Source of the DNA: Branchiostoma floridae
Taxonomy: Eukaryota > Chordata > Leptocardii > Amphioxiformes > Branchiostomatidae
Assembly: GCF_000003815.2 (NCBI RefSeq)
Contig: NC_049986.1
Coordinates: forward strand, 19,848,692 to 19,912,691
DNA length: 64,000 bases
Direction: 5' to 3'
The notes below the pieces were generated by a model. That model was not told the origin of the DNA. It ran no database searches and was given only the letters and a program-made list of their open reading frames with translations. Each line of letters opens with the position of its first letter. Positions within the stretch are counted from its first letter, which is position 1. This document shows, one piece after another, positions 1-64,000 of this stretch. A program made the position numbers and the translations under genes.

Positions 1-142
1 CTTTATACATCCTCTGTTGTTCCTTTCTTTCCTGTTAGTAGTTGCACAAAACAAAAATCTGCATGAGCATACAAAAAGTCATGAGAAAATGGGCATATAC
101 TGACAAGAATTTTCATTTAATTTTGGTCCGTCACAACCGCTG

Positions 143-198
143 TGACGTAAAACTTTACTGCTGGCCGTAGCATTAAAAATGGCGGGGAAAATGGCGGC
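143..198 (+). promoter_or_regulatory. CRE and YY1-like motif cluster
   Basis: The sequence holds TGACGTAA at 143-150 (CREB/ATF-type half-palindrome) and AAAATGGCGGC at 188-198, which matches the YY1 motif common at animal housekeeping promoters and start codons. A second ATGGCGG lies just before it. The ATG in the YY1 motif opens only a short frame of about 16 codons, so no protein is supported. This could be the promoter of a non-coding or off-window transcript inside the ABCA intron. Confidence 0.35.
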
Positions 199-784
199 GT
201 ACGTTCAATTTGACCCATTCAGCCGTAGATCCGGGCGATAATGCAACGGTTCCTCACACTTTTACACGAGTTGTAGGTCACCAAAAGAAATTCAAGATTG
301 CTGTTGAATCATGCTCGTCTTGTGCCGTGAGCACATGTGATTATTATCTACAAATCTGGCGATGAACGTGACAGTGTGTTTGTCCCACGACGAGCTCACC
401 TGCCCCGAAAATGACCTGAAAACTCAGTTGGCCTTATTGTCTTCGAATGCATTGTTATCGATGCTTTGTAAATGATGTATTGGACACCTAGATGTCTGAA
501 GTGTGCATACCTCAGAAATAACTATTGTTGCATGTGTAGATCTCTTTAAGTTCCACTATTTTTAATCGACCGGTATAAGGCTTATGACCGGTATTATGCC
601 AATGCATGTTACATGTAGGCCACACATATTTAATTTGTTTGTTCTTGGAGATTCTTAAATAAAAATTTAGCAAGCGGACATCATTCAATGTAAATTGAAC
701 CTTCAAATAGTTATTGTATCATGTTGTTTCTGCATATGTCTGTTATCAATGATGTGTATCTAGCCTGTTGCAGCATGAATGTAC

Positions 785-831
785 AATAAAGGTCTTTCAT
801 TTATTCTTTGAATTTCCTAAAATACAATAAA
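785..831 (+). terminator. duplicated polyadenylation signal
   Basis: AATAAA occurs at 785-790 and again at 826-831. Each sits in a near-identical context (ACAATAAA followed by a G/A-GTCTTTCATTTAT stretch), so the signal with its flank has been duplicated in tandem about 41 bp apart. A plus-strand transcript starting at the island near 143-198 could end here, but no coding sequence lies between them. Confidence 0.4.
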
Positions 832-1624
832 AGTCTTTCATTTATCTATTCATAAAATAACAGGATGGAAAACTTGAACATGACTGCAACAACATTTTCC
901 ACAAAATGCAGTCTGAAACCACCGTCCATCCACTTGATATCCATAATTACCCCGTTTAAAAATGCATGAATTTAAGGTGGAGGGTAGGACAAAATGAGAG
1001 TTAGCAAACGTCTCCAGATTCATACTAGCTACAATCACATGTACAGTGCTCAAAATTCTGGTGGCAACCTGAGTCAAAAGACAGATTGTGCCATCAACAT
1101 TCCAGGTTGCCCCACTTCCAAGTTATTACTTACATTCTTCACATCAGCTACTTATCCATAATCTTTTTTCCCGGTTACATGTCCCATGTTTTATCTTATC
1201 AAGAAGTAAAAGCTTATGCACGTAGGTGTGTGTGTGTGTGGGGGGGGGGGGGTGTTCCAACTGTTAAATTTCAGGTTGCGTACTGCGCTACTTGGGTTTA
1301 AAATGAAGTTGCCACAAGTGAAATGTGGTTGCAAGTGTGCAAGTGTGTACTTCGAGCACTGAATCATGATTGATAATCAAAACCCTTCCTACATTTGAAC
1401 CTGTTGCTTAACACTGCGCTGATTGGCACCCTTAGGCAGCTAATGGGTCCGTTATTTACACGTTCTTCAGCTGCCGAGAGAGCACCAGCTTTATTTCCTG
1501 TAATTTGCGGCAACACCGGGTGCCAATTTCCTGGGAAAGTGTTCCTGCCTGCAACAGAATTGCCAGCGCAACAGGCGAGGATGAACCTAATGTATGAGTT
1601 GTTTTAAAATGCTGAAAAAGTTGG

Positions 1625-1790
1625 TTGTGTGGCGACAATTACTGCAAGGCATTTGGGCCAGAAACCAAAATCAAATCATGTACATGTCATGCTACAAATC
1701 TTTTGCCCTTGGGGAAGGCACTTACAAAATGTACCTTCATGACTTTCCTCACTCCACCCAGGTGTAAAAATGCATACCTGACTTCAGTTG
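1625..1790 (+). repeat. tRNA-derived SINE fragment
   Basis: The head GTGTGGCGACAATTACTGC resembles a tRNA A-box region. It is followed by the block CTTGGGGAAGGCACTTAC, then CACTCCACCCAGGTGTAAAA. The same head and block occur in the fuller copy at 19405-19735. The copy stops where a hAT-like element begins at 1791. Confidence 0.6.
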
Positions 1791-2108
1791 CAGGGCTCAA
1801 AATACTTTTTTCAGCATACCTGCACTGGGGCAGGTACCATTGAAAATTACCTGCACCAGACAAACTTTACCTGCACCAGTATGGATCATACTAAAACTTC
1901 AAAAACTATTACTATTTTTTCTTTAACTTATACTGTATATGTGGTAACAGTCAATGCAGCTGATAACAATCCATATACACCTAAATTTATGTATAGAACC
2001 CAGTATATGAACCAGTGCAGGTTAGGTGCAGGTAGACATCAGAAATACCTGCACGGCTCCAATTTTACCTGCACTAACCTGCATATGAAGGTGGTATTTC
2101 AAGCCCTG
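1791..2108 (+). mobile_element. hAT-like non-autonomous element, CCTGCAC type
   Basis: It begins CAGGGCTCAAAATAC and ends GGTATTTCAAGCCCTG, imperfect terminal inverted repeats of the family seen cleanly at 3275, 8624 and 17625. The interior is made of repeated CCTGCAC words in both orientations instead of the GGTGCACC words of the other copies. No target-site duplication is evident, partly because the left flank is a SINE. Confidence 0.6.
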
Positions 2109-2222
2109 TAAGAGTATCTTTTTCAGAGCGTCTAGACTATAACACTTACTGTACAATCATATGTATGCTACAGGGTGTCTTCAAATCGAACGATACAAGT
2201 TTAGAGAGTGAACTGTACTGAC

Positions 2223-5200
2223 TTTCTCCATGCGGCCGCGCCGGCTTCTTCTGTCGGATGGCCATGAGGATGAAGAACAGCACCAGGGGGATGAACAGCT
2301 CAAACGCAGCAACCCACTGGGAAAAAAGGAAACAATACGTAAGTTATGCACATTATGCACATGAAACAACTAAACTTTATCTAACTTAATTCTAAGGCCA
2401 ACCAATTTATTTTGTTGGAGCGGCAAGATATAATAATAATTTGTTGGCTCTCAGATTTGAAAGAAAGATTTGAAAAAACCCTTAACTGGAAAATCATAAT
2501 GATGAATGAAGCCTGACGACCAGGTTTGTGCCTTGGTGCGGTCAGTTTTATGGGGTGAATACTAGTCAAGTTTTCCTCCCTACTCTCTTTATGATGTCCC
2601 AAAAACCAAAAAATTAAATTGGTATGACCTAACCAACATTTTAAATAGTTGGGACTTACCAACATTTTTGGCTGACTAGGGTTTTGAGTTTTGTGGCAGA
2701 TAGTAATTCAAGTTTTGGCCTGATCTATTTTGGATCTAAAAACCTACACCAGTCAAGAATAGAGACAATACAGCCAGGATTAAAACCTACATGTAGTCTA
2801 TATATGGTCCAGAGGAAGAAACTACTGTACTACACACTGTTGCTTAACCTAGTTGGGACTGACTAATTATTAGGACCAGAGCTGTCTCAAGGACCTGTCC
2901 CTCCATCCATATTATAATGTTGGGACAGACAAAATTTTGTCCATTTCATGCCAAATATCTTGAAATAGATGAAAATGTGTTTTCATGAGCTTAAAATGAC
3001 AACTAAAAGGAACATCATGAGGTCCTTAACAATGTGTGGGACAGACAGAAATCTAAAGCTGGAGACAGACACTTAGTAACATTATTAAATAACAGCTCAT
3101 AATCACATGACTGAATATTTTACAATGAACAAAAAAAATTTCATCAACCTGGAAACTTCCAATATCAACCATCTACGCTTTAACTAGGCAGACAATACAC
3201 ACAACATAGTGACTTCAAACTCACAAATTTACCACACAATACATGCGGTATATGATATAGATGTATTGTGTAGTCAGGGCTCGAAATTCATTTTTGGGAT
3301 TAGGTGCACTGGTGCACCCAGCTTAGAAAATTGGGTGCACTAAAAAAATTTTGGGTGCACCACTTAACTTTAAGTAATAACTTAATAATAAAACTTAGTT
3401 ACAAGCTATCGAATTCTTAAACAAGTACCATGACAGACATTTCCATTATCTTTCTAACTTAGATGTCAAGAATATGTTGTATACTAATATACTTTGATAT
3501 CTTAACATACATAAACCTAAGAAAATATATGGGTGCACCCTGTGAAAATAATTGGGTGCACAGCTCCAATTTTGGGTGCACCTGGGTGCACATGCACCCA
3601 GTATTTCGAGCCCTGGTAGTTCATTATAACATGGCCTGAATGGATGTCATAGTGAATCTATTCAAACTGTTGGCAGCCTTGTAGCTTCTCAGTGATGCAC
3701 TCAAGCAGTGCGACTATGCAACAATTCAAAACAAAGAAAAGAATGGTACCAAAAACCTTTCTACTTTGCACCTGGTATATAAATATTTGTTTGACTTTGT
3801 TTGCACCTATTTCCGTCATGATAGCGGACCTGGCTGATTTAATCAAATCACAGAGACCTACATTTTTGTGTATGTTTTAAAAATGGCTAATCCTAAAAAT
3901 AAAAACATATTTATGAAACATGATATAGTTTTCACATGCATGTACATGTAATTTCAACCTAAAACCCCTGGAAGGGGACATTTGCCTCCAGGACCCAAAT
4001 ATTTTCGAAGACAAGATCTTTTCACCAAATGATTGATAGTCTCTTCCCATAATCTTTCAGCAATCAGCTGTTTCTAAGGCCATAAAAAGGTTACATTTTG
4101 GTTCTGATCATTCTTAATCTTAAAATTTTAGCAAAGAACATAATCAAAACAGAAAGCTGCAATGAAAACTTGCAATTCTGATTCTGACTCCCCAGACGAT
4201 ATGTGCCAAAGCATTGATATTCCTATTGGACTATATATTGTTTTCATTTTAATATTCCAATTATCATTTTACCTAAATTTGAGAAATCTCATTGGTATGG
4301 CCTAAAGAACGCCCTCTGGGAAGTCGTGGGGCGGATTCTTGCTCAAAAAGTGGGTCACAAAATCTCCAGCATAGCAACGCCATGAATAAAAGATGAGGAC
4401 GTATTAAGTAGCAATCTGAATCTTCAAAAGCCACAGATATATTATATATCGTTATTAAATATTTCTGAGGGAAACTATCACAGAATTTTGTATAATGTGT
4501 AATGAATCAACTACTGATCACTCTGAGAGCGGAAATGTTCACTGGGATTGGTGGTGAGGAAATGGAGAAAAAATTAAGCATTTTCTTTTGATGTCTTAAT
4601 GCTCAAGCATGTCTTTAGCCATTGCATCACAAGGAACCACAGACAATATGTGATGAGTGAGTAAGTATGACTATGAGAACCATCTAGGACCTGATTTTGG
4701 ACCAATTAAAAAATTAACAAATTATGTCACCAAGAAAAGAGCGAATTATAGGAGAGTTGATAGTCATTTTTACCAAGCTTCTATGCTCAATCTTGGTCTA
4801 AAACACAGGCAGTTAGCATTGTTAATGTTTACATTTATGATGGATGTTGGATACTCCACCAAACAGAATCCTTTGTAGCCAAATGGACCATTGTTTGGAG
4901 TATTGCCCAGTCATACATGTAAGTTTTCAAAGATGATTGTACCTGAACCGTACCTCACGGCACCTGCACCTGAATTTTCTGTACTGGTACCCACCCCGAG
5001 AACCAACCAATTTAACTTGGGTAGCCTGGACACCTCACCTCACCGGTCCCATAGCCTTATGATCTTATCGGCCGTAAGGGCAACAATGACATCAACATAA
5101 GTCTTCCATCTTCGCCTGGACACCCCAGGCATGAATTAAGACCACAGGCCAGACAATTTACACTGGTATAGTTAGCTGCTATCGTGATGCAGGCTGTGAT

Positions 5201-6594
5201 CCCAGCCCTCAGGCTGTGAATTACATTCATAACCCCAGACTACATGTTATCATTACCAACTGATTACGCTGTAATGAGGTCACAACTCTTGTTGCGGTTC
5301 CTTTGGATTACATGTTGCAAGTTATTACTAGTAGTGCAATGGCGAGTTTTCAAACTTAACAAAAAATTGATACTGGGAAGTTTTCTTGTTTCGAAGACTC
5401 GGCAAGTATTTGCCATTACATGTGCATAATTAGTAAAATATTTATGTCCATTAAGGTTTGCCAGAGGTAAATTGTGAACTGTAATATTGCAACATGATAT
5501 GTACATGTTAGTAGATATGTACATAGTAGATACCAATTGATGAACTTCAAGTATAATATCATACTGTTTTCTTTTTCTTTTTTTAAATGTTACATTGAAT
5601 ACCATATGCCATATTGGATCATCCTTTCAGAAATTTACAGAAATTTTTTTTGTATATTTATGCATTTACACACAATAGCTGTAACGTTGATTTTATATTA
5701 ATAATACTGCAACTCATATTGCATCAACTCTAGCCTTGCATTTATCCGAGCCTGACAAGTTTGAGGTTTCAACACAGTCACCCATTTTACCTGAAACTTC
5801 ATCTTTAAGTTTTACTGACTGATTGAGAATGTCAATGTACTGGTGAGGTTAGGTGAGGTGACATGACGTTAAGTGAGAATGTTTTCAATAATCTTAAGGT
5901 GAAATATTCCTCCTCTTTGATTGCAACAGGTATCTACAAAACCAATGATCAAAACAAAACATCATGAGCCTGAAGATTTTAAGGTTTCCATAAATATTTT
6001 AAAATCTTGCTATAATTTGAATAATTCATTGACTGCAATTTGGTATGCAGTCACTTTGAAAGTAAACCACAGTCCTAAGCTATCTACAGATCACTACATT
6101 TGCGTTTATGAAATTGTGGCGAAAAACAAAACATTACCTCATTCCTACATTGGGTGTGTCATATCATAACAACAGTGGCCGCGGGTGACGCAATATCAAA
6201 TGTATCAACACGTTATACAGTAACGTTCTGACAAAATGTAGCAAACTCCACTCTACTGTAATATTGCTACTGTGTGTGTACATACAACTGAAACATGATG
6301 TGACGTTGTTAGTGACATTTTAAAATGAGGTCCCCATAATTTTCGTCTGCTACGCACATCACGTAATATGTTTGTAAACAAAAGGATACCAGCTGTTCAA
6401 CAACCCGGTAACCTGACCCAGCTTTCGGACACCAAAACAAAATGGTGCCACTCAAAACGCCATTTACATACCTTCACTGTAGTTTGAGACGTCTTAAGAA
6501 AGGACAAGAAGAAGGCAAGACGACTTACGGGGCTGCGTTTCTTGAGGGTGAAGTTCTTCCAGAGCAGTAGCCGGAGCTGGTGTAAGAACCCCAT
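2223..6594 (-). CDS. ABCA-family ABC transporter, 5' end (partial)
   Basis: The two first coding exons of a full-size ABCA lipid transporter are visible. Exon 1 (6529-6594) starts [20 protein letters not shown] and ends at a GTAAGT donor. Exon 2 (2223-2316) follows a CCCAG acceptor and encodes [15 protein letters not shown] and then a basic RQKKP stretch, which is the first transmembrane helix and its exit. The start is almost the same as vertebrate ABCA2 (MGFLHQL...LLLWKN...KRRSP) and less like ABCA1 or ABCA7, so ABCA2-like is the best guess. Exon lengths of 66 and 94 nt agree with my memory of ABCA1-group gene structure. ABCA proteins move lipids or sterols across membranes using two ATP-binding cassettes; none of that machinery is inside this window. 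The exon 2 donor (AAA|GTCAGT) is likely but not certain. Confidence 0.85.
2396..2629. mobile_element. Harbinger-type MITE
   Basis: It starts GGCCAACCAATTTATTTTGT and ends AATTAAATTGGTATGACC, flanked by TAA on both sides. The TWA target duplication and GGCC termini fit PIF/Harbinger non-autonomous elements. It lies in ABCA intron 1. Confidence 0.6.
3275..3615. mobile_element. hAT-like non-autonomous element, GTGCACC type
   Basis: Terminal inverted repeats are CAGGGCTCGAAATTC and AGTATTTCGAGCCCTG. Both ends carry clusters of GGTGCACC / GGGTGCAC words around an A+T-rich centre. GTAGT flanks both sides. It has no coding capacity. It matches the copies at 8624 and 17625. Confidence 0.7.
4078..4302. 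mobile_element. Harbinger-type MITE, diverged
   Basis: GGCCATAAAAAGG at the left and CATTGGTATGGCC at the right are flanked by TAA on both sides. The interior has the phrase TTTTAGCAAAGAACAT shared with other family copies. Located in ABCA intron 1. Confidence 0.5.
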
Positions 6595-7184
6595 CTTGTA
6601 TTGTTGGCAGCTCAACTCGCGCCCTGGCGGTCGTTCGCAACAACACTGGAATATTCGTCACCAAATTAAGAACCTATTCACCAGCTTTCACGCCTAGTCC
6701 AGGCCCGTGAGAGCCAGTGTTGTGAGGCACAGTCAAGACGGGAAATCTTGAAAATCTGATGCCGAGAAAAAGAAAATTATAAATCTAAAGGCTAAGCCTT
6801 GATATCGAAGAGAGACGACACAGCACGGTCTCTAGGCCAGGAGCCTTTCGGTGTCCCGGCGTTCGCTCATTCGTACCCCTTGCCTTCTTAATGGATCCTA
6901 GAGCTCCAAAATTGCTCTTAAGTCCTCGCTAGCGAGCAGTACCCATCAATGACTTGCAGGCAACCGGTCCCCACTGCAGTTGACCTACTCGAGTCCCGGT
7001 CGGGCTCCAAACTAAAACCTTGGCTGCCAACCTGCAACCAGCTGGGCCTCCTCTGGCACCCCGCACGCACTCAAACACCCCCAGGCTGGAGCTGTAATGG
7101 TACAGTCTGAGGTCACAGGGCACACATCATCACGCTCTGATTGGTCAATCTGCCGTCACCTTTGACCCGTACGTCAGGGGAAGC
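6595..7184. promoter_or_regulatory. bidirectional ABCA / GTF2H4 promoter region
   Basis: About 590 bp separate the ABCA start codon (minus) from the GTF2H4 start codon (plus). The region is G+C-richer than its surroundings and has no obvious TATA box. The sequence over the GTF2H4 start, AGCATGGCGGCC, matches a YY1 motif overlapping the ATG, a common arrangement in housekeeping genes. Shared regulation of the two genes is inference. Confidence 0.6.
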
Positions 7185-10100
7185 ATGGCGGCCGCGGGGA
7201 CGAAAAAATTGGATTGTAAAGATTTGCACGGTTATTTGAAGACTTTGGGGTCGTCTCTGTTAGATGAATTGTACGGGAGACCTGCAACATGTCTGGCGGT
7301 CTTCAGGTAAGTCGAAACATTGGGGGTTAGTGCTTTTGTTTTCTGCCTAGATGGATATATGTGAGGCATACAAATGAATATTGTTATGCATGCCAAAATT
7401 TGTGACTGTGTGTCCGTGTATGTTTTATGTGTGTCTGTGTATGTGCGAAATTGTGGAATCAATTAGTATTTTACAATGGTCAATACTGGCCAAAGGAGGC
7501 CTTATATGTATGTGTGTATGACTGTCTATGGGTGTCACTGTTTATGTGTGTTTGTGTGTCTGTGTGTGTGCATGTCTGTTTAGATTTGTCTGTTTATGTA
7601 TGTGTGTGTGTGACTGCATGTGTGTGTCTGTGTTTGGGTGTAACAGGGATATACCGATACTACTACTAGTACTGGCCATTCACCTCTGATGTACCCTTTC
7701 GTCATTAAGTATGGCCGCGTGGCGTGTTGTTACACCCGATCCCTCAATCTCGGAAGTTAAGCAACGCGCGGTCCGGACCCCCAACCAAGGACGACCGGAT
7801 TGCTGTAGCCTCACGAAGCTTACCACGAAATCATCTCCCGGGAGGGACGTAAAACGGGGGTCCCGTGCTCGAGGAGGTGCCTCGACCTTATTGAACAGCC
7901 TCATTACTCATAATTTGGGTACCTACTGGCAAAATACATCTAGTGATTATTGAAATACTACTTACTACTTACTTGATACACCTGGTGGTTATTCCTGAAT
8001 ATGTTGCATCAGTTCCACATTGACATGTTTTCTCTCGTGTGTGACTTCCCAGGGAGCTGACGGACCTTGCGAAGCACTACGTGATGCGGCTGCTGTTCCT
8101 GGAGCAGGCAGTCCCACAGGCCGTGGTGGGGTCATGGGTCACCAGCGGAAACCACAGGTATTCTGACATCTCAGTAGAAAAACAGTCTCCTTGTATCTGA
8201 ATGCTTAAACCAGAAGTTTGTAAAAGCTTCATCAAGTCCATGCTTTCATCTTCCATCTTTTTGTTAAGCTTGACTGCGAGACAACTAGAAAAGTGGAATT
8301 AATGACAATAGAATGTCTAGGTAACACTTTGATGTACATTACAGTGAGCACCTGAGAGCTGTGTCCCAGCTATCAGAGCTGCGAGTGTGGCATGAACACC
8401 AGATCTCTGGCGGCTTGGCGGGTTGGATCCTCAGTCCCACCTTCAGGGCAAACCTCAGGACTGCACTGCTGGGAGGGTGAGTGGGTACACGCCTTCATAG
8501 TAACCACTGACTCAATCTTTCATTAGCACGCATAAAGATTGAGCCAGCAGCTACTATGAAGGTTCGTAGTACAAACCCGTACAAATTGTACCCAGGCTAG
8601 ATGAGTGTTTGTATAACCTCTGTCAGGGCTCGAAATTCATTTTTGGGTGCACCACTTAAATTTAAGTAGAATGTCAAAAAAACCTAATAACAAAACTCAG
8701 TTACAAGCTATCAAATTCTTACGCAAGTAACATGACAGACATTTTTATTATCTTTCTAACACTTAGATGTCAAGAATATGATGTATACTAGTACACTTGA
8801 TATCTTTCCATACATAAACCTAAGAAAATATTTAGATGCACCCTGTGCACCCACTGAAAAAAATTGGGTGCACAGTTCCAATTTTGGATGCACCAGTATT
8901 TCGAGCCCGTCCTCTGTCCATAAGGTTATGTTTAAGGTAACATTTGTCTGTCTGTCAGTGGATAGCATAACATGAGAAGAAGCTGCCAATGGATTGTAAT
9001 AATATTTGGTATGTGAGTGCTGGTATGTGAGTGTTTGTATGTGAGTAATGTTGAAAATTTATAATGGTCTACCAGCAAGACTAAGAATAAGAATCATGTT
9101 TTTTTATGACCCTGTCCCTTGCAGAGGCAAGCCCTGGTTCAGTGTCGTGCAGCTGCCTCCTGACAAACATGCCAAAGATGTGGCTGCACTGGATACATAC
9201 TCACTGGAGAGATGGGAGGTAGGACGATTATACTAGTACTTGTATCATACCACTAGAACTACATGCTCTATACTGTTCCTTATTGTTATGCATTGTAATG
9301 CATAACAATAATTAAATTTTAAATAATTAAATTTGATTTGCACATGCAGATCTAGAATTAGCAGGTCTTCTTTCGTTTAATGCATCCGCCTTCATCATAT
9401 TGATTCTGCAGCCTTTCACGTGTTAACTGTGTGGTGGGTGTTTTTGTATGGTGCAGTAACTGTTAAACTTTAGACTTGAATTTTTTAAGAGTTTCCAACT
9501 GACTGACAGAGATAGTGTCCAGAATGTTACAACAAGTAGGATATCTACTGCTGCTCTGAATTTTTACGTTATATCAGCTTTATAATTTGTAGCATCAAAT
9601 GAAATTGGTGTGGCCTTAATCACACATTGTTTTCCTACACTCAGGTCCTGCTGAATTTCATCGTGGGGTCAGGAGAGGCTCAAGTCAGTAAAGACATCAT
9701 GGAGATCCTCATCAAGTCTGGGCTCATGAAGAGGTAGGAAACTGTTCTCTCACAAAGATGTAAATTTTATCTGAGGATGAAATATGAAGTTATTTTTTCC
9801 ATGTAAAGAGTCTAGATTTTCAAGAGCAGCAACAGGGAAATATGATGAGACATTATTCTTAAGAGATAAGTCAATCAAAATACTGACACCAAAGGACATA
9901 GCATTGAGTGGCTGAGTGGGTCACTCAGTCTGAGTTTAACAACTTGATGTACATGTTTCTGCTGAAATACATTGATTAATTGATGATTAATTCATTCATT
10001 TTCATTGATTGCTGTTGTAGTGAGATTCTTTGATTCATTGATTGATTGATTACTAGTAATTGATTGATTGGTTGACTGACTGACTGGCTGATTAATTAAT

Positions 10101-10192
10101 TAGTTTATTGATTGCTTGATTGAATGATTGATTGCTGTTCTAGTGAGGAGGGCAGTCTCCACCCGACCATCACCCCTGCAGGGTTCCAGTTC

Positions 10193-10232
<40 letters not shown>

Positions 10233-13200
10233 TGTTTGTTTGTTTGTTTGTTTGTTTGTTTGTTTGTTGTAGTGAGGAGGGCAGTCTCCACCCGACCATC
10301 ACCCCTGCATGGTTCCAGTTCTGATTGATTGATTGTTTGTTTGTTTGTTTGTTCTAGTGAGGAGGGCAGTCTCCACCCCACCATCACCCCTGCAGGGTTC
10401 CAGTTCTGATTGTCTGTTTGTTTGTTTGTTTGTTTGTTCTAGTGAGGAGGGCAGTCTCCACCCCACCATCACCCCTGCAGGGTTCCAGTTCCTCCTGATG
10501 GACACGCCCTCACAGGTGTGGTACATCATCCTGCAGTACCTGGACACCATGCAGGTGAGAACTGCTTTTATGATAATGATGATGTTTGATACAGGTCTTG
10601 TGTGACAGAAATGAATTTTAAGATAAGAGCTCTAAATAAGAAAAAAAGGAAAATCCTCAGTCCTTGGTTTAGAATCCATCGCCTTCTCAAAGATGATACA
10701 CCTTCAAACCCAACATTCACCACTATTCCCCAGCATTGTCAGCCAGTGTTCTCGCCAGGCCTTTTCAGCATAGGGGGCAATTATGCTGTGATTTGGATCC
10801 CTATGCTGTAAATTTTGGCCCCTGTGTTGTGTTTCAACCAACAAAGGGGAATTTTCTGTAGTTTTGTACCCAGTAACAGAGGTAAAATAAAGCTGGCTAT
10901 ATTTCCCTACACATGTATTTGTCCCTCAAAATGCAGGAAATAGTGTTTCAGGGGGTTAAAGATTAAAAAGTTTCAGGAGGAGGATTCTCCACACCCCATA
11001 CAATGCTCACACCTGTATATTAGTGTGTACCATATGGCTGTGCTGCACTAAGATACCCCTATGATGTGAAAAAATCCTGGTGGGAAAATTGTTACAAAAA
11101 TGTACCTACATTTTGTATACCTCCCACCAACTTAGTTCAATGCCCTGCCCAGTAGTGGTGTCTTGGCCTGCCCTTGCTGCAGTCAGCATGCTTATTCAAA
11201 CAACAGTAGTATTGAAGGAGTTCTGTTTATAACTGATTGTTGCTTTATTTTCTCTTACAGAGTCGAGGACTGAACCTGGTAGAGGCCTTACAGTTTCTTT
11301 TTCAAATAAGCTTTTCCACGCTCGGTAAGGTGAGTAAAACAGTTCTCTTTTTTTCAATTGAACATACCAATCAGTTGAGATCTATCAAATAATGAAAGAT
11401 GTAAGATGGTTTGCCTTTTGTATGAGACCTCCCTGATAGAAATTAGCCACTCACTTTGTAGAAAAGGTGCAATTTCTTGTGTTGTGTCAATAGTTGGAGT
11501 GAACTTTGATTTCTATCATTCTTCCAATTGTTTAAAGTCATTGACAAATACTCTATTCCAAGTTGATGTAGCAAAAGCGCCCCAAGCAGCTCAGGAATGT
11601 ACAACAGACAAAAGACTGTACTTCTGCATCAGTTTCTGCAACAATTACATGTACATGTATGAGAGTGGGACTTTATCTATGTCAATAATCATGATGATAA
11701 TATATCAATATAGCCATAAGTATAACCCCCCCCCCCCTGCCATAACACCAGCTTTGCAGGCACGGTAGCTGGTTATATTACACTGACAACCTGTCACAAC
11801 TAACTTTTGCACATGTAACTGCAAATGGTGTTTGAATCTAGTGAATAATTTTACCTACTGTATCTAATGACAGCAAAGTCCACTAAGTGATCAGTTCTAG
11901 GAGAAAATGAGTATTTAAACACACTTTTTTTCCTTTTTATTCTTATATTTTTGACAAACAATCTCCTTCCCAGGACTACCCGACAGAGGGTATGAGTGAC
12001 TCCATGCAGCAGTTCCTTCAGCACCTGCGTGAGTTGGGGCTAGTGAACCAGCGCAAACGGAAGTCTGGAAGGTTCTACCCAACAAGACTCGCCATCCACC
12101 TTGCCTCAGGTAAGGCCTCGGAAAAAAATGCATTCTCCTACGCAGAGGGACCACAGTTGTGTCAAACCTCCTTGTGGTCACCTCTACTGTCTTGTACACT
12201 CAGGTCAGTTACTGACCGCCCTGCTGATAAATATTAGTGAGCTTACCCTTATATGGGCAGTCAGCCGTTGGGGATCGGGCGTGGGAGGATGGAGCTACGT
12301 AAGACGTAACATGATTGGCTGATAGCTTCCCAGCGGCCTTTGCGAGATGGCTTTGGTAAACAGAAAGCCCAAGAAAGGCCTATTCTCTGATTGGCTGACA
12401 GCTGGTTTGTGGCAATGCTCACACACTGTAACTGCATGGCCTGCACGTGACAGATTTTTTTAGATTGTTTCAAAGGGGAGCAGTTCCGTAGAAGCTTGTT
12501 CCATAATGATGTAGCTCTAGGAAAGAAGCTTTGTTTTTTGTTTGTTTCTTTGTTGTTATTGGGTGGGCCAGCTACTCTGTCATGGCAGCCAGGGGCTGAA
12601 TTGTGAGGAGCTTACAATGGGCATGGCTGAATTCACAAGTGTCTGGAGCAGCTGCCATTAGGCGCCACTCAGGTGACCTGAATATGATTCTTTGCTAATA
12701 TTTGTCCTTGTCATAAAAAAAGTTGTGTTATTGGAAAATTGCTTAAGTTTTATCTTGCGCAGCCTTTGAAAGTTGCATATTGTTTTTTGCAGGTATTTCA
12801 GATGTGGAGAAAGACTTCCACAAAGAGGGGTACCTTGTTGTTGAGAGTAACTACAGAATATATGCATACACAGGTCAGTATACATATTCTAGCATATTCA
12901 ACATTGCTTTGCATTATAATTTGCACTGTAAAAAGAAAATCTGTTCCGACATTTAATGTTCATTGAATGACACATATTTTATTGGTAAATTATTTGTTGA
13001 TTTCATCCTACAAGTTGAATTGGGGCAATTCAGTTTATGCTGCAATGCTGATTTTAATGTTTTATCGCTCAATAAACCAATTACTGCATAACTATATTGT
13101 ATGATTTTCCCCAGACTCAGAGCTGCAGGTGGCCCTGATTGGGCTTTTCAGTGAAATTTTGTACAGGTGAGTAAAGCTGTTATTACTTGATGTTTGAATT

Positions 13201-15232
13201 CAAGTTCCCAATATCAAAGTGTCCTCTATACCTCTATATAATGAATATCTTTAGTTCATAATGCTCTCATTATATATACTAGTATAATTGTAGTATTGAC
13301 ATTTCAATATACTTCAGATAATAGCATACATTTTAGCTACTTACAAATTTATGTATGATACATTTACATGTAGCTTATATATATTAGGCCACACCAATTT
13401 AATTAGTTGGGTCTTAGATTTTTTTCTAAAATGGGTGTGGAGGAAAAGTTGAATATGACTGTGTACACTTCATGAAACTGGTGCACCAAAGCACAAACCT
13501 GTTACTCAGGCTTTTCATTTTCATTATACTTTTCCAGTTAATCATTTTGTTCATCTAAAAGATGAGAAACAACAAAATTGATGAAATTGGTGTGGCCTTA
13601 TGGACAGAATAAAGTAGTCAAATAATATTACACTGTTGTAGTAGAAATTTTATCGATACGTTTTCCCCAGATTTCCCAACATGGTAGTTGCTAACCTGAC
13701 CAGAGACAGTGTACAGGAAGCAGTGGTGAGGGGCATCACGGCTGATCAGGTCAGTTCTGAGAAAATGCTAAGAAGACATAAAAAGGGTTAATAGATATAA
13801 GTATTAGCAATTGCAAGATAAGCTTTCAAACTGCTGCATCTACATTATGTAACAATCAAGCATGTCACAAACCAATACTGCAAAGATATTGTGACCAAGC
13901 ATGTCTAACCCTTGATTATGCGATAGGGAACAGATGGTACACTGGATAGTACTTCTATGTGTGTGAGTGTGTGTGCATATGTGTGTGAGAGAGAGTGTGA
14001 ATAATTATGTGTGTGTGTTTGTATGTATGTGTGTATGTATGTTCAAACTTTGTTTGTGTGTGTGTGTTTATGTGTGTGTCTGTGTGTGTATTTGACATTG
14101 AGTGTGTGTGTTATATTTTTGCAATATCTGTTGACATATCCATTCTTTGAGTACTGTGTAAGTGTTGCAAACAAAATTTCATTGTGACTCTTTCTATTTT
14201 CCCTCAGATTCTCCACTTTCTGCGAGTGAATGCACATCCAAAGGCTCTCCACAGAGTAAGCTACTTTGATTATGACTGTATGGTCTCTGTAACAGTGTCT
14301 GATTGTAGTTCATTATGAAACAGTCTTGTATTGCTAACACTGTTCAGTTTGATTAATCAGACGTCATTTTTAACTTGTGACTGGATTGCACTATTCCATA
14401 ATGTGTGTATTTATTGAGTTTTTCACTCCTCAGCAAAAGGCCCTTGAGGTTCCCCCAATACCTGTTAGGTTGCCAAAATCTACATTTCAAGATTCCAAGA
14501 GCTATCTGCCAGAGGAATCATCATATGGTGATCACTGACTGATCACTTTTATTCCATATGCAGTTGACTGTGAAGAATATTTTGTTGTTGACGATGCTAA
14601 TCTGTCCCTCAACCTCCTCCACCCCCCCCCCCCCCTAGGTTCCCATAGTTCCTCCCACGATCAGTGATCAGATCAGGCTATGGGAGATGGAACGGGACAG
14701 GCTCACTTTCACTGAAGGTAGGGACAGGATTACCTACGGAAAATTTCAATTTTTTTTTTTTGTTCAAACCCTCGTCTATCTGTGGTTTTGTCATGTATAT
14801 ATTAGATGAATCCTAAGGGTAGTCCCTTCAGTTGAGCTTATTTCCAAGGGAGCCCTTATATTTTACAAAATCATAACAAATCAAGAAAAATTGTATCACA
14901 AATCACTCTTCATTCAAAGCTCAACAAACCATTATTTGTTATTTCTGAGGTCAGCTAGAAAATAAATTTCTCAATGCTACATGTCGTGAGCTACTTCCTT
15001 TTCTACCAACTGCTAAAATTATCAACTGCAATATTAAATGAATTTACTGTATTTGTACTAGAAGTTCTGCTTTTAATACGTATGGTTTGACTAGTTTTAA
15101 GTGAATTTTTTGCCTCCTTTCTTCCACCAGGTGTTTTATACAACCAGTTCCTGTCACAACCTGACTTTGAGATGCTCAGGAATTATGCAAAGGTAACAAC
15201 AAGCCTTTTTTATTTTCTATGTATTTATTAAG

Positions 15233-15297
<65 letters not shown>

Positions 15298-16149
15298 TAA
15301 GATTCTCTACTACTACTGTTACAGTAACAATACAATACAGTGGAAGGTATGACGGAACAGGTGTTTCTTGTTAGAAGACACCTTTTCAAGGTTGGCATAC
15401 CAAAACTGAACCTAAAAAGACTGTTATCAATTTCAGGTCCAACACTTTTGTATATGACATCATCTTGGAGTATCTCTGAAACTAACAAATGACAAATAGT
15501 TAGTATATACTATCATGGTCTTCTTTCTAGTATTATAAGTTTTACAGTGCATACATTATCATTCATATATAGGAGATCTTTACAAGATTCTTGGAGCAGT
15601 GATTATACATTGGAACACATTATACTTTCAGCTTGCATGCATCTACATGCACCAGTATATATGCTGGATGAAATTTTGAAGTGTATAACATTAAACTCTC
15701 TTTTTGCACTGATGATACAATGTTGTTCTCCAACTACAGGACTCACATATTGTAAATTGATGTTTTTTCAAGCTTGTATCTACATCTATAGGGTACTCTT
15801 ACACTAGCTGGAATTCTAAAGATGCATTTTGTCTTTCAAGTTTCAATTTCTTTCCAACATATTTTTATCAGTTTTATAATGATGATGATGATCTTTATTT
15901 GCATACCTCTTCCTTTTCTTAAAACAGGTGTATACGAACTCATAGGGTTTTTGTTGTACAATGTTGTCTGTGGCTGTCATTATATGTACAAACGTTTGTT
16001 TTTGGTTAACTGTTTACATTGATTGTGTTCTATAGGACTTAGGAGTCTTACTATGGGAGAACAACCCCAAGCGACTGATGGTGGTCAGCAAAGCTGGACA
16101 TGACGATGTCAAGAGATACTGGAAAACCATTCGGAAAGGGAACAGCTGA
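7185..16149 (+). CDS. GTF2H4: TFIIH core subunit p52 (GTF2H4/Tfb2)
   Basis: p52 is a core subunit of TFIIH, used in RNA polymerase II initiation and nucleotide excision repair; it anchors and stimulates the XPB translocase and binds p8. Exons: 7185-7306, 8053-8157, 8345-8476, 9125-9218, 9645-9733, 10443-10554, 11261-11329, 11974-12109, 12793-12873, 13115-13166, 13671-13749, 14208-14255, 14639-14717, 15131-15192, 16036-16149. They sum to 1374 nt, 457 residues (human 462), in frame throughout with GT-AG junctions. Diagnostic stretches include [85 protein letters not shown] and [18 protein letters not shown] at the C terminus. The ATG lies in a YY1-like context and is the first possible one. Exon 6 has three partial copies upstream, and the last codons are repeated in the 3' UTR. 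Convergent with the gene at 17059. Confidence 0.97.
7390..7665. repeat. imperfect TG-rich microsatellite
   Basis: A long run of TGTGTG broken by TGTATG and TGTCTG words in GTF2H4 intron 1. Apparent open frames through it are low-complexity artefacts. Confidence 0.85.
7709..7921 (+). repeat. 5S rRNA-derived SINE
   Basis: The head reads GTATGGCCGCGTGG..., then ACACCCGATCCCTCAATCTC and GGAAGTTAAGCAACG, the recognisable 5S rRNA core (CCCGATC...TCTCGGAAG.TAAGC). A 5S-like GCTGTAGCCT follows. Downstream is GGGACGTAAAACGGGGGTCC, close to the body module of the tRNA-headed SINE at 19405. The 5S internal promoter is degenerate, so this is a 5S-derived SINE or pseudogene and not a working 5S gene. It lies in GTF2H4 intron 1. 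Confidence 0.7.
8624..8909. mobile_element. hAT-like non-autonomous element, internally shortened
   Basis: Starts CAGGGCTCGAAATTC and ends AGTATTTCGAGCCCG. The flanks ACCTCTGT and TCCTCTGT agree at 7 of 8 positions, an 8-bp target duplication as expected for hAT elements. The GGTGCACC cluster at the left end is reduced relative to the copy at 3275. In GTF2H4 intron 3. Confidence 0.7.
9600..9617. repeat. Harbinger-type MITE end next to exon 5
   Basis: TGAAATTGGTGTGGCC followed by TTA is the right terminus of the MITE family. It ends about 27 bp before GTF2H4 exon 5 (9645). The left terminus is not obvious in the A+T-rich sequence near 9310-9340. Confidence 0.5.
10020..10442 (+). repeat. microsatellites with three partial copies of GTF2H4 exon 6
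   Basis: GATT and GTTT tetranucleotide runs alternate with three copies of the exon 6 acceptor and its first 49 nt (exon-like parts 10144-10192, 10273-10321, 10358-10406), then the true exon at 10443. Each copy begins with TAG then TGAGGAGGGCAGTCTCCACC and stops after TTCCAGTTC. None has a donor. Read in the exon frame, two copies meet TGA at once (TTC TGA) and the first after four codons. Confidence 0.9.
11722..11830 (-). mobile_element. LINE 3' end fragment
   Basis: The stretch CCAGCTTTGCAGGCACGGTA...CTGGTTATATTACACTGAC matches the sequence downstream of the reverse-transcriptase C terminus at 56697-57080, so it is a minus-strand 3' remnant of the same LINE family. A poly-C run of 14 lies at its left. 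In GTF2H4 intron 7. Confidence 0.6.
13387..13597. mobile_element. Harbinger-type MITE
   Basis: GGCCACACCAATTTAATTAG at the left and GATGAAATTGGTGTGGCC at the right form good terminal inverted repeats, flanked by TTA on both sides. It lies in GTF2H4 intron 10, ending about 73 bp before exon 11. Confidence 0.75.
13960..14110. repeat. imperfect TG microsatellite
   Basis: TGTG-rich sequence broken by GAGAGAG and TGTATG words, in GTF2H4 intron 11 shortly before exon 12. No coding signal. Confidence 0.8.
15232..15294. repeat. CT and TA dinucleotide microsatellite
   Basis: A (TC)n run passes directly into a (TA)n run in GTF2H4 intron 14. It is flanked on both sides by the 13-mer TTTATTAAGATTC, so the flank itself is duplicated. 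Confidence 0.9.
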
Positions 16150-16215
16150 CATTGATATTGCAGAGTACATTGTCCTAAGTCTTCAACAAAAAGGACCCTG
16201 CAGTTCCTAAAAAAG

Positions 16216-16255
16216 CCAAGATACTGGAAAACCATTGGGAAAGGAAACAGTTGAC
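16216..16255 (+). repeat. 3' UTR copy of the last GTF2H4 codons
   Basis: GATACTGGAAAACCATTGGG and AAAGGAAACAGTTGAC repeat the coding end at 16114-16150 with three substitutions. The coding tail [10 protein letters not shown]-stop is mirrored as YWKTIGKGNS-stop. The copy lies about 105 bp downstream, in the 3' UTR. Confidence 0.85.
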
Positions 16256-16515
16256 AAAGTGCTATCCAGAAAAAAAACTCTTTTGCTTAAGTATAAATAC
16301 AATGTTATAGTTACTGTAACAGTTGTAAAATATGACTGCAAGACTTCAACTTTCCATATTTATAAGCAGCTAACATCTCTCCTATTGAGAACAAAGTAAA
16401 AGGTACATTCCAGAAATCTTTTGCTATGTAATACAGCATAAGATTTGGCCACAAAACTTCAACTTTTCGTAACTAACATTTTTCATGTGCCATTGTATGT
16501 TGTTAATATAAATGA

Positions 16516-16521
16516 ATAAAA
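16516..16521 (+). terminator. GTF2H4 polyadenylation signal
   Basis: AATAAA 367 bp after the GTF2H4 stop codon, followed by a T-rich stretch. The only clear canonical signal in this 3' region. Confidence 0.65.
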
Positions 16522-17058
16522 CATTATTTCATTGTTTCTCTGACCTTTTATGATGAAAACAGAGAGAGCAGGGAGGAAAACTTGAAGATGCCTGTATTTA
16601 CTCCCAGAACTGAGTGTATCATATGGTAAACACTTCTCCCTCACACTCTGGAGAGCAAAGTAAGGCGTAATTCTCAGAAAGGAAATTTAATTTTGCCATG
16701 TAACCCAGTGTCAGACTTGTAAAACATGGCTACAAGACTTCAACATTCCGTAATGATTATTTGGCATGGGAAATGGTACATTGATTAGATAAGATTCACA
16801 TGCATTCCGAAAATTTGAATTAATGGCTGCCCTAGTGGCACGGGCAGTGCTCAGATTTTCAATAAGGTCTCATCACCCAATGACGTCTTATCTGTGCTCA
16901 ATGAAGGTCGATATGCAATAGGATAGTGTTAATTAACCTTACTGTGTGTAAACATAACTTGAAAATTGAATTTAAAAAAAATGAGTTTAAATGCCCCAAT
17001 GATGCATTGGGCTCCTTTAAGCCGACAAGTCTTGACCCCAGGCTTATGCTGTCCATAA

Positions 17059-20000
17059 TTATTTGCTGCTATCCTCAGCTGTTGCCATAGTAACGGGAGA
17101 GTGTAGAACTTCTATACTGCCATCCTCCAGACTTGTTGGTGGGACCAGCCTCAGGTAGGAAACCTGCAGTGTGGGTTGTAATAGGTACATTTTTTGTTGC
17201 ATTTCATATAAACAATAGCCTGGGTACCATCTGGATAGTACATACAATGTAGTTTGCTGCTCTGACGTTTATTAGTTGACTACATTCAGTCAATTCTCTG
17301 CTATTCTGTCTGGGAACCTTGACATCTCTAACGTCTGGAATCATCCAAATTTTGGACAAGGGCGCTAGTCAGTCCCAACACATGAGCGAATTAAGGAATG
17401 GGTTCAAGCACTCCTTCGAACAGGCTTTCCAACACCTGAAATGCCCTTCATCCGCTTGCAGGAGGGCATGTTGTCATCGAACCCAAAGCGCTCTAGACGC
17501 TTCCTTGATTTGCTCATTAATCACCAAAACTTTGAGTATATTTTATTACAGTTCTCCAGACAAATGGCAGAAGCGAACACACAAATGTAGGGGCGAACTA
17601 CATGTACTACCCTAATGGAGCAAGCAGGGCTCGAAATACTGGGTGCATGTGCACCCAAAATTGGAGCTGTGCACCCAAATATTTTCTTAGGTTGATGTAT
17701 GTAAAAATATCAAAGTATACTAGTATACAACATATTCTTGACATCTAAGTTAGAAAGATGATAGAAATGTCTGTCATGGTACTTGTTTAAGAATTTGATA
17801 GCTTATAACTAACGGGAGGGGGCCATACTTAGACACCCGTTCTAAGTGGATGCGCATGGCTTTTGTCAATGTACATTTTACAGTGAACTCATCAAAAACA
17901 AGTTAAGATCTTGTATGCATCCATATAACTGTTATTGAAGCTGTACAGATATATATTTCATTTAACGGTAGCGTTCCGCACTGTACTTTGACAGCGCACG
18001 AAACTTACGGCAGGTTTTCGGCTTGCGTCCAAGCAGAACGTTCCAACACAAAAAAGGGGTCCAAACTCCGACATAGTAACAACCAGACCATCGCCGTGCA
18101 TTTTTAAACAACTTATGCAAATAGAATAGCACTTAAAGTCTTCATTATAATTTTTTTGTACCAAATATGGGTCATATTTTGTATTACGCGACTTATTCAA
18201 ATACGGTGTGTTAAAACGTTTACCTCTCACGGTGAGACCAACTTGCCGCAAAACGGCAGCGCATTGTTACGTTGAACTGTGATGGTATTTTCGCTTTTCG
18301 GCTTCCTTGATTGCCTTTTCATCCTGTCTTTTGGCAGCAGCAATGGCTACAGGATTTTTTAGTCGGTAGGGATTGATTTTTCTTGAATGTTTGTCGCTCT
18401 ACGGACGGGCTGACTGAGTTCAACGTGTTGAGTATCGCTCGACCGCCGGCGTGCGTGATAGTAAAATGGCGGAGCCCCGACTGGGTGAACGTTGTGGCAT
18501 CATTTTAGCTCCGTTTATCCAACCCAGTTAAAGGCAAAACAGAACACAGGTATTATTTTTTCGGAAGGCTAATAAACATCATTTCTATGTATGGTGGTAT
18601 TTTTTCAAATGTTTTATTTTGCGAAGAATAATTCAAGAGTTTCTCGGGCCATGGTCTCGATACGTTCGCTCGTCAACTTGCCACGGAAGGCGTCAAACGT
18701 GTGCAAGTTTTTCAATCGTTATCTGTGGGACTTGCTAACTTCGACACATACCCCGCCTTTGTAGTTATTTACAACAAGGTTTTGTCTACAGCTAGTGTAC
18801 TTCTCATGTGCAGGCATCTTTGCATTTCTCCGCAACAATGATTTTTTAAAACCTGACGAAGTTTGGACCCCTGTCTAAGTATGGCCCCCTCCCGTTAAGT
18901 TTTATTATTAGGTTATAACTCAAATGTAAGTGGTGCACCCAAAATGTTTGTAGTGCACCCATTTTTTTAAGCTGGGTGCACCAGTGCACCTAATCCCAAA
19001 AATGAATTTCGAGCCCTGAGCAAGTGATTGTATTAGTGAGTAAAATGTGAGAGGATGATCGTGACCTTAAAGGAGAGTAAGTGAGTGAGGGCAAGTATGA
19101 GTCAGTCAGTCAGTTGCTGAATAAAAGTGTGTGAGAGTGATCGCCTTCTTGTGGAAAGGGCGCCTGAGAAAGCACGCACCTCCTCAGCATCCACCCATGC
19201 TCCTGAGTTAGCGGACAGAATGGCCCTCCCGTCCCTCCCAACAGCCGGCTCTGCAGCCCAGTGATGACTGTGGCCAGTGACTACCACGTCCTCGTCACAG
19301 GTCTCCAGCAAGGGAGAGAGGTCGCCAAGATGAACCAGGAACATCTTAAAGACTTTCTCCAGACCTTCCTGGGAGTGACATTAAACAGAGGTAGGATCAG
19401 AGTGGCATTGTGTGGCGCAATCGGTAAGGTGTTTGGCCCAGAGGCCAGAGGTAACGGGTTTGAAACCGCTGATTTGCCCTGATGTTGTGCCCTTGGGAAA
19501 GGTACTTTAAACGAATTTCCTCACTTCGCTCAGGTGAAAATGAGTACCTAGCTTCAGTTACGGCTGTCCCTCGGATAGGGCGTTAAATGGAGGTCCCGTG
19601 TTTGAGAAACCACACTAATCGAAAAGAGTAGGGGTTCTTCTCGGTCCCATGGCCGCATCTGGGGCAATTACTGTCGTATTGAGGTCACCTGAGTGGCGCC
19701 GAATGACAGACCGATTAACCAACTGACTGATGCAGACTGTGCCCCAAAGATTGAGGGTATAATCTATAACGTTAGGGGGTGGTCATATCGTAGGTTGATC
19801 GTTGTATAATTGCCAACTTAGGTAACATCAATTAAATTTGTTGGTTCTTAGAAAAAATATAGCAAGCGGACATCATAAAAGCAACAAGCAGGCAAGGCAG
19901 GAAAACTTGACTGTATTCTCTTCATAAAACTGAGCGCACCAAGGCATAAACCTGGTCCTCTGGCTTCATTTTCATATGTTTGTCCAGTTAAGCATTTTTG

Positions 20001-23000
20001 TTATTATAATTTTTCTAGAATACGAGAACCTGAAAAGTTCAGCTGTCTTCAATGCTACTATCACAAAAGGCTGTGTCAGTGGTTGGTTCTGTCACTGCGG
20101 AAATATGTTGGGGTGGCCTTAAATTGTGTTTGTGAAAGTAGGTTGGACTGTGCTCACCACTTTCCTGGCTTAAAAACCTAAGGTAAATGCCCAGACCACA
20201 CTTACCTGTTTACATAGCCTCTCTATAAAGCTGTACTTCGGCAGCTTCCGCACGGGCACGTACATCCCATCATGCATCCTGATCACCCCGTTGCCATGGA
20301 TACTCCCGCCCAGGGCTAGCTCGACTATCAGAGACAGAAGCTCCTCCCGTATGTCGGGTAGACACACGAGGTTCATGATGTCCGGCCCTGCGCTCTTCAG
20401 CATATCGCGAATCTGCGCCTTCACTTTTCTTTTATCCGAAGAAACCACAAGACTGGTTATGGCATCATGACTGAAATTGCTTGCAATATAGTTAACATTA
20501 AAGCTAACGTTACCTACTACCAAAACAATGTCAACAGAAAAAAAATGCAAAATGTCCAGAACCAAAGATACTGAAATAGTAGGTCTTGCTACAGTACCAC
20601 GGTCGGCCACCAGGAGGCCCAAAATTGAAATGACATACCGCCGAACATGCACGCACGCACGCGCGCACACACACACACATAAACACGTACACACATATAC
20701 ATGGGCACACACAGACTGAAACACACACACACACGTGACAAACACACATACGCACGCGCACACACACATGCACAGGCACGCACACATACGCACACACACA
20801 CACACACACATATACGCACACACGCCGCGCACACAAATAAGGGCACACACACATACACACGCATGCACACACACGCATATACACATGGGCACACACAGAC
20901 TGACACACACATACACATGCGCACACACACATACACACGTGCACACTTACACATGCTAGGCAATATTATACCTCTATTTTCATGGAGGTGATAATGTGAC
21001 ACGACCACTTACAGCATGGACTTGTCCGTGACGTCTCCCACAAAGAGACCATTCAGTAGCTGGTAGGAAGCAATTCTGGAACACACAATATTCAGAAATT
21101 CATCATCATCATCTTTTCTCAGTTTTATATCCTGATAAAGCTTAAGATGACAGATGAAAAATACCTATCTAACGTTATATTGTCTATGGTTTCCATAATG
21201 ATTGCAAATTATTGTGACAGTGCAACGTTACGTAAATATATCCAAACCGGGTGTGTTCCGTTATTCGAACGAGTGTTCTAAACGCCTATTCATACAAAGT
21301 CCTGTAGAACAAGTTCTGTCTCAGCACTCTCAGAGTGACGTTTGTTCTTCTAAAACGTGAACTTGGAGACAAGAACTTGGACCGGATGCTGAAAAAGGGA
21401 ACAAATAGCCCAGGTGCGGGGTAGGGGTGAGACAACATACGGGCCTTAAAAAATACGGGTCTTGGACAAAATATGGGCCTGAAAAAATCAGTGGACTGGA
21501 TTTTGGACACATTTGATAGAAAATTGACACATTAGCCAAGTAACTTTATAACGTGACCGATATCTTGATGTCTTCTGATCACTTAAAGGTATTATATTTC
21601 ATGCTCCAGGTAGGACATCATGGTTCTTTGTGAAAATGTATAACCTGAGACATCAATACTTGTCCAAATGTGGAAGTCACAAGCAGCAGTTCGCTATGGC
21701 AGCCGTCGCTGAGAAAAAGATACTTCCATAGCAACGGGAAGGCCAATAGTTTTATTTAGTTATTTAACTATAATATTCAGACAGGACTTTTTTGGTCAAC
21801 CCTGGAGGGGGGGGGGGGGGTTGAGGCCCGCCCCTTCTGAATCCTGTCCTTCTGAATCCTCTTAAAAGACTTATCATATGGCCACCAAATTTTAAGAGAA
21901 TGATGTAGACATAACATCAAAAACACTTAAGAAATTTGATGCTATTATAACGTAATATGACATAATTAGAACGTCATCAATTTGACTGTTTGTAGTGGAA
22001 CCGTGAAAAAGGGGTATTCACAGAAATATTCAAGGTTTGATACAAAAATGTAACAGCAAGTGCAGATGACAGAATTCTAATGTTTGTTACGACATTAGAA
22101 TTTGTGTGTGTGCCAATAACTTCAATGACGTCAAAACGATGGCATAAAATGACGTTATGCATATCTAAGGTACCAGTTGGGCTCCGCCATCTTACATCAA
22201 CCATCTTGAAATTCGGCCGATGACGTCATGAAATTAGCATTATTTATTCATATAGAATTATAAAAGATATTCTCCATGTCACAAGATTTTATTTATGTAA
22301 AAAAATAGCAGCAATATAGCAAACAAACGTGAAAAATACATTGTTAGAACCGAAATTAGCGATTTTCGTCAAAAATGCCTGTGAACAAACGGTTGCCGTG
22401 GCAACACGAAGAAATTGAAAATTTTCCAAACTTCGTGAAATTGTAGGAAAACGCAACAAATTTGGTGGCTCTAGCGTAAGCATTTTGGCGATATGCGACA
22501 TGAAAGTTGGTGCAGGCCTCAAAAGAACGCCCCACCCCGGTCTAAATAGGCAAAGTAAGATTTCTATGTAGAAGGACTTAATGGTTCCCCTGCTGACCTG
22601 CAGCAATAGTATGCAATGGGCCGCCCGCAGATGAGTCCGGTGGTGTCACCGTACGAGTAGGTGGACAGGTGGTCCCAGATGTGCCCGTGCTCGAACCTGA
22701 CGCGATACTCCTGCTGCTCCACACTGATGTTGTAGATTAGAATTCCTGGGACGAACCGAACCTATCAAAAGGGGGATTGGGAAAATGTAACACTTAATGT
22801 ATGAAAGTATCAGCATAAAAGTCTGTGTTGGTTAACTTTCAGTTTTCAGTAGAAGTATTCCCAGGATTTTTTACCCGAGTCCTCTCCATTATGCTCAGGA
22901 CTTGCAATTCGGCATTGCCCCCAGTTCTGTTCCTTTACTTCATTACTTTCCGGAATTTATTTCTGCATATGAAGTTCAAATTTTCATGAAGTGTCTCAAT

Positions 23001-24599
23001 CCATTGTAGCAGTGCGCGATGTACATTTTTGTATTGGAAGACACTCTGCTCCCTCCACTTGGAAAAATGTAACGTTATGTAATTTAAGACATCGAATCGG
23101 GTGAGTTCCGGTATCGAACAGGCGTTCTAATAACGTAATGTTCGTTAGAAGACCTGTAGAAGGTTCGAGTTTTAGAAGCCTTCGAACGAACGGGTGTTAG
23201 AACAGTTGTTCGAATATTTTCGGCACACATCTTCACTACTCGAAGCTGGTGTGGTATCATCCGGAAAGTAGTTCGCTCCGGCGTTTATTACACACTTTAT
23301 GCAGTCGCTTCTCGCTCTGACATTTATCATACACTACATACAGTCGCTTCCCTGCTGTTCCGTTTGGTATCCTTGACCACGATAACGTCTGGAATCGTCC
23401 AAATTTTGGACGAGGGCGCTGATTCGTCCCTACACATGAGCGAATTAAGGAATTGGGTTCAACTGCTCGTTTGAACAATGCGTTCCAACACCCGAAACGC
23501 CCTCCGTCCGCTTGTCATCGAACGAGTGCTCTAGAACCCATTCCTTACTTCGCTCATTAACTGACGTAACCACCAAAAGGTTTGAATCTGCAGGTCTCCA
23601 GACGGGTAGCGGAAGCGAACATTGGAGCGAACTACTACCCGGATGATAACCCGGCTAGGTGTGTTACGCCGAAGGGCGGTTTTACCGCGGCTATATAGAT
23701 ACAGATACTCGTTATCACTACTGAGCCATACCTTCCCATGGAATAAGTCGTGGACCATGGCAGACGTGATCTCGTGGTCGTGGTTCCCCCTGATGTAGTA
23801 CACATCCACGCCGTGCTCTCCCGCCATCTCGCACACGGCGCGAGTGAAGACCTTACAGACGGAGTCCGTCTTCCAGTGTCTGAGGAAATCCTTGTCCGTC
23901 CAGGCTGGCTCTGCGGCTAACTGGACCCACATCTCGAAGATATCGCCCAGCAGAATGAGGGAGCGGACCTTCCCTTCTGCCGCCGCCGTCACGATGCGAG
24001 ACAGCGCGCTCTCCAGCTGCAAGTGGCCGGGACAGATGGCAAGGGGCCGCCCGAGATGGATGTCGCTCAAGACGTAGATCTCTCTCTTACTGTCCGACGC
24101 TGCGCTGATCTTAACTTGGACAACTTCTTCCCCATAGGCCCCGGTTGGTGGTTGGTAGGGCTGTGGTGGACTGGCCTCTCCAACTTGACGCTGCCAAACG
24201 AGTTTGTAGGGACTCGGTCTGTCTTCGGGCATTTCTCCAACCTCAGCTTCTTCACTTGTATTGTTAGCCGCGTCGTTACCACTTTGGTTCTTGTTTACTT
24301 CATTAACGGACTGCTGGTTCCATCCTTCAAGTTTGGCACCAACTTCTTCAGTCGTTTTGCTAGGTTCCTCCTTGTCGTGGTCTCTGATCGATACTTGACC
24401 TTGACCGCTGCCAAGGTCATCGTCATGAGGATGCTCGCTTCCGGAGAAGTCGGGATGGGGCACTTCGGTGAGGTCTGAAATCTTCAGGTGTGCGAACTGT
24501 TTCGTGACGTCATGATCAGGTGAGGCGCTAACACGACTTCGCAGGTACTGTAGCTGCTTTTTTAGTTGTGTATAGAGGTCGTCTTCCACCTTTTCTTGG
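17059..24599 (-). CDS. LpxH-like calcineurin-type metallophosphoesterase
   Basis: A minus-strand gene for a metal-dependent phosphoesterase. Exons in transcript order: 23732-24599, 22598-22761, 21013-21075, 20206-20470, 19180-19368, 17059-17163 (stop TAA). Junctions are GT-AG and the frame is kept, giving at least 550 residues. An acidic, Asn/Glu-rich region of about 165 residues comes first. The catalytic motifs follow in order: LSDIHLGR (DxH), LLGDIFEMW (GDxxE), IRGNHDHE (GNHD), RFEHGHIWD (HGH) and VTGHSHHW (GHxH), then [10 protein letters not shown]. The DxH / GDxFExW / GNHDxE / EHGHxxD / GHxH series resembles bacterial UDP-2,3-diacylglucosamine hydrolases (LpxH/LpxG) more than typical animal phosphodiesterases. 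Substrate unknown; lancelets make no lipid A. The exon before 24599 with the start codon was not found: the frame at 24589 opens with GTG preceded by AAG and a weak CGACAG acceptor at about 24600. Convergent with GTF2H4. Confidence 0.85.
17625..19018. mobile_element. hAT-like element split by a nested insertion
   Basis: An inverted copy of the 3275 element. Its left part (17625-17811) begins CAGGGCTCGAAATACTGGG and carries the GTGCACCC words. Its right part resumes at 18896 and ends GAATTTCGAGCCCTG. The flanks GGAGCAAG and TGAGCAAG match at 7 of 8 positions. The interruption is the separate element at 17812-18895. It lies in the last intron of the metallophosphoesterase gene. Confidence 0.8.
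17812..18895. mobile_element. nested 1.08-kb DNA transposon derivative
   Basis: Terminal inverted repeats are ACGGGAGGGGGCCATACTTA and TAAGTATGGCCCCCTCCCGT, extended by GACA. TA is duplicated on both sides, and removing the element plus one TA restores the host sequence ATAACTAAGTTTTATT, which agrees with the intact copy at 3275-3615. TA duplication fits Tc1/mariner-like or other TA-targeting elements. The interior has no reading frame of note. A relative lies at 52707-53783. Confidence 0.8.
19405..19735 (+). repeat. tRNA-derived SINE, near full length
   Basis: Head TGTGGCGCAATCGGTAAGG (A-box-like) and GGGTTTGAAACC (B-box). Then CCCTTGGGAAAGGTACTTTA and TCACTTCGCTCAGGTGAAAA, then GGGCGTTAAATGGAGGTCCC and GAAAAGAGTAGGGGTTCTTC, ending near GTCACCTGAGTGGCGCCGAA. 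Parts of this body recur at 1625, 12655 (inverted), 24662 (inverted), 48330, 49180 (inverted) and 51780, and its GTTAAATGGAGGTCCC module recurs in the 5S-headed element at 7709. In the last intron of the metallophosphoesterase gene's 3' side, just upstream of exon 19180-19368 on the minus strand. Confidence 0.75.
19821..20118. mobile_element. Harbinger-type MITE
   Basis: Left end GGTAACATCAATTAAATTTG, right end GTTGGGGTGGCC, TTA on both sides. The interior has AGCAAGCGGACATCATAAAA and GAAAACTTGACTGTATTC, a signature shared with the copies at 54290 and 56265. In an intron of the metallophosphoesterase gene. Confidence 0.7.
20640..20960. repeat. CA-rich minisatellite
   Basis: About 320 bp of CACACA broken by ACGCACGC, CATATACA and ATGGGCACACACAGACTGA, the last phrase recurring about 180 bp apart. 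It fills most of the 542-bp intron between exons 21013-21075 and 20206-20470. Apparent Cys/Val-rich frames through it are artefacts. Confidence 0.9.
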
Positions 24600-24661
24600 C
24601 TGTCGGGGAAGAGTAAATTTCAGTTATTCTTTACTTTCTTTCTCCTAAAAAAGGTAAGATA

Positions 24662-24935
24662 AAAGGTAGCCTCATGCCGTAGTGGATGTGGGTTGTTATC
24701 CACCGTGCCCAGACTATGGTATTGGAAGGTGGAGCTCAGCAACCCTTTCCTCCCACCTCCTCAATTGCAACCGAAGTTAGATACCAATTGTTACACCTGG
24801 TTGAGGCGAGGAAATCCAAATGAAATGCCTTTCCGGAGAACACAGCATCGCTGGCATGTCACGGGATTCAAACCCTGGATCTCTGGCTTAAGGTACAAAC
24901 ACCCTAACAGTTTTCTACAACACTACGTCACATTT
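24662..24935 (-). repeat. tRNA-derived SINE, inverted
   Basis: Read on the minus strand it gives GGGTTTGAATCCCGTG (B-box), then CTCCGGAAAGGCATTTCATT and TCCTCGCCTCAACCAGGTGT, the same block order as the SINE at 19405. It lies just upstream of the metallophosphoesterase exon at 24599. Confidence 0.6.
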
Positions 24936-25449
24936 CTCTTACTTTTCCCATACACATTGAGGAATGGAAGGCAAGGAATGTCGAAAAGGGGTATGGATCG
25001 AGTCTACTATCTTTGCCTTGTTTTGCATTTTTACAGTGTTAACGTTAATTACCTTCGCATCATTTTGCGGTTCCCAGAGGATGTTATGATCATAACCGTC
25101 TGTTCTTATTCTGTTCTTATTCTGTTTTTAAACAAAAAAAAGTATATATCCTGGACCAGATAGCTGTCACCATGGTTACTGGAGGTGTAACAGACACCTT
25201 GTGGTTTTCAATTACATAATGTAGCAGGTGGCAGGACAGAGCTGGAGGGACTGGTCGCCATGTATATGAATATATTTTAGACTTTAATTAGTAAGAATAA
25301 ACAGAATAGTTGTTTTTAGGCTGGACCATCGTAAAGATAAGTATTCCACCGGAACTATTCGCTTGCAAATGTTTCCTTTCTAGATTGTTCTTTACTGGGT
25401 TCAATCAGTACACGTACACTTTCCGTGGATCACCCCATTTTAGAGTTAG

Positions 25450-25897
25450 GCCATGCTGATTATAGAGCATATGTCCACCCCGCCCAAATCATATTGAAGA
25501 TGAATTTCATATTATAATGGAATGTTCTAGATACGCTAGTTTACGCAATTAATTATTCACGTTTCTCGAAGAAAGTACAACATACATGTATTTCAAAAGA
25601 CTCGATGCTACAGACAGATTTACACATTTATTTGAATGTCAGAACTCCAATAATGCAAAAATAGGCAAATACATCAAGGACTGCTTTGCTTTTAGAAAGA
25701 ATACTGAAGCTAATGATTAGCCTACTTCATTATGATACTATATGAATGAATTATGCATGTTAGCCCTTATTGTTATGTTAACTATGATGTTAAGCTTTAT
25801 CCTATACCTCTATTTTGTACTTTATGTAATAGTTGTTGCCATACTTTGTACCATGTACAATTGTCGTGCAATAAAGTTCTTCTTCTTCTTCTTCATG
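25450..25897 (+). mobile_element. LINE 3' end
   Basis: The phrase GGCAAATACATCAAGGACTG can be read as GKYIKDCFAFRK, like the C terminus of LINE reverse transcriptases. It is followed by ACCATGTACAATTGTCGTGC and AATAAAGTTCTTCTTCTTC, a polyadenylation signal joined to a TTC microsatellite, the usual end of CR1/jockey-type LINEs. Confidence 0.6.
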
Positions 25898-27452
25898 TAT
25901 GACATCCTCTGAGAACCGCCTAATGATGCAAGTGTGGCAAGAAAAAAATTGGCCTATAAATGCCTTCTTCGTGAAAACTAATTGGTCAGGAAGAAGAAGA
26001 TACTAAACACATCGAGTTAGAATAAACATGAACAATAGATGCTTCATTTTTGTTTCTTCAAAGATTCTTCATTGACTTTGGAATAGATTTTAAGAATCTG
26101 CGACAAGATTCTTTTTTTTTTTGCAGTTTATAACGGCATAAATATGCTCATTTTGCAACTGTTATGCACGACTTGCAGCTCTTTTCTTTAGCTCGCGGAT
26201 GTTTCCACGTTAAAAATCAAAACGGCCCCAGCCAAATGCTACAAAGCTCAGAAGGGGTTAATTTGATACATGCAGGAAAAACAGATAGCTCCCTGGACTC
26301 GCGTTAAAACATACAATGCATTGTTTCTTATGGGAGAGGATCAACGTAGTAGGCCTCCATAGCAGGCTCTCTGGGCTTTTATTTGGTGCTCATAATTTGG
26401 ATAAGTTTGATAGTGCACTTCTGCTGGCCATTTCTTTTTGTACTAAGTCGTGTGTGCTGCTGTCTACAGAAAAAGTGTATTGCAAGGAAAACAAAAAATG
26501 GTCCAGAGAACCTGCTATGGAGGCTAGAATTAACTATAGTTCCAGCAAGGGCTGCCTTGGATATCGTTTTCCAGGCTGATGGGACCACCTATCAGATCAA
26601 TAAACAAACTGATAAAACAGATATTAGACTCGCCGTGTTTCGACTTGTCCTATCTGATGCTTAACGTTATCCGATGCTTTATCATTGTCTATATGTTATT
26701 TCATCATTTTCAAAACACAAACAAGAGTGACTTTTTTATGCCAACAACGTCTCACCTTTCTGAGTCCTGATTAGTGTTTCCCACGGGTGCAGTTACCTCA
26801 CTGTTGTCCATCCTGGCGTCTTCTTACTGTGGGAGTAAAGATGATATTGCACTCCGCTCAGAACGAAGTTTGAACATTCCACAAGGTGTAGAACTTGATT
26901 ACCGACATACAGAAAAGCACACAATTCTGCAATGTGGGGTATGTACGTTTGCAGGTGATTTTACAGGTAATTTTACGATGCGAATTTTACCGATTCCAAC
27001 GTTACATATAAACTCTCAAAAGCATTTTTTACGGAATGCATAAAGTAGAAGCACAGGACACCATTCACATGTACAGTGGTATAGTAAAATCCTGAACATT
27101 GTCCCCTGTTGGATTGGGCAGGGGAAGGGGCACCACAAAAGAAAACGGTAAATGTTGTTGCGGTGGTCATAAAAACGTTGCGCCTGATCAAAGTCCCTGC
27201 AAACCGTGGCTGACTTTTGCTAGCTTGGATGCAACCCTAGCTAATTTAAAACTTGGCAAAAAGAGTTAGTAAGCTTGATTTCGGTTGAACATGCCTCCCT
27301 AAGAACTTTTTAACTTGCATTGTATTTTATATCATTGGAAAGCGTATTTACTATCCCTTACAATGATGTCCCGTTTGTTATCATTGTGTATTCATGGGTT
27401 ACTTATGTAAGGTGGTCGCCTGTAAGTAGGGGAACTATTCAAATACAATTCA

Positions 27453-27570
27453 GTCTCTACAACTGGATTAAAAAAACTGTTCATTCTAGTGACGCTGAAG
27501 AAGAGTGATGGGTGTCACTCGAAACGTCCAGAAGTAAATCCCCGTTTCTTTTTAACCAATTGTAGAGAGG
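27453..27570 (+). ncRNA. hammerhead-ribozyme-like hairpin (Penelope-type remnant)
   Basis: CTGAAGA (27496-27502) fits the hammerhead core CUGANGA. It is followed by a hairpin with stem GAGTGA / TCACTC, then GAAAC (27522-27526) and GTC. Outer sequences CTCTACAACTGG (left) and CCAATTGTAGAGAG (right) can pair. This CUGANGA-hairpin-GAAAC-GUC order is known from small hammerheads in Penelope-like retroelement repeats. Cleavage activity is not shown. Confidence 0.45.
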
Positions 27571-29074
27571 GAATATCATTTGAATAATGTTTACCTGGAT
27601 GTCTAATTTTTAAGTTTGGAAACGGAGGACTACTTGATATGTAGGTAGGTATCCTGCCGCAAAACGGGACATTTGAGGCTTCTGATCCTGGCCACTGCTA
27701 CATCATCTGTTCAAAAGGGACCGCAGCATGAACTATCACTGTACCTTGGGACATTGGTACTGATTCTATACATGTAGTTCAATTTATATAACTGTAAGGT
27801 AATAAAGACGTCATGAATATCTAGGGTAAAGTATTGTGCTTTGCTACGGTTCATGATTTCAGCCTTTCCAAGGACGAGTAAAGAACACGAATAACCTTTT
27901 TAAGGACTTTGCTCAGTGCAAGGGTATTGGCCACTTCTAGACACTGAACTACGCTCATTGTAACAGCATCTCTTCTCCCTAAGTCAGTAACATCGAGCTT
28001 CGGTAAGTTCGAAAAACAGACCCAAATAGGCGAAGTAGAGGTTTTTGAGCGTCTTTCGCTTTGAAAGATACAGAAAAAGATTACCGCTGTAGTATAGCCT
28101 CACCTCTTGTTGAATGGCTTGCACGAAAGCCTGTCCAAGTTAGTTCCCGTTCCAAACCGGTCTTTTTTTCCACTGGATACCTTTTCTTAGGACTCTGATG
28201 CACGCCTTTCTGCCGCCTACGAGGCACGGTTAAGAGAGATTCAGATCTCCGTGTGTGAAAAGTCCCACACAGCTTAAGTCTAACCTGTGACCCCGAGGTG
28301 TGATTATGATGGGGTCAACGTCCTCCAGGACGAAGATGAGCTTATATCGTGCTATACATTAGGGTCGGGTACCGGTAAAAAAAAACTTCTTTTCTTGTTG
28401 GACCGGTCCCCAAAAAACGGAAAAATCAATGGACCTGATCAATGACAATGAACAGCTTCTATCGGCAGAGAATATGCTCTGCAGCCAAGGTTCTGGGAAG
28501 GTGCCGTGCAGGGAGGTAGTTTGCCGGCCAGTACTGCCTCCCTGTATGACACCTACATGTAGGTGAATTAAGATTCCCAGGGTAAGAAAGCGAGAAATTG
28601 GGGTTTTTATTTTCATTCTTTATTATCATACTTGCTCAGGAATGTAAATGAGTCTTATTCTTGTACCTCAGGGTTAGGGTTAAGGTAGACAGTACCATGA
28701 GGTGTTACTCACAAGATTATCCAAAACACCCTGTCAAAAGTGCAACAAAAATTCTTCACAACTTCATTCAACACTGCTGAAAGAGGTTGATGCTAGTATA
28801 TAATCTTTTCCGAAAACAAGTGGCTGGTAGACAATTAAAGACGTGTTTGCGCCAACACGTGGTGATTTTGAATAGTCAAGACTCCTCCGCGGGTTCTGCT
28901 CCTTCAAAGGAATTCCGGGGAAATCATAAAAGATTACCTCCGCTGGGTTGACGTATTTTGCGGCCAGCTCCAGACGATTGAGTGATTAGCTTAGTAAATA
29001 TTCAATACTTGTGTTATACAAAATGAGACATAGTGTATATACATCCCCTGGTAAAATGTATGTGTCTTTTACGT

Positions 29075-29187
29075 GTACGTCTGTGTGTGTGTGTGTGTGT
29101 GTCTGTGTGTGTGTACGCGCGCGCGCGCGTGTGTGTGCCTGTGTGTATGTGTGTGTATGAATGTCTCTGTGTGTTTCTATGCGTCAC

Positions 29188-29243
<56 letters not shown>

Positions 29244-29245
29244 TG
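29075..29245. repeat. GT microsatellite with GC core
   Basis: (TG)n runs surround ACGCGCGCGCGCGCG near 29114, an alternating purine-pyrimidine tract able to adopt Z-DNA. A second pure (GT)n run lies near 29190-29236. Confidence 0.9.
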
Positions 29246-31452
29246 AAAGGGGGTTCTGTACTCTTAGTATTGATCTCTTAAAATCACTGGTTTTGAAAGT
29301 GAAGGATATACCCCCAGTGTATGAATATTAATGGCGGTTATGCGACTCATTAAGTCTTGTTCTCTCTCCTTCCGTAGAAAAGCTAACCTCACTTTACCTC
29401 AAGGAGGCCACACCGTGCGCAAAACGCTTTCCATCTAGCCTAGGTGATGGGGAGGGATTAAAATACAAAACTATAGCAAAGATACAGATTACGTGATAGT
29501 AATCTTTATCAATCGATAGAGTCGGATAGACATAATTTAGATTGGAGTCACTACACGTACATGTTATCACAAAAATATTTGATTGAGTGAAATTTGGGGT
29601 ATGCTCCGTGTACGTTCTTCCTGGTTATTAATGTTACATTTAAGGAAGCTCAGAGATGGTGGTAGATTGTTCCAGACATTGGGTCCACGGTGTCCTAAAT
29701 CAGACGAATCTTCCGAAGTTGACCCAAGAAATTACGCACCAGCAACAAGCTCACTTCCATCCCCACCGTTAAGAACATGGTGATATCTGGCTAAAATCCA
29801 TGTGATAGATTGTGAAGAAATATTCCCTTATTCTTTCCTCCACGATCATATTTATGATATATGTACGTCTATTTGTTTTAGTCAGCAAAATATTTGAAAA
29901 AACAAACATAGAAACGACTGCATTTCGTTGACAGTATTTCAAAATAACACTTTTTGTTGACGACTTGACGTCATTACTAGGATTAACATCATCAGCATAA
30001 TAATCATCAAGCCAGAAAGTGGGATTTAACTAATCCCAATGAAATCAACGCCGTGTTATTTGATACCTTAACAAGGAAAACATAGCTGCACTTTTCTTCA
30101 GGTCAAGTCAAGTCAGTCACAGACCTCATGATTAAGTAATATTACACAACATTTCCATGACAACACACAGGCATGGCAACGGCTTCAAGCAACCTTTCAT
30201 CCTATTGGTTCACGATTTTCGCCCGACTATTAATTTTCGTACATTATCGAAACAGTTCGCTGCCCTTCCGCCGAAAACGTCAGACGCTGTGCCGCGCTCC
30301 TGTGAGCGGGCTACTCTTTTTGTTGAGTTCCAGAAAAAACTCGGTCTGTCGATGCCGAACAACAAGATGCTTGGAATCATCGGTTGACAAGAAAGGAACT
30401 GCAAGGTGGGTTTTACCTTCACATGTAGCAGTTTCTCAGATGTTCTGGTGAATGTTCTTGTTAGCTATTTATCTAAACCTTCGGGAAATTTCCTCGATAT
30501 ATTTTTCTTTCGTTGTTGAATTTGACAGGTAGATGTTTGATTTACATCTATGCCGAGTCAATTTTGTTGAAATTGAAGTGAACAACCAACGGACAAAATT
30601 TGTTGCGATACTCGACGATTCTTAGTTCCAGTATTTGTTTCCTTAAATTGTGTTTCCTTCTAATGATATCGGTCTTCCCAAGAATAAGCTATTTTGTGGA
30701 CTTCTTTATGAAAACAATTTTTCACGAATGTTCGCAATTACACTGGATATTCTTACGTGAAAGGATTTTATTGGAAAGCTTTCATTTTTAAATTTTCTTC
30801 TTCCGTTTTTGTGACTCTAATGAAATTCAATATGTTAGCCCAGCCTTCGTGTTTACTCAGAGTGTCACGTAGCCTATCGACCGCTTCCGATAGCGAATTT
30901 TACACCTACGGTAGTGACTTTAATTTTACACAGATCGTTGAATTGCTGTATTTTTCGTTTGGATGGTTTCACAAGCACACGAAGGGCTGGGATTGGTCAA
31001 TTCTTGCACATGCACAGCTTCTACATTATGGAATCATCCCTGAAACGGCCCCGACCTTTTAAATCGGGAGCAACTTGGGTAAACAAGTATTTTTTTTTTG
31101 CTTCAAACTTCATGACTTCCCAGTGGCTATGCTGTACACCCCATGGTAAAAAGTAGTTGTCGATTTTTTTTCTTTCTAAAAAGTCCTTCAAGACTTTCGA
31201 AAAGGCTCGTTTTGTAAATAACGCATTATAACGACGTTTGCGCCTGATGGATAAAAATGACCATGATTGCCCAGGCTCCGGGTTAAAATAGAATTCTCTT
31301 CCATAATGTATTACGCACAAACCAACCGGACGTGGTAGGAGTGGTGTAGTCCTGCATTCTACCCTTCTAACATGAAAATGTCGTACAGAATCAGATTAAA
31401 CATTTTGTGTATATGCTGTTGAACATAGACAACGACACGAAGAGCACTATTC

Positions 31453-32644
31453 ATTACCTCCATGAAATGTCATGGAATGGAGGTTATATTTTCTGTTATG
31501 TGCCTCTGTCTGTGTAGAAGATTACTCAAGATCGGCTGGATGGATTGGTTTCATACTTGTTGTGTTGGTGGGGTGTGATGAAAGCTCGAATCGATGAGAT
31601 CTTGGGAGCCGTATCTGTCGTTATAATCGATGTAATAATATCAGAATTCACCCCTATATTTGAGATATATTGGTACAGGCATCGTGATTTATGTGTTTGT
31701 TAATGGGCTTAGCTGCAAGCAGATAGTGAGGTGACAGCTGTTTGGGGAACTCCCAGTAGTTTTATTTATGTCTGCTTAGGACTGTTTGAAATATTTGTAA
31801 CCGTTGGCACATTAGTGCCGCGGTTTGCCCAGCCCAACATTCTAGAACATCTGTTTTGGGAGGCGGACAATTTTGATTGTGATAATAAATTGCATGTATC
31901 ATTGTATGTACTTGTGCGTTTGGGGACGCAGTGTGTTATATTTCGTTTGTGTTGTTAGATGTTTTGTGGTGCGCCTTGCGTAACGCGGAAGTTTCGTTAG
32001 TATGTAATTGGATGTATGACATATGTAATATGTGGATGTGTTAGGTAATCCCTTATCTGAACAGTTGTTGCGTATAGCAACTGGTTAGGGTAATGTAACA
32101 GTTAACTCCTTAAAGCAACTGTTTCCCGATGCTGGGCAACTGTTTCCCGATGCTGGACAATTTGTTAAATAACTTTTATGTATTTAGCCACTTGTGCCTT
32201 TGGGGACCTGGTGTGTTATACTTCGTTTGCGCTGTTAGATTTTGTCCTCCGCGTGGCTTACGCTGATGTTGTGTTGGTAAGTACTTGCATTATTACCTCC
32301 ATGAAATGTCATGGAATGGAGGTTATATTTTCTGTTATGTGTCTCTGTGTACAAGATTACTCAAGAACGGCTGGATGGATTGGTTTCATACTTGTTGTGT
32401 TGGTGGGGTGTGATGAAAGCTCGAATCGATGAGATTTTGGGCGCCGTATCTGTCGTTATAATCAATGTAATAATATCAGAAATCACCCCTATATCTGCGA
32501 TATATTGGATCAGGCATGGTGCTTTAAGTGTTTGTTAATGGGCTTAGCTCCAAGCAGATAGTGAGGTGATTTGTATGACAGCTGTTTGGGGAACCCCGAG
32601 TTTTTTTTAATATGATAATTAGTTTTATTTATGTCTGCTTAGGA
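31453..32644. repeat. direct duplication of about 300 bp
   Basis: 31453-31783 and 32292-32644 are near-identical direct copies, each starting ATTACCTCCATGAAATGTCA and ending TTTATTTATGTCTGCTTAGG. Between them, a shorter pair (about 31908 and 32185, GTTTGGGGACGCAGTGTG-like) is also duplicated, so the unit is about 840 bp. The phrase CGGCTGGATGGATTGGTTTC suggests a mobile-element origin. The copies differ at several per cent of positions. Confidence 0.8.
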
Positions 32645-33624
32645 CATCATGGAGATGTGAAGCGTAAGTATAATTGTAAGAAGTTGAGGTACATTTAACG
32701 GTAATGCTTAACAGGTATGGATGTCTCACATACTGTACTGCTGATTTGAGTGACATGGTGATTAAAATGCCATTAGGTCCTCTCATCTTAGATGGGTTTG
32801 GTGTCAGAAGTTTTATGGGCGATACAGATGTTCTGATTTCGTTACGATAAGGGACAGTTGTTAGTTGTCTCTTTCGTAGCGAATGGTACTTGTTTTTTAG
32901 CAGACGGGGTTGGCGCCAAGTATTCATCTTACAGTTGGTGTAGGGCTGTCAGAGGAAAGTGTGCATTTCTTTTTAGTAACGTGTGAACAGCTGATGTTGA
33001 CATATTGGTGGAAAATCAAATCACCATCTGACTAAAGTTGGCCACATCCCTTCTTCTTTCTGAGTTTCCCAACTTCCTCCCACCACACCGCTCTGAGGCA
33101 CATAGTCGAACCTCAATAATGCTGAAACCTTAGACAAGTTTAAATGCCAAACATCAAGCTTAAGGAACACCATGCTACCATATGCCGTCGACCTCTTAAA
33201 CGCACATTACACAATTAAGTGTCACATTTTAATAATTACTAATCAGATGGACATCCTCTGTGTCATTAAATAAATACACCACTACTTTCCCATAACATTT
33301 ATAACCATTACTCTCAAATACAACCGACCATAAACATACATACCATCCACAAAAAGGCAATAAATATTTCATGGTGGTATGAGGTCCCCGAACTCTAGTT
33401 TATTGTAGTTTCTAAACACCCTGGTGTGACCTTAAGCTTCGGCGGGGGGGGGGGGGGGGGCATACACATACGTACAGTACGCAGACTCAATATTCGACAT
33501 TTGGCGGGGACTAAATGATTTGGATTATTCTGCATTCCTCAATTCAAGAACCTGTAAAGCAACTATTACAAAGTAAAAGTTGAATTCATAATCTCATAGT
33601 TCACTTCTAAATTAAAGAACAAAC

Positions 33625-33715
33625 ACTTCATCAACAACAACAACAAATCTTTAATGACACGACAAAAGTGCAGCGACTTTCGTAAGGTCTACATGTTTAA
33701 CAACTACTTACAGTA
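33625..33715 (-). mobile_element. LINE 3' tail, inverted
   Basis: Read on the minus strand it ends CTTTTGTCGTGTCATTAAAG followed by (GTT)n. The sequence at 58768-58815 has the same TGTCGTGTCAATAAAGC ending, so both are tails of one LINE family. Confidence 0.5.
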
Positions 33716-34091
33716 CAACTAAACAGACATATATGGAATCTATTGGTATGAATAAGTCAACATATTGGATCTATATCTACGTGTCATTTAGTCAAGAATT
33801 ATGAAAAATCACTTATGTTGAGCATTTTCATCTTTCAGGTTGTTTCTGCATGCATCAGACAGCGGTCGATGATCGCGGCCAACATTTAAAGCAACTTTTA
33901 GCGGCAGTGCGGCTTAAGGCAAGGGGTGGGCCTGACACCTAGCGGATCCGGGGGTATCAGCAGTGTTGGGCAAGAACTCTGTAGAACATGATGCAGCTTC
34001 ATAGCTCATTCAGAGATTTAAGCATATCCTAAAACATTTATAGTGTCAGACCTCTCCATGCAGTGTTGTAGAAAGACATAAAAACACTGAA

Positions 34092-37000
34092 ATGGCAGCC
34101 CAAAATTTGTCCTTTTTTCTGATCTTCCTCCTTGCGTTTGCGCCATCTCAGACCGGTCCGTCCTGTCCTGTCCTGTGTGAGATAAAGCACACTGGGTTTT
34201 GCCCTAATCCTGGAGGCATCATGATCCAAACATCACGCTTTCGCGATAAACTTCCTTGTGCCACGTGCAACACGACCGGCCAGGCAGACGAGAACCAGCT
34301 CGGGTGTCTTCCTGGCACTCTGAAGAAGCTGCACATGGTGGGACACTCCGACAGAAACGGCAAACTAAAAACCCTGCCACAACTTGCCCAGGTTAACCTG
34401 CTGGCACTAGGGCCTGGGCACATCCTGACCGTGGAGCGTGGAACACTCTCTTCCACTCCCAACCTATGGGGACTGTCCATGAGCAAGAACGCGATCAAAA
34501 CCGTTGGAAGCTGGTTTGGAGGGATCACCAAACTAGAAAGGCTCGTGATGTCTTTTAATGAAATCGACGAGATCAAGGAGAATGCCTTTGAGCCACTGGT
34601 ACGGCTGGAGTATCTTGAGCTGAGACATAACCGGCTTCGTGCTGTGGAAGAGTGGCACTTCGCAGGCCTGACCAACCTTAAGTATCTGCACCTGAGCTAC
34701 AACCACATCTCACACATCGCTGGGAGGTCGTTCAGCCACCTTTCTAGGCTGCAAACCCTCTCCCTGGATAACAACAAGCTATCGTCTGTGAGCACCGACT
34801 GGTTACAAGGGTTATCTGCCAAAAAGATCCTCCTCAGCAACAATCCGTTCCGTTGCACCTGCGCGCTGGGCAGATTTCAGTCATTGGGAAGTCGTGTCTA
34901 CAATTGGGACAGGCTGCAGTGCAGCTACCCACCTAGCCTTTCGGGGAGAAAGATTGCCGACGTACCGAGGAACGAGATGCCCTGCCCGTCACCTACCGCC
35001 AAGACATCACGTCAGGGAACCACTCTCGTGTGTGAGGTCTTCTGGGAGCAGCAGCCAGAGATCAGGTGGTTGGATCCCGGTGGGAGTGCCGTTGGGGAAA
35101 GAGAGCCACTCGGCCTATGTGGCGGCGAGGTAACCACACGCTTAGAGCACGAGTTTCCCACCACCCAGTCTCCAGAACGAGGAACGGCGCACTCAACATA
35201 CGATCCCGGCCTACTCTACATCGGGAAGTCCATCTCCACCCTCCACATGAGTCAGCAGGCCTACCGGTGCTGGACGCAGGGCAGTTTCCGGTGCGTCGTG
35301 CAGTCTGCGGAAGGCAAAGTCTTTGCGAATCTACCGCTGACCAAGTCAAGTGAGGAAAGCGAACAAGACCCGAGACAAGAACGCACCGCGATGCCCGCCG
35401 TCTACACCACAACGCCTGCCCAGCGGAACGCTAAGATTACAGAAAGAATAGTCAAATCCACGGGCAAGAATCCACAGCAACATGACTCCACTCCAACAGC
35501 TGGTAAGGCACAATTGCGCACTGTGGTGACAACAGTCTCTACCTCAAAACCTACCCACCAAAACGGAGGGATGACGAAAGCTATGAGCAAAACAACGGAT
35601 AAGAACGCCCAGCAAGACGGCATCCCTCCGACAGCTGATCAGGAACAATGGCGGACCTGGATGAATATAGTCATCTGTATCATCTGCGTTATTCTGGCTC
35701 CGTTGGTTCTGGACAGGGTAGTGCACAAGTGCCGCAAGTGCTACAAGAAGCGACGACCTCAGCGTGACGACTTACGTGGCAATGCTGATGGCGCTACCGG
35801 AGACATACCGCTGCAAAACATGCAGCCACCGGCCGCAGCCCCTGCGACTGGGGACCCTCTGCCTCCCCGCCACACACATGATGACACCTCGGACGACACA
35901 CCCATTGCCCCGTATGCGGAAACGACGTGGTTGGAAAACCCCATGTATGACGCAGACGTGACGCGACCAAGAGGTGCCACATCCATCCCGGATCGTCGTC
36001 CCCGATCCGACAGGCCCCACAACTCCATGGCATCATCGCGACCACAGCGCCCAAGGATAGCACGGGTGGGGAAGGCCCCAGATCCACCTCCACGGTCCGA
36101 CGAGCCAGTCGACTCCAGCGGCACGTACTACCCACCACGGCTGAGGACGACCGAAGCAGAAGACATTCCGGATCCACTTCCTCGGACAAACAGATATGTC
36201 AACTCCAACGTTTCCTCACAACGACAAGGTTTGGGTTCCGGACTGGGCAGTATGAGAGGACAAAGGCCCTCATCTGACCGAAGAAGCTTGAGAGTGGACA
36301 AAAGAAAGAACGACGAAGCGGGTCCCAACATTTACCTTTACCTGAACGGCCCTTCACGCCACTCCGGCTCGGATACGTCTCAGGCACAGAGGATCCCGGA
36401 CACTCTTCCTCGGACTCGCACGTATGGCAACTCAAACGCCTCCTCACAACAGCGCGGTGTAGGAATGGCCACTATGCCGAGGCACAGGCCCTCCTCTGAC
36501 CCGTACCCGCGAGTCTTGCGGGTGGACGAAGAAGAGGACGTCTCGGGTCCCAACATCTACCTTGACCTGAACGGCCCACCACGCCACTCCGGCTCGGAGA
36601 TGCACCGGGCAGAAGAGATCCCGGATCCTCTCCCACGGACAAACAGATACGTCAACTCCAACGTCTCATGTCGACCACGAGGCCTGGAGATGCTTCAAGC
36701 AGAAGAGATCCCGGATCCCCTTCCACGAATTCACACGTACGTCAATTCCAATATCTCCTCTCATCCACGAGGTGCGGAGATGCTTCAAGCAGAAGATATT
36801 CTGGATCCTCTCCCACGGACAAACAGATACGTCAACTCCAACGTCTCATCGCGAAAACGGCATTCGAGGATGCTTGAAGAAGAAGAAATCCCGGATCCTC
36901 TCCCACGGACTAACAGATACGTCAACTCCAACATCTCGTCACAAAAACGGCATTTGAGAATGCTTGAAGAAGATGAGATCCCGGATCCTCTTCCACGGAC

Positions 37001-37157
37001 TAACAGATACGTCAACTCCAACGTCATCTCACGACCACGATGCTCAGAGATACCGAAACAGGTACCAACATCCGGGGCCTCATGGCACCATCAAGGCTCT
37101 TACCAGGAAGAGGAAGTAGAGGGTCCCAACATCTATATTGACTTGAACGGACCATGA
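34092..37157 (+). CDS. LRR-Ig transmembrane receptor with tandem tyrosine-motif tail
   Basis: An intronless 1021-residue type I membrane protein. Signal peptide about 1-22 (SFFLIFLLAFAPSQTG); Cys-rich LRR N-cap to about 72; about six leucine-rich repeats 80-250 (LEYLELRHNRL, LKYLHLSYNHI, LQTLSLDNNKL); LRR C-cap 250-303 (NPFRCTC); Ig-like domain about 308-418 (TLVCEVFW...FRCVVQSAEG); Thr/Lys-rich stalk; transmembrane helix 525-544; then a basic stop (RKCYKKRRPQR). The tail of about 465 residues has NPMY at 616-619 and nine units on a 30-residue register, seven with the core PDPLPRTNRYVNSN or close (tyrosines 702, 778, 853, 883, 913, 943, 973). Three GPNIYLDLNGP-type motifs sit at Tyr 748, 823 and 1015, the last at the very C terminus. 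Lancelets have large LRRIG families thought to act in immunity or adhesion. Ligand and signalling are unknown. Start ATG at 34092 directly precedes the signal peptide. Confidence 0.9.
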   Translation: MAAQNLSFFLIFLLAFAPSQTGPSCPVLCEIKHTGFCPNPGGIMIQTSRFRDKLPCATCNTTGQADENQLGCLPGTLKKLHMVGHSDRNGKLKTLPQLAQVNLLALGPGHILTVERGTLSSTPNLWGLSMSKNAIKTVGSWFGGITKLERLVMSFNEIDEIKENAFEPLVRLEYLELRHNRLRAVEEWHFAGLTNLKYLHLSYNHISHIAGRSFSHLSRLQTLSLDNNKLSSVSTDWLQGLSAKKILLSNNPFRCTCALGRFQSLGSRVYNWDRLQCSYPPSLSGRKIADVPRNEMPCPSPTAKTSRQGTTLVCEVFWEQQPEIRWLDPGGSAVGEREPLGLCGGEVTTRLEHEFPTTQSPERGTAHSTYDPGLLYIGKSISTLHMSQQAYRCWTQGSFRCVVQSAEGKVFANLPLTKSSEESEQDPRQERTAMPAVYTTTPAQRNAKITERIVKSTGKNPQQHDSTPTAGKAQLRTVVTTVSTSKPTHQNGGMTKAMSKTTDKNAQQDGIPPTADQEQWRTWMNIVICIICVILAPLVLDRVVHKCRKCYKKRRPQRDDLRGNADGATGDIPLQNMQPPAAAPATGDPLPPRHTHDDTSDDTPIAPYAETTWLENPMYDADVTRPRGATSIPDRRPRSDRPHNSMASSRPQRPRIARVGKAPDPPPRSDEPVDSSGTYYPPRLRTTEAEDIPDPLPRTNRYVNSNVSSQRQGLGSGLGSMRGQRPSSDRRSLRVDKRKNDEAGPNIYLYLNGPSRHSGSDTSQAQRIPDTLPRTRTYGNSNASSQQRGVGMATMPRHRPSSDPYPRVLRVDEEEDVSGPNIYLDLNGPPRHSGSEMHRAEEIPDPLPRTNRYVNSNVSCRPRGLEMLQAEEIPDPLPRIHTYVNSNISSHPRGAEMLQAEDILDPLPRTNRYVNSNVSSRKRHSRMLEEEEIPDPLPRTNRYVNSNISSQKRHLRMLEEDEIPDPLPRTNRYVNSNVISRPRCSEIPKQVPTSGASWHHQGSYQEEEVEGPNIYIDLNGP
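35982..37038 (+). repeat. coding tandem repeat, 90-nt units
   Basis: Within the LRR-Ig gene, the five last units recur every 90 nt exactly (GGATCC or its variant at 36623, 36713, 36803, 36893, 36983). Earlier units start at residues 633, 663 and 693 (30-residue steps). Two longer steps of 76 and 75 residues follow, each caused by an added GPNIYL(Y/D)LNGP block. The two first units have lost the tyrosine. Confidence 0.9.
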
Positions 37158-37868
37158 CGTATTTATTGGACCACATTTCTGCAAAACTCGAACTGGTATG
37201 TTTCCAGTGTTTGTTCCCCATATATTTGACTTCCATTTGACCAGATGTGCTAGCATTGCAAGGCTTCTCTATTCTTATTGTCAGTGGTGGATTAGGCAGC
37301 AGGTATAAACTGTCACATGGACTGCAGCTGTAGCTGATAGAGTTATCCAGCTGAACAAGGCTTCTTTTTGTGACAATGACATAATAACTGCTTCTTAGCA
37401 ATGGATGACTTTGACGTCCATTGATATGTTTATTAATGTATGCAAAAAGGAACTTTTGCGACGAATGTTTAGTTTTAGATATTTTTATGTAGTTCTTTTG
37501 AGTTATCCAGCATAAACAAGGACTTTTCCTGCAGTGCAGATTTGATCCTATGGATAACTGTGAGGTACATTTATGTACTACTTTTATAAGTGTTTGACAT
37601 CTATTTTGTACAGATGAAGTGAACACGAACTTCTGTAATTGTATAATTTTAGATGCTTATCTATACTTTTTATGAATTCATGTTTGGAAAAGCTAAAAAG
37701 AAGCTTTCCTAAAGAATGAAGGAATTTGCTTCTCAATGCCTTAATATTTTGGTAAAGGAAAATGTATGGAAAATGCTAAGATATTCATAATTACTTGGTA
37801 ATGGAGACGTTGTCATTTTTTCTATGTAGAAAAGACTTTAGAAGCAATATTCTACTGTATACTTGGCC

Positions 37869-37874
37869 AATAAA
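37869..37874 (+). terminator. polyadenylation signal of the LRR-Ig gene
   Basis: AATAAA about 710 bp after the stop codon, in GGCCAATAAAATCATC. It is the first clear canonical signal downstream; the intervening sequence is A+T-rich and non-coding. Confidence 0.6.
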
Positions 37875-38044
37875 ATCATCTCTAGTTGTGACTTGAAACG
37901 CTTGCTTCAATCTTATTCATGAGAAGACTTCTAGGCAGAAATGCAGCAAAAGCATCATTATGATTATGATACGGACGTTTTCTTAGGAAGAAGTACAAAG
38001 TATCATTACAGTACTAGTTGGTTTCCAAGTTTTTTTCCTTTTCC

Positions 38045-38375
38045 CAAGGTTAGGTCAAAGGATAGTCCATCAGTCAGTCAAACCCAAGGTCAGGTCAAAG
38101 TTTGCGATAAGCCAGTCAAACCCAAGGTTAGGTCAAAGGTTAGCCCATCAGTCAGTCTAACCCAAGGTTAGGTTCAAAGTCAGCCATCAGTCAGTCTAAC
38201 CCAAGGTTAGGTTCAAGGTTAGCCATCAGCCAGTCTAACCCAAGATCATGTCAAGGGTTAGCTATCAGTCAACCCAAAATCAGGTCAAAAGTTAGCCCAT
38301 CAGCCAGTCTTCAAACTCAAGGTTAGTTCAAATGTTAGGTATCAGCCAGACCAACCAAAGGTTAGGTCAAAGGTA
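38045..38375. repeat. minisatellite, about 38-40 bp unit
   Basis: Units of the form AACCCAAGGTTAGGTCAAAG then GTTAGCCCATCAGTCAGTC recur about eight times with length and base variation. No coding meaning; the frame is not kept. Confidence 0.85.
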
Positions 38376-39423
38376 GCTGGACAACCCTAGATCAGGGTTA
38401 AGGATTGCTACTAGTCAGCCGAAAAGAGCTAGAGAGTGAGTGAGAGAAAAATAGGTGATCAGTGTATCAACAGCACAGAAATACACATTTTGACATAGAC
38501 ACAAAATTGGCTAAAAACAGCCACAAGGCAAGGTACAGCCCTGAACAACAGAGTTTGCGTTTGACTAAAAAAGGTGTCTGAAGAGCCTCTAGATCCGATG
38601 TTTAATATTCAAACTATGACAGTTGCACATCATATTGAAGTAATTGGAGCATCACATTGTAAAAGGACATTATGGCACATTCATTTACAGCATTAACAGT
38701 CAATGTTCACACACAATGATTACAAATACTTGCTGTGAGATACATTTCCACATAGGTCACATTTACCGCTGGATATACATGCTTGCTAATCATTATCATT
38801 GTTTCCATTCTAATTCATATTAGAAGATAACATTCAGGGAAGTGATTTATCTATCTATATAATAGTGGCGCCTATATCACTTACAGCACTCACCAAGAGA
38901 TTTGGACCCCTATAATAAAATCCTAGCTAAAAGCCTGCTAAGGCTGGTGACTATTGTCCTATTGTATGTGTGATTGCCACGTTACTCTTGGTATGGCTCC
39001 TTGTACTGCACAGCATGAATCAGAAAGAGTCACAGACATTCATACAGACAGCAACATTTACAAAAAATACATGTTAGCCTCATCACTGGTATCATGAATT
39101 AAAAGATTTACAATGTGGCTTTCCTTGTTCTCATTTTTGTGTCACTAACAACCAATCAGCATTCAGCATTCCTTTTCAAACAAAGGAAGTCATTATAGTA
39201 GCTAGTATTTCAGTACCTGCTACGTACACTTACAGAATTTAAAAATTTTTCTACTTACAGGTATAATTGAAACATGCAGTCTGCTAGTCTGCATTTATCC
39301 TAGATTCTTGACACATTAATTCTATCACAAGTACACCCTGATACATTAGACAAGTATCTGGGAGTACTACAGTCAATATTCACACAGGAGAGATACGTCC
39401 TCAAACAGCTGCCTTGTGAGCAT
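38376..39423. other. intergenic A+T-rich DNA, no feature seen
   Basis: No convincing frame, RNA gene or repeat signature was recognised between the minisatellite and the tRNA-like element. Confidence 0.5.
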
Positions 39424-39493
39424 TGCAGGGAAGCTCAGTGGTAGAGAATTCACCAGGCCTTCTGAGCCAATGGTCTTGGGTTCGGTTCCCACT
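39424..39493 (+). repeat. tRNA-like SINE head or tRNA pseudogene
   Basis: AGCTCAGTGGTAGAGAATTC fits a tRNA D-arm/A-box and GGGTTCGGTTCCC fits the T-arm/B-box, 37 bp apart. The acceptor ends do not pair well and the anticodon arm is irregular, so a functional tRNA is not claimed. Confidence 0.5.
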
Positions 39494-39639
39494 ATTGTAC
39501 CATAATTTCACACTTGACACACCTTCCTGATCCTCTACTCCCTTGCTGTACTGTGTGACCTTTCCGGTGCAGTAGCTGCCTCCTTTGTCATATCAAATTG
39601 GAAAAAACAGGTCAATTCATGGCACTCCTGTACAATGCT

Positions 39640-40645
39640 GTATCCCTTGTTTGTTTGCCGAGACGTGTCTAGAGCCACAGCAACTGTAAACATCTGTACT
39701 ACGCTGTGGCTGTGTCAAAAGCTTGTACTTGTAACATCAGGCAATTGTCCTGTGCCACCTTAACACATCTGTACAATGTTGTGTCTCATTTGGTTGTCCA
39801 AGAGCTGTACTTGCGACATCTTACACGCGTCCAGTGCCACAGTAACTGTAAACATCTGTATTACGCTGTGGCTGTGTCAAAAGCTTGTACTTGTAACTTC
39901 TGGCAATTGTCCGGTGCCACCTTAACACTTCCGTACAATGCTGTGTTTCATTTGTTTGTCAAGAGTTGTAATTGCGACATCTCACACGCGTCCGGTGCCA
40001 CATCAACATATCTGTACAACGTTGTGTCCTTTACAAGAGCTGTAATGTTACTTGTAACATCTCAACACGCATCTGCTGTGACACTTACACATCTGTACAA
40101 TGCTGTGTCTCATTTTTTTGTCAAGAACTGTCCTTTTGACATCTCACACGTGTCAAGTGCCACAGTAACTGTAAACATCTGTACTACGCTGTGGCTGAGT
40201 CAACAGCTGTACTCTTGTAACATCTGGCAATTGTCCAGTGCCACCTTAACACATCAGATTCTGTACAATGCTGTGTTTCATTTGTTTGTCAAAGAGCTGT
40301 ACTTGTGACATCTCACACGAGTCCAGTGCCACAGTAACTGCAAACATCTCTACTACGCTGTGTCCTATGTTAAGAGCTGTAACGTTTCTTGTGACATCTC
40401 AACATCTGGTGGGACATGAGCACATCTGTACAATGCTGGTCTCATTTGTTTGTCAAAGAACTGTCCTTTTGACATCTTGCACGAATCCAGTGCGACAGTA
40501 ACTGTAAACATCTGTACAATACTGTGGCTCAGTCTGTGTCAAAAGCTGTACTTACTGTCTTGTAACATCTCGCAATTGTCCGGTGCCACATTATCACATT
40601 TGTACAACACCGTGTCTCTTGTTTGTTGTTTAAGAACAGTTTTTG
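39640..40645. repeat. satellite, about 163-bp unit
   Basis: The phrase AACTGTAAACATCTGTACTA (or a near variant) recurs near 39683, 39843, 40167, 40335 and 40500, so the period is about 160-168 bp with one step doubled. Other shared words are GTGCCACCTTAACAC and TTTGTTTGTCAAGAGCTGT. The array runs into the 3' end of DUSP12. Confidence 0.85.
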
Positions 40646-40651
40646 TGACAT

Positions 40652-43401
40652 CTACCTGCACACTTTGACAGGAGAGTTGGGGCCGAGGTTTCGCACCTCA
40701 TCAATGCGGTTTTTATGGAGTTGGATGGATGGTGTGATCCATGCGCCACACGAACACTGCTCCCCTGCCCAGTTGAATGAACCCAGACGACCGTTGCATT
40801 TTGGACACAGCAGCTAAGTAGGGGGAAGAAAAGGAAATTGAATACACATAGTCACATAAGAGTCAAAGAAGTTGACTGTGGGTTCGAGGATTTTTTTCAG
40901 GTCCATTTTTTCAGTCCAACAAGAAAACAGTTTTGTACCGGTACACCGTTTTTTTCTTGTTGTATCCGCCCCTACTACATGCTGCTTTCTTCAAGTAGCA
41001 CTCAACATTCGAGAAATTTACGGTAGTTGAATACACACAGAACACTTACTAAGTCTACCAGTGGACTAGCCCCCTGCTGTAGCTGTACTGTAGCTGTGAA
41101 CAAAGTTGTGTGGCCCAGGGCTTTAACAGAAATGGAGATGGACACCAGAACACAAGACAACAGTAAGGGTAATCAGGTTAAATTTGAAGCAATCATAGTT
41201 GACGCAGCACCCTTTTTATCTATGTCAAGTTAAGAAATGCTGACTGTAAAAAAATGACAATTCATCCTTTTGTACATGTACTGTAAGAGTTTTCATGTCA
41301 TTAATGCCAATCAACCATTTCTCTCTCTCACCTTTCCTTGCACAACCCCGGCGAGCGACTCTGCCATCCAGGTGACCGGCACAACAAAGATGGAGGAACA
41401 CTGTACACTGGAGCCGCCTCCGTCCCCCGCGCCGCCGCGCTTGTACCAGGAGAAACACGTCTGTCCGCTGCCCGTGTCGTGCTCCATGATGCTGTCCGAA
41501 CGAAACAGGCTCCTCCTGGGATAAACATCAACAACTTTCACTTACAAGAACTTTCACTTATAACAACTTTTACTTTCACTGCCTGTCTCGCGTTCCATGA
41601 TGCTGTCCAAACGGAACAGGCTCCTCCTGGGGTAAACATCAACAACATTCACTTACGAGAACTTTCACTTTCAACAACTTTTACTTACAAGAACTTTTAC
41701 TTACAAGAACTCTCACTTTTGACAATTTGACACCCCTGGTCTATATACACACCTGCATTTCCTACACCTGAACAGAGCTGTGTTGGAGACGTTCCCTGTA
41801 GAGTCTGGGCGCTCGTGAGGGTCCGACGCAAACGTGGAGGATTCCACCTGACCTTGCTCTGTAAGAAAAACACTCTCAAGGTCACAACAAGTTCAGAATG
41901 TTTTCAGAAACCTTAAAGCACAACAGTGCCTACAAAGCTGATAATGAAAGGTAGAGAAGGAAAATGTACAAAAGCAAAACAAATTCTTTCAAGAGTTTAC
42001 AAGAGAAAGATAAAGAAGTGAGTAATCTCAAGAAGGAAGGTGTTAAAAGGTAAGAAAAAGGTGAGAAACTTTCTCCCCATGTGGTTGTGTGGGTCAGGAG
42101 AGAAGTTGGAAACCTTTCTCTGCAAAGGCAGATATTTGTGATAGTAACAGTTCAGGATCAAGAAAGAACAAGATGATTGTGGAAAAGCTTTGAGTAAAAT
42201 TGAATAAAAACAAAGTTAATGGACATGGTAGAGGAAAAGGTGGAAAGTGAGTTAAAGAAGGTTCAGGATCAAGAAACAGAATGATGATTGTGGAAAAACA
42301 GCTAGAAGTTCCAGAAAAATGAACATAAGGCCCATCAATCAATTGCTTTGTTCTCAAGATTTTGCAAGACAGGTTGATGACAAGTTAAGAAGGTGAGAAA
42401 CTTTACCATGAAACTGCTGTGCCAGGTGCTCCAGTCGGTACTGTTTGAACTCGATGCGGCTCTGGTCCACACGGCAGCCCATCGACTCGTACAGCATCAG
42501 CTGGGACATGAACCCATCGTTGGGTCTGCAAAGGGAGAAAGGTGGACAGAGCTGGCATGTCAAATTCTCATGCCTTAAATAACTGAAAGAGACTAGACAA
42601 ACTACACGAGGCTAGAATTGACTGTATGACTGTTTGTGCTGTGTTTCCCGAGGTTCGGTTATTGAACTAAGCTTTGCAAGGCTTCTATTTTTGTTGGGTA
42701 CTAACAGAAGAAGAAGAAGTTGAGCCCGACCGTTTGTTCTGTACTGACCTTATGTCTGCCTTGACCTGGCGGATGTGCTGTAGGGCCTGGTCACATGACC
42801 AGCGCTCCACCTGCATCAGGTGAGCCGCGATGACGGCCGCACTGCGGGACACTCCCTGTAGACTGGGGAAGGAGAGGACATATGATGGATCTTAAATTTT
42901 CATTCTAATCCAACTACAGCACTTACATGTACATAACATGTGAGCTATATAGTAGTAGCAACCGGATATGGTTTGGGAAACAGTCAGACATTTCAAACAT
43001 CAGTTGTGTCACTGACGAAAAACAACAAAAGTTGTTTGAAACGTCTGACTGTTTCCAAAACCATATCCAGTTTCTTGAGGAACTGGGTTTTTTTTTTTGG
43101 CGTAAGGACATTGAGATCTTCATTGAACAAACAAACCAACCCACCAGTGTACCAGCACTGCTCCCTCCTGCCGGCCCTTCTGAATGAAGCTGCTGCATTC
43201 GTCAAACCTACTCAGCAGGTCTGTGCTCCACTCGTCCAACGCGCGCACAAACTTTCGCTCGAAGGTCCCGGAGTCTGCGCCCAGGTTCAGTTCCTCGCTG
43301 TCCACGGTCAGGACGTGCGAGATTCTGGCGGACTGGAGGCTCTCGACGTCCTGAGCGTCGTCACGGTTACCGAGGTACAGGTTGGGGGAGATGAGCTGCA
43401 T
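40652..43401 (-). CDS. DUSP12: dual-specificity phosphatase 12
   Basis: DUSP12 (yeast Yvh1) is an atypical dual-specificity phosphatase with a C-terminal zinc-binding domain; Yvh1 acts in late 60S ribosome maturation. Exons in transcript order: 43145-43401, 42749-42862, 42407-42525, 41753-41858, 41332-41515, 40652-40813. They sum to 942 nt, 313 residues (human 340). N terminus MQLISPNLYLGNRDDAQ; VLTVDSEE; the catalytic loop HCLQGVSRS (HCx5R) is split across intron 1; NDGFMSQLMLYESMGC; the zinc-binding part FRCRKCR, LLCPKCNGRLGSFNW and GEQCSCGAWITPS with IQLHKNRIDE near the end. Catalytic Cys and Arg and the zinc-ligand cysteines are present. Exon 5 has a partial copy in intron 4. Head-to-head with DARS2. 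Confidence 0.96.
41581..41632 (-). repeat. partial copy of DUSP12 exon 5 in intron 4
   Basis: On the minus strand: CCCCAG acceptor, then GAGGAGCCTGTTCCGTTTGG and on to GAGACAGGC, matching the first 46 nt of exon 5 (41515 downwards) with six differences. The adjacent intron stretch (ACATCAACAACTTTCACTTAC on the plus strand) is duplicated too. Reading on in frame gives eight further codons and TGA, with no donor in between. Confidence 0.88.
42961..43075 (+). ncRNA. hammerhead-like inverted-repeat element
   Basis: CTGACGA (43012-43018) fits CUGANGA. It is followed by the hairpin AAACAAC / GTTGTTT with AAAA loop, then GAAAC (43038-43042) and GTC. The flanks GGATATGGTTTGGGAAACAG and CTGTTTCCAAAACCATATCC pair over about 25 bp. 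It lies in DUSP12 intron 1, antisense to that gene. Confidence 0.5.
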
Positions 43402-44539
43402 CTTCAGTCCGGGGAAGTCACTCGATTTTCTACTCTCTGCTCAGTATCCATGAATGGTACTGGAAAGAAGAAAACAGTTGTAACCGTGTCAAAAGAAATG
43501 GACATTTCAGACAGGATTTACTCAGTTGCTGTCTTTAACTGTATAAAAAAACTCTTTCCGAATTTCAGTTGTTGAGTAACTTTCATCGTGCATTCTTATA
43601 CCTTGATGTCGAAGTGGAAATCCATAAAAACACCTGTCATGTGCATAATGAATGCAACTGAAATGGTAGATGCATGTTTGTTTCGTTTTGTTTTGTGGCT
43701 GTTGCCTTGGCCAAATTCGGTTTGTAAGACAATCAAAAATAGTTTGGAATAGTGCAAAAATTAACGTTATACAACTGATCAGCTGATGACAATTTTTTAT
43801 AACGTAATTTTTTGGGAAAAAAAAGAAGAAATTAAAAGAATGTGATTTTTTTTAACCGTTTTCCTTGTTTCGGCCAGTATAAATGTCATAAATCTTGCAT
43901 GAAACATATGTTGCAAAGTGAAACCAAACGTTTTGTTTAAGAGTTATGATTGTCAAAGCGGTATGATGAAGGAAATTAATCGTTGACGCAGTAAACAAAG
44001 AAACGCGACGACGTACAAAGATGGAAGAATACAAAGTCCAATTCTAGCGAAGTACTGACATGATTCTTCCTAAAAATAATGTCACGTGGACCACAAAGTT
44101 ATAAGTCAATGCCTCCAATACTTACCAACCTACTTTAATTATTCGTACGCGAAAATTTCACGTTTTTTAGAAGAAAATAAACCTCAGCGGTTCCCATTTA
44201 TCATGGGCGCAGCCATCTTGAATTCCCAGCATACCGGCCTAGTGCAATGCATTTAAAGGGGAGTTCAAAATTTTTGATATGCATTTTGAGTGAAATACAG
44301 TGTAAAAGTAAAGAAACAAATAAATAAGTAACATATTTATATTTTCTATCTCTCATATAATAGACGATATAGGGTATATTAACTGTTATATCTCTTAAAT
44401 GTTATAACGATTAGTTACCCCTTTCTCTTAGTAGACTCTACCATCAACCCAGGAAGTAAAACCGGGGTCATGTTGTGAAACGCACCTCTTCCACTGTGCA
44501 AAACGTGGTTGGTTCTTACAGAATACAGGAATCGGCAAA
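43402..44539. promoter_or_regulatory. bidirectional DUSP12 / DARS2 promoter region
   Basis: 1138 bp separate the two divergent start codons. GCCATCTTG at 44212-44220 is a YY1 motif on the minus strand (CAAGATGGC). No TATA box at a convincing distance. DUSP12 may have a non-coding 5' exon here, since the sequence just upstream of its ATG is not clearly promoter-like. Confidence 0.5.
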
Positions 44540-47500
44540 ATGAGCAGATTTGTAGCGCGATGTTTGCTGTCCGGCCTGCTCCGAGGTCCCGCACACCCAC
44601 AGACACAACCTGCCCGCTTTCTGAGCTTGGCAAGGCCTGTACTGTCTTTCAAAGGTATGAACTAAGATCTAATGAAACTCATCGCGATGAAGGTTTGACA
44701 TCCAGGTAATGTGATACGCCATCTTATGAAACTCATTGCTGAAAGATTGGGCAAATCAGTGGACCGGATTTTTATGAGAAAATTAACACATACATGGACC
44801 GGCAGGGTTTTACATGTTTTTAAATAACGTTAGAATATTTAGAGGGAAATTAGACTTAGAGTAGAGTTATAGTCATTTGACACATTTCTACCAATTAATA
44901 CAAAACTGGTCTTAAGGTGACCACTTTCCGTCCGCCATGATAAGGAGGTTGAAAAAGGATTTTCAACGTCCCTGCTGGTAGACACCTTCAAGTTGTCAAA
45001 GATGACAGCTCCTGTATCGCGTCTACCCATTTCATTTTCGAAATACATTAGGCCACAGCAAGTAAATTTTATGGATGACATCAGTGGGCGCATTGATTTT
45101 CGCCTGATTTCAGAAAAAAAAACAAGAATTTTTTTTTTCCTTTGGAGATGGTCAACATGACGAGAAAGTACCAAGATGGGCAAATATGTTGTGTTATAGG
45201 CTAATGGTTGTACTTGTAGAAGTGACACTAGCTATGGAGCCATGACTATAGTTATAGAAATGAAACTAAAAATTTAGTTAGATAGTTGTAAAATTTGCCC
45301 CAATATGGAAGCCATGAGTGTAGTTGCCATGTCAGTAATTGATACCAGTCTACCACACCTAGCGTCACTTTTACTACACCAGTTCATGTCTAGAATACAG
45401 AAATGAATGCCTTGTAGGCTGTGATACCATGTTTCGTCGCTTTAATTTTTTTTTTAACGTTTATTGCGTATATTTGAAAATTTAGCCATCTTCTTTTTTT
45501 CTACCCATCTTGTTTTTTTCCGCCCTCTCTCATTATTTTTGCCGTCTTCGGAGGATGTCATCCATAAAATTTACTTGCTGTGGCCTTAGCATGAAAGTAT
45601 TAGGGCTTGGGCGCAAATATATGTTGAGCGAGGCTATTGACTCGATCTGGGGTCGGAGCTACTAAAATGGTGGTATAGATATCAACGCTCTAAGCCTCTA
45701 ACCATTACGCCACGCCTAACATAGTCAAAGAAGTCGGCTGTATTAACAGGTAACAAAATGTAGGGCATAACTTGAATACGTCCGTTCATTCCAAGATTCT
45801 AAGATTCCAATGTCTAGTCTTCTGAACAATGTCTATTCTTCTGTTGCCTGTGTAAAAACTTGTAATGAGACGAGAGCCTGGCAAAATAATGTTGGGAAAG
45901 TCATGTTAACATATTTACAATCTCTGATTGGCTGGCTAGCATCTCGGTGTGTCAATAGCCACGGCGATATATGTTTGTAGTTAGATGCAAGATTTACTCC
46001 CAGTCTTCTGTTTTCATCTTTTGCAGGTTACATTTTTACTGAAGAACGTTCGAGAACTAATGAATCAAATTGGCGTGGCCTCATTGTTTGTTTATTTGTT
46101 TGTTTGTGTACAGATGTGAGCTCGTACAGCCTTAGAAGTCACACCTGTGGTGAGCTGAGAGCAGTGCATGCTGGGGAGGATGTGACTCTGTGCGGATGGG
46201 TTCAATTTCAGAGGTAAGTTTGCATCTGAACATTGCGCATTCCAAATAAAGTATTCTCTTGCAGGCACATGGTTGTGATGACACCCGACATCACACTCTT
46301 GTCATGTGTTGATTATGAAATTCGCCACTTTTATTACAAGACTAATACCGTTTAAAACGTATTTTCAGGTATAAACAACAATACAGAAAATTTGACATGT
46401 CTATATACCAGTCACAATTTGACACAAAGAACAATTGCCAGACCACTGATCACTTATCATGATTATGAATCATTAATGATACGTTAATTTTTCCTTTTTT
46501 AAAAATCTTTCTTCAGAAAACAGCTATTTGTAACCCTGAGAGACTCCTATGGAGTCATACAGCTGGTCCTGCCACAAGACAAGGTGCGTTCATTTAGATT
46601 CTAGTTCCTTTTTCATTATTCCAAATGAGAAAATGCTAACAATTGGTAAAACAAATAGACTTCTAAAACATCAAACTTTTCAGATTTTATCAACAGTGTT
46701 AACACTTTTTCCTTACATCCCTGGAAAGAACAATTGTCTGATGTGATGCATCATTTTCTGTATGCATTGTGTGCATTTTGTATACATGTGGTAGTTGCTT
46801 TTCTTCCACATAATATAATTTGGTAAAGGGTAATTGAACACATCTTGAAGTATACCATTCTTACACCAAATAACAGTTAAATTACAGAATATATAATTTA
46901 CAAATCTTTCTAAAATCATATCCAGTTGCTTCTGTAATTATACTCTTATTTGGTGTAAGAATGAGTATACTTCAGCTGGTCTTCATTTTAAGTCTACCTT
47001 AATTTGAGAGGGGGATATCCACCATTTTTCGATTTTTTTCCTATTTTCAGAAGCATGCAGACATGAAGCAGACCTTGGCCCACCTGCCCCCAGAGTCGGT
47101 GGTTTGTGTCCAGGGGATCGTTCAGCTCAGGCCCATCGGGGAGGCAAACAAGGTCTGTGTCCTCAGGTTGCTTCTCTGTGCCTGAAATCCTGCTTTATTC
47201 AACTATAGCTTATAGTATAGAATACAACTCGGGTTGTTTCTCTGTGTTATTTTAATCAAGTAATCCCAAGCGCAGGTGTAGAAAGTTAACAAATGTAATC
47301 AAGAACAGGTGAGAAAGATTAAGGGAAACAGGTGAGGCCTGCCACGTGTATGCAGGGTATAATGTGCACAGAACAAAGGAAATCCATGCAGATAGTCCAA
47401 GTGAATGCCAGGTGCAGGAAGGCAAGATGAAAGCGATGTTTCATCTATGAACGTGTCCTCCAGCCCAACAACACTACCTCATATATATGCATGTACAGGT

Positions 47501-50500
47501 ACATCCAGTATACCAAATTGTAATTCAGTTTGGCCCTGTTACAAAAGCTAACTGATTCTTAAACAAGTACTGATACAACCTGGTTGTTGACACATAATGT
47601 TTTGTGTTCTTGCTCCAGGCCATGTCTACAGGAGATGTGGAGGTGGCAGTGAGTAAGGTGGAGATGGTCAACAAAAGTAAATCCCTACCATTCCAGATCA
47701 GGGACTTCTTCCAGGTCAGAAACCTTTTTTAACGGCATAATTTTGTTCTACATTTCTTTACAACCTTAAGAAATATCCAGATTCTTCACATGTTTTTGAC
47801 TCAAGATAACGCTGTTTCACCTTTATCTGTGGACTAACTTATATACATTGTATTCAAAATTTTAGTATACTAGTATACTAAGGATATCAAGTTGACGGAT
47901 GGTGGTTTCAAATTGCAATGTATTAGAAATATTGTAGTTTAAACCCACAGTCTGTCGACTTAATTGAAATCCTTAAATACTCTGTTTTGAAATATAATGG
48001 ATATAGGCTACCCTATGAATAAAAGTCAACTATAGCTAGCATATGCCTTTATGTATACTATAACTTAATAAAGAAATGAATGAAGAGAAACCTTGGTTGT
48101 GTACACGAAAACCCAGATTCACTTTTCATTGACACCAACTGGCATGTCACAATATGTAATAGAATTTGTCAAAATTCCAAAATGGCATCAGCAGCAACTC
48201 ACAGTAAACATAACATTATCAAACATGTACATATCATTGATCATTATAAGTAAACATATTAGGGGAATGAATGAATTGCTGTCTTTGCCTGTGACTTAGA
48301 CTAGGCTAGTGAATGGACATGAGATCTAGAGGTAACAGGGACGGTCAATTCCTGGCATTCCTGGCTAGAAGTCATGTCCTTGCATAAGGCACTGACTTTC
48401 CTCACTCCACCTAGGTGTAAAAATGGGTACCTGACTTTGGTTGGGGAAGTTAAACTTTTATTAAAAGGCAGTGGAAGGAGAGTGATTAACTCTGCCTTCC
48501 AAAATCATGCCCTCCCCTATGTCTTAAAAAGGCTACTTACATGTAACCACACCTGTTCCAGGTAAATGAACACCTGAGACTGAAGCACAGGTACCTGGAC
48601 CTGAGAGGATCCCAGCTGCAGCACAACCTCAGGCTCAGGTCACAGGTCATCATGAAGATGAGGGAGTTCCTCATCAATGTCCACGGTAGGTTTTCCTGTA
48701 GCAAAGCATTTATCTTATTTTTTATTTTGTTCAGTTTTACCACATTTGTGGAACGATTGGCATAACAGGTGACACTTTTGCAAGATGGCCCAAAGGCGTG
48801 ATGTAGCTAGCCTAGCACTTTTCTATCGGTACTTCCATGGTAAATGCTCGGCAGAACTTCATTCACTTGTGCCTTCAATACGAACCTTCACAGCAAGAAC
48901 CCGTTTAGCCACTTCCACGGAAACAAATCATCCTTTTTTCCTCCACAATCCACCTAACAGGAGGAAGTTCCACGCTCAGAGCTTTTTTCCTAGAACAACA
49001 TCGCTATGGAATAAGCTTCCACGGACTTGCTTCCCCACAGGGTACAGCCTGAAACTGTTCAAATTAAGGGTAAACAAACATCTCTCTTCACAATTCAGTA
49101 ACGTAACCCAAAACGCTTGAGTGGCTCCACGAGCCTTGTTTTGCGGTGACCTCAAAGTAAATAAAAAAGATGTCAACCCAGAGACCAGACTGTAAGGTTT
49201 GATCCACTAACACCGGGAAGGACCCCTACTCTTTTAGATCAGTGTGGTGGGTTCTTTAACGTTATCGAGGTGTGGCTCTCCTCAAACATGGGACCCTGTC
49301 AGAGGGATGGCCCTAACTGAAGCATTACCAGAGTTGTAGCCATGTCCATGCACGCATTGATGTTTGCCTGTTCTGAAATAAAAACTGGCCACATGTGACC
49401 CAATAGCATCCCTGGTCACTCAGAATTTTGTGCTTGCCAGAGGATCTGCTCTCCAGGGTAAAGGGACACATGGTCAGGGCAAGTTGTACGCATTATGTAG
49501 AAACCTCCTCTCTATATTATTTGCAATAAAGAATGACATGTGACATGTCTTTTGACATGTTTTCCTTTGAATTTCAGGATTTGTTGATGTGGAGACCCCA
49601 ACATTATTCCGCAGGACTCCTGGGGTAAGTGTAGACCAGAAATGGCATCCTGAACTGAAAGGCACACTCATTTCATTACATTTCATTTGATTTCCTTTAT
49701 CAAGATCCAGTAAATGCATTTCACCTGCTCATACTTTCCAAAGATTCTTGGGACTCCTCGGAGGCAAACTCCAACATAGAATAGCATTATGAGAACAGAA
49801 CATATCATAACAGAAACATAACATACATGTACCACCTTATAAACAATTTAGATGATAGAAAATAGCTAACAGTGGAAATTACATAATCAATGTGTAGTAA
49901 CTTAGTCTTAATATGAAATCATACTATGAATCATGCATAGATCTCAAACCTAGTACCAATTTCTGTTTGCCTTAATTTTCTATAAATTACACTTTGCACA
50001 GTGTCAATAAAAGCTGAGATGTTGGTCTCTGACCGTGCTCTTATTTCAGGGTGCCCGAGAGTTTGTGGTTCCTTCCCGAGAAAAGGGAAAGTTCTTCTGC
50101 CTTCCGCAGAGCCCTCAGCAGTTCAAGCAGCTTCTTATGGTGGGAGGAGTGGACAGGTGAGTGTCTTGAGTCAGCTGTAAATGTAATGTTAGTTCACCTT
50201 TATCCGTGGGTTAACCTATATCCTTAGTATTTAAAAGCAGAGTATTCAGGTAAATCAAGTCGACAGGTTTCAAATTGCAGTACTAAAAAAGAAATTGCAG
50301 TTTGAGATCTGCCGTCCGTTAACTTGATATCCTTAAATACTATTTTTAAACACAACGGATATAGGTCACCCTGCAGATAAAGGTAAACTAACGTTACCTG
50401 TAGGTTCCTTTCTGACACTTGGGACTGGCTATGATCTCCTTACTTTTGTTTCATATCAAACTATCTACAATTTGTCTTCACCTCCATTGCTTATAAATTC

Positions 50501-53500
50501 ACAGTTAGGGTATGAAACCTGCTCTTTAACAGATCTGCTCAGTGTCTCTGAGGAAAGGTAGTGGATATGAAACCATTTCCAAAATCATTGCTTGAGTTGG
50601 AGAGTTGTATCTATAGCTTCCTGAAAGTCTACTAGATCTAAGAACTCTTTAACTGTGGAAGTCTCTCCTGACATTCAAACCAACAAACAGCCAATCAGCA
50701 TCAAGGACAGGTACATTCAAACCAACAAACAGCCAATCAGCACCAAGGACAGGGACATTCAAACCAACAAACAGCCAATCAGTACCAAGGACAGGGAAAT
50801 TAAAACCAACAAACAGCCAATCAGCACCAAGGACAGGGACATTCAAACCAACAAACAGCCAATCAGCACCAAGGACAGGGACATTCAAACCAACAAACAG
50901 CCAATCAGCACCAAGGACAGGGACATTCAAACCAACAAACAGCCAATCAGCACCAAGGACAGGGACATTCAAACCAACAAACAGCCAATCAGCACCAAGG
51001 ACAGGGACATTCAAACCAACAAACAGTCAATCAGCACCAAGGACAGGGACATTCAAACCATTAGAACCTAAGATATTGCAGAAACTTAAACTCTCCTCCT
51101 ACTGCAGAATGAATGGCACAGCTTGTTCAAAAAGTTTGCACCGTTTATTGCAGGTATTTCCAGATAGCCAAGTGCTACAGAGACGAGGACCTAAGACAGG
51201 ACAGGCAGCCAGAATTCACTCAGGTGAGGCGCCCTGACACAAACACTTGGTGCTTATAAAAAAGTACAATGTGAACCAGTCAGAATTGCCCTAAGGAAGG
51301 TGACAGATGGCCACTGAGACGTTGGTGTAAATAAAGCAGGGGTTGTGAAAAAAGAGCCTCAGAGGTCTTTACTCTCATAATTCTACATGAACCTTTAAAA
51401 ACAGTGAGACATCATCACAATGTGAACAATAGCTAACAATATCTGCCTTCCATGCTATGATAACCATTGTTCAAACCTCCGACATAGTTAATAGTAATGA
51501 TTTTCACAGAGCCAAGAAATCTATGTGCTACAAACTCAAATGTGGATTTGTCACATTTCCTTCCTTGTAGGTTGATATAGAGATGTCCTTTGTTGACCAG
51601 AGGGGTGTTGAGCAGTTGATAGAAGAGCTGCTGCAGCATGCATGGCCTGATGGGAAGGGTGCTCTTACGCTGCCTTTTCCCAGAATGCAGTACAAGGATG
51701 CAATGAAGAAGGTAAGTCTTTTGTTTGTTTGTTTATTCTATGACCCTCCAATCAAATAGGCATGTAAAGAACCTGCCACACTTATTGAAAAGAGTAGGGG
51801 ACCTTCCCGGTGTGAGTGGATCAAACCATTCCAGTTTATATAAATGGGATAGAGAATCTCCCAAGCATGAGATGAATTTTTAAAGTAGAAATTAGATCTT
51901 GTATTAATGTCCTTGTATTAAGATATCAGTTATCAGTTTTTACAGCAATGCCGCTACATGGCCTTGAAAAGAAGGCTGTGGACCTGTACCTTTACCTTGA
52001 AGATGTCAACTGTCTCACCTGTATGTGTCTCTGTTTTTTTCTTCTTCAGTATGGCAGTGACAAACCTGACACCAGATTTGGAATGAAGGTGAGTGACAAC
52101 CATGGTAGAAGATTGATGAAATTTTATTTTCTTGTAAAAAAGCACAGCTCATATTATAACTGATCACATTAATTAGTGATTTAGAACTGTGTTTCTACAA
52201 AGTGTACAAAATGATTCAAGCAAAGTATTGATTCTGAGAGCCTTTCTTCGACTCATTAATGTCAGTTATGAAACATCTGACTCTTTAGAGAACTCATCTA
52301 GTCGCTTCATGAGATATTTCGTATTACTTAATGTTCAGCCTGGATTTCCATTTTTTTGTTTGTTTTATTTTTTAAGTGTATTCTCTCTTTTCACAGTTAA
52401 ATGATGTGAGTGACATCATGAGGTCAAGTGGGGTCACAGTGTTTGAGAGGTTACTCAAGGACAACTCAGGAAACACCATCCAGGCCATCAATGCCAAACA
52501 GGCAGCTGTGAGTAGTAAACATTTATCACAATATGTTGCTGTGTATGCAGAGATTCATAATTAGTATGCAGATGCAAAGGATCTGAAGTGTACTTGATCA
52601 TGAACCTACCATATGTCTGTATTAATTTTGTCCAACTGTTACTGGTAGAATCATCAGACAAAAATTATATAATAAGCTTCATGTACATTTTGTGCTTTGT
52701 AACATTAACGGGGGCCGCCCTAAGACGGTTCCCGTCCTAAGACGGTACGGATTTTTTGCTGATCTTATTATCCATAAGTACACCGTGTTTGTTGCCACAG
52801 ACTATGCTGATTACAAAGGTAAATAAACCAAGTCCATGCACACAGCTTTAATTTGCATTCCAAGTATACTTTAACATATTTACTTCATGTTTTTTAAAAA
52901 CAGAATTCTAACAATAATGTTGACAGTGCTGAATCACTGCGGTCACCGGCCTCTGCGTATTGGCGGCTCGTGTCGCTAACTATACGAACTCGTCCAAGCA
53001 GTCACACAACTGCCATGATACACATAAATAAAGCTCCATAAAACACTATGGATATGGGTCTTCAAATGTTTGTTGAGTAGAAAAGCGACCAAAAGGAAGC
53101 GACATAAACATTGCCACCATTGTACTCCCAAGGGAGTGTGGCCGTGAAGGTGGCAGACAAGAGAACGCTCCAAAGATTTATTTGACTGTAACAAATGATT
53201 CGTGCTGGCTATGAAAATAAGACTTGATAGAGAGATGTATATGATATTTTCATATAATCACACAGAGTTTTGTTGATGTTGGCGGTGTCGTTTTTTCGTA
53301 ATGTTTTTTTTAGTCGGGCATTCACAATCAGTGCATTCAGTCCATTGCCCGTAAAAACATCAGCTGGATTGTTCTAGGTACAGCCTTCCTCATATGAGAC
53401 AGAAAGTACATACAGTCACGATTTTACTTTTAAAAGTAATCTTAAAAATATCATACTATTAATTTTTTTCTGTGTACTTAAATTTACCACTTACTTCTGA

Positions 53501-56500
53501 AGAGAGCAAAATGTGAAAAAGCGTACCGAGTTAGGCACACTGTCCAGCGTAGCACAAAATTGGAAGGTTACATACACGAAATTGTCTCACAGAGTTTGCC
53601 GCTTGTAACACGCAGCGCGAAAGGTTCATGAACCACATGAATGCATTTCTTATTCAAGTATGTTGTTCAAATCTATGTGTAAAAAATTCAGTCATCAAAC
53701 TATGACCACTCTCAGGCAACTAGCGATGGAGCGCCATGAGTTTGAGCGCAAGAAAAAGCGTACCGTGTTGGGGCACCTCCCGTTAAGTAAAACTTGAAAG
53801 GATTTCTATGGTGGACTTTATATCATGATTTATTTAATAAGTGTGTTTGTCTGAAACGTTGTAAGTCAGACTATGTACAACTGATCTAGTCAAATCAAAA
53901 GTTGTTGACCAATTGAATTTTCTGAAATCAATATCAATGTTGTTAACCATCAATATAACATGATAATGTGAAGAATCCAACTGTTGCTGTTGTTGTTTTT
54001 GAATGTCAAATGAACATTTCTGTTGTCCACAGCCGCACATGAAGAATAAAGACATAGAAAAGCTGCAGGATCTGGCAAAACAGATGATGTCTAAGGTGAC
54101 TTATTTTAGTATGTTACAATTAAGATCTTTTATCATTCATTCATTCTTCATTCATTCATTCAATGTGAACCTGAATGTCAACCTGAAAACAGAGTCAGGG
54201 AGGAAAGTCAGTATTTTTGTGCACAGTCATAGTTTTAACTACTCAGTTTTATGTCATAGTCAAACTCAAATTTTCCTCTGAGTTTGCAACACCATTAGTT
54301 TGTTCTTGGATTTTTGTAAAGTGAAAGTTTAGCAGGCAGACATCATAAATAAAGCAACAAGCAGGGAGAAAAACTTGAATTTGCCTGTATTCACTCCATT
54401 AAACTGAGCACACCAAGGCACATACCTGGTCCTCTGGCTTTGTTTTCATTTTGTTTTTCCAGAAAAATCTGTGAACCAACAAATGAAGATGGTGTGGCCT
54501 AACGCTACAGGTGTTTATGTTATATTGCAGGGGCTGCCCATACTACAAATACTACCTGGGGGTGAGGTAAAGGGGGCAATGGCCAAGCACATCAGCTAGA
54601 CAAGCAAAGAATAGGCGGGTGTCGTTTGCTATAGTTGATAATATCAAATGACTTCATGTATGATATATATGTATATATAATATATGGTTTTAGACATGTA
54701 GCATATGACCTAAAGGTCTGCCATATGTAAAGCATACATACGTGCATATGTTATATTGCAGGGGCTGTCCATACTGCAGATATTACCTGGAGGAGAGATG
54801 AAGGGGGCAATGGCCAAGCACATCAGCTCCCCCTGTAGAAATGCACTACTGCAGGAACTGCAGGCCGAGGAAGGGGACATGCTGCTACTTGCTGGAGGGG
54901 AACACCTGAAAACTGTGAGTGTTTGTTTGTTTGTTTAATATTTATTTCACCAGGGTAGAGCATGTCGCCTGACAGCGTTTTTCGAAGCCCCCTGGGGGAG
55001 AACCCCAAAAATAAATCATACATTAAATTCAACAGAACCAAATCAGCTTCAATAACATAATCATACATTAAGTTCTACGAAACCAAATTACTAAGTAACA
55101 TAAACATAAAGATTGTACAAAATCAGATTTAACTTACTATATAGATAATATAATAACATACTGCCAAACGAGTGAATCGAAAGTTTAACCTTAACGTGAC
55201 ATAATACAGGAAACATAACAAAAAGAAGTATCCTGAGTTAAGTTTTCATATACCTGTAAAAGTGAATAAAGAGACTTTTTTGATGAAAATTTTATCAAGC
55301 AATTTTGCCCAGAAATTATGAACTCTGGGACAGTCCCAGAACAGAATGTCTTATTGTTTCTTCTTCAAGAAACTTTATTTACAGAACCATAACTTTACAC
55401 ACCTTTATTTTCCTTGACATTCGGGTGACTGTCTGTGACCTTCCTCATTGCAGTTCTGACTTTTGACTTGAGTTCACAGTTTGTACTGCAGGAATATTTT
55501 TGCTGCTTACGGATACAGTCACAAACACAAGGCATTTTCAAAGCATTGCATCTTTATTACAATCTGTATCCTGCCTTTTCAGTGTGAACTTCTTGGAAGA
55601 ATACGAGTAGAATGTGCCGACATCTTAGAAACACAAGGTACGACTATTTTTCTTGTCTTTTCAGGTACGACTATTCTTTTTGTTACCTAATTTTTTTTAC
55701 TATTCTTGACTTTTTTAGACACAGTTTCTAGATTTTTTAACTGTAACTAATATGTACCTGTATATGTTGAGAGAGAGAGAGACTTTATTTGAAAATCTTA
55801 AACACTGTATCTGGTCAATTCAAGCAACAGGCTGTTGAGAAATCTGGCAAGCTCTGACTGATCCACAAATTTGGCTGGCATTTGCATGAGTTTGTTTGTT
55901 TGTAAAGTCTCCTTGATAGCAGTGTCTGATACCTGGACTTTTGAGTAAAAATTTTCAATCTTTCTCCCTTTTCTGTTGAAGGTGTCCAACTCAGGGATCC
56001 AGATGTCTTCAACTTCCTGTGGATAACCGACTTTCCTTTGTTTGTACCTAAGGAAGATGGTAAGGAATAGCATAATTTTGTTACTGTAGATGAAGGCATT
56101 GTGTAAAAGAAGACAAAATGAAGAATCTATTTTTGGTGTACCATCTTCTGTGTGATTAGTCATATGCTAAACCTTCCTGATCACTTAAATTTGGTATTTG
56201 TAGTCCAATTTAAAAAAAGATTATTTGCAGGCTTGCATCAGTTTTGTGGTTTTCATCATTATCAGGCCAAACCAATTTCATTTGTTGGTTTTCGGATTTT
56301 TTAAAGTGAAATTATTGCAACTAGACATCAGAAAAGCAGTGGGCAGGTAGGAAAACTTGAATCCGACTGTATTCCCTTCATAAAACTGAGTACACCAAGG
56401 CATAAACATGGCGCTTATGCTTTGTCTTCATTATGTTTTTTCCAGTTTGAAGCTTTTTAAAAATTTTTCTACAATCTGAGAACCAACAAATTAATTTGGT

Positions 56501-57326
56501 GTGGTCTAATTGAATGAAGATTGAAAAAAAGTCAATTAATGTCAGCCCTGTTGATAGGTTCAGGGTTGGAGTCTGCACACCACCCCTTTACGGCCCCCCA
56601 CCCTGATGACTTGGACCTGGTGTATTCTCACCCACACAAGGTAAGACAAAAAAATATCTTAACAGAACAATATGCATTATTTTTCTTGCTTGAAGGTTAG
56701 AGTGCCAAATTGAATGTCAATGAATGTGTTGACTTTCTGTATCTATATATTTGGTATAACCGCCCTTCAGTGTAACACTCCAGCTTTGCAGGCACGCGGT
56801 GCGGCAGCAGCTGGTTATATTTCACTGAATGATCCGTCACACCTAACCTTTGCACATCTTTCTGCAAGCATTCTTTAAAACTATCCAGAGAAGATACCCC
56901 TACTGTGCTTGGTAATAACAAATTCCACTTTATGATAGTGCGGGGAAAATACAAATTTTTTAACACATCGATCCTGTTCACTTGGTAACTCTGGTACTGG
57001 AAGGCATGACTGTTTCTTGTTCTTTTTTCAGCTGGTATTAGATACTTATCAGTCTTTATGTCCATCAGTTTATTGGTCATTTGTACATCATGGAAAGTCT
57101 AGACATTTTCCTTCTGTCTTTAAGTGATATCCACTGCAGGTCTGTTTTGTCTTACCTATGGCTATGGACTCACCTGTACCTTTACCTTCACCTGCCTCAC
57201 CTGTATGTGCTTCAGGTGCGCAGCCAGCATTACGACCTGGTTCTGAACGGTAACGAGATCGCGGGCGGTTCCATCCGGATCCACGATGCTGAGGTACAGA
57301 GGTACATCCTGGAGGAAGTCTTAAAG
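44540..57326 (+). CDS. DARS2: mitochondrial aspartyl-tRNA synthetase (partial, 3' end off window)
   Basis: DARS2 charges mitochondrial tRNA-Asp with aspartate (class II, bacterial-type). Exons: 44540-44654, 46114-46213, 46517-46583, 47051-47152, 47619-47714, 48562-48685, 49578-49624, 50050-50156, 51154-51223, 51571-51711, 52050-52088, 52397-52507, 54033-54095, 54762-54914, 55583-55637, 55982-56059, 56558-56640, 57216-57326: 1662 nt, 554 codons, frame kept. Residues 1-38 are Arg-rich and acid-free, a mitochondrial presequence. Then the anticodon-binding OB fold ([11 protein letters not shown]), motif 1 ([20 protein letters not shown]), motif 2 ([20 protein letters not shown]), the bacterial insertion domain, [22 protein letters not shown] and [19 protein letters not shown]. 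Motif 3 (GLDR) and about 90 C-terminal residues (human length 645) are missing from the window, not broken. Exon 14 has an upstream partial copy and exon 17 two possible acceptors. Confidence 0.96.
45051..45585. mobile_element. Harbinger-type MITE with long terminal inverted repeats
   Basis: GGCCACAGCAAGTAAATTTT followed by ATGGATGACATC at the left is repeated inverted at the right (GATGTCATCCAT...GCTGTGGCC), about 32 bp perfect. TTA lies on both sides. In DARS2 intron 1. Confidence 0.85.
45630..45722 (-). repeat. tRNA-derived SINE head, inverted
   Basis: On the minus strand: GGCGTGGCGTAATGGTTAGA (A-box-like) then CCCAGATCGAGTC (B-box-like). No complete tRNA fold is evident. In DARS2 intron 1. 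Confidence 0.45.
48330..48470 (+). repeat. tRNA-derived SINE fragment
   Basis: GTCCTTGCATAAGGCACTGA, then CACTCCACCTAGGTGTAAAA and ATGGGTACCTGACTTTGG, the body order of the SINE at 19405. It ends about 90 bp before DARS2 exon 6. Confidence 0.55.
48785..49135 (+). mobile_element. LINE reverse-transcriptase C-terminal fragment
   Basis: A frame of 111 codons beginning [20 protein letters not shown], with [29 protein letters not shown] and [12 protein letters not shown]. This pattern (RRDVASL.LFYRY.HG...PRTS.LWN.LP...) is the typical C-terminal end of jockey/CR1-like LINE polyproteins. It lacks the catalytic reverse-transcriptase domain, so it is a 5'-truncated, inactive copy. In DARS2 intron 6. 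Confidence 0.8.
49180..49335 (-). repeat. SINE body fragment, inverted
   Basis: Minus strand: CTTCAGTTAGGGCCATCCCT, then GGGTCCCATGTTTGAGGAGA, GCCACACCTCGATAACGTTA and AAAAGAGTAGGGGTCCTTCC. Same module order as 19555-19650. Directly downstream of the LINE fragment at 48785. Confidence 0.6.
50671..51060 (+). repeat. 42-bp minisatellite in DARS2 intron 8
   Basis: About nine units of GACATTCAAACCAACAAACA followed by GCCAATCAGCACCAAGGACAGG, nearly identical to each other. Because 42 is a multiple of three, reading frames stay open on both strands ([14 protein letters not shown] forward, [14 protein letters not shown] reverse), which is not evidence of coding. Each unit carries a CCAAT box within GCCAATCAG. 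Confidence 0.95.
52707..53783. mobile_element. 1.08-kb DNA transposon derivative
   Basis: Starts ACGGGGGCCGCCCTAAGACG and ends GGGGCACCTCCCGT, flanked by TA. Length (1077 bp), termini and TA duplication make it a relative of the 17812-18895 element, although the interiors differ. GACGGTACGG (left) and GCGTACCGTG (right) give a further weak inverted repeat. In DARS2 intron 12. Confidence 0.65.
54290..54500. mobile_element. Harbinger-type MITE copy
   Basis: Left end AACACCATTAGTTTGTTCTT (diverged), interior TTAGCAGGCAGACATCATAA and AAACTTGAATTTGCCTGTAT, right end ACAAATGAAGATGGTGTGGC then CTAA. It ends about 31 bp before the exon 14 copy at 54531. Confidence 0.6.
54531..54599 (+). pseudogene. 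partial upstream copy of DARS2 exon 14
   Basis: ATATTGCAG acceptor followed by GGGCTGCCCATACTACAAAT and on to CACATCAGC then TAG. It reads [22 protein letters not shown]-stop against [27 protein letters not shown] in the true exon at 54762. The intron stretch before it (TTATATTGCAG) is duplicated as well. An internal GAG|GTAAAG could serve as a donor and would give a 36-nt in-frame mini-exon. Confidence 0.85.
54945..55090 (-). mobile_element. LINE 3' fragment, inverted
   Basis: TTTATTTCACCAGGGTAGAG...GCCCCCTGGGGGAGAACCCC, a phrase that recurs in part at 57360-57420 (GTGCCCTGGGGGG...AACCCC). Both lie just after DARS2 exons (14 and 18). Probably a LINE 3' UTR; family not identified. Confidence 0.4.
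56265..56506. mobile_element. Harbinger-type MITE
   Basis: GGCCAAACCAATTTCATTTG at the left, AACAAATTAATTTGGTGTGG at the right, interior GAAAACTTGAATCCGACTG. It ends 51 bp before DARS2 exon 17. Confidence 0.7.
56697..57080 (-). mobile_element. LINE reverse-transcriptase C-terminal fragment
   Basis: Minus-strand frame [20 protein letters not shown], then [20 protein letters not shown] and [20 protein letters not shown], with [10 protein letters not shown]. The FPRTI..WN.LP pattern marks a LINE polyprotein C terminus. The catalytic domain is absent. The 3' part matches the fragment at 11722. In DARS2 intron 17. Confidence 0.7.
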
Positions 57327-57537
57327 GTGGGCTGTTGTGTCTTGGTCTTGTTTGTTTGTAGTCGCTTTTCTAGGTGCTTTTCAATGTGCCCTGGGGGGGG
57401 GGGGGGAACCCCAGACATACATATACATATGTATCAAATTAAAATTAGAAGTAACATAACATGAGAAAATTAGCTTTGACGTATGCCCATGAAGACAAAT
57501 CATAGCAACTTAGGAATAACCAATACATAACTTCATC

Positions 57538-57650
57538 AGGGCTCGAAATACCACATGCATATGCAAGTTTGTGCAAGTAAAATTGGTGTGGTGCAAGTAA
57601 GTTTAGACCAAACTTGCACCAGTGCAAGTTACTTTTGTCCTCTAATACCT
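57538..57650. mobile_element. hAT-like element fragment, TTGCAC type
   Basis: Begins CAGGGCTCGAAATACCACAT, the family terminus, then repeated TGCAAGT / ACTTGCAC words in both orientations. The right terminus was not found. In the last visible DARS2 intron. Confidence 0.5.
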
Positions 57651-57781
57651 GACGTTAGAAAAAGCTTACACACACCGAGAATATTGTCTGTCATTGAAAG
57701 GTAAAAGAAAATAACACTGAATAAAAAAAGCCTAAATTTGTTATTTCTAAATTTGGTTAGACATCCAGGTAAACTATTTTT

Positions 57782-57902
57782 ATATTTCAGCCATACCATA
57801 GGTATGGTGAAATATTTATATTTCAGCCATACCATAGGTATGGTGAAATATATTGTATTTATTTTCACTCCGCGTACCGTAGGTACGCTTCGAGTGAAAA
57901 TA
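57782..57902. repeat. three consecutive palindromic hairpins
   Basis: Two tandem copies of ATATTTCAGCCATACC-ATA-GGTATGGTGAAATAT (stems about 15 bp, one mispaired base), then TATTTTCACTCCGCGTACC-GTA-GGTACGCTTCGAGTGAAAATA. All three share the plan of an A+T outer stem, a TACC/GGTA inner stem and a 3-nt loop. Confidence 0.85.
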
Positions 57903-58295
57903 TTGTTTTCTCACTGTTTCTTCTTTCTTTCTTTCTCCTGTCGCGACCTTTAAAGTGATTCCTCTCCGTCGTTCCTGGACCAAATGGCCTGAAATTTGGC
58001 ACAAGGGTACAGTGGGCCAATACCCAGACCCGTTTTTCTCATTTTTTTGATAGATACCTTTACAATGATTTTAGGGATGTTTTAAGGTCATTTTCTGGCC
58101 CGGCTGTATATTCATGTCTCCCGTGCCCAGGTATTACGTCCAGATGACTTGAAAGTTGGTATGATACTGCGTGAGATACTTATTAAAAGGACCCCGGTAT
58201 TATTTTTGGCCAAACGTCACTTCAAAATCATTTAAAAGCCAATTTGGCGGGGTATCTACGCATATTTTCACCGAGCTCGCGTTTCGCGCGTGTAA

Positions 58296-58341
58296 CCATA
58301 TATGGTCACGTTTGCACGTGCGTCCGTTGCACCATATATGG
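58296..58341. promoter_or_regulatory. paired CArG-box palindromes
   Basis: CCATATATGG at 58296-58305 and at 58332-58341 are perfect CC(A/T)6GG serum-response-factor sites, 36 bp apart and in inverted flanking context. CACGTG-like and GACGTAA words lie nearby. They sit in repeat-rich intron sequence and may be part of a mobile element, so a regulatory role is unproven. Confidence 0.35.
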
Positions 58342-60625
58342 TTATGGACGTTTCCGCGCGTGACGTAAGCTATTTACCTGCAGCTGTGCATTGTGGCTAA
58401 TTGAATTTAGAAGGGAACCAATATGCGCCCGACACTTAGCGGAAGCGATGACCTGATTGGTCAGCTCGGGTACAGCCAATGAGGAAGGGTTTTTCAACTT
58501 AGCGGCTGGGAGTACATATATGTCACCGGGAAGAAGTCCGTTAAAAGTAAGTGAAAAATTGTACAGTTTATCTTAAAATTGGCAACAATACACAAACGCA
58601 GTAACAAATTTGGGTAACTTGTCGTCGTTATTGTGTAGTTTTTGTTTGATTTACCCACGTTTAGAGTGTCTGGATACCGTAGCGTCAGAATGCCGCGGTA
58701 AGTGGGAGCGCATGCATGGAATATTGTTGCGCTTTGCAGTGACTGATGAGACAGTAATAGTATTGTATCATCAAGCTTTATTGACACGACAAAAAGTACA
58801 GTCAATTTTGTATGGCCAACTTTAAACTGCAACGAAAAAAGAAAGAATACAGAGTATATCTTACAATTCTACTAATTAAACATTATGATATGATTCTACT
58901 AATTATCGGTGAAAAGTGTACAGTAGTTCTCTTCCATAGTAACGTTATATGATAGTACAGATTTTCAAGGGCAAATCCACTAGTACAAACGTTACACTAT
59001 GTTGTGAATTGTCCATTCAGGTTGGTTGTACAAGAATATATGTAATCAGGTGTGGCTTTTTTTTCTAATCAACAAACAAAAAAGGATCTTCCTTTTACTC
59101 TGGGTGGCAGTACACGAAATTACACAAAGAAAATACTAATTATTGTATTCTATTCTATTTTCTACTGGAGGAAGATGAAACACCACCAGGACTGTTGTGC
59201 AGACAGGTGGGGTTGTGCCTTGATAGAAAGTGTCAATTTGACAGTGCTAAATTCATTATTGGTTGGGTGCTCGAACTCAACTAATTCCACAAAGTCTGGC
59301 CTGTCAGAGAACACAATAGTCAACTGGCTACAAAGGTGGCATCAACAGACACCAAGGAGAGGGTAGCAAAGTCACGTACAAGAAGTGTTACTGTGACAGA
59401 AACACCAGCTTTATGTATGATTAGGCTATTTTGGACAATATTGTAACTATTAAACTAAGTGACAATTAGAGATATTATTATACCAACCATGAGTTCAAAC
59501 ATTGTATTTCATGACAGACATGAATAAGTTTTTATGACTTTTCAGACACCACGTCATGGTATATGCTGTGTAATTTAGTAATGCACTGTACTACAAACAG
59601 TTAATTAGAATAATTAGATAATCATAAACTGATTAGTTTATGTGGAAAAGAAATGGGACGTTAAGTTTATAACAGACGTATAATAAGTGCAATTGCTGCA
59701 TCCTTTTTTCAGACAAAAAGCATGCAAAACATTTATATATGCAAAACAGACTCCGTGCAAACATACAGTCGCTAATTAGCTTTGTTCATCAATATAATGT
59801 ATTAGCTGATTAACTCTAAGTATAAAAAGAGAATGCGATCCTTTTTGTCTGAATACAATGTGCATAAATTTCTACGTATTTGTAATGATAATGTAATTGC
59901 CGTGCAGCCATGATATCCAATTGGATTTTTTTTAAAATTGCACTTCGCTAAAAACGGCTAATAAGCATATCTTGGTAAAGAGTTAAAAGTGTAGTGAAGT
60001 TTGTTTGGAGAGGTCTGCTTGTATGAAGATTAGTTATGCTTGTGACAACCTTGAATAAGTGCAGTAATTGCCCTTGCCTTGTGTAAATAAGCAGGAAAAC
60101 TTTAATCATAACCACGCTATTGTCTGCTGTGGGTACGTAATACCAACGTTTAGGGTCGCATAACGTGTTGCAACTGTAGAAAATTTCCGTTTGTGACATA
60201 ATTTTTTTTTTCTTGAAGTAAAACGGTGCTTGCTTTGTTAATGTGTGAAACATTAGCATGCTGTGTGCGTGTTGTAATAAAGAAATAAAAGTTTGATTAC
60301 CGTACAGTACTCACATTGGATTTTTCAAGTTCAATTTTGGAAAAGTCCATTTTTGCATAAAGGGGAGAGCGGAGTGAAAATAGCTGAATTTGCTCCTAAG
60401 CAAATACCGGCCTTTCTAGTCGTAATGTTTCTTTCTTTCTTTCTCCTGTCAAATCTTCAGAACACGGTATCTCCGTTGTTCCTCAACCGAATGACTTGAA
60501 ATTTGGCACAAGGGTAGAGTGGGCCAATACCCTCGGGCATTTTTTTCATTTTTTTCATATCTGTCTCTTAAGTGATTTTATTAAGGTTTTTTGGTCATCT
60601 TAAGACCAAAACTGTATATTTGGGC

Positions 60626-61140
60626 CCCCTGTACCCTGGTATTATAACCGAATGAGCTGAAATTTGGCACAGATGTGCCTTGATAAGTCCCCCATATAGA
60701 TTCAATATCAGTTTTGGTGTACAGTACAACAAAATGCTTATTTTTGCGATTTTTTGACCAATTTTTGACCAAAAAAGGACACTTTTGGCCCCTGTACCCT
60801 GGTATTACAACCAAATGAGCTGAAATTTGACAGAGATGTGCCTTGATAATGCCCCCATATAAATTCAATAACACTTTTGGTGTACAGTACAACAAAATGC
60901 TTATTTTTGCGATTTTTTGACCAATTTTTGACCAAAAAAGGACACTTTTGGCTCCTGTACCTTGGTATTGCAACCGAATGAGCTGAAATTTGACACAGAT
61001 GTGCCTTGATAATCCCTTCATATAAATTCAATAACACTTTTGGTGTACAGTGCAACAAAATGCTTATTTTTGCGATTTTTGGCCAATTTTTGACCAAAAA
61101 AGGACACTTTTGGCTCCTGTACCCTGGTATTACAATTAAA
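60626..61140. repeat. 163-bp tandem repeat
   Basis: The phrase GTACCCTGGTATTA (or a close variant) begins near 60631, 60794, 60957 and 61119, a period of 162-163 bp. Each unit contains AATGAGCTGAAATTTG, GTGCCTTGATAA, TTTTGGTGTACAGT and TTTTTGACCAAAAAAGGACA. The long minus-strand frames here are not coding. Confidence 0.9.
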
Positions 61141-62470
61141 TGACCTGAAATTTGGTATAGATAGGCATTAGATACTTGGTAACAAGATTCAAGTAAAATT
61201 TTTGACATAAACAACTTTAAAATGATTAATTTTGGCACTTTTCTGAGGGCAAATTTGTTTTCTTTTGGCCTCCTGACGTGACCTTCCGTGACCCCGCACA
61301 GAGCCACACCTGTGCGCGTCAGCCGGAGAGTTAATTGAATCAAAGACCTAGCCAATCAGCGAAGAGGAGGCCAAAGGCTAATTAATATTCATAAGCGGGG
61401 CCTCATGATCCCGTATATAGCAGTGTTCCCGCCAGGGGGAGCAAAGCCCGCCTAAGGCTCTCGCATTTTAGACTATTCAGAAGGCTTTATATTGTATCAG
61501 TTCTTAGGGGCATATCTATGATAATCGCAGCAGTCACTTAACTTCTCTTCAGGAGTTTAGCGTAACACTGTTTCAGGTCAAACCGTCAAAGGCAACTAAA
61601 AACAAACTTTAACGTTACTGAGTTCAACAGTACTTATAACTTGTTATCCGAAGTTGAAACGCTAGCGATGGTATTTTCGCTGCGCTGTTAGCTCCGTGCG
61701 ACTGTTGTTGACGGTCTTATAACGGTATATTTTGCACCCCTGTACCCTGGTATGAGTAACATTTGGTATAGATAGGCATAATATAGTTGGTAAAATGATC
61801 CAAGTAAAATTTTTGGCATAAAGTACTGTAAAAGGCTTAATTACAGCACTTTTTTTAGGGGAAATTGGTTTTCTTTCGTTCTCCATGCCGTGACCTTTCG
61901 GACGTTCACCCCACAGAGCCGACATCTGCACCTGCGTCTAGCCGGCAGGAAGAGTTAATTCAATTAATGGTTCAGCCAATCAGCGAAGAGGAAAGCGAAG
62001 GCTAATTAATATTCATAAGCGGGACCACACAATACGTTAACTTGAAGACTCAGGCCGTACAGACTTCTCGCCAGGATTTTTTCAAAGCGTCGGACAGGGG
62101 TCCGGGGGCCGCCGAATGTCCCTGGCGGGGTCCAGGGGCAGGGCCACTGTGGGGGGGACCCAGGTGGGCGAAGCCCCCCCGGAAGCTCTTGCATTTTAGG
62201 CTATTGAGAAGGCTTCTTTTATCAGTTTTTTTAGGGCCATATCTACGATAATCGTAGCAGTCACTTATTTCTCTTCAGCAGTTTGACTTTAAAATATTTC
62301 GGGTCAAAGCTTCAAAGACAACTAAAACCTCATAAACAACAAACTTTACTTAGCTCAACAGTATACAAAAATATTGTACGGGTTGCCATCCTTAGTTGAA
62401 GCGCTTATTTATAGCGCTAGTATCTTCGCTGCGCCGTTAGCCGCCGTGCGACTTTTGTTGACGGTCTGAT
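61117..62470. repeat. tandem segmental duplication, about 0.6-0.7 kb units
   Basis: 61117-61725 and 61737-62470 share the same order: GTACCCTGGTAT, TTTGGTATAGATAGGCAT, AAGTAAAATTTTTG, a GTGACCTT...CAGAGCC block, AGCCAATCAGCGAAGAGGA, GGCTAATTAATATTCATAAG, GGCATATCTATGATAATCG and GCGCTGTTAGC / GTTGTTGACGGTCT. The second unit has gained a G+C-rich insert (about 62090-62180). Confidence 0.85.
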
Positions 62471-63859
62471 ATCCCTACGTCGCCGCCTCGCTGATATTCC
62501 CACGGACATGTTTCAAAAAAAATACCCAGCAAAAAACGCTGTTCTGCGTCAAATTCTATTCTATAAAACTCAGTGTTACAGTCTAAATATTTTGTAGAAG
62601 CACCGCTGTAGGAAAGAAGGTCCAAGCAATGTAAAACATCACGTAGCATGAAGTTCGCTGTCAACTGGCACACAGCACATGACTGTTTGAAACTCTAAGT
62701 CTAATCAACAGCCGTGTTTGATTGATAGCCGGCGGTCCTATGATGAATTCGGCGAAAGGTGCGTTAGTTAGAAAATCTGCGTTTAGTTTTGATACGTAAT
62801 TATAAGTTAGACAGTGGCGAGAATGATTATTTTCTCATCAATATTTCTCTTCAGAATTATTTGAACTTAATTGTACATCTAAACAATTGGCTTACCTGTG
62901 CAATGTTTATATGATTAATGATCAGTGTACTGAAATCATGTGTAACGTATGGCTCCTAGTCAATAGATCAGCATTTTCTCTATAGTGACCACCTGTCTAT
63001 AGTGGCCACATTTCCTAGTGCTGTTGTTGTTTGGCATAAACTTTGAACATTTAAATTGTTAGTAACTTTAAACTGCCAGAGTTTCAGCCCAATAAAACAC
63101 TCTCAGCGCCAGGGTATGAACAGACTGACCAGACAGACGAAAATAAATCCTCGAACAAGGTTCAATCGTATCTTCCGGGTCTGGCAGGAAGTTGTTAAAC
63201 TAAAATAAGAATAGGCTCGATGGTTGATTGCATACAAAGTAAAACAGTTTAACAGTTTTACAGCTTGAAGAAAACAAACGCTCCTACAGTACCTGCACCT
63301 GCTTGATAATTATTAAATCGTATGCCCTACTTGAATAAAAAAAGTTCATTGCAATAATAAATGTACCCACATCACAAGGAGCTTATACTTTTTTAAACTT
63401 ACACCTAGTTATCGTACTGAAAATTGTTAATGACATTACATGAAGTCATTCAACAATTTTCAGTCATGATGAAAATTTTCTGAATGGAAGGTGTGATTAT
63501 TGTCATTTTCTGAAAAATAGAAGCAAGCTCTGTTTTTACCTGGAGTCAATTCACAATACCAGTCCACTTTGGGGGATAATGTACTGTTAAGAGGATGTTC
63601 CATTTTTGCGCAGGGGTGATTTGGAACAGTCCAATGTTGCGTGGGAAGGGGTATGGCTGAAATATGCTGTATTTGCTCTTAAGCAAATGTCGGCCTTTCT
63701 AGTTTTAAACAAATCCATCTCTACAATGCTAATGATTCCTAAGGTGCTGTCTTACCTTGATTTGCATATGAGTTACATTTGCATACTAAATATGTTCAAC
63801 TGGTTTTTCCAGTTATATGTATTGTATTGAGTTGTTCTACCACTTCATTCTGGAGATGC

Positions 63860-63960
63860 TTAAGACTAGTTACTGTGATGGATGTCACTTGAAGAGTCCA
63901 GAAGAAATCTATGGATCTTATCGAGTTGTAGACATTGAATTGTCTTTAATTGAGGCTAAA
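63860..63960 (+). repeat. degenerate hammerhead-like copy
   Basis: GTGATGGATGTCACTTGAAG then AGTCCAGAAGAAATC aligns with GTGATGGGTGTCACTCGAAA then CGTCCAGAAGTAAATC at 27506-27540. The core GAAAC is altered to GAAGA, so it would be inactive. Confidence 0.5.
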
Positions 63961-64000
63961 TTCACAGTTTTTATGAAACAGTTTATACAATTTCAAACCA

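Follow-up and report, generated by a model that had tools for sequence, protein, structure and literature searches.

A lancelet receptor with leucine-rich repeats and a tail of repeated candidate docking sites of two classes

Results

The window, the whole stretch of 64,000 nucleotides of Branchiostoma floridae DNA that we analysed, carries a receptor gene on its forward strand with the following parts:

34092..37157, + strand: receptor coding sequence of 1021 amino acids, a single open frame from the ATG at 34092 (ORF translation)
34386..34988, + strand: leucine-rich repeats and probable LRRCT, limits approximate (Pfam and PDB matches)
35004..35336, + strand: candidate Ig-like region with C314, W326 and C401 (weak matches, Cys/Trp positions)
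35655..35717, + strand: predicted transmembrane segment, residues ~522-544 (hydropathy peak)

The extracellular leucine-rich repeats (LRRs) gave a strong Pfam match (LRR_8, 1.1e-41, 140.8 bits, cut-off 27) and the ectodomain matches LRR proteins of the PDB including LRIG1 (7e-35), while the LRRCT cap scores below its cut-off of 20 (E 0.0044, 17.9 bits). From the LRR-Ig receptor proposed in a sequence-only reading of this DNA the LRR part is thus well founded and the Ig part stays a candidate, with a partial Pfam Ig_3 match below cut-off (E 0.15) and a weak PDB match to axonin-1 (E 0.05). Apart from the N-terminal hydrophobic start, hydropathy predicts one transmembrane segment. LRIG-, LINGO- and AMIGO-type proteins likewise possess extracellular LRRs and one transmembrane segment and may share the candidate Ig domain, the comparison covering the ectodomain; to our knowledge none of them has a repeated docking tail.

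The elements of the tail other than its GPNIY blocks are listed below, with units named by the residue number of their core Asp.

35910..35948, + strand: membrane-proximal PYAETTWLENPMY, including NPMY at 35937-35948 (NPxY in similar context in paralogues)
35988..36005, + strand: unit 634, PDRRPR element without Tyr
36078..36095, + strand: unit 664, PDPPPR element without Tyr, widespread in the family
36165..36209, + strand: unit 694, dual, IPDPLPRTNRYVNSN
36393..36437, + strand: unit 770, dual, IPDTLPRTRTYGNSN, PxxxPR but not PxPxPR
36618..36662, + strand: unit 845, dual
36708..36752, + strand: unit 875, dual, IPDPLPRIHTYVNSN
36798..36842, + strand: unit 905, ILDPLPRTNRYVNSN, with LDPLPR: first Pro missing, Tyr kept
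36888..36932, + strand: unit 935, dual
36978..37022, + strand: unit 965, dual

As had been claimed, Asp is present at all nine residues (634, 664, 694, 770, 845, 875, 905, 935 and 965), the 30-residue register holds with the exceptions 694-770 (76) and 770-845 (75), and NPMY lies at residue 616; at the DNA level a tandem repeat of period 90 was detected. pYxN is the ligand of the Grb2 SH2 domain and PxPxPR that of CIN85/CD2AP SH3 domains. The idea of one PxPxPR + YVN module throughout applies to part of the array: strict PxPxPR occurs in six of the nine units and PxxxPR in eight, YxN (Tyr with Asn at +2) in seven and PxxxPR together with YxN in six, so that the strict pair is complete in five units and incomplete in the other four. 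In the whole tail YxN occurs eight times, once in a GPNIY block and otherwise in the units, and PxxxPR likewise eight times, compared with shuffle means of 1.14 and 0.91 and maxima of 6 and 5 (5000 shuffles), and the composite PxxxPR...YxN appeared in 50 of 20,000 composition-preserving shuffles; since the units are duplicates, this excess rejects chance without proving function. Searches with the tail returned no relative in viral and prokaryotic contig collections (chance pattern matches only), two weak matches in the PDB and one match in Pfam below its cut-off.

Nine equivalent units could not be upheld, as YxN is found in seven only and unit 664 represents a separate Tyr-less PxPPPR element. 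When a profile was built from the seven Tyr units, unit 634 had a score that none of 5000 shuffles reached; for unit 664 the free search was not significant (395 of 5000 shuffles) and significance was obtained only at the fixed register (16 of 20,000). A proximal PxPPPR is present in 15 of the 16 unit-bearing loci examined and in none of these 15 is there a Tyr at the unit position, which speaks against a recent Tyr loss in this gene: the two proximal units indeed keep their Pro-Arg, as had been noted, but the Tyr should not be called lost.

Among the seven Tyr units pN is 0.073 in the core versus 0.356 in the linkers, with pS about equal (0.405 versus 0.465). Each of the nine invariant core residues (I, D, L, P, R, Y, N, S, N) uses more than one codon, and core and linkers have 2/5/12 and 10/14/12 variable sites at codon positions 1/2/3, respectively. 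When only this gene is considered, simple counts give borderline values (Fisher p 0.047 over the core and 0.061 over the six motif columns chosen a priori). The Tyr lies in a basic or polar context (RTNRYVN, RIHTYVN) unlike the acidic sites of LAT (PMC6624021), and thus a kinase is not obvious.

Three GPNIY blocks are present:

36321..36353, + strand: block 1, GPNIYLYLNGP
36546..36578, + strand: block 2, GPNIYLDLNGP
37122..37154, + strand: block 3, GPNIYIDLNGP, forming the C terminus (residues 1011-1021)

The third copy at the extreme C terminus was absent from the earlier reading. GPNIYLDLN is the strictest tyrosine motif in the tail and GPNIY the most constrained tail part among those measured, which is at odds with its description as an added block between units. 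Searching with a profile built from the three copies in the window gave 33 blocks in 14 loci (1-4 per locus, 2-3 in 10 of the 14), all with the Tyr and Leu+3, and in a set of 29 copies, chosen by a regular expression that fixes several positions, pN/pS was 0.07 for the block versus 0.82 for the 12 residues upstream. All 28 genomic sites of the PNIYLDLN-type pattern fall into fetched family loci (control 0). The short units from 845 onward are flanked by two GPNIY blocks, the second being the C terminus itself, and the last unit precedes it; the array is therefore not growing towards the C terminus as had been supposed, and the short units have expanded upstream of the GPNIY terminus. An ITAM consists of two YxxL/I about 6-12 residues apart and was rejected, as the distance from one block start to the next is 75 or 192 residues in this gene and no pair of the family blocks listed is closer than 46. 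An ITIM needs S/I/V/L at -2 of YxxL/V and was rejected as well, since this position is Asn in 32 of the 33 blocks and His in the remaining one.

To compare related receptors of the same genome, we fetched 20 regions from 98 matches listed (44 of 1775 candidates scored), the more distant matches, e.g. on C5, C6, C11, C12, C164 and C8 near 13.07 Mb, lying outside this set; all tail comparisons are thus between paralogues of one genome. Some fetched loci are interrupted or partly masked, and units were counted as found, including fragments in other frames. In 16 of the 21 loci examined we found 130 units, from 1 to 29 per locus and including Tyr-less and Pro-Arg-less versions, of which 104 have YxN, 102 PxxxPR, 85 both, 19 YxN without PxxxPR, 17 PxxxPR without YxN and 9 neither; these counts are approximate, as a few units sit one column off the profile register (L013, one in L024), and lean towards motif-bearing matches, as the unit and block profiles were made from the window's own copies. 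The two motifs are weakly associated (Fisher p 0.107), and a single obligate composite motif was rejected on this ground. On average the paralogues do not keep the spacing while losing Tyr, Asn or Pro-Arg, the exceptions being 26 of 130 units without YxN and 28 of 130 without PxxxPR. The pattern LPRxxxYVN occurs 83 times in 513 Mb, against 18 for the reversed-pattern control; 13 family loci account for 74 of the 83 sites and the other 9 are scattered.

The contrast between core and flank is weaker family-wide (pN/pS 0.46 and 0.78; 118 of 128 units kept after excluding L013 units with an Arg-Tyr spacing of five, 2 of the 130 having been dropped for a missing flank). Motif pN/pS is lower than that of the linker in 12 of 15 arrays, in one by just 0.01 and with two L013 rows one column out of register. 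Within arrays the motif pS is itself low (0.22 versus 0.43 in the linker), so that DNA homogenisation may account for some of the conservation. The closest-matching unit lies in the same locus at a frequency of 0.53 (mean 0.11, maximum 0.19 in 200 label shuffles of 124 units), which indicates that arrays are remade locally and the motifs nevertheless kept.

Candidate partners are encoded in the same genome: Grb2-like SH2 exons (78-79% identity, KYFLWVVKFNSLNELV unchanged), three collinear CIN85/CD2AP-like SH3 exons on C9 (60, 57 and 55% against SH3A-C of human CIN85) and a collinear exon pair on C15 resembling the two SH2 domains of SYK (42% and 36%).

Discussion

The gene thus encodes a receptor that joins an LRR ectodomain to a tail bearing two repeated classes of predicted docking site. 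We give about even odds (roughly 0.5) to the tail being a multivalent SH3/SH2 adaptor scaffold within a receptor, combining a LAT-like and an SLP65-like logic, with seven tandem YxN units, of which six also have PxxxPR upstream. This docking scaffold, already proposed in the sequence-only reading, agrees with the conservation of both motif classes while linkers change and with the presence of candidate partner genes, although the motifs are less strict in the relatives. At rest the PxPxPR sites would bind SH3 domains of a CIN85/CD2AP-type adaptor; clustering of the ectodomains by a ligand would lead to phosphorylation of the tail by a tyrosine kinase, whereupon pYVN sites might recruit Grb2 through its SH2 domain and GPNIpYLDL a YxxL-reading SH2 protein, with a Syk-type protein as candidate. 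As only four residues separate Pro-Arg from Tyr, two partners probably do not occupy a unit simultaneously, and phosphorylation could make units exchange an SH3 for an SH2 partner, comparable to the PxxDY/ITAM overlap of CD3-epsilon. The number of units would set the valency and, with it, the threshold at which clustering or endocytosis begins.

It is unlikely that signalling depends instead on GPNIYLDLN behind its acidic run, as a hemITAM-like YxxL bound by an SH2 protein of the Syk type, and that the PR/YVN units are auxiliary spacers or tuning sites. The invariant Tyr and Leu+3, the low pN/pS, the confinement of the pattern to the family and the SYK-like exon pair all favour this reading; against it, the YVN units are constrained too and the copy sets were preselected, the 29 by a position-fixing expression and the 33 by a profile of window copies. 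In addition, hemITAM receptors such as CLEC-2 and Dectin-1 have acidic residues directly ahead of a lone GYxxL, whereas in the lancelet blocks, repeated 1-4 times per locus, the nearest acidic position is five residues before the Tyr (Asp/Glu in 24 of 33) and thus further upstream. We give a still smaller chance to the Pro-Arg part alone being functional, as a multivalent ligand that SH3 domains of the CIN85/CD2AP type bind constitutively in clustering or endocytosis, while the Tyr stays unphosphorylated. The Tyr context that is not obviously kinase-like, the nearly universal proximal PxPPPR and the 17 units with PxxxPR alone, including those of L010 where Tyr-less units alternate with YVN units, are in line with it, but 19 units have kept YxN without PxxxPR, and the seven Tyr units of the window never vary at Tyr and Asn despite synonymous changes.

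Least probable of all appears a near-neutral coding minisatellite, with a disordered tail extended by homogenised 90-bp repeats and with motifs that are still present owing to recent duplication. Such a process would fit the period-90 repeat with its local homogenisation, the low within-array pS of motif columns and the frequent motif loss in units; against it stand the about five-fold lower amino-acid divergence of the core at similar synonymous divergence in this gene, the codon-position pattern with its frame specificity and the retention of motifs across locally remade arrays.

Multivalent SH2/SH3 docking controls the clustering of immune signalling proteins, and its well-studied examples, LAT and SLP65, each form an adaptor of their own with a small number of sites. 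LAT is not known to have an LRR ectodomain, and we know of no SLP65 motifs that are tandem duplicates paired with YxN. LAT resembles the lancelet protein in being transmembrane, in its disordered tail and in having several YxN sites that dock Grb2 (Y171, Y191 and Y226; PMC6624021), its multivalency driving condensates. Its three Grb2 tyrosines are in acidic contexts and, as far as is known, neither tandem nor paired with PxxxPR, while the lancelet tail has seven or more. PxxxPR is the motif type bound by CIN85 (PMC2833206), and SLP65/BLNK is disordered with six proline-rich motifs of the PxxxPR type for the three SH3 domains of CIN85 and forms condensates whose phase separation is governed by valency (PMC10923291), but it is a cytosolic adaptor and the lancelet protein a receptor. 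In CD3-epsilon the SH3 ligand overlaps the SH2-ligand Tyr and phosphorylation switches the partner (PMC2661883, PMC3507883); the two are likewise close together in the lancelet units, yet CD3-epsilon has a single site for Nck SH3 and ZAP-70, whereas the lancelet Tyr follows four residues past the SH3 ligand and is repeated.

The related receptors with the same repeated sites suggest that signalling may be tuned by gain and loss of docking sites. More tentatively, and rather doubtful as a whole, one polypeptide of this family might combine recognition with Grb2 docking in the manner of LAT, CIN85 docking in the manner of SLP65 and a repeated GPNIYLDLN signalling tyrosine, with valency changing locus by locus through unequal exchange of 90-bp repeats and an SH3/SH2 switch in each unit, and with more distant receptors of the same genome as a parallel case using tandem NPxY. 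In the open-licence literature searched, at the level of listings, no description of such repeated-docking receptor tails was found. With related receptors of 1 to 29 regular units per locus in one genome, some Tyr-less or Pro-Arg-less, such a series would allow a direct test of how valency and motif pairing affect signalling, and the family shows how short linear motifs can multiply. The unit core also has a conserved D, L and trailing SN that the two known motifs do not account for.

Results and Discussion

The open frame at 34044–37157 holds a protein of 1021 residues starting with the ATG at 34092, with a hydrophobic N-terminal start, leucine-rich repeats (LRRs; Pfam LRR_8, 1.1e-41), one more hydrophobic segment at about residues 522–544 and a tail of 478 residues. 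In this protein the nine Asp positions claimed in the sequence-only reading (634, 664, 694, 770, 845, 875, 905, 935 and 965, used here as unit names) and the NPMY motif at residue 616 are exact. The Ig domain assigned in that reading is plausible from Cys and Trp positions, but Pfam and PDB searches yielded weak matches only. The window also contains:

23534–24619, minus strand, piece of a metallophosphoesterase gene
43123–43440, minus strand, piece of a dual-specificity phosphatase gene, match under its cut-off
50670–51060, 42-bp tandem repeat of 9.3 copies with 97% matches, open in several frames
57042–57461, plus strand, piece of a class II tRNA synthetase gene

Among the nine units, PxxxPR (the CIN85/CD2AP SH3 ligand type) is present in eight, its strict form PxPxPR in six and YxN (the Grb2 SH2 ligand type) in seven; YxN is combined with PxxxPR in six and with PxPxPR in five. 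The composite motif arises in 50 of 20,000 shuffled tails, and the unit count is little proof because the units are duplicates. When the seven units with a Tyr were compared with one another, synonymous change (pS) was 0.405 and amino-acid change (pN) 0.073 for the 15-residue core, versus 0.465 and 0.356 for the 15 linker residues. This core ratio was reached by none of 20,000 random 15-column sets, a figure that is partly circular as the core was picked for conservation. The six columns set beforehand by the two ligand motifs (P, P, P, R, Y, N) gave pS 0.357 and pN 0.047; 274 of 20,000 random six-column sets showed as few residue changes, and minimum-change Fisher tests were borderline (0.047 for the core, 0.061 for these six columns). 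Synonymous codon changes occur at every one of the nine invariant residues (I, D, L, P, R, Y, N, S, N), and variable sites at codon positions 1/2/3 total 2/5/12 within the core versus 10/14/12 in the linkers. Nine invariant columns are seen in the gene's own frame only, the other five frames giving at most six, and the invariant set I.D.LPR...Y.NSN extends beyond the two known motifs.

Searching the genome containing the window (513 Mb, 431 contigs) for related genes gave at least 98 matches (best 44 of 1775 candidates scored), from which 20 regions were fetched, making 21 loci with the window. Scanning with a profile made from the seven Tyr-bearing window units detected 130 units in 16 of the 21 loci, window counted, and none in L019, L022, L026, L027 and L028. 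YxN is present in 104 of these units, PxxxPR in 102, both in 85 and neither in 9; ten units, all from L013, have PxxxPR but an Arg-to-Tyr distance of five, not four. The spacing is 28–34 residues in 90 of 108 intervals and exactly 30 in 47. Nine of the 21 loci (window, L009–L014, L016 and L017) combine, in a single open frame, LRRs and NPxY with two or more PR-plus-YxN units and two or more GPNIY blocks; L009 has the ectodomain nearest to the window's among 17 compared (82% identical). Exact matches to the DNA pattern for LPRxxxYVN number 83 in the genome, of which 74 fall within 13 family loci and nine are single and scattered (reversed-pattern control: 18), and all 28 sites for PNIYLDLN, a pattern in which one codon choice lets Phe stand for Leu, lie in fetched family loci (control: 0). 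Thus, by these patterns, the tandem arrays are private to this receptor family in this genome.

For 118 in-register units pN/pS was 0.46 in the core versus 0.78 in the flanks, and 0.50 versus 0.78 for the 99 units left without the window, L009 and L020. Within single arrays the motif columns were below the linker in 12 of 15 sets, in L011 by 0.01 only, the exceptions being L014, L024 and one L013 set; motif pS is likewise lower than linker pS (0.22 versus 0.43). Some family arrays hold many divergent units. As the contrast between motif and linker is strongest in the window (0.14 versus 0.71) and L009 (0.11 versus 0.60) among in-register sets, it points to clear selection on the unit in the window gene and this closest relative and to moderate selection in the family as a whole.

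Units 694 and 770 each head a longer unit, of 76 and 75 residues respectively, made up of core, spacer and GPNIY; after the last unit, 965, come a diverged spacer and the terminal GPNIYIDLNGP. The simplest history would be duplication of a long unit, after which its 30-residue head expanded between two GPNIY blocks. By DNA identity the closest pair is 935 and 965 (86%), and the nearest neighbour of a unit lies in its own locus with a frequency of 0.53 versus 0.11 by shuffling, so arrays have been remade locally. The two proximal units had been thought to have lost the Tyr. At the place of the 664 element, 15 of the 16 loci with units have P.PPPR (excluding a second P.PPPR of L011, a C-terminal unit), in no case with a Tyr at the unit position, and therefore the missing Tyr is no recent event of the window gene. 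GPNIY, regarded before as an added block, instead carries the best-kept tail tyrosine among those measured: a profile built on the three window copies found 33 blocks in 14 loci, most preceded by an acidic run, with Tyr and Leu+3 in 33/33, Asn-2 in 32/33 and Asp+2 in 31/33, and pN/pS was 0.07 versus 0.82 in the 12 residues upstream for 29 copies, to be read with caution as these were chosen by regex.

The likeliest reading of the tail is a receptor-borne multivalent scaffold, in which PxxxPR sites would bind SH3 domains of a CIN85/CD2AP-type adaptor, phosphorylated YVN sites would bind Grb2 and a separate YxxL-type tyrosine would form a third site class. In human TTP, the cited part of PMC2833206 reports that CIN85 binding needs PxxxPR and was abolished by changing the first Pro, and unit 905 (LDPLPR) is therefore predicted to be SH3-silent. 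In RIN3, the Pro, Pro and Arg contacted by the second SH3 domain of CD2AP are spaced P-x-P-x-x-R, as in the window units (PMC10453029, in the section cited), and an excerpt on SLP65–CIN85 describes condensation governed by valency (PMC10923291). For CD3-epsilon, the portions cited state that SH2 binding supplants SH3 binding once the shared tyrosine is phosphorylated (PMC2661883, PMC3507883), the former also citing a report that Nck binding hinders this phosphorylation. Pro-Arg and Tyr of a unit are separated by just three residues, which by analogy suggests that SH3 and SH2 binding could exclude each other within each unit. Neither the separate motif classes nor multivalency in itself is new; among the matches listed in the open-licence literature, no receptor family was found that combines a tandem composite SH3/SH2 unit with GPNIYLDLN.

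Candidate partners of the tail may exist in this genome, as indicated by Grb2-, CIN85- and SYK-like exons. A Grb2-like gene on contig C13 is covered by four collinear pieces (residues 1–153, 72–78% identical), one having a stop codon within the matched stretch (scoring ignored introns); its C-terminal SH3 was not found on C13. The SH2 exons show 78–79% alignment identity with the KYFLWVVKFNSLNELV segment unaltered, in which lies the Trp responsible for the Asn+2 requirement. An exon pair on C15 resembles the SYK SH2 domains (42% and 36%). As far as the cited passage of PMC8294545 goes, CD2AP-type genes occur in vertebrates only, plus CINDR in arthropods, whereas here three collinear CIN85/CD2AP-like SH3 exons lie on C9 (G000:C9:12786380-12790885; 60, 57 and 55% versus human CIN85 SH3A, B and C). 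At a second CIN85-like locus, on C12, SH3 A and C were matched (56 and 55%).

Several related loci depart from the window's arrangement. About 3 kb past the window's end lies L020, an inverted partial tail copy (G000:C8:19915573-19916722, minus strand), 85% identical to query frame residues 550–855, with units and GPNIY blocks and no LRR part in that frame. On C3, the last six profile-matched units of L010 switch by turns between Tyr-less (KRxANSSKRLI) and YVN units, and L012 has both kinds without strict alternation. The fetched loci richest in units are L021 (29) and L024 (15), also on C3; neither gave an NP[MVQ]Y match, and NPVF and NTMY stand in similar context. In the extracellular stalk of L025 (C18) a GGEGTSRDCSTIK-like unit recurs about ten times. 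The more distant LRR receptors L026, L027 and L028 (C9 and C195), which have no YVN units, repeat NPxY as another tyrosine motif, with two copies in L026, three in L028 and three in L027 at a 21-residue step (NPQY, NPQY, NPKY).
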